The notes beneath the pieces are model-generated. The model ran no database searches. It was not told where the DNA came from and was given only the letters and a program-made list of their open reading frames with translations. A program made the position numbers and the translations under genes. From Tepidanaerobacteraceae bacterium (lineage in GTDB: Bacteria; Bacillota; Thermosediminibacteria; Thermosediminibacterales; Tepidanaerobacteraceae), in contig JANLFP010000017.1 in the NCBI GenBank assembly GCA_024655905.1, positions 1 to 32,164 of the forward strand: a stretch of DNA of 32,164 nt, read 5' to 3'. Shown one piece after another: positions 1 to 32,164 of this stretch. Numbering within the stretch: position 1 is the first letter of the stretch; each line of letters begins with the position of its first letter.

Positions 1-203
1 TAATACATCCTGGGATAAATCTTTTGCCCATTCTGCTATGGCCAATACGCTGAAAAAACCATTTCCTAAATCGCATCCGAGTATGAGGTTCACCCAGGAA
101 GTATGAAGGTAAGAAGAATTGCACTGTTTGAATTCTTGGAAAAATATCAGGGATATGACTTTGACTGACCCAGCTAATATAAAACCAATTGAACAAAGTA
201 ATG
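1..203. other. Non-coding or decayed sequence at window start
   Basis: No open gene is supported here. A short open stretch on the + strand (stop codon ending at 69 upstream, stop at 164-166) could encode a tail with residues MKVRRIALFEFLEKY from 103, which looks like the end of a real protein rather than random sequence, but I cannot name the family and there is no ribosome site. Read as gene debris upstream of the toxin-antitoxin pair. Confidence 0.3.
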
Positions 204-236
204 TTGATGGTTTATCGTAATTATGATAAAATTATG
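204..236 (+). promoter_or_regulatory. Promoter/operator of the toxin-antitoxin pair
   Basis: A sigma-A type promoter can be read as TTGATG (204-209), a 17-base spacer and TAAAAT (227-232). The -10 region is overlapped by two copies of AATTATG (219-225 and 230-236), 11 bases apart, a plausible operator for autorepression by the Phd/YefM antitoxin encoded 25 bases downstream. The repeats are seen; the repressor assignment is inferred from the usual behaviour of these modules. Confidence 0.5.
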
Positions 237-260
237 CTAAACTAATTGAGGGTGAATAAT

Positions 261-548
261 ATGCCTCATATCAGACCAGTTTCAGATTTAAGAAATAATT
301 TTGCTGATATTTCGAGAATTGTCCATGAAACCGCCGAACCTGTATTCTTGACCAAGAATGGTTATGGTGATATGGTTGTAATGAGCATGGAAGCTTATGA
401 ACGGAAATTGTTTGAAAGCGAAGTATATTTCAAACTGAAGGAAGCTGAATTGGAAGCCAAAACAACCGATAAGAGATATTCCCATAAAGAAGTTTTTGAC
501 GAATTAAGGGCAAAACTTTCTGACAGGATGGAATCTGATAATGTATGA
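261..548 (+). CDS. Type II antitoxin, Phd/YefM family
   Basis: A 95-residue antitoxin of the Phd/YefM family. The N-terminus (PHIRPVSDLRNNFADI) is the typical DNA-binding start, followed by the conserved core 'PVFLTKNGYGDMVVMSMEAYE', which I cite only as a pattern split around FLTKNG and VVMSMEAYE. The charged C-terminal half would wrap the toxin. A TTG at 246 is in frame, but the bases there form the ribosome site (GAGGGTG) for the ATG at 261, so I chose 261. The gene overlaps the toxin start at 541 by 8 bases, as expected for translational coupling. The partner toxin is frameshifted, so this may now be an orphan antitoxin. Family assignment is confident; the DNA target is inferred from the AATTATG repeats upstream. 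Confidence 0.88.
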   Translation: MPHIRPVSDLRNNFADISRIVHETAEPVFLTKNGYGDMVVMSMEAYERKLFESEVYFKLKEAELEAKTTDKRYSHKEVFDELRAKLSDRMESDNV

Positions 549-845
549 AATTAAATACCTGCCTTTGGCAAGGAAGGATTTAACTGATATTGCAACTTAT
601 ATTGCAGACCATCTAAAAGCACCAAAGCCAGCAATGGATTTATTAAATGACTGGATAAATCTATATCCAGGCTTGAACAGTTCCCTTATTCGTGCAAGGT
701 ATATCAGCTAATCAGAGAATTGGAAAACGAATATAGGCTTTTACCAGTCAAGAATTATGCTGTTTTCTATGTGGTTAAAGAGAAGGTTGTTGAAATTCAT
801 AAAGTTGTATATGCTAAAATGGATTTAACAAAGATTATAAAATGA
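541..845 (+). pseudogene. RelE/ParE-type toxin, frameshifted
   Basis: The ATG at 541 overlaps the antitoxin stop and opens MYEIKYLPLARKDLTDIATY, the typical first strand and helix of a RelE/ParE toxin. After codon 37 (about base 650) the frame runs to a stop at 709-711. Moving one base restores the family pattern: LDKSISRLEQFPYS, then YRLLPVKNYAVFYVV and VVEIHKVVYAKMDL, ending at 843-845. A single missing base (about 650, where AATGACTGG would be AATGA-A-CTGG) explains everything. Both halves are otherwise clean, so the lesion is recent or is a sequencing error. As written the toxin would lack its C-terminal active-site strands and should be inactive. Confidence 0.85.
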
Positions 846-1267
846 TAATTTGACATCTTGAGATAATTGAGCTTTATAGGAAGGGCAAGTGTCAATAACC
901 ATAAAAATCCCCAGAAGGGTTGCAATTCGTCCTGACTTCCTCAAGTCATTTTTAGCAGCCCTCCATTTCTTTTTAGCTTCAGTCTTAATAAAATTTGCTG
1001 TAATGTTTCCTGTCATTCATGAAGTGGATCGCATAGCAAAAATTGATTACTTTTTATTACTATAAAATAAGTTGAGGAAAGATAATATGGAAAAAACAGT
1101 TGATGTAATTAATGGAATTAATGAGAAATGTTATAGTTATAATCTGGCAATTTAATGAAAGCGCACGCTATATAAGAATACTTTTCTGCACTGAAATCAA
1201 AATTTGTAAAAAAAATGATTGCAAAAGCAGGAAATTCAGAAATTTTGTAGAAGAAAATTACATAATA
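846..1267. other. Gene-free stretch with debris
   Basis: About 420 bases with no supported gene. A 22-codon open stretch from ATG 1087 (MEKTVDVINGINEKCYSYN) looks like the N-terminus of some larger protein, possibly of recombinase type, cut short by a stop. The last ~80 bases before the repeat-like hairpin at 1268 are A/T-rich and poor in G and C, as CRISPR leaders often are. TAATAT at 1263-1268 could be a -10 box, without a convincing -35. Confidence 0.35.
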
Positions 1268-1299
1268 TTAGTCTACCTATGAGGGTTTGGAATTGAAAC
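1268..1299 (+). repeat. CRISPR-repeat-like sequence, degenerate and single
   Basis: The bases TTAGTCTACCTATGAGG (1268-1284) and AATTGAAAC (1291-1299) resemble the two ends of the 30-base clostridial/Thermoanaerobacter repeat class whose 3' part reads CTACCTATRAGGAATTGAAAC, as I recall it. Here they are separated by a 6-base insert GTTTGG. No second copy follows at spacer distance, so this is not an array. Its place directly in front of cas10 suggests the remnant of a lost array or a repeat-derived regulatory element. The similarity rests on memory of the repeat class, not on a search. Confidence 0.45.
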
Positions 1300-1315
1300 C
1301 CTCATTTTTTGTTTT
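1279..1315 (+). terminator. Hairpin with U-tract before cas10
   Basis: ATGAGGGTTT (1279-1288), a 7-base loop, and the exact complement AAACCCTCAT (1296-1305) form a 10-bp stem followed by a T-rich tract to 1315. It has all features of an intrinsic terminator. It overlaps the CRISPR-repeat-like sequence and lies 50 bases before the cas10 start, with no clear promoter in between, so it could also work as an attenuator of the cas operon. Confidence 0.7.
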
Positions 1316-1364
1316 TCAGCCGATTCAGTTGCAAAATATTTTCTGTAAGGAGGTCTGGTAATGG

Positions 1365-3707
1365 ATGGCTTTTTTGCATAAAGCAGTTACGAGGCAGGAA
1401 GTATTACTTTTTTTATCTTCTATTTTGCACGATATTGGAAAGTTTTATCAACGCTGCAATGACAAAGATGTATGGCATGATGTAAAGAAGAAATATAAGA
1501 CTTTTTATGAAGAAGAAGGCGCGCGGGGTCCAAGGCATCAGAAGTGGGGGGCATATTTCTGCGAGAAAGTTATAAGGGAGCCTGCCGAGGTTGCAGGAAT
1601 GGTTCGCAACCACCACAGGCCGGAGAGCCTGATGGAATATATAGTTGCTGCTGCAGACCGGCTGTCTGCAGGGGAGAGGGTAAAAGCCGATGTGGGAGAG
1701 GAATCTTCAGAGCCTCCAAAACAGCTCATCTCAGTTCTTGGCACCATTTCGCTGGATGGCGAAAGGGCTGCAAAGGATTGGTACAAAAGGCTCGAGCCAT
1801 TTTCAGCCATTTCATTTTCAACTGATATTCCGGAAGAAAACCCCTCGGTAAAATATGGCGAATTATGGTCGAAATTTGAGGATGATATTAATAAAATCAA
1901 AAATTTCATTGATCCTGTAGAATTAATGAAGCTTTATTACATTCTTGAAGAATATACCTTCAACGTACCTTCGGCCTTTTATCATTCAAAACCTGACATC
2001 TCTCTCTGGGCTCATTTGAAGTCAACTGCGGCCATAGCCTTTGCAATGTATAGAGAAATATCCGATTTGTCCGAGCATCAGGCATTAAGGGTCTGCACGC
2101 AGATTACCGGCGGGAATGTTCAGGAAGATTCAAAGCCGCTTTTCTGTCTTGTAAAAGGTGATATTTCCGGCATCCAGGATTTTGTTTATGATGTTGCTAT
2201 GGACGGTGCCACCAAATCTTTGCGTGGGAGGTCTTTTTACATTTCATACCTGCTGAGGGCTGTTGCGTGCTATATTTTAAAGAAGGAAAGAATACCCGTC
2301 ACAAATATAATATACAGCGGCGGAGGCCATTTTTACCTTCTAATGCCTGGCAGTTTTTTGAACCGTATTGATGAATACCAGCGGGAACTTGACGAAATAT
2401 TTTTTGATTTTCATGGTGGCAAGTTATGTCTTCTTATTGACGGTGTGAGCGTCAGTGCCAGAGATTTAAGCAGCAGCAATTTTTCACCCAGGTTTGATGA
2501 GGCGGGAAAAATAATTTCACGCAAAAAATACAGAAAATTTTTCAGCCTGATTGAAAAAGACAAGGAAGCAGTTTTTGGCCCGTTTGAAGACTCTGATTCA
2601 CCATGCCCGCATTGCGGCAGGCCGGTTGATGGCAATGAAGAATGCGGATACTGCAAAAGTTTTGCCGAAACGGGCGAGGACATATTAAGAAAGAAGTATA
2701 TCGTGGAAAGATGGGATGATATCCCGAAAAATGAAGGCAAGGACATAAGAGGGGTTTTCCGGAGATTGGGCCTGAATTTGGCTTTTTCCGACGAGCCCCA
2801 GCCGGGATTTTGCTATGCCTTAAAAAACGATGATGTAGATTTTGGCCTTTGCTGCGGCTCTCTCCGGATAGCCGCCGGCATGAGGATAACCCGAGAAGGA
2901 AATATCGTGACTTTTGATAGTATGGCCGACAGCTCAAAAGGTATAAAGGTATGGGGTGTTATAAGAGGCGATGTGGATAGCCTCGGGAGGATTTTTAAAG
3001 ACGGTTTGGGAGAAAATCGATCTATCGCAAGAGTTATGACATTATCGCAGGAGCTTTCGCAATTTTTTGGCCCATATCTTGAGAAAATTATTGAAGAAGC
3101 CGATTTTAAAGATTGCGCCATGATATATGCCGGAGGTGATGATTTCTTCTTCGTAGGGGCATGGGACAGGCTTTTGTACCTGGCCTATGCCATAAGGCAG
3201 AGATTTTTGAGATTTACAGGCTTCAATCCCGCACTGACTCTATCCATTTCCTTCAGCATGGCGCCTGATAAAAAATTCCCCCTTTACAGGGTTGCTAGCA
3301 CAGCGGGAGAAAGACTGGAAGAAGCCAAGAGCCATGAAAGATTCGTGAATGGCAGGCGGAAACTTAAAGATTCTTTGTCATTTGAAGATTGTGTCCTGGG
3401 ATGGGAGGATTTTGAAAAGTTCAATCTATTCAAAACCAGGATAGTAGAGGCACTGGAAAACAAAGTGCCGCGTTCGATTTTGAATATCCTTTACAGTGCG
3501 GTTGTGGAAAATGATTTTTCCAGAGAAAAAAACGATGTATTCAGGGCATGGAGAACCGTATATCATTTGTCCCGGCTTAAGGAAAGGCATAAGGAAGCAA
3601 AGCGGATAATTGACGACATAAAGGACCTTGTTCTTGAAAAGGGCAACACACTGTACAAATACTGTTATGAGGCAGCCCGATGGGCTGAATTCGAGACAAG
3701 AAAGTGA
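1365..3707 (+). CDS. cas10: Type III-A CRISPR Cas10/Csm1, HD nuclease and cyclase
   Basis: Large subunit of the Csm interference complex, 780 residues, of typical family size. Residues 22-27 are the HD motif (HDIGKF) of the N-terminal single-strand DNase domain. A zinc-binding region around residue 413 shows CPHCGR and CGYC. The C-terminal Palm domain carries the intact cyclase motif GGDD at residues 590-593. In this family the enzyme, once target RNA is bound, cuts DNA and makes cyclic oligoadenylate from ATP. AAGGAGGT at 1347-1354 is well placed for the ATG at 1365; an ATG at 1361 has better spacing but leads to a stop after six codons. It opens the cas operon, followed by csm2 after 15 bases. 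All key motifs are intact, so cyclic-nucleotide signalling is expected. Confidence 0.97.
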   Translation: MAFLHKAVTRQEVLLFLSSILHDIGKFYQRCNDKDVWHDVKKKYKTFYEEEGARGPRHQKWGAYFCEKVIREPAEVAGMVRNHHRPESLMEYIVAAADRLSAGERVKADVGEESSEPPKQLISVLGTISLDGERAAKDWYKRLEPFSAISFSTDIPEENPSVKYGELWSKFEDDINKIKNFIDPVELMKLYYILEEYTFNVPSAFYHSKPDISLWAHLKSTAAIAFAMYREISDLSEHQALRVCTQITGGNVQEDSKPLFCLVKGDISGIQDFVYDVAMDGATKSLRGRSFYISYLLRAVACYILKKERIPVTNIIYSGGGHFYLLMPGSFLNRIDEYQRELDEIFFDFHGGKLCLLIDGVSVSARDLSSSNFSPRFDEAGKIISRKKYRKFFSLIEKDKEAVFGPFEDSDSPCPHCGRPVDGNEECGYCKSFAETGEDILRKKYIVERWDDIPKNEGKDIRGVFRRLGLNLAFSDEPQPGFCYALKNDDVDFGLCCGSLRIAAGMRITREGNIVTFDSMADSSKGIKVWGVIRGDVDSLGRIFKDGLGENRSIARVMTLSQELSQFFGPYLEKIIEEADFKDCAMIYAGGDDFFFVGAWDRLLYLAYAIRQRFLRFTGFNPALTLSISFSMAPDKKFPLYRVASTAGERLEEAKSHERFVNGRRKLKDSLSFEDCVLGWEDFEKFNLFKTRIVEALENKVPRSILNILYSAVVENDFSREKNDVFRAWRTVYHLSRLKERHKEAKRIIDDIKDLVLEKGNTLYKYCYEAARWAEFETRK

Positions 3708-3722
3708 AGTGGAGGGAATGAT

Positions 3723-4175
3723 ATGCCTCAAGATATGAGGAGAAATAACCAAAATGAAAAGCGAAGAGAGGATTTTGCAAATCTCGAAGAAATAAAAAGC
3801 AAAATTCCTCAAGCAATGAGTCCGGAAAAAGATTCTGAGGGAACGGTGTTTTTCCACTGTGTGGAAGAGATAGGAAAATATTTGGCTTTTAAAAAAGTAA
3901 CCGTTTCGCAGCTCAGAAAAATTTACAGCGAAACCCGTCGGATTAAGTCAGAGCATTTTAATGATGCAGTTTACCGCCTGCGAATGTTAAAGGCTATATT
4001 AGCCTACACAGCAGGCAGGATGAATAATTTAAGAGAGTTTAAAGATATCATGTCGATTGCCATAGATGAAACCATAAAAAATAAAGACAGCAAAAGCGAC
4101 AAAATTTTCAAGCGCTTTATTGATTTTGTAGAAGCCATCATTGCTTACCACAGGGCGTATGGCGGAAGAGAATAA
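3723..4175 (+). CDS. csm2: Type III-A CRISPR small subunit Csm2
   Basis: A 150-residue protein in the csm2 position between cas10 and csm3. It has the expected features: a charged, poorly conserved N-terminus of about 40 residues, then a mostly helical body. Recognisable Csm2 patterns are VTVSQLRKIYSETRRI and the central LRMLKAILAYTAGR, with a C-terminal helix containing FIDFVEAIIAYHR. In the complex, Csm2 copies line the target-RNA side of the Csm3 filament and have no catalytic role. The ATG at 3723 follows GGAGGGA. csm3 starts 18 bases after the stop. Identity is secure from pattern and position. Confidence 0.93.
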   Translation: MPQDMRRNNQNEKRREDFANLEEIKSKIPQAMSPEKDSEGTVFFHCVEEIGKYLAFKKVTVSQLRKIYSETRRIKSEHFNDAVYRLRMLKAILAYTAGRMNNLREFKDIMSIAIDETIKNKDSKSDKIFKRFIDFVEAIIAYHRAYGGRE

Positions 4176-4193
4176 AAATGGGAGGAATAATTT

Positions 4194-4991
4194 ATGGAAA
4201 GCTTGAGACTTGAGGGAAAGTATATAATTTCTTCTGAAATAAAGGCAAAAACCGGTCTTCACATCGGCACTTCCGGCAATACTTACGAAATAGGCGGCGT
4301 CGATAATGCGGTAGTGAAGGATGCAAATGGAAGGCCGTATATTCCGGGGAGTTCCTTAAAGGGCAAAATGCGTTCCCTGATGGAATATGCTGAAAACCTG
4401 ATAAATCCGGATAGCTTGATAATCGCTGTTCCGAAAGAAAAGGAAGAAGAGAACATAAGAATTCATATGTGCGACAACCCCGAATGCCCTGTTTGCAACA
4501 TATTTGGCAGGAATCATGGGAAGCACAGGACAGTAAGCGGTAAAGAAATAAATATAACAAAAGCTGTCACTCCAACCAGATTGATAGTGAGAGACGCATA
4601 TCTTGATGCAAGCAGCATAGACGATGCCATGCAAGAAAATCTCGATATGGAATGGACTGAAGTGAAGTTTGAAAACAACCTGGACCGCATAACATCGGCT
4701 GCAAATCCAAGGCAGACGGAAAGGGTTCCGGCCGGAGCCGCATTTACATCCGAGATGATTTTAAATGTCCTGAATGATGAGGGGAACAAGTACCTTAAAA
4801 AACTTCTGGAGGCCATGGCGCTGCTGGAAGACGACTATCTGGGAGGCCAGGGAAGCAGAGGTTACGGCAAGATTGCCTTCGAGAATATAAGAATTACTTT
4901 TAGAGATGTGGCTTACTATGAATGCAGGAACGGGGAAAAGCTCATTGCCTCCGGCAGAGATTTGAATGAAATCCGGCAGATTATAAAGTGA
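4194..4991 (+). CDS. csm3: Type III-A CRISPR backbone RAMP nuclease Csm3
   Basis: A 265-residue Cas7-type RAMP that forms the helical backbone of the complex and cuts target RNA at 6-base steps. The catalytic aspartate of the family matches D37 in the loop EIGGVDNAVVKD, just before PYIPGSSLKGKMRSL, the conserved crRNA-contact segment. A cysteine cluster, CDNPECPVCNIFGR (about residues 92-105), probably binds zinc, as in many thermophile-type Csm3 proteins. Near the C-terminus is the glycine-rich RAMP loop LGGQGSRGYGKI. GGGAGGA precedes the ATG at 4194. RNA cleavage should be functional because D37 is present. Confidence 0.96.
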   Translation: MESLRLEGKYIISSEIKAKTGLHIGTSGNTYEIGGVDNAVVKDANGRPYIPGSSLKGKMRSLMEYAENLINPDSLIIAVPKEKEEENIRIHMCDNPECPVCNIFGRNHGKHRTVSGKEINITKAVTPTRLIVRDAYLDASSIDDAMQENLDMEWTEVKFENNLDRITSAANPRQTERVPAGAAFTSEMILNVLNDEGNKYLKKLLEAMALLEDDYLGGQGSRGYGKIAFENIRITFRDVAYYECRNGEKLIASGRDLNEIRQIIK

Positions 4992-5003
4992 GGCGGGATT
5001 GAA

Positions 5004-6002
5004 ATGAACCGCGCAAATCCGAATAAGTATATTGTAAAAATGAAGTTCAAGGGGCCGGCCCATTTTGGAAACAAGGAAAAGACATACAATTTTACCGAAC
5101 AAATAGCCCATTCCGATACGATTTTCAGCGGCATTATAAACTGTATGGGGCTTCTTTACGGAAAGGATGAAGTTGATCAGGTTATAAATGAATTTATTAT
5201 ATCTCAGCCTCCATTTAAAATTTCCTCGGCATTTTTGCACTGGCGGGGAGAATATTTTGTGCCTCGGCCTTACAGCCTTAATTTTACTTCAATGATGGAT
5301 TATAAAAAGGCAGCAAAGATTAAATTTTTGCCGCTGGATTTTTTGATGAAACTTACCGAGGCGGATTTCCAGCTTTTAAATCAGGATTTCCATGTGTCGC
5401 AGGAGGGAGTATTATGTTCAAAAGGCAGGGCCGAAAGTTTTCTGAAAAATATGGAGAGACCCAGGGTTACTTTAGACCGATACAGTTCCTGCAGTGAAAT
5501 ATATTATGCCAGCAACTGCTATTTTAAAGAAGATGCCGGCCTCTGGTTTTTTCTGGATATTCTGGACGCAAGCCTTGAGGAAAAAATTATGGCTTCAATA
5601 AAACTTTTAGGAGACGAAGGCCTGGGCGGAGAGAGGACGTATGGCATGGGGCTTTTTGAGGCTGACATAGATAAGGCGCCCGAATTGAAACCTTTAAAAG
5701 CTGACGCATATTTGCTTTTATCGCTCCTTTATCCTGGAAGGGAGGAAAAAGTAGCCGAAAAAGCCGTAAGCTACGGGTTGACCGAAAGGACCGGGTATGT
5801 CTATTCGCCTTGTGGAATGAGCGGGAGAAAAAATAAAGTGAGGATGTTCAACGAGGGCAGTGTATTTGCTGTAGAGCCTGCAGGAAGCGTGGCGGATGTT
5901 ACTCCGGCGGGATTTGGAAATCATAAAGTGCTGAGGTACGGGCTGGCATACAGTATCCCCGTCTTTTCGGGAAGAAAGGTGGATGACCCTCATGAAGTAT
6001 GA
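5004..6002 (+). CDS. csm4: Type III-A CRISPR RAMP Csm4
   Basis: A 332-residue Cas5-type RAMP that in the Csm complex caps the crRNA 5' tag and contacts Cas10. The N-terminus shows YIVKMKFKGPAHFG followed by SDTIFSGIINCMGLLYG, the usual Csm4 opening. A glycine-rich loop GDEGLGGERTYGMGLF sits at about residues 202-217. The C-terminal third holds the second RAMP fold (YLLLSLLYPGREE; TERTGYVYSPCG). The gene starts 12 bases after csm3 with GGCGGG as ribosome site. Its last codons overlap the start of csm5, suggesting coupled translation. Confidence 0.95.
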   Translation: MNRANPNKYIVKMKFKGPAHFGNKEKTYNFTEQIAHSDTIFSGIINCMGLLYGKDEVDQVINEFIISQPPFKISSAFLHWRGEYFVPRPYSLNFTSMMDYKKAAKIKFLPLDFLMKLTEADFQLLNQDFHVSQEGVLCSKGRAESFLKNMERPRVTLDRYSSCSEIYYASNCYFKEDAGLWFFLDILDASLEEKIMASIKLLGDEGLGGERTYGMGLFEADIDKAPELKPLKADAYLLLSLLYPGREEKVAEKAVSYGLTERTGYVYSPCGMSGRKNKVRMFNEGSVFAVEPAGSVADVTPAGFGNHKVLRYGLAYSIPVFSGRKVDDPHEV

Positions 6003-7143
6003 GATACAGACGCTTTCCCCGTTAAATATCGGTGATGGAAGAAAATACAAGGAATTTGAGTATTTTTATAAAAATGAAAAAGTAAATTATATAGATATAA
6101 TGAAGCTTATAAGAGACAATAGCCATAACAAGGCGCTGTACGAGAGTATCATAAGCAGTATGGATTCGCCGAGGTTCAGATGGAATGAAGCCCTAAAATA
6201 TACTAAAATAGATCTTATGAAATATGTCCATTACAGTGTAAAGGCTGATACGATAACTTCACTGAGGGGAGAGATAATTTCGTTCGTCAAGACCGCCGGT
6301 AGGCCGTATGTTCCCGGTTCTTCCATAAAAGGGGCATTGAGGTCTGCTGTGACGCGGAACTTGTGGGCAAGGCATGGCCAGCATTACAAAAACGTGTTTT
6401 TTGATTCGCAAAACCGTTTTTCAGGAGGACAGGGCAGGAGAGCGGAAGACGACAGGAAACTGAAAGTTTTTGATGATTATGTGGAAGAGGCGGCATTCGG
6501 CAAGCCTCACAATTCCCCCTTCAGATTTTTAAAAATCTGGGACAGTGCGATTTTATCGTATGATAATCTCGGCATTTATGAGATGAAAATAGAGAACATA
6601 TGTAATGGAAAAGCCAAGTGGTACAACAGGAATTTCAACCATGAAGATATCAAAAGCGCGTTGCCAATCTATGTGGAGGCGATATCCCCGGGTTCTTTAA
6701 TAACAGGGGAGTGTTCGCTGGACAAAGTTATTAAAGACGATTATCTAACCGGAGCCGCTAATATAAAAAATAAGGATATTTTTAATAATTTAATAGATAA
6801 AATTAAGAAAGATTACAGAGAGTATATAGATGGCGAAATAAGATTTTTTGAAAAATACGGCCCTCCGGAAGTTAAGAACTTTTACCTCCAGATGAATGAA
6901 ATCCTGGACAGCCTTAAGAGTAACGAAATTATGCTGCAAATGGGTTTTGGCACAGGGTATCTTTCGAAAACCGTAGGCTGTTTTATGAATCCGGAAGAAT
7001 TGGGCAGATTGAGCAAAATGGGCATGAGAGTGGCTGACGTCAGCCTTTTCCCAAAAACCAGGAGGATAATGCTTAAAAAAGGAAGGCCACATTCGGTGCC
7101 GGGATGGGTAAAGATCAAATTTGCGGATGAAGCGGAAGATTGA
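5992..7143 (+). CDS. csm5: Type III-A CRISPR RAMP Csm5
   Basis: A 383-residue RAMP that caps the 3' end of the crRNA and helps its maturation. It begins YEIQTLSPLNIGDG, the typical Csm5 opening, and has the crRNA-contact segment GRPYVPGSSIKGALRSAV (about residues 100-117) and a C-terminal glycine loop QMGFGTGYLSKT. An ATG at 5983 is also in frame, but the ribosome site AAAGGTGG (5975-5982) touches it; the ATG at 5992 has proper spacing, so I chose it. It overlaps the csm4 stop by 11 bases. No unusual residues were noticed. Confidence 0.95.
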   Translation: MKYEIQTLSPLNIGDGRKYKEFEYFYKNEKVNYIDIMKLIRDNSHNKALYESIISSMDSPRFRWNEALKYTKIDLMKYVHYSVKADTITSLRGEIISFVKTAGRPYVPGSSIKGALRSAVTRNLWARHGQHYKNVFFDSQNRFSGGQGRRAEDDRKLKVFDDYVEEAAFGKPHNSPFRFLKIWDSAILSYDNLGIYEMKIENICNGKAKWYNRNFNHEDIKSALPIYVEAISPGSLITGECSLDKVIKDDYLTGAANIKNKDIFNNLIDKIKKDYREYIDGEIRFFEKYGPPEVKNFYLQMNEILDSLKSNEIMLQMGFGTGYLSKTVGCFMNPEELGRLSKMGMRVADVSLFPKTRRIMLKKGRPHSVPGWVKIKFADEAED

Positions 7144-7145
7144 TT

Positions 7146-7817
7146 ATGTTCAGGTTGAGGCTGAAATTTGAGCTGAAAGACGAAGTATTTTTCTTTGATG
7201 ATAATTATAAAAATAAGATATCTGAATATTTCTGTCAATTTGCAGGAAACATTTATTACGTATTTTCCGATGTGGTTCCCATGAGAAAAAAAGCAGTTTC
7301 CGGAGGTTTCTGGGCAATAAAGAAAGCTGCCCTTGATTTTTGTACACCGCAGCAGGAACGCATTGTTGACATTGCCATGAAAGCCCTGAAGACTCCTGTG
7401 CAACTTGATTACGGCCTGCTAAAAATAGATGGTGTGGAATTCCTCAGAATGGAAAGCTCCGCTCAGGGATATGTAATTTCACCCATAGTAGCAATATCAA
7501 ACGGGGCTTGTTTGGAATATGAAAACCGGCCTGAGCTTTTCAGCGGGGTTTTAAGGGAGATCTTGCTTGATAAATACAACAATATATACGGGCGGTTTCC
7601 TGAAGATGACAGATTTGTTTTCTTTTTTAAGGGGAAACCATCAAAAGAGGAAAACTCGGGGTTTTTGGGATACAGGGGCCCATTTGAGATTTCCGGCTCG
7701 CCGGATTTAATCCGCCTTTCATACTTATCGGGCCTTGGAGTTTTAAATGAAAAAGGTTGCGGGATGATAAGCCCGGAGCTTTATTTCTGGAAAAAGAAAG
7801 AGGGGAAAAAGGCGTGA
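7146..7817 (+). CDS. cas6: Cas6-family CRISPR RNA endoribonuclease fold, without histidine
   Basis: A 223-residue Cas6-type double-RAMP protein. The C-terminal family signature is clear: GYRGPFEISGSPDLIRL and then SGLGVLNEKGCGMI (about residues 198-211), the glycine-rich G-L-G-x5-G-x-G loop. Cas6 cuts precursor CRISPR RNA in the repeat, generally with an N-terminal histidine as general base. This protein contains no histidine anywhere. A TTG at 7140 is in frame, but the ATG at 7146 is the natural start, two bases after the csm5 stop. The stop overlaps the GTG start of the effector gene. Either another residue (a lysine or tyrosine) acts in catalysis, as reported for some archaeal Cas6, or this is a binding-only Cas6. 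Confidence 0.88.
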   Translation: MFRLRLKFELKDEVFFFDDNYKNKISEYFCQFAGNIYYVFSDVVPMRKKAVSGGFWAIKKAALDFCTPQQERIVDIAMKALKTPVQLDYGLLKIDGVEFLRMESSAQGYVISPIVAISNGACLEYENRPELFSGVLREILLDKYNNIYGRFPEDDRFVFFFKGKPSKEENSGFLGYRGPFEISGSPDLIRLSYLSGLGVLNEKGCGMISPELYFWKKKEGKKA

Positions 7818-9574
7818 TAAAATTTCTTTCGTTTTTGGGAACGAATAAATACGAGGTATGCAATTATTTATATCAGGATAAAAAAGCCGAAAATTGCTGC
7901 TACATCCAGGAAGCCCTGCTGAAAATGCTCATCGGTGAAGACAAGATCCCAGACAAGGTCGTCGTATTTACCACTTCCAGGGCCTTTGAAGCCAACTGGA
8001 TAAAGAATGCCAACGAAGAGTGCAGGATGCCCGGGTTGAAATATACGCTGGAGAATCTTAAAAAGGACATGAACGGGGCAGATGTAAAAAATGTCATCAT
8101 TCCGGATGGAAACAACTATAAAGAACTGTGGGAGATTTTCAATATCATTTTAAGCGAGATAGAAAACGGAGATGAATTAGTTTTTGACATAACCCATTCC
8201 TACAGGTTCCTGCCAATGATGGCCTTTCTGGTGCTCAATTATGCCCGGATGATAAAAAATTGCAGGGTAACTGCCGTGTTTTACGGAGGATTTGAGGCGC
8301 TTGGCACGGTAGCCCAGGTAAAACAGATGCCTCTGGAAAAAAGGAATGCTCCAGTCTTTGAACTTACTCCATTTATAGAAGTGTTCGATTGGACAATAGG
8401 GGTTGACAGATACCTGAATACAGGTGATGCAAGCCTTATAAATAATCTCACGCTAAGCGGAGTGAAAGCTGCAAATCGAGAGATTTTAAAGAGCGGGGAG
8501 AATAAGGAAGATTTAAAGACCGCGGCCTTGTTGAAGGAACTGGCGGCAAAGCTGCAAAAATACAGCGATACAGTATTTACATGCAGGGGAAGAAAGCTTT
8601 TTAGGGCGGCATGCGACCTGAAAGGGATAATAGAGGAAGTTGCGGAAAAGTCGGCGCATGATTTTTTGAAACCGCTGGCGCCGGTGATGCAGAAGCTGTA
8701 TGAGAGGTTTAGGGGTTTCGGCAGAAGCGAGTATGAAGATCTGATCGAGATAGTGAAATGGTGCAGGGACAATAAACTTTATCAGCAGGGGCTGACAATC
8801 ATGGAAGAAGGCCTGATCGGCTATATATGCGATGTTTTCGGGCTGAATAAAGTAGATTTGAACGACAGAGAGATGGCCTCTCAATGCGCAGCCATAAAAA
8901 TACGGAATATTGCCGAAGAAAAATGGAAAAGCCCTGCCAAGGAAAATCGTGAAACTGCGAGGCTCGTCATCAATTCAAGCCGATTGCCTTCGAGCTTCTG
9001 GAATTTGATGTACAGCATACAAAATGCAAGAAATGACATCAACCATGCGGGATGGCAGAAAAATCCACGAAATGAAACCAGCTTTAAAGATGAGCTCGAT
9101 TCATTCATAACGACGGCGGAAAGCATAATTTTAAAAGCGCCGCTGGAAGCCAAGCCAAAAGAGGAGGCAATTCCGCGAGAAAAGAGGCGGAAAATGCTCC
9201 TGATTTTTTCTCATAATATGACAGAAGAACAAATAGCGGAGGCAAAAGAGGACATGGAAGTGGAAGAATTCATTTCCCTTCCCCAGGCCCTGCAGGACAA
9301 ATGGTCGGATATACCGTCGCAAATGGAATCGCTGGATGAATACATGCGGGATATGCTGAACTGGATAGATGAAAATGCCGCACCCGGGGATTATGCCCTG
9401 GTGGAAGGTGATTTTGGAGCCGCATATATGGTTGTGTGCCACTGCAAGAAAAATGGCATCATTCCCGTATATTCCACGACTGCAAGAAAAGTCTTAGAGG
9501 AAAATTTGGATGGTGAAGTTGTAACCCGAAGATGCTTCAGACACGTGAGATTCAGAGTTTACGGGGACTTGTAA
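7814..9574 (+). CDS. CARF-HEPN ribonuclease fused to Csx20 (type III effector)
   Basis: Ancillary effector of 586 residues. N-terminal CARF domain (about 1-180): IKFLSFLGTNKYE opens the fold and FDITHSYRFLP is the ligand-site motif of the TM1812/Csx1-Csx2 group. A helical linker leads to a HEPN domain with the RNase motif R-x4-H at R406/H411 (RNDINH). Residues ~458-586 are a separate domain matching the Csx20 family: LLIFSHNMTEEQ, LPQALQDKW, PGDYALVEGDFGAAY, PVYSTTAR and FRHVRFRVY. CARF proteins sense cyclic oligoadenylate from Cas10 and switch on HEPN RNase. Csx20 has been proposed as a ring nuclease that destroys this messenger. I chose GTG 7814 because it overlaps the cas6 stop and begins the CARF strand; an ATG at 7757 would put 19 poor residues inside cas6. 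The gene ends where a metabolic gene remnant begins. Confidence 0.92.
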   Translation: MIKFLSFLGTNKYEVCNYLYQDKKAENCCYIQEALLKMLIGEDKIPDKVVVFTTSRAFEANWIKNANEECRMPGLKYTLENLKKDMNGADVKNVIIPDGNNYKELWEIFNIILSEIENGDELVFDITHSYRFLPMMAFLVLNYARMIKNCRVTAVFYGGFEALGTVAQVKQMPLEKRNAPVFELTPFIEVFDWTIGVDRYLNTGDASLINNLTLSGVKAANREILKSGENKEDLKTAALLKELAAKLQKYSDTVFTCRGRKLFRAACDLKGIIEEVAEKSAHDFLKPLAPVMQKLYERFRGFGRSEYEDLIEIVKWCRDNKLYQQGLTIMEEGLIGYICDVFGLNKVDLNDREMASQCAAIKIRNIAEEKWKSPAKENRETARLVINSSRLPSSFWNLMYSIQNARNDINHAGWQKNPRNETSFKDELDSFITTAESIILKAPLEAKPKEEAIPREKRRKMLLIFSHNMTEEQIAEAKEDMEVEEFISLPQALQDKWSDIPSQMESLDEYMRDMLNWIDENAAPGDYALVEGDFGAAYMVVCHCKKNGIIPVYSTTARKVLEENLDGEVVTRRCFRHVRFRVYGDL

Positions 9575-9669
9575 GACTTTCAGTGGGCATTGAGGATGTG
9601 GAAGTTATCATTGCAGACCTGGATCAGGCGCTGGCAATGGTTGAGCAGAAAGCGGCGGCAGCAAAGTAA
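9562..9669 (+). pseudogene. 3' remnant of a Cys/Met-metabolism PLP enzyme
   Basis: In the frame one base off the effector gene, bases 9562-9669 encode RGLVRLSVGIEDVEVIIADL and DQALAMVEQKAAAAK, then TAA. This is the characteristic C-terminus of the cystathionine gamma-synthase / methionine gamma-lyase family. Nothing of the upstream ~360 codons is present: the preceding sequence is the end of the Csx20 domain. The junction lies within about 10 bases of 9565. Followed at once by an nhaC-like pseudogene, it looks like the surviving end of a lyase-antiporter operon into which the CRISPR module was joined. Confidence 0.85.
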
Positions 9670-9743
9670 GCCGGCCGTCTTGCTGCCTTAATCTTCATAT
9701 TTTGTTCCGGCTTATACCAAAAAAAGGAGGCTTCAAAAACGAA

Positions 9744-10790
9744 ATGTCCGTTAAGAACAAAGAAAATCCGTCGGCTCTCATACCTCTCGGAGTTTTTCTG
9801 GCGCTTTTGCGTAGCGGGTATCTATTTCAATCTTAAAGGTGTGGATTTTGCATTTTACCAGCTCCCATCCCCCGTTGCGGCCATTGCTGGAATTATCATA
9901 GCGTTTATAATAGGCAGGGGCAGTATTGATGAAAAAATGGACACATTTGTAAAAGGCGTGGGAGAAAGCAATATTATTATCATGTGCATGATTTACCTTC
10001 TTGCGGGCGCATTCTCGACGGTTGCAAAGGCCATGGGCGGGGTCGACTCCACGGTTAACTTCGGGCTTTCAGTAATACCCGCCAGCCTGATATTGCCGGG
10101 GTTGTTCGTGATTGCGGCTTTTGTGGCTACTGCCATGGGAACATCCATGGGCACCATTGCCGCGGTTTGCCCTATAGCCGTAGAAATGGCGACAAAAGCG
10201 CAGCTTCCTCTGGCAGTGGCAGTGGGAGCAGTGGTGGGCGGAGCAATGTTCGGCGACAACCTTTCCATGATATCAGACACCACCATTGCGGCTACAAGAA
10301 CCCAGGGATGTGCCATGCGGGACAAATTCGCCATGAATTTTAAAATAGCACTTCCGGCAGCAATCATGACTGTAATAATCATGGCAATATTCGGTACAGG
10401 TGGCCAGGTGCCTTCCGGGCTGGAATACAATATTTTGAAAATAGTGCCTTATCTTGCTGTTTTAATTCTGGCACTGATAGGAATGAACGTTTTTGTAGTG
10501 CTTATAATCGGAACACTTTTGTCGGGCCTTATAGGCTTGCTTGGCGGCAGCTTCACCCTGATTGGTTTTACGCAAAAGATTTATGAAGGCTTCGGTTCAA
10601 TGCAGGAAATATTCATTCTCTCGCTGCTGATCGGAGGTCTTGCAGCTTTGATAGCAAGAGAAGGCGGCATAGACTATCTCCTGAATGTCATAAGCCGCAG
10701 AATAAAGAGCACAAGAGGCGCGGAGCTTGGTATCGGAGCGCTGGTGTCTGTGGCGGACATCTGCACCGCAAATAATACATCCAAAAAATA
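9744..10790 (+). pseudogene. NhaC-type Na+/H+ antiporter, frameshifted and truncated
   Basis: The start is ATG 9744 after AAAAAGGAGG (MSVKNKENPSALIPLGVF). The frame fails in a T run at 9805-9808; adding one T restores LALFCVAGIYFNLKGVDFAF and the rest. From there the protein is a clear NhaC-family membrane antiporter with about nine hydrophobic segments, including GTSMGTIAAVCPIAVEMA and GGAMFGDNLSMISDTTIAA. It ends at SVADICTANNT followed by SKK and a stop, where family members continue for roughly 100 residues. So there are two lesions, a one-base loss and a 3' deletion. Its original job, judging from the lyase remnant upstream, may have been transport linked to methionine or another amino acid. 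Confidence 0.9.
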
Positions 10791-10840
10791 ATTGTTGTCC
10801 GAGCAAAATCATGGTAAAATATGATAGGAGGAAAGGTGTG

Positions 10841-11149
10841 ATGAGCATGGCGGAAAAGGAAATAGTAGACAGAACAAAAAACGAGATAGCCGCAGGGGGG
10901 GATAATATTCCTCCACAGGGACCGAAAATATGCGAGTCAGGTTATTTTTTCCTATCACAGCAAATAAATGATTTAAGGGACCGAATGGACGCAAAATTTG
11001 ATAAAATTGATGAAAAATTTGATTCTATGAGAAAAGAAACTGATGCTAGGTTCGATAAACTCAATGATAAGTTTGACTACTTACAAAGATGGACCTTTGC
11101 CATAATAGTAACTGTGGTGTTAGGTTTTGTCGCAATTTATTTCAAATAA
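10841..11149 (+). CDS. Small coiled-coil protein with C-terminal membrane anchor
   Basis: A 102-residue protein I cannot assign to a function. The ATG at 10841 follows GGAGGAAAGG. After a charged N-terminus, residues ~38-82 form a coiled coil built from a near-repeat: RMDAKFDKIDEKF, DSMRKETDARFDKL, NDKFDYLQR. Residues ~84-101 (TFAIIVTVVLGFVAIYF) are one membrane helix at the C-terminus. Such heptad-plus-anchor proteins resemble small haemolysin-XhlA/DUF1640-like proteins, but the likeness is general. It follows the nhaC remnant and is closed by a strong terminator, so it is its own transcription unit. Confidence 0.7.
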   Translation: MSMAEKEIVDRTKNEIAAGGDNIPPQGPKICESGYFFLSQQINDLRDRMDAKFDKIDEKFDSMRKETDARFDKLNDKFDYLQRWTFAIIVTVVLGFVAIYFK

Positions 11150-11204
11150 ACATGGTTGCGGCAAAATTGTAAAAAAGCAATAAGCAATTTGTTTTTGCCA
11201 AAAG

Positions 11205-11243
11205 ACCGGCAGGTTAAGTACCTGCCGGTTATCATTTTTTTTT
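11205..11243 (+). terminator. Intrinsic terminator
   Basis: ACCGGCAGGT (11205-11214), loop TAAGT, and ACCTGCCGGT (11220-11229) form a perfect 10-bp GC-rich stem, followed by a T tract to 11242. It ends the unit of the small coiled-coil gene. Confidence 0.93.
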
Positions 11244-11458
11244 CATGGCGATTATTATGCCATAACTTTTCATAATTATGAAAAGACTGTTTCGATAAGC
11301 AAGAACATTTGCCGGGGAAAACTCTATAAACGGTGGATGCAAAAACCTATTTTTACGCACCTCAGTTTTATATTTAATGTTAAACCGGGTGTTTTTCATA
11401 ATACAGTATCCTCCCGAATATATTTTAAGAGAAAATATCTGAAGGGAGGGTTTATTTT
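11244..11458. promoter_or_regulatory. Leader region of yabP with a perfect palindrome
   Basis: About 215 gene-free bases. A perfect 20-base palindrome, CTTTTCATAATTATGAAAAG, lies at 11266-11285 and could be an operator or a leftover mobile end. TCATAAT near 11394 with an A/T-rich box around 11421 may be a mother-cell (sigma-E-like) promoter, expected for yabP, but the -10 match is weak. GAAGGGAGGG just before 11459 is a strong ribosome site. Confidence 0.4.
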
Positions 11459-11740
11459 ATGGAAGACAAATCCGCGAAACAGCACAAGGTAATCCTGACG
11501 GACAGAGAGTTGCTGGATGTAAGCGGAATAATAAATGTGGAAAGATTTACCGATGACAATGTGGTTCTGGAGACGGAGCAGGGCATGCTGGATATTAAAG
11601 GTGAAAAAATGCATATGAAACAGTTGAATCTGGATGGAGGCATGATAATTGTGGAGGGTCTGATAAAATCCATGACCTATTCCGAAGGGATATCCACAAA
11701 AGACAAGGGGAGAGGTTTCTTGAGGAATATCTTCAAATAA
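11459..11740 (+). CDS. yabP: Sporulation protein YabP
   Basis: A 93-residue YabP/YqfC-family protein. The pattern KVILTDRELLDVSGIINVERF followed by DDNVVLETEQGMLDIKGE and MHMKQLNLDGGMIIVEG is the family core; the C-terminus is short and basic. In Bacilli YabP is made in the mother cell and helps assemble the spore coat or cortex-related layer. Its neighbour yabQ starts about 60 bases on, the standard order in spore-forming Firmicutes. This is direct evidence that the organism belongs to a sporulating lineage. Confidence 0.95.
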   Translation: MEDKSAKQHKVILTDRELLDVSGIINVERFTDDNVVLETEQGMLDIKGEKMHMKQLNLDGGMIIVEGLIKSMTYSEGISTKDKGRGFLRNIFK

Positions 11741-11802
11741 GAAATAAACGTAAGAAATAAACGGATTTTTTACCCATATTTTGGCCTGAGGGAGTTGAGA
11801 GC

Positions 11803-12243
11803 TTGGATTTTTATGAGAACAGCGAGCAGGCGGTAATGCTGGCTGCCGCCCTTGCAATTGGACTTTTTGCTGGTCTTGTTTTCGATGTCTACAGGCGCAT
11901 CAGAAACCTCATAGTTCCGGGTCCCGTACTCACGGCACTCGGAGATCTGGCTTTCTGGGGAATCATGACGGTGGTGACTTTTTTGTCTCTGTTCAGGTTG
12001 ACCTCCGGAGAAGTCCGCGGATACATTTTCTTTGCCCTGGGTATTGGCCTACTGTTTTACTTATCTTATATAAGCAGATATGTTCTTGCTGTTTTAATAT
12101 TTTTTGATATCCTGACAAGAAGAAACATCAAAAAATTCATGCGATATCTTGGCCGCATGAAAAAGCTCGCGGTATTTACTCTTCCGGCAAGAATATATGA
12201 GGATGCCAGGAGAGTATTTTTTAAAATAAAGCATAAGAAGTAG
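11803..12243 (+). CDS. yabQ: Spore cortex biosynthesis protein YabQ
   Basis: A 146-residue membrane protein of the YabQ family. Hydrophobic segments cover roughly residues 9-30 (AVMLAAALAIGLFAGLVFDV), 44-63 and 70-105. The conserved sequence FDVYRRIRN follows the first helix. The basic C-terminus lies in the cytosol. In Bacillus YabQ is needed for cortex formation and sits in the outer forespore membrane. The start codon is TTG at 11803 with GAGGGAG about 10 bases upstream; no ATG gives a better fit. It belongs to the yabP-yabQ-divIC block. Confidence 0.93.
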   Translation: MDFYENSEQAVMLAAALAIGLFAGLVFDVYRRIRNLIVPGPVLTALGDLAFWGIMTVVTFLSLFRLTSGEVRGYIFFALGIGLLFYLSYISRYVLAVLIFFDILTRRNIKKFMRYLGRMKKLAVFTLPARIYEDARRVFFKIKHKK

Positions 12244-12324
12244 CAGGATTTTTCTGGAATTGGTCGAATCATTTATATATCCGATTATCCGATGTAAAAA
12301 AAGGGAAACGGGGAGGTTTGACCC

Positions 12325-12609
12325 GTGGATTCGAAGAAGAGGTTTAGAGTCCGTCACCTGATTTTAATATTTTTTATGATTTACGTAATTTATACACTGG
12401 TTGTGCAACAGATAAAAATGATGGACCTCGCCCGACAGGAGGCTGAGCTCAGACAGCAGATAGAAGCAGCTGTGCAGCAAAGGGAACAGTTGAAAAAGCA
12501 GATACAACTTCTTCATACCGACAGCTACATAGAAATGGTGGCAAGGGATAAGCTCGGGCTTGTCAAGCCGGATGAATACATATATAAAGAAAGCAAGCCA
12601 TCCCCGTAG
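12325..12609 (+). CDS. divIC: Septum formation protein DivIC/FtsB
   Basis: A 94-residue bitopic protein. A short basic N-terminus (KKRFRVRH) precedes one membrane helix at ~12-27 (LILIFFMIYVIYTLVV), then a heptad coiled coil of about 40 residues (QEAELRQQIEAAVQQREQLK) and the extracytoplasmic pattern YIEMVARDKLGLVKPDE, which is the FtsB/DivIC signature. It acts in the FtsL-DivIB-DivIC division subcomplex. GTG start at 12325 after GGGAGG. Standard neighbour of yabQ and the S1 gene. Confidence 0.95.
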   Translation: MDSKKRFRVRHLILIFFMIYVIYTLVVQQIKMMDLARQEAELRQQIEAAVQQREQLKKQIQLLHTDSYIEMVARDKLGLVKPDEYIYKESKPSP

Positions 12610-12692
12610 ACAACACTGTTATTGACGAAAGCTCAAAGCTGAAGTATAATTATCGTATCGAAAGGAAAATCTAAAGGAGGAATTCTTAAAGT

Positions 12693-13082
12693 ATGCCTGT
12701 TGAGGTAGGCCAGATAGTGGAAGGGAAGATCACCGGTATTACCAAATTCGGCGCATTCGTTGAACTTCCGGGCGGAGTAACGGGGTTGGTTCATATTTCA
12801 GAAGTTGCTGACAGTTTTGTAAAAGATGTCAATGACTTTTTGAAAGAGAATGACAAAGTGAAGGTTAAGGTTATAGGGGTTTCGCAGGATGGAAAAGTCA
12901 GCCTTTCCATCAGAAAGCTGAATGAAAGCTCTCGCGACAGAAGGTTGAAAGAAAGGGACAACCTCAGTTTTGAGGATAAGCTGGCCAAATTCATGAAAGA
13001 TAGCGAGGAAAGACTTCTGGATATCAGAAAAAGCCATGAAGCAAAAAGAGGCTCGTACGGGAGGAAGAGAGCGTCTTACTAG
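12693..13082 (+). CDS. S1-domain RNA-binding protein, YabR type
   Basis: A 129-residue protein with one S1 RNA-binding domain at about residues 4-75: VGQIVEGKITGITKFGAFVEL, GLVHISEVAD and VKVIGVSQDGKVSLSIR. The tail is charged and basic (RKSHEAKRGSYGRKRASY) and probably also touches RNA. It resembles the general stress/RNA-binding proteins YabR and YugI of Bacillus; the exact RNA target is unknown. A strong ribosome site, AAAGGAGG, precedes the ATG at 12693. A terminator follows at 13131. Confidence 0.92.
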   Translation: MPVEVGQIVEGKITGITKFGAFVELPGGVTGLVHISEVADSFVKDVNDFLKENDKVKVKVIGVSQDGKVSLSIRKLNESSRDRRLKERDNLSFEDKLAKFMKDSEERLLDIRKSHEAKRGSYGRKRASY

Positions 13083-13130
13083 CAATTATATTTTCATATA
13101 GAATTATGACCACATGCAAATTATGAATCT

Positions 13131-13166
13131 ATCCGGGGAAATCCCGGATTTTTCAGTTTTTATTTT
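13131..13166 (+). terminator. Intrinsic terminator after the S1 gene
   Basis: ATCCGGG (13131-13137), loop GAAAT, CCCGGAT (13143-13149), then a T-rich tract to 13166. It separates the sporulation/division block from ppx/gppA. Confidence 0.85.
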
Positions 13167-13202
13167 GAGTCAGGGGATTCGAGCAAGGAATCATCTGACT
13201 CA
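13166..13202. repeat. Imperfect palindromic element, family member 1
   Basis: TGAGTCAG (13166-13173) pairs with CTGACTCA (13195-13202), and GATTC (13176-13180) with GAATC (13188-13192), around a GAGCAAG loop and a 2x2 mismatch. Read on the minus strand it begins GAGTCAGATGATTCCTTG, very close to GAGTCAGGTGACGGTTCCTTG of the inverted repeat at 32115. The two appear to be copies of one dispersed palindromic repeat. Confidence 0.6.
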
Positions 13203-13233
13203 CTCGATTTAAACAGGGAAGGGGTCATACGAT

Positions 13234-14169
13234 GTGAGGGTTGCTGTTATCGATATGGGGTCCAATTCCATCAGACTGCTCGTGGCAGAATGCACGGCAA
13301 AAAAAGTTGCGCCGCTGGAGAAAAGGCTTATCACAACCCGGCTGGGCAGGGGAGTGGCGGAAAACGGAATGCTTGATGAGGCTTCCATGCGCGATACGAT
13401 TGTGGCGATGGAGTTTTTTAAAAAAATAGCGCAAGACAATAGATGCGAAAAAATACTGGCTTTTGCCACCAGCGCTGTGAGAGAGTCCTTGAACGGAAAG
13501 GATTTTATCCATTCTATAAGAGAAATGTTAGGGATCGATGCAGAGATTATCTCGGGTGAAAGAGAAGGCATCCTTTCTTTTAAAGGCGCAAGAGCGGGTC
13601 TTGGCATTGAAGGACGGGCTCTGGTAGTGGATATCGGCGGCGGTTCGACGGAATTCTGCTTGGGAGATGATGAGGACTTCGAGAGCTTCAGTCTTCCTGC
13701 AGGAGCGGTACGCCTGACCGAAAAATACCTGCACTCGGACCCGCCAACCGCTGAAGATATCCGGGCTGTGCGGCATGCTGTGGATGATTTGCTTGCAAAT
13801 TTCATGCAGGGCCGAGCACGTATCATTAAAAACGGATTTTTCACTGCGGTGGGGGTCGGCGGGACTGTCACAACCCTGGCCGCCATGATTCAGGGCCTTT
13901 CGGTTTACGACCCGTCAAAGGTGCATGGTTTTCTCCTTAAGCAGGCAGATGTGAATGCCGTTTTTGAAAAGCTATGCCGCATGACTGTAGAAGATAGGAG
14001 AAAAATACCGGGTCTTTCGCCTCAGCGGGCTGACATCATAATGGCTGGCGTCCTCATTTTGCAGCAAATCATGCAAAAACTGGGTATTTCTGCGATTAAA
14101 TCAAGCGAATCGGATCTTATGGAAGGATATATTATAGAAAACATATCGAGAGAACTAAAATTGCTATAA
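13234..14169 (+). CDS. Ppx/GppA-family exopolyphosphatase
   Basis: A 311-residue ASKHA-fold phosphatase of the Ppx/GppA family. Phosphate-binding loop 1 is VIDMGSNSIRLLVAE (residues 4-18) and loop 2 is VDIGGGSTEF (about 131-140); FATSAVRES is also conserved. The family removes terminal phosphate from polyphosphate or pppGpp; at this length, without the long C-terminal HD domain, either substrate is possible. GTG start at 13234 after GGGAAGGGG. Its place after the S1 gene is the usual one in Clostridia. A dispersed palindrome sits immediately upstream. Confidence 0.95.
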   Translation: MRVAVIDMGSNSIRLLVAECTAKKVAPLEKRLITTRLGRGVAENGMLDEASMRDTIVAMEFFKKIAQDNRCEKILAFATSAVRESLNGKDFIHSIREMLGIDAEIISGEREGILSFKGARAGLGIEGRALVVDIGGGSTEFCLGDDEDFESFSLPAGAVRLTEKYLHSDPPTAEDIRAVRHAVDDLLANFMQGRARIIKNGFFTAVGVGGTVTTLAAMIQGLSVYDPSKVHGFLLKQADVNAVFEKLCRMTVEDRRKIPGLSPQRADIIMAGVLILQQIMQKLGISAIKSSESDLMEGYIIENISRELKLL

Positions 14170-14210
14170 TTGATTGCTTAAATTATCTACAAAAACACAT
14201 TATTTATAAT

Positions 14211-14277
14211 TAACCCTCAGCATTTTAGCGTATGGGGATTTTATTTTGCCATCGCTGCTGGTGAGGGTTATTCTTTT
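14211..14277 (+). terminator. Long hairpin after ppx/gppA
   Basis: TAACCCTCA (14211-14219) pairs with TGAGGGTTA (14262-14270); inner pairs GCA/TGC and AGCG/CGCT extend the stem with a bulge. TTCTTTT follows. Probably the ppx/gppA terminator. Since it lies ~45 bases ahead of a sigma-54 promoter, its arms could instead be activator sites. Confidence 0.55.
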
Positions 14278-14314
14278 ATGCGAATGTTTTTTAAAAAACC
14301 AAATCTGCAGCAAA

Positions 14315-14330
14315 TGGCATTAGGTTTGCA
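14315..14330 (+). promoter_or_regulatory. Sigma-54 (-24/-12) promoter of the activator gene
   Basis: TGGCATTAGGTTTGCA matches the RpoN consensus TGGCA-N6-TTGCA, with GG and GC ten bases apart. It lies 27 bases before the ATG of the LevR-like activator, which suggests that the activator drives its own expression. Confidence 0.8.
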
Positions 14331-14356
14331 TAATTTAAAGAAAAGGTGAGGATACA

Positions 14357-17329
14357 ATGAGGGACTTAAAAAAAATTTTAATAGACTTAATTCAGAATGA
14401 AGACAAAAATAATCCTTATACTGATGCACAGCTGGCTAAAAAATTAAATATCAGCAGATACGAAGTTACAATTTTAAGAAATGAACTTAACATCCCTAAT
14501 TCCAGGGATAGGCTTAAACCCGTATTATCGAACCGAATTAGAGAATTAATGTCAAGCAAATGGAAGATATCTACTGCAGGACTTGCAAGAGAATTAAAAA
14601 AACAGGGGTTTGATGTTTCGAGATTTTTGGTGGATCAAATAAAAAAAGAAATAAAAAAAACCGATATGGATGTCAATGATGTAGAAACTGATAATTCTAC
14701 ACAAAATGAAACAATCTCTCAAATTAAATCAACATCCTTTAATGAAATTATTGGTTTTGAAGGAAGCCTGAAGCCACAAATTCAACAGGCAAAAGCTGCA
14801 ATTTTATATCCTCCGCATGGATTAAATACTTTGATTCTTGGTCCCACGGGTTCGGGTAAATCATGCCTGGCTCAGGCGATGTATCAGTTTGCCATAGAGT
14901 CAAATTCACTTGCTCCAGATTCTCCTTTTATTACTTTTAATTGTGCGGATTATGCCGAAAACTCTCAATTGCTTTTATCGCAGCTATTTGGCCATGTTAA
15001 AGGTGCTTTTACCGGGGCTCATGAACATAAAAAAGGGCTTATAGAAAAAGCCAACAGAGGTATCCTGTTTCTGGATGAAGTTCATCGATTGCCTCCGGAA
15101 GGTCAGGAGCTATTGTACTTTTTTATGGATACAGGTAAATTTAGAAAATTGGGGGATACTGAGACCGTTCACAGCAGTAATGTTATGATAATCGCAGCGA
15201 CTACGGAAGATATAGAATCGTCGTTATTAATGCCGTTTCGTCGAAGAATCCCTATGATAATCGAATTGCCGTCTCTATCATCAAGGCCTTTGGTAGAACG
15301 TTATGAAATAATAAAAGCGTTTTTTAAAAAAGAAGCCAACAGAATAGGAATCAGCATAAAAGTTTCAAAAGAGGCATTGAGAGTACTGCTTTTATATGAC
15401 TGTCCCGGCAATATAGGGCAACTTCAGAGCGATATTCAGGTGTCATGTGCCCGGGGATTTTTGTTATATAAAAGCAACAGGCAAAAAATCATAGAAATCG
15501 ATTTTACTGATTTACCAGCGCATGCAAGAAAAGCCATGTTGAAAATGGACAGTAGAAATTCTGAAGCAGAAAAGTATTTTGAAAGCGGTTTTGTAGTGGT
15601 GCCAGGGATGACATCTTCAAAAATCATACAACAAGATAATATGCATCCGCAAGATATTTATGATTATATTGAGAAAGAATATGAGGAACTGCAGCAACAG
15701 GGCTTGAGTTTGGAAATGATAAATAGATTTATTGGTGGGGAATTGGAGATAAAATTCCAACAACTTACAAAAAACTTAAAAAATGACACGTTAAATCTTA
15801 CCAAACAGGATCTGGCCAACATTGTGGGAAAAGATGTGGTAGAGGTTTCTGAAATAATGACAAAATTGGCTGAAAACAAACTCGGAACAATGGAAAATCA
15901 TCTTTTTTACTGTCTTGCGATACATTTAAGTACTACTTTGGAACGTATAAAACAGGGCAAACCCATCATTAATCCACAGTTGGATAAAATAAAAAGCGAT
16001 TACGAGATGGAGTTTAATATTGCACGAGAAATGGTGCATGCTGTTGAGAGTTACATTGGATACAAACTGCCTGAAGATGAGATAGGTTTTATAGCAATGT
16101 ATCTCAGAACTATAACAAATCCCAAAAGCATGAAAAAGGGAAGGATAGGCGTGATAGTAATCACCCATGGACGCGTAGCTACATCCATTTGCGAGGTAGT
16201 CAGCAGGTTGCTGGGAATTAATCATGCCCAGAGCATAGACATGTCTCTGGAAGAAAAGCCTGAATCTGCATTAAACAGAACACTCAATTTGGTAAAAGAA
16301 GTAAATGAAGGGAAAGGAGTTCTCTTGCTGGTCGATATGGGGTCATTGTTAACGTTCGGCGAGATTATAACCCAAGAGACCGGGATACCAACCAGAACTA
16401 TTGGCAGGGTTGATACAATAATGGTTTTGGAAGCGGTTAGAAAGGCCATATTGCCCGATGCTGACCTGGATGAAATAGCCGAAAGCATTGATAAAAATAT
16501 AAAAAATCTTACTACTTACCGCCCTTTTAAGGTTGCAAATATTCAAAACCAAAAAGCGATAATTACAATCTGCATAACCGGCAGAGGTACAGCAAAGAAA
16601 CTAAAAGCACTCATAGAGAACATAATTTTGGAAATAGATAAAGATAATTCAGAAAAGATTGACATAATACCGTTAGGAGTTATTGGCACTGAAGAATTAA
16701 CCGCTAATATTTATAAGATTAAATCTGAAAAGAATATTGTCGCCATTGTAGGCACGGTAAATCCCAATGTGCCGGATATTCCCTTTATTTCAATCGAAGA
16801 AATAATTAATGGATCTTTCATAAATAAAATAAAAAACATTTTTAATTTTGCCGTTCTTCCCGAAATAAAAGTGAGAAATGAGGTATCCGGGTCAGCATTG
16901 TCCGACACTATCAATAAAAAACTTATAATGTTAAAACCAGATTTAAATACAAAATCTGAAGTCATAGAAAATCTTGTGAATTTGTTGGTTAAAGAAAAAT
17001 ATGTCAAACCCGATTTTTTAATGGATGTTTACAGGAGAGAGATGCTGAGTTCTACACTTGTAAGAGATAACGTTGCTTTTCCTCATGGCAGTCTGCAAAA
17101 TGTATTAAAGTCCGCCATTGCAGTAGCATTGCTCAAAAAGCCGATTGAGTGGGCTGAAGGAAAATATGTCGAGATGGTTTTTTTGATAGCTCTGAAGGAG
17201 GATTCGAAAGAAATAATTCTGGAGCTTTACAACTTGGTAAGGAATAAAGAGTTTATTGTTAGAGCAAAAAAATCTGTGACGCCGGAAGAACTTGCAAAAC
17301 TTTTATTACAGACAAAGAGTCAGCGGTAA
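14357..17329 (+). CDS. LevR-like sigma-54 activator with PTS regulatory domains
   Basis: A 990-residue enhancer-binding protein. Order of domains: N-terminal helix-turn-helix region (about 1-90); AAA+ sigma-54 interaction domain with Walker A GPTGSGKS (162-169), the sigma-54 contact loop GAFTGA (216-221) and Walker B LFLDEVHR (D240/E241); a PRD (about 440-590) with H in FYCLAIHLS; a mannose-type EIIA domain with H604 in VITHGR; a GatB-like EIIB segment (ITICITGRGTAKK); and a C-terminal fructose/mannitol-type EIIA domain with H910 in VAFPHG. Such proteins turn on a PTS operon with RpoN, gated by phosphorylation from HPr and EIIB. The second usual PRD histidine position reads FIAMYL, with tyrosine. 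The EIIB-like cysteine is not evident. It almost certainly controls the operon starting at 17425. Confidence 0.93.
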   Translation: MRDLKKILIDLIQNEDKNNPYTDAQLAKKLNISRYEVTILRNELNIPNSRDRLKPVLSNRIRELMSSKWKISTAGLARELKKQGFDVSRFLVDQIKKEIKKTDMDVNDVETDNSTQNETISQIKSTSFNEIIGFEGSLKPQIQQAKAAILYPPHGLNTLILGPTGSGKSCLAQAMYQFAIESNSLAPDSPFITFNCADYAENSQLLLSQLFGHVKGAFTGAHEHKKGLIEKANRGILFLDEVHRLPPEGQELLYFFMDTGKFRKLGDTETVHSSNVMIIAATTEDIESSLLMPFRRRIPMIIELPSLSSRPLVERYEIIKAFFKKEANRIGISIKVSKEALRVLLLYDCPGNIGQLQSDIQVSCARGFLLYKSNRQKIIEIDFTDLPAHARKAMLKMDSRNSEAEKYFESGFVVVPGMTSSKIIQQDNMHPQDIYDYIEKEYEELQQQGLSLEMINRFIGGELEIKFQQLTKNLKNDTLNLTKQDLANIVGKDVVEVSEIMTKLAENKLGTMENHLFYCLAIHLSTTLERIKQGKPIINPQLDKIKSDYEMEFNIAREMVHAVESYIGYKLPEDEIGFIAMYLRTITNPKSMKKGRIGVIVITHGRVATSICEVVSRLLGINHAQSIDMSLEEKPESALNRTLNLVKEVNEGKGVLLLVDMGSLLTFGEIITQETGIPTRTIGRVDTIMVLEAVRKAILPDADLDEIAESIDKNIKNLTTYRPFKVANIQNQKAIITICITGRGTAKKLKALIENIILEIDKDNSEKIDIIPLGVIGTEELTANIYKIKSEKNIVAIVGTVNPNVPDIPFISIEEIINGSFINKIKNIFNFAVLPEIKVRNEVSGSALSDTINKKLIMLKPDLNTKSEVIENLVNLLVKEKYVKPDFLMDVYRREMLSSTLVRDNVAFPHGSLQNVLKSAIAVALLKKPIEWAEGKYVEMVFLIALKEDSKEIILELYNLVRNKEFIVRAKKSVTPEELAKLLLQTKSQR

Positions 17330-17348
17330 AACCAAACCTGCAGAAAAC

Positions 17349-17364
17349 TGGCATATAATTTGCT
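17349..17364 (+). promoter_or_regulatory. Sigma-54 (-24/-12) promoter of the PTS operon
   Basis: TGGCATATAATTTGCT fits TGGCA-N6-TTGCW with GG and GC ten bases apart. It lies 61 bases before the EIIA start and directly after the LevR-like activator gene, so this is the expected target promoter. Activator sites probably lie inside the 3' end of the activator gene. Confidence 0.88.
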
Positions 17365-17424
17365 TTATATAAATAATCATCTAAAAAATTTTTTAACATC
17401 AAAAGCATGGAGGTAAATGAGAAA

Positions 17425-17883
17425 ATGGATTTATTAGATCCTGAGCTGATTCAGTTGAATATGGATGCAGGCTCTCATGAAGAAATAATAAAAAAGCTGG
17501 CTGGTATACTGATGGAAAAAGGATATGTTAAGGAAAGCTACCTAGAGTCTGTTCTGGAAAGAGAAAAAAGATTCCCTACCGGTATCTCAATGGGCGAAGT
17601 GAATGTTGCCATTCCGCATACAGATGCAAAACATGTTATTAAAACGGGCATGGCTATTGCCATATTGAATAATCCGGTTAAATTCAATATAATGGATGAC
17701 CCGAAGAATGAAGTTGAAACAAAGCTAGTATTTATGCTGGCCATCAAAGACCCCGAACTGCAACTCAAATTGCTGGGACACTTAGCATCAATGTTCCGAA
17801 ATAAAGATTTGCTAATAAGCTTAAAAGAAGCTAAATATAAAAATGATGTAATCAAAATTTTCGAATCCATAAATTTGGTTTGA
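17425..17883 (+). CDS. PTS EIIA component, fructose/galactitol type
   Basis: A 152-residue EIIA of the PTS_EIIA_2 family. The phosphorylated histidine is H65 in VNVAIPHTD, preceded by RFPTGISMGEV; the C-terminal pattern VFMLAIKDPELQLKLLGHLA is typical. It passes phosphate from HPr to the EIIB encoded next. An in-frame ATG at 17407 exists, but the GGAGGT at 17409-17414 lies inside that start and is well spaced for the ATG at 17425, so I chose 17425. First gene of the sigma-54 operon; EIIB starts ~60 bases on. Confidence 0.93.
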   Translation: MDLLDPELIQLNMDAGSHEEIIKKLAGILMEKGYVKESYLESVLEREKRFPTGISMGEVNVAIPHTDAKHVIKTGMAIAILNNPVKFNIMDDPKNEVETKLVFMLAIKDPELQLKLLGHLASMFRNKDLLISLKEAKYKNDVIKIFESINLV

Positions 17884-17944
17884 TATTTTGCTTTTAAAAA
17901 GAATACCATTGTAAGAAATTATGGAGAAAAGGAGGTGAAAGAAA

Positions 17945-18241
17945 ATGCCGGTAAGATTGCTAATAGTCTGTGGAAGTGGTATTGTGACATCCACAATTTT
18001 AGAACAAAGAATCAGAGAAATTGCGGAAAGCGAAGATCTCAATATTACCATCCGGAAGATAGGCATATCTGCGCTTAACAATTGGATAGGCGAAGCAGAC
18101 TTGGTTATTACCACATCCAGGTATATTGAAGATGTGCCAAATGTGAGAATTATATCAGGTGCACCTGTAATCTCTGGTATAGGTGAAGAAAAGTTCGTAG
18201 CGGAATTTGTGAAAGTTGTTAAAGAACTGCAGGGCCGATAA
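17945..18241 (+). CDS. PTS EIIB component, galactitol (GatB) type
   Basis: A 98-residue EIIB. The phosphocysteine is C9 in the loop LLIVCGSGIVTST, and the rest has the compact alpha/beta pattern of GatB (DLVITTSRYIEDVPNVRIIS). It takes phosphate from EIIA and donates it to the sugar during transport through the EIIC encoded next. AAAGGAGGTG precedes the ATG. Standard gat order A-B-C. Confidence 0.94.
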   Translation: MPVRLLIVCGSGIVTSTILEQRIREIAESEDLNITIRKIGISALNNWIGEADLVITTSRYIEDVPNVRIISGAPVISGIGEEKFVAEFVKVVKELQGR

Positions 18242-18271
18242 AATCAAAAAATAAAGAGAGGCGAATTATGT

Positions 18272-19537
18272 ATGAATTTATTGACGATTGTGAAGTATAT
18301 TACTGATTCTTTAGGGCCTATGGTTGTAATGCCATTATTTCTTGTACTTCTGGGTTTGGCGTTTAGAATGCCTCTTCTTAAAGCGCTCAGAGCAGGATTA
18401 TTGGTTGGTATCGGATTTAAAGGCATCAGTCTTGTAACCGGTCTGTTAATGACATCCGTAAGCCCGGCTATCAATGCTATGTCATCAAAAGTAGGTGTGA
18501 ATTTCCCCATTATAGATATGGGATTTCAAACAGTAGGAAGTGCAGCATGGGCAACTCCCATAGCTCCTTTAATTATTCCTGTTGCTATAGCAGTTAATTT
18601 AGTAATGCTTACGCTTGGATGGACTAAAACGCTTAATATCGATATTTGGAACATGTTCCACTTTATCCTTGCCGGTGCTCTCGCTTATTTAATTTCCGGA
18701 AGCATTATAGTATCTCTTGTTATAGGGGCTATTTTCTGCATTATAGCTTTGCTAATTGCCGATTGGGATTCAAAGCGCTGGCAGGAATATTTTGGGTTGG
18801 AAGGAACGAGTTGTACTACTCTGGCTATGATGCCCAATATCTTTATTGTAATTCTTGTAAATAAAATCATTCAATTAATCCCTGGTATTCGAGACCTGGA
18901 TATTAACCCCAAAAACTTCAAAAAGTTAAGCGGGATTGGTGATCCTATTCTTTTGGGCCTTATTATCGGCATTATAATCGGTGCCATAGGTGGTTTGCCC
19001 ATTGATCAAATTTTAAATACAGGTGTCGGCATTTCAGCAGCGATGGTTTTGTTACCGAGGATCGTAAGTCTTTTAATGGAAGGTTTAACTCCAATATCAA
19101 AACAGGCCTTTGCTTTTATGAAAGAGAAATATAAAGATAAAGAAATTCTTATTGGCATGGATGTGGCTTTGGGTTTGGGCGATCCCGTTGTAATAGCCTG
19201 TGCTACAATTTCAATTCCGGTATTTTTAGGCATTGCCATTATTCTGCCGGGAAACGGCTGGCTTCCCATAATCACCCTTTCTTGCCTGGCATACTGGTGT
19301 GTAGCTGCGGCCGCCTATTCAAACGGTAATTTGTTCAGAGCTTTGGTTTCCATGGCTGTATTTGCAGTGGTACAGTGTTACACGATTACTACAGTGGCAC
19401 CATTGATTACCAAACTTGTTATTTGGGCTAATGTCGCAATTCCTCAGGGGGCTACTTTAATAGCCGGAGGGCCACCAGAAAACCCGTTGCTCCTTTTAAT
19501 AAAACCGGTTCTTAGCTTGTTTGGATTCGGGAACTGA
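18272..19537 (+). CDS. PTS EIIC permease, galactitol (GatC) type
   Basis: A 421-residue integral membrane permease of the PTS-GatC family, with about ten hydrophobic segments. Conserved patterns include MGFQTVGSAAWATPIAPLII and ALGLGDPVVIACATISIPV. It transports a polyol-like or sugar-acid substrate, phosphorylated on entry by EIIB. The ATG at 18272 is in frame; an ATG four bases before it is in another frame. Ribosome site AGAGAGG. The GatC family covers several substrates, so galactitol itself is not proven. Confidence 0.93.
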   Translation: MNLLTIVKYITDSLGPMVVMPLFLVLLGLAFRMPLLKALRAGLLVGIGFKGISLVTGLLMTSVSPAINAMSSKVGVNFPIIDMGFQTVGSAAWATPIAPLIIPVAIAVNLVMLTLGWTKTLNIDIWNMFHFILAGALAYLISGSIIVSLVIGAIFCIIALLIADWDSKRWQEYFGLEGTSCTTLAMMPNIFIVILVNKIIQLIPGIRDLDINPKNFKKLSGIGDPILLGLIIGIIIGAIGGLPIDQILNTGVGISAAMVLLPRIVSLLMEGLTPISKQAFAFMKEKYKDKEILIGMDVALGLGDPVVIACATISIPVFLGIAIILPGNGWLPIITLSCLAYWCVAAAAYSNGNLFRALVSMAVFAVVQCYTITTVAPLITKLVIWANVAIPQGATLIAGGPPENPLLLLIKPVLSLFGFGN

Positions 19538-19551
19538 AGGGATCTGAGGTT

Positions 19552-20691
19552 TTGCTATACGATATTGTTATAAGAAATGGAACAGTTGTTGATCCTAGCA
19601 GAGGCGTACACAGAAAAAAAGACATTTATATTTATCAGGATATTATAATGCCTGTTCCAAATGGCGATGAAATAAAGGCACGTCAGGTCATCGATGCAAA
19701 CGGATATTATGTGATGCCCGGATTAATCGAAAATCATACTCATGTCTTTTACGGCGGCAGCGATATAGGAATTCCTGCAGATATTGTTATGCTACCCAGC
19801 GGAGTTACTGCTGCCATTGACCAAGGTTCCACAGGCGTTGCCAATTTTGAATTTTTTTATAAGAACGTTATAAAAAATTCCATAATGAATATTAAAGCCT
19901 ATTTGAATGTTTCCGCGACTGGCATTACAACTGAAAGTTATTATGAAAACATTGATCCGAGATACTTTGACAAAGAAAAAATAAAATTTTATTGCAAAAA
20001 ATACAGTGATGCAATACTTGGATTAAAAATTAGAATCTGCAAAGATTCCTGTAAAAACATGTGCTTGAGCCCTCTAGAAAAAACAATTGAAATGGCTGAA
20101 GAAATTGGATGTCCGGTTTCGGTTCATGTTAAAGACCCGCCCGTTCCGATTCCTGAAATAGCAAAACTTCTGAGAAAAGGCGATGTGTGGATTCACATGT
20201 ACCAATTAAACGGTAATACTATTTTTAATGAGAATAATGCTATTTATAAAGAACTATATGATGCAAAGAAAAGAGGAGTTCTTTTTGATGTTGCGAGCGG
20301 GAGAAGGGGTTTTTCCTTTAACCTTATAAAAATGGCTTTTGAACAGGGCTTTAAGCCGGATCTGCTGGGTACAGATCTGGTAACCTATAACGCATATGAA
20401 CGCCCTTTATTTTCCCTGGTTTATGCAATGTCGATTTATTTAAATTTGGGCTACTCTCTGGATGAAATCGTCTCTCTCTGCACAGATGCCCCGGCAAAAG
20501 TGATGAGAATGGGCGGAGAGTTCGGCACACTGGATGCTGGGACTGTAGCCGATGTTTGTATAATGAAATTGATTGAAAAAGATGTGGAATTTCGCGACAT
20601 GTACGGTGGCAATCTTAAAGGGGACAAATTGCTTGTGCCTCAATTGACAATAAAATCCGGCAAGGTTGTATACAGAAACATTGAATTTTAG
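19552..20691 (+). CDS. Amidohydrolase/deacetylase, EF_0837 family
   Basis: A 379-residue metal-dependent hydrolase. The TTG start at 19552 follows GAGG. Metal ligands are visible: HTH in LIENHTHVF, the probable carboxylated lysine in LGLKIRI, H in VSVHVKDPP, H in WIHMYQ and D in LLGTDL. The general fold is that of dihydroorotase-like amidohydrolases; the EF_0837/AHA_3915 subgroup is often found in PTS operons and sometimes annotated as a deaminase or deacetylase. Here it lies between EIIC and a dehydrogenase, so the likely substrate is the imported, phosphorylated compound. DgaE/DgaF partner genes, often beside this family, are absent. Confidence 0.85.
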   Translation: MLYDIVIRNGTVVDPSRGVHRKKDIYIYQDIIMPVPNGDEIKARQVIDANGYYVMPGLIENHTHVFYGGSDIGIPADIVMLPSGVTAAIDQGSTGVANFEFFYKNVIKNSIMNIKAYLNVSATGITTESYYENIDPRYFDKEKIKFYCKKYSDAILGLKIRICKDSCKNMCLSPLEKTIEMAEEIGCPVSVHVKDPPVPIPEIAKLLRKGDVWIHMYQLNGNTIFNENNAIYKELYDAKKRGVLFDVASGRRGFSFNLIKMAFEQGFKPDLLGTDLVTYNAYERPLFSLVYAMSIYLNLGYSLDEIVSLCTDAPAKVMRMGGEFGTLDAGTVADVCIMKLIEKDVEFRDMYGGNLKGDKLLVPQLTIKSGKVVYRNIEF

Positions 20692-20716
20692 CATTAATAT
20701 TTGAGGAGAGATTCAG

Positions 20717-21748
20717 TTGCAGGCATTGGTACTGAACGAACATCAAAAACTCGAGCTCAGGGAATTAGAAATACCCGATCCGAGGCATGACCAAGTGAGA
20801 ATAAAAGTTAAAAGAGCGGGCATTTGTGCCACTGATATAGAATATTGGAAGCGCGGAAGCAACAGGCTTCAACTACCGGTGGTTTTAGGCCACGAAGCGT
20901 CAGGTATCGTCGATAAAGTTGGAGATGAAGTTACAAAATTCAAACCCGGAGATAGAGTAGTACCCCAGACCACATATCATATTTGTGGCAAATGTCGTTT
21001 TTGCCGGGAAGAGAGGTACAACATATGCCAAGCAAGGAAAGGCATAGGCTCAAAAGCAAATGGCGCCTTTGCAGAATATCTGGTGGTCCCTGAATCCAGC
21101 GTAATGAAAATGCCAGATCGCATGACTTTTGAAGAAGGGGCTGTCGTGGAACCTCTGGCGTGCGGGGTTCATGCCGTTGCAGAGCAAATACGAATCCCGC
21201 TGAATGCTATAGTTGTGGTATTGGGCCCAGGCCCTATAGGATTGCTGACTGCCCAGGTAGCTAAGGCTTCCGGCGCGAGAGTGGTTGTAGCCGGATTATC
21301 CTCGGATAAAAACAGATTGGAATTTGCTGAAAAGAAACTGGGTATAAATAAAGTCATAGATATTCAAAAGCAGGATATCAAAAAAATTATATATGAAATG
21401 ACAGGAAATTATGGAGCCGATGTTGTAGTGGAATGCTCTGGATCCAACAGCGCAGTGAATATGGCGCTAGATATAGCTGCAAAGAGAGGCACCGTGGTTC
21501 AGATGGGTGTGTTGAGCAAACTCGGGGAAATAGACTTTTCAAAAATCATGTTCAAAGAGCTGACGGTGATAGGCTCTCTTAGCCAAAAACCTACGGCATG
21601 GTATACTGCAATGGACTTGATAATAGACGGAAAGATTGATGTAAAAGCTGTAACAACGCATATTTTGCCTTTAAACGAATGGGAAATGGCATTCCAAATC
21701 GCGTCAAATCAAGAGGGGTTGAAGGTCCTGCTTGATCCCGAAGCATGA
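20717..21748 (+). CDS. Zinc-dependent alcohol dehydrogenase, polyol type
   Basis: A 343-residue medium-chain dehydrogenase. Catalytic zinc ligands: C37 in AGICATD, H59/E60 in LGHEASG and the later E in VVEPLACG. Structural zinc: the four cysteines of CGKCRFCREERYNIC. The NAD-binding loop is LGPGPIGLLTAQVAK. It resembles galactitol-1-phosphate, sorbitol and threonine dehydrogenases. In this operon it probably oxidises the polyol-phosphate released after transport and hydrolysis. TTG start at 20717 after GAGGAGAG. Last gene of the PTS operon, followed by a terminator. Confidence 0.92.
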   Translation: MQALVLNEHQKLELRELEIPDPRHDQVRIKVKRAGICATDIEYWKRGSNRLQLPVVLGHEASGIVDKVGDEVTKFKPGDRVVPQTTYHICGKCRFCREERYNICQARKGIGSKANGAFAEYLVVPESSVMKMPDRMTFEEGAVVEPLACGVHAVAEQIRIPLNAIVVVLGPGPIGLLTAQVAKASGARVVVAGLSSDKNRLEFAEKKLGINKVIDIQKQDIKKIIYEMTGNYGADVVVECSGSNSAVNMALDIAAKRGTVVQMGVLSKLGEIDFSKIMFKELTVIGSLSQKPTAWYTAMDLIIDGKIDVKAVTTHILPLNEWEMAFQIASNQEGLKVLLDPEA

Positions 21749-21799
21749 GCTAAAATGAAATGCGTTGCCCTTGATAATGGCAAAATTTTAATGCGATTA

Positions 21800-21831
21800 A
21801 AAAGTCCGGTTAAATCCGGACTTTTGTTTTT
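21800..21831 (+). terminator. Intrinsic terminator of the PTS operon
   Basis: AAAAGTCCGG (21800-21809), 6-base loop, CCGGACTTTT (21816-21825), then GTTTTT. A perfect 10-bp stem closes the operon. Confidence 0.93.
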
Positions 21832-21949
21832 GCAATGAATGTGGATTTATAAAATAATTGTGGCAACAGGTAAACTGAAGATTTATTATGGCATTTTATC
21901 TGAATAGTGAAAAAGGCTTACTTAAAAAACATTGTTCTACAAAGCCGAT

Positions 21950-22030
21950 CTTAAGAAATTATTAAGGTTTTTTTCACCGATTTATAACCAACAAATGATA
22001 TGCTGAAAAAAGAATTCAATATTAAATTTA
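21950..22030 (+). promoter_or_regulatory. Promoter region, copy A of a duplicated element
   Basis: Contains CTTAAGAAATTATTAAG (21950-21966): two TTAAG-type half sites 11 bases apart, as OmpR-family regulators bind. A -10-like TATGCT is at 21999-22004 with no good -35. The 81 bases align without gaps to 23350-23430 with about 12 differences. It drives the decayed cluster starting at 22107. The rest of the 21832-22106 gap shows only A/T-rich sequence. Confidence 0.65.
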
Positions 22031-22106
22031 TGTCATTATATTTAAAATAAAAATTTATAATAAAGCTGAAAAAACTATGACTATTAGATAAGGAGAGAAT
22101 GGAGGC

Positions 22107-22587
22107 ATGAAAAAACTGAATTTAATCAAACTACTGCTTGATGTATTGATGACTGCAGTGTTTACACTGATGTTTAACAAAATGGCGATTGCAGGTTTGT
22201 ATTTTCATGAAGTTGCAGGTCTTTCCCTGGGGGCTGCATTTGTTGTCCATAAAGCATTAAATTGGAAATGGATAACTCAAATTACAAAAAAATTATTTTC
22301 CCATAAATCAACCTATAATAACCGGACATCAAATTCAAGACGCTGCAAATGGCAAGAATCTATTATCGTTGAGGCAGAATGGCGGATAAGGCAATGCGGA
22401 ACATTATTGGGGCCAGAATAGTATAGAAGGTAGTCCGCGCAATGGAAAAGGATATGGGAAAATACCTGCTGAAGGGCATAATCAAAATATAAGTATAACC
22501 AAATTGCTTTATACCTACATCAGCATCATGTACGTTTCGGCGATAATCACATATTATATAGAAAAAATATTGAATCGGTATGTTTAG
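22107..22587 (+). pseudogene. DUF4405-type membrane protein, decayed
   Basis: The first ~68 codons from ATG 22107 are a clean DUF4405-type N-terminus: a hydrophobic helix (LIKLLLDVLMTAVFTLMF), then LYFHEVAGLSLGAAFVVHKALNWKWI, with histidines typical of membrane haem or metal-binding helices. After KKLFSHK the frame changes. In frame +1 the sequence continues through a stop at 22387-22389 and then reads ITKLLYTYISIMYVSAIITYYIEKIL, a plausible final membrane helix, to a TAG at 22585. The middle is missing. The full original protein would have been longer. ATG 22107 has GGAGAGAATGGAGG upstream. Confidence 0.7.
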
Positions 22588-23071
22588 AAATATGCAGTTT
22601 GGTCAACCCGAGAATATGGGCAGTATGCAAATTAAACCGCCTTCTTTCAAGAACATGAGGGAGGATATTGTTTTCGAACTGGCAAAGTATTTGGGCATAG
22701 ATACAACCAATCTTATGTTCGACCAAGTAATCAGCCTGAGAGTTGCAAAATGGCATGAATTGGAAAAACAAAACCTGTTTGGCAATTTGGATGTGCAGAC
22801 CATGCGTCAAATGGCCCGAAGAATGGGAATAGATGTTGGAAGCGTGCAAAACAGTGATATAGCAAATATATTCAAAACAAAGATGTATTACATATGTTCC
22901 AAGATCGAACTCGAAAAATCGGCGGCATTATTGAGGATTGATGCCGAAGACTTAGATGATGAAGAAATAGTAGGAGCAATTCAAGCGAAACTAAGACCGT
23001 TACCATTCCGGATGGAGTTGAAATCACCGCGTTTGAAAGAGGGGAAAAAGGAGGGGAGCAGAAAACACTAA
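22580..23071 (+). CDS. Unknown helical protein, C-terminus probably out of frame
   Basis: A 163-residue open frame I cannot name. It starts at ATG 22580, overlapping the stop of the pseudogene before it by 8 bases, and has no ribosome site, so coupling is the only likely way to start. About three loose repeats are visible, each with (L/M)GID-type turns and a following acidic helix: LAKYLGIDTTNL, ARRMGIDVGSV and ALLRIDAEDLDDEEI. After about residue 136 the composition changes to basic (LRPLPFRMELKSPRLKEG), because the natural coding frame there is another one (see 22990-23175). Probably a broken gene fused to out-of-frame sequence. Confidence 0.4.
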   Translation: MFRNMQFGQPENMGSMQIKPPSFKNMREDIVFELAKYLGIDTTNLMFDQVISLRVAKWHELEKQNLFGNLDVQTMRQMARRMGIDVGSVQNSDIANIFKTKMYYICSKIELEKSAALLRIDAEDLDDEEIVGAIQAKLRPLPFRMELKSPRLKEGKKEGSRKH

Positions 23072-23175
23072 CGCTAGACGAAATAAAAGTCGGCGATATT
23101 CTCAGAATCTGGTATTCAGACGAAAACATGAGCAACATATCAAAGGTGAATGTCATGCGTAAAACACAAAATTAG
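22990..23175 (+). pseudogene. 3' remnant of a protein with a small beta-rich domain
   Basis: In the frame different from the gene above, bases 22990-23175 encode TKTVTIPDGVEITAFERG, then KTLTLDEIKVGDILRIWYSD and ISKVNVMRKTQN, stop. This is a well-formed protein end resembling DUF5666-like or other secreted beta-barrel domains (IPDGVEI, L-x-E-I-K-V-G-D). There is no start, and the join to the helical segment at about 22990 marks a deletion or frameshift. The family is a guess. Confidence 0.55.
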
Positions 23176-23189
23176 CCCGTGAAAGCTGC

Positions 23190-23225
23190 TGCCTGCGCTG
23201 CTTCGGCGCAGGCAATCTGTTTTTG
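23190..23225 (+). terminator. Intrinsic terminator
   Basis: TGCCTGCGC (23190-23198), 7-base loop, GCGCAGGCA (23206-23214), then ATCTGTTTTT. It ends the decayed cluster. Confidence 0.85.
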
Positions 23226-23349
23226 AAGCCGCAAGGCGTACGGAACCGTCTACAGCCCTATTCATTCTAAATATTGTGGTGAAGATAGCTCAAAGTACAA
23301 AAATTTTAGTGCGTTCATGAACTGTTTCCTGACCACTTTTTATTTTGGT

Positions 23350-23430
23350 CTTAAGAAATTCTTAAGATTTTTCTCACCAATTTCTCACCAATAAATGGTA
23401 TACTAAAAAAGAATTCAAGATAAAATTTAA
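23350..23430 (+). promoter_or_regulatory. Promoter region, copy B, of the efflux operon
   Basis: Contains the perfect palindrome CTTAAGAAATTCTTAAG (23350-23366), which also gives direct TTAAG repeats 11 bases apart. TATACT at 23399-23404 is a good -10; the -35 position is poor, as in activator-dependent promoters. About 85% identical to 21950-22030 without gaps. It lies 26 bases before the start of the HlyD-like gene. Confidence 0.7.
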
Positions 23431-23456
23431 TAACTTTACGAATGGAGGTTTATGCG

Positions 23457-25154
23457 TTGCCGAAAAAATTAATTAAGATGTCGTTTGTTTTAATTTTAAT
23501 CGCTGCGGTGGTTTTTGCAGGTTATAAATGGTGGAGCGGTAATAATTCTTCAAAGAAAACCCTGGCGCAGACGGCATCCGTAGCAAGGGTGACCCGGGGA
23601 GACTTGGAAAAAGTAATTTCGGCGTCAGGCACTCTTGAGCCGATGGATCAGGACACCATTTATTTGAAGGTAGATGGAACGGTAAAAAAGGTCTACCATA
23701 AGGAAGGAGACGTTGTAAAGAAAGGAGACCTGCTTTACGAGCTGGAGGATCCTTCGCTGGAAATAAGCCTGAAAAAGGCGCAGGTATCCATTTCTCAGGC
23801 AAAACTGAATCTGAATGAGGCTTTGAAAAAAAGGAACAAACTAGTGGTATATGCTCCGGAAGACGGAGTTGTGAAATCACTGGACGTTAAAATCGGAGAT
23901 TCCGTAAATGAAAACACCGTGCTTGCCACAACCCTGAACGAAAAAAAGAATAAAGTCAAAGCACCCTTCAATTCTGCACAGATAAAGAATATAAAAGTCG
24001 GACAGAAGGCTGAAGTATTTTTTGTGGATTACCTATATTCTGTCGAGGGAACGGTGACAAAGGTGGATAGCGTTGCCACTCCCGCATCTTCTGGAGCGCG
24101 TTATTATTATGCCACGGTTGAAATCGACGGAAATTACTATGTTGACGGTGAGAACCTGGCCACACAGGTTTACATATCTACGCCGAATGGCAAGGAACAG
24201 TCTCTGGAGCAGGTGTATGTCGAGCAGATGGATACTGTTGAAGTTAAACCCGAAATATCTTCGAAGATTAAAGAGATTTACGTCGAAGAGGGGGATACAG
24301 TGAAAAAGGGCCAGAAGCTGTTTCTGCTCGATGATGAGGACATAGAATCAAACATCGAGCAGTTGCAGATGAGTTTGAATCAGGCGGAGCTCGACTACCA
24401 GTCAAAGCTGGAAGACAAGAAGAACCTGCTGGTCAATGCCCCCATTGACGGCACAATAATTGAGCAGAATGTCCGTGAGGGCGATCTAATCAAGGTGTCA
24501 AACAGCAGCAGCTCTTCAAATGAGGCAGCAGCCGTCATTGTCGATTATTCAAAAATGCAGGTGGTGCTTGCTATCGATGAACTCGACATTACGAGCATAG
24601 AACTCGGGATGCCCGTCAAGATAACGGCGGATGCGGTATCGGGCGAAGAATTCCAAGGCGTTGTAGAAAAGATTGCAGATGAGGGGACGAGCCAGAACAA
24701 CGTATCGACATTCGATGTTACGGTTACCCTGGATAAGACCCCCAAACTAAAAGCAGGCATGACTGTGGACGCTCAAATTACAGTGGCTAAGAAAGAAAAT
24801 GTGCTCATGCTGCCCGTTGCGGCGGTCCAGCAAAAGGACGGCAAGAGCTATGTGATTCCTGTTAGAAAAGATAATTCTAGCAATGGAGAGATGGAGAAAA
24901 ATAGCAAGAACAATAGTGCCAATTCATCTATTAGCACTAATGGCAGTACGAATAACGGCAATAGGCGTATTTCGATGAACATGGTGGAGGTTAAGACCGG
25001 CATAAGCAACGACGATTATATTGAGATCGTGAGCGGCCTGAACGAAGGGGATATGGTGCTCGTGCCGACCAGCTCTACATCTACAACTTCTGGCAGCAGG
25101 CAGGGTGGGCCGCCAATGGGACCAATGATGATGGAGCGAAGATCCAGGGGGTGA
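23457..25154 (+). CDS. HlyD/MacA-type efflux adaptor with tandem lipoyl modules
   Basis: A 565-residue membrane-fusion protein. Residues ~5-22 form an N-terminal membrane anchor (LIKMSFVLILIAAVVFAGY). Two biotinyl-lipoyl-like modules follow: KEGDVVKKGDLLYELEDPSL with a helical hairpin and VVYAPEDGVVKSL; and a second, EEGDTVKKGQKLFLLDDED with LLVNAPIDGTII. Then come a beta-barrel region (ELGMPVKITADAVSGEEF) and a C-terminal tail rich in S, N, G and M. Most MacA proteins have one module and are ~100-180 residues shorter. I prefer TTG 23457 because GGAGG (23444-23448) is correctly spaced for it and lies inside the alternative ATG 23442. Works with the ABC pair downstream. Confidence 0.9.
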   Translation: MPKKLIKMSFVLILIAAVVFAGYKWWSGNNSSKKTLAQTASVARVTRGDLEKVISASGTLEPMDQDTIYLKVDGTVKKVYHKEGDVVKKGDLLYELEDPSLEISLKKAQVSISQAKLNLNEALKKRNKLVVYAPEDGVVKSLDVKIGDSVNENTVLATTLNEKKNKVKAPFNSAQIKNIKVGQKAEVFFVDYLYSVEGTVTKVDSVATPASSGARYYYATVEIDGNYYVDGENLATQVYISTPNGKEQSLEQVYVEQMDTVEVKPEISSKIKEIYVEEGDTVKKGQKLFLLDDEDIESNIEQLQMSLNQAELDYQSKLEDKKNLLVNAPIDGTIIEQNVREGDLIKVSNSSSSSNEAAAVIVDYSKMQVVLAIDELDITSIELGMPVKITADAVSGEEFQGVVEKIADEGTSQNNVSTFDVTVTLDKTPKLKAGMTVDAQITVAKKENVLMLPVAAVQQKDGKSYVIPVRKDNSSNGEMEKNSKNNSANSSISTNGSTNNGNRRISMNMVEVKTGISNDDYIEIVSGLNEGDMVLVPTSSTSTTSGSRQGGPPMGPMMMERRSRG

Positions 25155-25158
25155 TGGC

Positions 25159-25842
25159 ATGGTTATAAATCTTGAGAATGTATATAAAATCTATGAGATG
25201 GGAGATGCAGAAGTACACGCTCTGGATGATGTCACTCTGAAGATAGAAGAAGGCGAATTTGTGGCCATTGTTGGGCCTTCCGGCTCAGGCAAATCAACGC
25301 TTATGAATATCCTGGGCTGTCTCGACACTCCAACTTCGGGCAAATATGAATTTGAAGGCAGGGATGTTTCCAGATTGAATGACAATGAACTGGCAGCTAT
25401 AAGGAACAGGCGCATAGGTTTCGTGTTTCAGAATTTCAATCTGTTGCCGAAACTGACGGCTCTGGAAAATGTCGAGCTTCCGCTTATGTATGCGGGCAAA
25501 AGCACCTCTTTCAGAAGAAACCGGGCGAAGGAAGTGCTGGAAGCAGTGGGGCTGGGACAAAGGCTGCATCATAAGCCAAAGGAGCTTTCCGGAGGGCAGC
25601 AGCAAAGAGTTGCCATAGCAAGGGCCCTATCGGCTGACCCGTCAATTATCCTTGGCGATGAACCCACGGGCAACCTCGATACAAAATCAGGCCGTGAAAT
25701 CATGGAAATACTGAAGGCATTGAATAAAAACGGGAAAACAATAATTCTCATAACGCATGATTTAAATATTGCAAAACAGGCTCAAAGGAATGTGCACATA
25801 CAGGACGGAAGGATAGTAAAAGATGAAAAGGTGGTAGGCTGA
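25159..25842 (+). CDS. MacB-type ABC transporter ATPase
   Basis: A 227-residue ATPase of the MacB/LolD type. Walker [10 protein letters not shown] (residues ~39-47), Q-loop VFQNFNLLP, signature [15 protein letters not shown], Walker [13 protein letters not shown] and the H-loop ILITHD are all intact. It powers the FtsX-like permease encoded directly after it. It starts 4 bases after the adaptor stop and ends adjacent to the permease start, so the three genes form one translation-linked operon. Confidence 0.97.
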
Positions 25843-27027
25843 ATGGATATACTCCAGACGATAAAACTGGCCTTCAGAGGCATTATAGACAACAAGATGC
25901 GGTCCTTTCTAACTATGCTCGGCATTATAATAGGCGTCACCTCTGTCATAGCCCTGGTTTCCATAGGCCAGGGGACCACTGCAAAGGTGACCGAGCAGAT
26001 ACAGAGCATGGGGTCAAATCTTCTTACCGTGAACATAATGGGAAGGGGCGCCACCACGACTCTGAGCTACGACCAGGCCATGGAGTTCATGAACAGTTCG
26101 TATATAAGCGGCGTTGCACCGGTAATTTCTGATTCCGTCACGGTTGAGCACGGCAATGTAAACGAAGAAGACATCACGCTGCAGGGTGTAAACGAATATC
26201 TTCTGTCGGTCCGAAACTACAGCGTGGATAATGGAAGATTCTTTACAGCTCAGGAGATTCAGTCGCGGAAAAGGGTTGCCGTGCTGGGTTCCGAGATTGC
26301 AAGCAAACTGTTCGGGTTTGTGGATCCGGTTGGGCAGACGGTAAAGATTAAAGGCTATAATTTTGAAGTAATTGGTGTCATGAAATCTTCCAGCTCAATG
26401 ATGGGCTCGACGGACGAGCAGGTCTTCATCCCCATAACTCTTGCGGAAAGAATCCTGCAGTCGAGGGGAGTCAGGATGATATATATCCAGGCTTCCGACA
26501 AGGATGCCGTATCATCCGCAAAGACGGAGATATCAGCCAAACTCGACAAGATATTCAGGGTAAAGTCTGAAGACGATAATTTTTCTTACAGGATTTTTGA
26601 CCAGAGCGAGATGCTGGAGACTATAAATGAGACTTCAAAGACGCTGACCATGATGCTCGGAGGAATTGCGGCCATATCTCTCATTGTTGGAGGAATCGGA
26701 ATCATGAATATTATGCTGGTATCGGTCACTGAGCGCACGCGCGAAATAGGAATCAGGAAGGCACTTGGCGCAAGAAAGATAGACATATTGAACCAGTTTC
26801 TCATAGAATCCCTGGTTTTGAGCGGTATCGGCGGGATTATAGGAGTGATCTTTGGGTATGTCACAAGCTGGGGGCTGGGCAAGTTCATGAGTATGAGCAC
26901 AAAGACCACATTGCCCGTAGTAATAATAGCATTCAGCTTTTCTATATTTGTCGGGGTTTTCTTCGGCATCTATCCAGCAAATAAAGCCGGCAATTTAAAA
27001 CCCATAGATGCGCTGCGCTACGAATAG
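25843..27027 (+). CDS. MacB-type ABC transporter permease (FtsX fold)
   Basis: A 394-residue permease. An N-terminal membrane helix (about 20-43: RSFLTMLGIIIGVTSVIALV) is followed by a ~220-residue extracytoplasmic MacB_PCD domain and three C-terminal helices (LGGIAAISLIVGGIGIMNIMLVSV region, then ~320-345 and ~360-380). The cytosolic pattern TERTREIGIRKALGARKIDI between helices is the family coupling motif. With the HlyD-like adaptor it forms a Gram-positive MacAB-like exporter; typical substrates are peptides, antibiotics or signals, none identified here. Confidence 0.96.
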   Translation: MDILQTIKLAFRGIIDNKMRSFLTMLGIIIGVTSVIALVSIGQGTTAKVTEQIQSMGSNLLTVNIMGRGATTTLSYDQAMEFMNSSYISGVAPVISDSVTVEHGNVNEEDITLQGVNEYLLSVRNYSVDNGRFFTAQEIQSRKRVAVLGSEIASKLFGFVDPVGQTVKIKGYNFEVIGVMKSSSSMMGSTDEQVFIPITLAERILQSRGVRMIYIQASDKDAVSSAKTEISAKLDKIFRVKSEDDNFSYRIFDQSEMLETINETSKTLTMMLGGIAAISLIVGGIGIMNIMLVSVTERTREIGIRKALGARKIDILNQFLIESLVLSGIGGIIGVIFGYVTSWGLGKFMSMSTKTTLPVVIIAFSFSIFVGVFFGIYPANKAGNLKPIDALRYE

Positions 27028-27028
27028 A

Positions 27029-27065
27029 CAAAAGCCCGAACGTTAAAAAAATGTTCGGGCTTTTG
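27029..27065. terminator. Bidirectional terminator
   Basis: CAAAAGCCCGAAC (27029-27041) and GTTCGGGCTTTTG (27053-27065) form a perfect 13-bp stem flanked by A and T runs on both sides. It serves the efflux operon (+) and the UPF0016 gene (-), which end tail to tail. Confidence 0.92.
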
Positions 27066-27066
27066 C

Positions 27067-27372
27067 CTATCCCCTGCCCAGCTGACGAAGGGCGTCCGGC
27101 AGTGCCTCCATGAGCACAAAAATTCCAATGCCCACAAACAATATGCCGGCGATTAATTTGAGATATGCCGTGGGAATGTAACGGGACACCAGATTGCCGA
27201 AAAGGGCCCCTATGAGGGTGACCATTATGAGTGCCAGGGAAGCCCCCATGAATATTGGAATAGGCTTATTATACTGGGTTACCAGGGTAAAGACGGCGAG
27301 CTGGGTCTTGTCCCCCATTTCAGCAAGAAAGAGCATGCCGAAGGCCATGAAGAATAATTTCAAAAAGCTCAT
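27067..27372 (-). CDS. TMEM165/GDT1 (UPF0016) cation exporter, half-size
   Basis: A 101-residue membrane protein with three hydrophobic segments. The family motif E-x-G-D-K-T is present as LAEMGDKTQL (residues ~16-25). Bacterial half-size members work as dimers or pairs, each giving one motif copy; the family exports Mn2+ or exchanges Ca2+/H+. The ATG at 27372 follows GGAGGG on the minus strand. A yybP-ykoY manganese riboswitch upstream strongly supports manganese export. No second half-size gene is adjacent, so a homodimer is likely. Confidence 0.93.
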   Translation of the reverse strand: MSFLKLFFMAFGMLFLAEMGDKTQLAVFTLVTQYNKPIPIFMGASLALIMVTLIGALFGNLVSRYIPTAYLKLIAGILFVGIGIFVLMEALPDALRQLGRG

Positions 27373-27411
27373 TTTATATAATCCCTCCAGTTTTGATATT
27401 ATGGTATGTAA

Positions 27412-27455
27412 AAAAAAGGACCTTTATTTCGGCAAAAAATACCGAAATAAAGGTC
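27412..27455 (-). terminator. Riboswitch-controlled terminator
   Basis: On the minus strand GACCTTTATTTCGG (27455-27442) pairs with CCGAAATAAAGGTC (27432-27419) and is followed by a run of T. The 5' arm shares CCTTTATT with the closing stem of the aptamer, so the two structures exclude one another: metal binding should stop termination. Confidence 0.9.
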
Positions 27456-27560
27456 TCATTCCCGCAAAGCTGCGGTGAAAGCCCAGGCAGGGCCCGAAAG
27501 GGCAAATCTGCCAGTGTGTTGAGCTTTCAAAGCCTCAAGGCCGAACTACTCCCCTTTATT
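27446..27560 (-). ncRNA. yybP-ykoY manganese riboswitch
   Basis: Read on the minus strand, the leader opens AATAAAGGGGAGTAG and closes GGGAATGAGACCTTTATT, the conserved ends of the yybP-ykoY class, which join in P1. Inside are the family loop sequences CCTGCCTGGGCTTTCACCGC (L3 side) and other short hairpins (GGCCTTGAGGC, GCCCTTTCGGGC). The class binds Mn2+ and turns on exporters. Identification is from the conserved pattern, not a covariance model. A promoter would lie above 27580 on the minus strand, but no clean one is seen. Confidence 0.93.
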
Positions 27561-27743
27561 ACAAAAAAACCGGATGCGGTGGAGATGAATGAAATTCATT
27601 TTTATGGCTGAAACATGTCGTTATTATATTATCATTTGAAATGGATTTTGTAAACATTATATTCTTTTATTGCGCGGTTAAGCTGCGGCATCATCTGTAT
27701 GCCGGAACGATAAAAATAATGTTGGCAAATATGCCGTACAGCC

Positions 27744-29280
<1,537 letters not shown>

Positions 29281-29286
29281 CGGGTG

Positions 29287-29324
29287 AATATGCCTCGGCC
29301 GAAAAATCGGCGGGGCATATTTTT
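29287..29324 (+). terminator. Intrinsic terminator of guaB
   Basis: AATATGCCTCGGCCGA and TCGGCGGGGCATATT form a stem with one wobble pair and one bulge, followed by TTTTC. It lies 7 bases after the guaB stop. Confidence 0.85.
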
Positions 29325-29655
29325 CATGACATGTCGTTATGGGCTGATATAACTTGAAAAAATAACTTTTCATCATTATTTGTCTCATTACTATTTGTGC
29401 CGCCAGCGGTAGCGGCGGAATGGAGGTTAAAATGATAAATAATGGAAAATATATTATGGGATAATAAATATAAATATTTTTAACGCGAATATATGCATAG
29501 GCATGCCATAACAGCGCATTTTATATAAAGCAGAGCCAATAAATATAAAATTTGTAAAAAAAATTTAGCAGGAAAAAACAAAATCAAAGTAGAATAGATA
29601 TAATAAAATTAATTCAAAAAATATTATCGTAGTAACTACAAGGAGGAGATCAGGT
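29325..29655 (+). promoter_or_regulatory. Long A/T-rich leader before the EF-G paralogue
   Basis: About 330 gene-free bases. A small hairpin GCCGCC...GGCGG (about 29399-29418) is followed by GGAGG and a ten-codon open frame (MINNGKYIMG, 29432-29464), which may be a leader peptide or a gene remnant. TATAAT at 29599-29604 is a good -10 for the gene downstream; its -35 is weak. AAGGAGGAG at 29640-29648 is the ribosome site for the TTG at 29656. Confidence 0.45.
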
Positions 29656-31728
29656 TTGAAAAGCTATAAAAGCGACATGATAAGAAACGTAGGTTTGATT
29701 GCCCACAGTGGATCCGGAAAGACATCCCTGGCTGAAGCCATGCTCTACACATCCGGTGCCATAGATCGCCTTGGAAAAATTGATGAGGGGAATACGACCT
29801 GCGACTTCGACCCCGAGGAAATCAAGAGAAGGATATCCATTTCGACCGCATTTGCGCCCTGTGAGTGGAAAAATAATAAAATAAACATACTGGATACTCC
29901 CGGATATTTCGATTTTGTAGGTGAAGTAAAGAGCGCTATTCGCGTGGTGGAAAGCGGCATCATAGTGACGTGCGCTGTATCGGGAGTCGAGGTCGGTACG
30001 GAGCAGGTGAAAAAATATGCCGATGAAGCAGGATTGCCCCACATTTTTTTCATAAATAAAATGGATCGTGAGAATGCCAATTTCTATAAAGTGGTTGAAC
30101 AGATACGGCAGTTTTTCGGTCCCAAAGCAGTGCCGTTCCAGTTGCCCATAGGCGCAGAGGCCGGTTTCAAGGGCGTGATTGATATAGTGCATCAAAAGGC
30201 TTACACTTTTGAGGCAAAAGGCGCAAAAGAATGCCCGATACCCGATGAATTGAAGCCCGAGATGGAAAATTACCGTTCGATGCTGGTGGAAGCCGTGGCA
30301 GAAACAGATGACGATCTCCTCACCAAATATCTGGAAGGCGAAGAACTGGGCGAAGAAGAAATACAGAAAGGGCTTCGCAAGGGCGTGCTCAAAGGCGAGA
30401 TTTATCCAATACTCTGCGGTTCAGCCCTTACGAACAAGGGAATAAGCCTGTTGCTGGATACCATTTGCGATTACATGCCATCCCCCCAAGACAGGGCCGC
30501 TGAAAAGGGTGTAAACCCCGTTGCCAATGCGGAAGAAACCAGGGAATGCCGAGTGGATGCGCCGCTTTCGGCGCTGGTGTTCAAGACCATGGCGGATCCC
30601 TACGTGGGCAAATTGACCGTCTTTAAAGTTTTTTCAGGCAAAATTCAATCCGATTCAACGGTATATAACGCAACAAAAGGCGAGAGCGAGAAAATCGGCC
30701 AGCTCTATGTCATGAGAGGCAAGAAGCAGGAAAACGTGGCAGAAGTGGTGGCCGGCGACATCGCTGCAGTGGCCAAACTGCAATATACTTCCACCAACGA
30801 TACCCTGACGGATAGGGATCATCCTGTCATGCTTTCGGGCATAGAATTCCCGAAACCGGTGCTGGCGATGGCAGTGCAGCCCAAGTCCCAGGGTGATGAA
30901 GAAAAGATATCCGCAGGTCTCACGAGGCTCATGGAAGAAGACAGGACCTTTGAATTGATTAAAAACACCGAAACAGGACAGCTTCTCGTTTCCGGGATGG
31001 GTGAAATTCACCTTGAAGTGCTGGCGGGGAAACTTGCAAACAAATTCGGGACGGAAGTCGTTCTGGATATTCCTAAAGTTCCATATCGGGAGACCATAAG
31101 GACATCGGTAAAAGTGGAAGGCAAACACAAGAAGCAGAGCGGCGGGCGCGGCCAGTACGGGCATGTGTGGCTGGAACTTCAGCCTCTTGAGTCGGAAGAC
31201 GGTTTCGAGTTTGAAGACAAGATTTTCGGAGGCGCTGTTCCCAAGCAGTATATTCCCGCCGTGGAAAAAGGAATCAGGGAATCCCTCAAGTCCGGCGAAC
31301 TGGCCGGGTATCCGGTCGTGGGAGTGAAAGCCATCCTGTATGACGGTTCCTTCCATCCGGTGGATTCCTCGGAAATGGCATTCAAAATAGCAGCTTCCAT
31401 GGCCTTCAAGAAGGGCACCTCTCAGGCTAAGCCGGTGCTGCTGGAGCCAATAATGGATGTAGAAGTGGTGGTGCCCGAGAGCTACATGGGCGACATAATC
31501 GGCGATCTCAACAAGCGCAGGGGCAGGATAATGGGAATGGAGCCAAAAGACGGAATGCAGCATATAAAGGCACAGGCTCCCATGGCGGAGATGTTCAGAT
31601 ATGCCACCGACCTTCGTTCCATGACACAGGGCCGAGGTTCCTTCACTTCCAAATTCAGCCATTATGAAGAAGTTCCTGCACAGCTTGCAGAAAAAATAAT
31701 AGCGGAAGCAAATCAGGCTGCGGGTTGA
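29656..31728 (+). CDS. EF-G paralogue (FusA2-like translational GTPase)
   Basis: A 690-residue EF-G-type GTPase with all five domains. The P-loop is AHSGSGKTS (residues 16-24) rather than AHIDAGKTT of canonical EF-G. The G3 motif is DTPGYFDF where EF-G has DTPGHVDF, so the catalytic histidine is replaced by tyrosine. G4 is NKMD. Domain IV shows GGRGQYGHVWLEL, and domain V RRGRIMGMEP. This combination marks the FusA2-like paralogue group found beside true EF-G in many Firmicutes and thermophiles. Its role is not settled; slower GTP hydrolysis and a specialised ribosome function are plausible. TTG start after AAGGAGGAG. The canonical fusA next to tuf is presumably elsewhere. Confidence 0.93.
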   Translation: MKSYKSDMIRNVGLIAHSGSGKTSLAEAMLYTSGAIDRLGKIDEGNTTCDFDPEEIKRRISISTAFAPCEWKNNKINILDTPGYFDFVGEVKSAIRVVESGIIVTCAVSGVEVGTEQVKKYADEAGLPHIFFINKMDRENANFYKVVEQIRQFFGPKAVPFQLPIGAEAGFKGVIDIVHQKAYTFEAKGAKECPIPDELKPEMENYRSMLVEAVAETDDDLLTKYLEGEELGEEEIQKGLRKGVLKGEIYPILCGSALTNKGISLLLDTICDYMPSPQDRAAEKGVNPVANAEETRECRVDAPLSALVFKTMADPYVGKLTVFKVFSGKIQSDSTVYNATKGESEKIGQLYVMRGKKQENVAEVVAGDIAAVAKLQYTSTNDTLTDRDHPVMLSGIEFPKPVLAMAVQPKSQGDEEKISAGLTRLMEEDRTFELIKNTETGQLLVSGMGEIHLEVLAGKLANKFGTEVVLDIPKVPYRETIRTSVKVEGKHKKQSGGRGQYGHVWLELQPLESEDGFEFEDKIFGGAVPKQYIPAVEKGIRESLKSGELAGYPVVGVKAILYDGSFHPVDSSEMAFKIAASMAFKKGTSQAKPVLLEPIMDVEVVVPESYMGDIIGDLNKRRGRIMGMEPKDGMQHIKAQAPMAEMFRYATDLRSMTQGRGSFTSKFSHYEEVPAQLAEKIIAEANQAAG

Positions 31729-31813
31729 TCTGCCATAATGTTCCTCCGCGCATTGGTATGCATGTCCTTCCTTTAGGAGAAACTTAAAGTATATAATCTG
31801 AAGGGAGGGCACC

Positions 31814-32068
31814 ATGATGAAAACTCCGAAACCTAAAGGGGTTCGAGAGGGAAATGCACGGGAGCGGGAGGAGAGCATTCGAAATAAAAAGGTTGACAGC
31901 CTGCTGGAAGATGAATTGATGGACGATACCATGTACGGCGAGATTATCCCCAGCCTTATGGGATGGACTTCTTCCGAGGAGCAGGAGGAAAGGGCAAATC
32001 ACCTCATAGAGATTTCAGAGGAATTGAAAGGCGGCAAAAAGAGGCGAGATAAAAAAGATAGGCGTTAA
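31814..32068 (+). CDS. Small charged protein, unknown function
   Basis: An 84-residue soluble protein rich in E, K and R. A basic N-terminus (PKPKGVREGNAREREESIRN), an acidic middle with LLEDELMDDTMYGEIIPSLMGW, a short helix EEQEERANHLIEISEEL and a basic tail (KGGKKRRDKKDRR). I do not recognise a family. GGAGGG precedes two ATG codons (31814 and 31817); either could be used. It follows the EF-G paralogue by 85 bases, and the Lys/Arg tail would suit nucleic acid or ribosome contact, which is only inference. Confidence 0.65.
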   Translation: MMKTPKPKGVREGNAREREESIRNKKVDSLLEDELMDDTMYGEIIPSLMGWTSSEEQEERANHLIEISEELKGGKKRRDKKDRR

Positions 32069-32114
32069 ACAGAGGGAGAAGCAAAGCCTCCCTCTAAATT
32101 TTATAAAACTATTT

Positions 32115-32164
32115 GAGTCAGGTGACGGTTCCTTGACTCATTTTGATGAGTCAAGGAACCGTCA
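32115..32164. repeat. Large perfect inverted repeat, family member 2, cut by window end
   Basis: TGACGGTTCCTTGACTCAT (32123-32141) and ATGAGTCAAGGAACCGTCA (32146-32164) are exact complements around a TTTG loop. GAGTCAGG (32115-32122) lies outside the left arm; its partner CCTGACTC would be just past the window. The inner sequence resembles the palindrome at 13166-13202. There is no T tract, so a mobile or REP-like repeat is more likely than a terminator. Confidence 0.85.

Follow-up and report, generated by a model that had tools for sequence, protein, structure and literature searches.

A probable RAYT-linked, REPIN-like repeat doublet upstream of ctsR in a Tepidanaerobacteraceae bacterium

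REPINs and GTAG-type REP sequences with their RAYT (TnpA-REP) were reportedly described by Bertels and Rainey in 2011, who are said to have regarded singlets as decayed doublets; RAYTs are likewise said to have been classified in a 2017 study. A second system, that of TIRYT genes with TIR repeats (TIRtrons), is set out by Di Nocera et al. (2013; PMC3733652), where the repeat carries the motif GGGGWSAS, and Quentin et al. (2018; PMC6006769) tie TIRYT to subclass 2.1 of TnpAY1. The word "Firmicutes" is absent from the main text of both papers. Searches of the openly licensed literature with the loop sequence on either strand returned no match on bacterial repeats by title, and term searches of the same literature returned no title on this repeat family. 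Here we describe an element at a contig end that is very probably a REPIN-like doublet of REP/TIR hairpin units, linked to RAYT transposases and lying between a terminator-like hairpin and ctsR with its upstream region. It appears to work like a REPIN and, as far as tested, has its nearest known counterpart in the TIR repeats that accompany TIRYT transposases.

The window, by which we mean the whole stretch of DNA that was analysed, is the entire contig C8 (32,164 bp) of a 3.195-Mb genome in 37 contigs, so that C8 has no bases beyond it. At its end lies a palindrome whose 19-bp arms (32123-32141 and 32146-32164) are 100% complementary around a 4-nt loop, TTTG, the right arm closing on the window's last base; a sequence-only reading had claimed just such a perfect 19-bp inverted repeat, and both arms and loop were recovered exactly. 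A scan of the whole window for hairpins (minimum 11 perfect pairs, loop of 3-8 nt) returned only this one. No second copy of the palindrome was found within the window, where a search allowing 3 mismatches in 18 matched just the two arms, so that the earlier label "copy 2" is true of the genome and not of the window.

In the complete stem of 31 bp, the left arm occupies 32111-32141 (+), of which 32123-32141 (19 bp) is paired inside the window, and it contains the left unit TGAGTCAGGTGACGGTTCCTTGACTCA (32114-32140, +), one mismatch away from its class pattern. The loop follows at 32142-32145 (+). After it the right arm begins, its initial 19 bases (32146-32164, -) being part of an inverted second unit that the contig end cuts. 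Upstream lie an elongation factor G-like gene (29656-31728, +) and a small ORF of 84 aa (31814-32068, +), which matches nothing in Pfam or NCBIfam at E≤0.001 and is matched in 24 of 41 genomes, the own genome counted. Between the small ORF and the element stands a hairpin that by eye resembles a terminator (AGAGGGAG / CTCCCTCT; 32071-32095, +), a stretch that is conserved in three relatives, G001, G005 and G009.

Another contig of the same assembly, C13, opens with the same palindrome, and over bases 1-33 it repeats the final 33 bases of the window save for the loop, which reads CAAA at the start of C13 and TTTG in the window. The loop is therefore inverted on one of the two contigs, through either an assembly ambiguity or a real inversion. 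From the left flank of the palindrome the sequence-only reading had predicted the bases after the window, and all eight are present as CCTGACTC at C13 bases 34-41; the departure from the complement that would have spoken against the prediction did not occur. It had also foreseen a 27-bp stem, with which the continuation agrees, though the joined C8-C13 palindrome proved longer, at 31 bp per arm around the 4-nt loop, before the next pair (T, C) fails to match. The complete second, inverted unit is seen at C13 16-42 (-), and the joined palindrome folds as DNA at -38.1 kcal/mol (z -15.5). As for the remark that the repeat has no T tract, this is true on the + strand, to which both neighbouring genes belong; on the - strand, TTTT begins two bases past the stem.

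C13 starts with ctsR, followed by mcsA, and upstream of ctsR we recognise what we take to be its promoter hexamers and a CtsR operator. Among the 12 relatives' loci examined, ctsR follows the homologue of the small ORF in 11, and the twelfth, L193, ends at a contig end; the DNA of G001, G005 and G009 aligns across the C8-C13 join. This synteny and the alignment of the relatives support a placement of C13 next to C8.

The element consists of two inverted 27-nt hairpin units of the pattern TGAGTCA-GGGGACGGTTC-NN-TGACTCA, which we call class A. At up to 2 mismatches, 38 such units occur in the own genome (G000), 28 in G005, 11 in G009 and 6 in G001; none were found in the remaining 22 of the 26 genomes of the class, and reversed-pattern controls gave 0 in every genome. 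Sites of GGGACGGTTC number 92 in the own genome versus 7 for the reversed control, and the 102 GACGGTTC sites in the fetched loci comprise 37 of class A, 25 of class B, 26 of class C and 14 unclassified. Classes A, B and C have the loop GGGGACGGTTC in common and differ in their stems, which are ATGTCA/TGACAT in class B and TGCGACA/TGTCGCA in class C. Class A doublets are represented by four close pairs in +/- order, the window's own among them. A palindromic GGGGACGGTTC doublet with a stem outside all three classes lies at C22:66028-66066 of the own genome.

The likeness to REPINs lies in hairpin units, inverted doublets and one transposase per repeat class; here, two inverted units form one hairpin with a 31-bp stem, and many class A copies are extragenic. 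In a test confined to loci of at least 2900 bases and, within them, to units no closer than 1200 bases to either end, only 4 of 28 testable class A units lay inside ORFs of at least 120 aa, though such ORFs cover 76% of those loci; the corresponding figures are 4 of 8 for class B and 1 of 6 for class C. The extragenic bias is thus shown for class A and not for class B, and the few testable units of B and C leave those classes undecided. Unlike GTAG-type REP sequences, these units have no conserved GTAG/GTGG at the hairpin foot, and their conserved tag stands between the arms: of 36 class A units, 1 has GT[AG]G immediately before its 5' arm; of 88 classified units, 2 have GTAG/GTGG in the 14 nt leading to that arm, and 0 have the complement close to the 3' arm. 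The element is not a canonical GTAG REP. We also considered the CGTC-tagged REP, which in PMC3733652 has an unpaired end tag, stems of 8-9 bp and no linked transposase; the reverse strand here does hold CGTC, but inside the loop segment and with linked transposases, and the candidate was set aside for its different structure.

Each of the two sister classes brackets a RAYT gene of the own genome. Inverted class B units flank C37:56836-57594 and inverted class C units flank C11:324396-325172, both open frames without internal stops. The two proteins share 39% identity, both match Y1_Tnp, and against the NCBIfam model for the REP-associated tyrosine transposase (cut-off 80 bits) C11 scores above the threshold (84.2) and C37 below it (61.1). 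A search of PDB profiles with the RAYT profile placed TnpArep 4er8 at the top (E=3.9e-5); weak matches to two Cas12X chains, 9ix6 and 8zqc (E 0.0013 and 0.0023), possibly arose by chance. TIRYT proteins of subclass 2.1 carry a C-terminal helix-turn-helix (Bac_DnaA_C, HTH_23 or HTH_28); of 10 proteins searched here, 4 match HTH_23 weakly (best E=0.004) and 3 match HTH_24, and Bac_DnaA_C and HTH_28 do not appear among 25 of the 34 matching families, the ones listed for these 10 proteins. An HUH/Y1 transposase and terminal hairpins recall IS200/IS605, from which the intact RAYTs differ in their 39% mutual identity and in the approximately 140 residues by which both extend beyond the Y1 domain. 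A separate IS200/IS605-type transposase, above its own cut-off, lies at C1:79079.

A Y1 transposase between inverted repeats, as in the TIRYT/TIR system, is found at both intact RAYT genes (C37 and C11), and copies elsewhere in the genome occur as singles and dimers, a further likeness. Set against the TIR motif GGGGWSAS, the GGGGACAG loop type fits and the GGGGACGG type, that of the C8 element, is one base off. In contrast to TIR repeats, many units here take the form of REP-like hairpins in which the loop is constant and the stem differs; the Y motif, YIH[NQ]NP, is unlike the one tabulated for subclass 2.1 in PMC6006769.

For class A itself, units at C34:9451-9477 (+) and 9888-9914 (-), approximately 410 bp apart, bracket a shortened RAYT remnant, in which the listed RAYT matches cover only the region of the HUH motif and whose tail resembles other RAYT ends by eye; further small RAYT fragments lie at C2:95961 and C6:5462. 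The earlier suggestion of a transposable element thus gains from the 38 dispersed units, from sister classes that bracket RAYT genes and from a RAYT remnant between units of class A; nothing in these observations speaks for the RNA-processing role suggested alongside it. In the relative G005 only RAYT fragments occur; the RAYT of G009 goes with another stem, and that of G001 with class C. We looked for a class A RAYT between the facing unit pairs G005 C1:217736/218999 and G009 C13:146505/147969, where the main ORFs encode two proteins, of 395 and 310 aa; judged by eye, neither is a RAYT and the longer one resembles a PLP enzyme. The four genomes that carry class A, of which G001 is only 68% complete, yielded no intact RAYT for it. 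Since these four genomes hold only a remnant, fragments or RAYTs with other stems, class A appears orphaned of its RAYT, with absence from an incomplete genome counting as weak evidence.

The association of these repeats with RAYT genes extends, with variants of the loop, to related loci, of which we compared the best 80 of at least 573, mostly from Bacillota by title and one from Candidatus Atribacteria. Within this set, GGGAC is inverted on both sides of the gene at 71 of 80 loci, and an inverted pair within 450 bp is missing at 9; the opposite arrangement occurs at 27 of 80, in part because the count also takes in GGGAC inside stems and doublets. At least one self-complementary unit passed the script's threshold at 60 of these best 80 loci, and such units lay on both sides at 36. 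Arms were complementary in 40.7% of the 285 units from the same loci, against 8.0% when arms were mixed between loci.

A tree of 94 RAYT proteins, of which 62 could be labelled by loop, shows 7 changes of loop type; in 500 shuffles the number averaged 28.4 and never fell below 23. In the other 32 rows either no unit passed the threshold or the loop was a different one, as with GGGGACGGGGTT in L207 and L209. There are 59 distinct stems among the 62, a count in which some entries are lengths of one stem, as arms were trimmed by script, and in which GGGACA-like stems recur. Loop type tracks the RAYT tree while stems vary. Loops of the GGGACAGG type occur at 17 of 63 labelled loci (16 of 62 without L177), and 13 of these 17 carry, by eye, the fourth G of GGGGWSAS.

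Core copies are also more numerous where a RAYT is present. Across 100 other genomes of the phylum, with RAYT presence defined by a match at E≤1e-20, the median is 9 copies in the 31 genomes with a RAYT and 1 in the 69 without (P=1.8e-8, kinship ignored), and at least 5 copies occur in 20 of 31 and 6 of 69, respectively. Exceptions run both ways: 11 of the 31 RAYT-bearing genomes have fewer than 5 copies, and many copies occur without a RAYT at that threshold in G117 (34), G027 (20) and G033, G066, G101 and G111 (7-8 each). The GGGGACGGTTC copies of G117 and G027 may represent further orphan repeat classes.

The bracketing of RAYT genes, the inverted GGGAC, a loop that follows the tree and stems that vary lead us to a REPIN-like repeat close to TIRYT/TIR, whose stem class is apparently orphaned. 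A bidirectional transcription terminator or an RNA-stability hairpin without mobile origin would account for an intergenic palindrome this long and perfect, for its fold of -38.1 kcal/mol and for the TTTT two bases past the stem on the - strand. This we consider very unlikely, since the + strand, that of both neighbouring genes, lacks a T tract, since G001, which lacks the element, still has the separate terminator-like hairpin that stands immediately before it here, and since 38 unit copies share the same loop while sister classes bracket transposase genes. A fold-back or assembly artefact is also very unlikely: the position exactly at the contig end and the conflicting loop orientations of C8 and C13 are what an artefact would produce, but like doublets lie inside a long contig (C11:63745 and C11:339834), and single class A units occupy the same place in G005 and G009. 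Least probable of all is a MITE or the IS end of an unrelated transposon, for example one of the DDE type, which would also be a short, dispersed inverted repeat, mostly outside ORFs as class A is; here, however, sister units bracket Y1/HUH genes, and similar units stand on both sides of the gene in 71 of the best 80 of at least 573 related loci.

Orthologous sites bear on how a REPIN-like doublet persists. At the window's site, G000 carries the doublet, G005 a single + unit and G009 a single - unit; G001 has no unit there, and other sequence stands instead. In the G001 spacer between the small ORF and ctsR (L186), a different imperfect palindrome, TGATTTTGGTGT...ACACCAGAATCA, takes the place of the REP doublet. 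Across 25 comparisons of orthologous class A pairs, in which each near-palindromic unit was assigned to its better-matching strand only, 11 showed the same orientation, 6 (at 3 sites) a flipped one, 5 a doublet against a single and 3 an apparently empty site. The 3 empty pairs are unreliable, as one of them, L326/L279, includes a gap of 513 bp and the remaining two are one site with a G005 unit beside it (L280). Among the class A orthologous sites compared, none was cleanly empty with recognisable insertion boundaries. Motifs of a partner's foot flank 17 of 65 singles versus 15 of 1077 random places; a direct foot lies upstream of 10 of the 65 and an inverted foot downstream of 7 (control 4 of 1077).

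The simplest reading of these site comparisons is that doublets would insert and later lose either half. Flipped units could instead stem from inversion in place, by recombination or hairpin processing, as the opposite-orientation singles of relatives at 3 shared sites (6 of the 25 comparisons) and the two loop orientations read for the window's element might suggest. We regard such inversion as possible but rather unlikely: the window's site shows the doublet itself alongside + and - singles in relatives, and partner feet are enriched at singles (17 of 65 versus 15 of 1077), though just 7 of these are inverted downstream and 10 are direct upstream.

For the REPIN-like doublet we propose that a TIRYT-type RAYT, an HUH/Y1 single-strand transposase, would recognise the hairpin when the DNA is single-stranded, by the constant loop GGGGACGGTTC jointly with the stem of its own class, and would copy or move doublets, of which single units would be decay products. 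A RAYT probably once spread the repeat through the genome, and the enzyme matching class A looks dead here. Because no intact RAYT for class A was found in its four genomes, its mobilisation by such an enzyme is proposed by analogy; RAYT mobilisation in general, specificity given by the stem and the immobility of class A are likewise what we infer from the patterns above.

These patterns could reflect a modular code in Bacillota, for and against which we find the case evenly balanced, in which the transposase reads a slowly changing loop (GGGGACGGTTC, GGGGACAGG, GGGGACGTTTC and kin) with its conserved part, and a freely exchangeable stem assigns each class to its RAYT. If this were true, several classes could coexist in one genome, and a class could outlive its dead transposase. 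Two or three repeat classes can be compared within one cell, which makes transposase specificity directly testable by stem exchange, and the apparently orphaned class A suggests that repeats can persist after loss of the enzyme. The 2018 survey (PMC6006769) detected nothing REP-like beside subclass 2.1 genes; here, genes apparently of the TIRYT type are partnered by a REP-like repeat in which the loop stays constant and the stem varies.

Elsewhere in the window, an imperfect 33-nt inverted repeat (79%) at 27012-27082, unrelated in sequence to the repeat at the end of C8, lies at the ends of the convergent ORFs 27027 (+) and 27067 (-) and looks terminator-like. A duplication of approximately 80 bp, 84-92% alike and 1.4 kb apart (21949-22030 and 23349-23429), possibly represents duplicated promoter regions.
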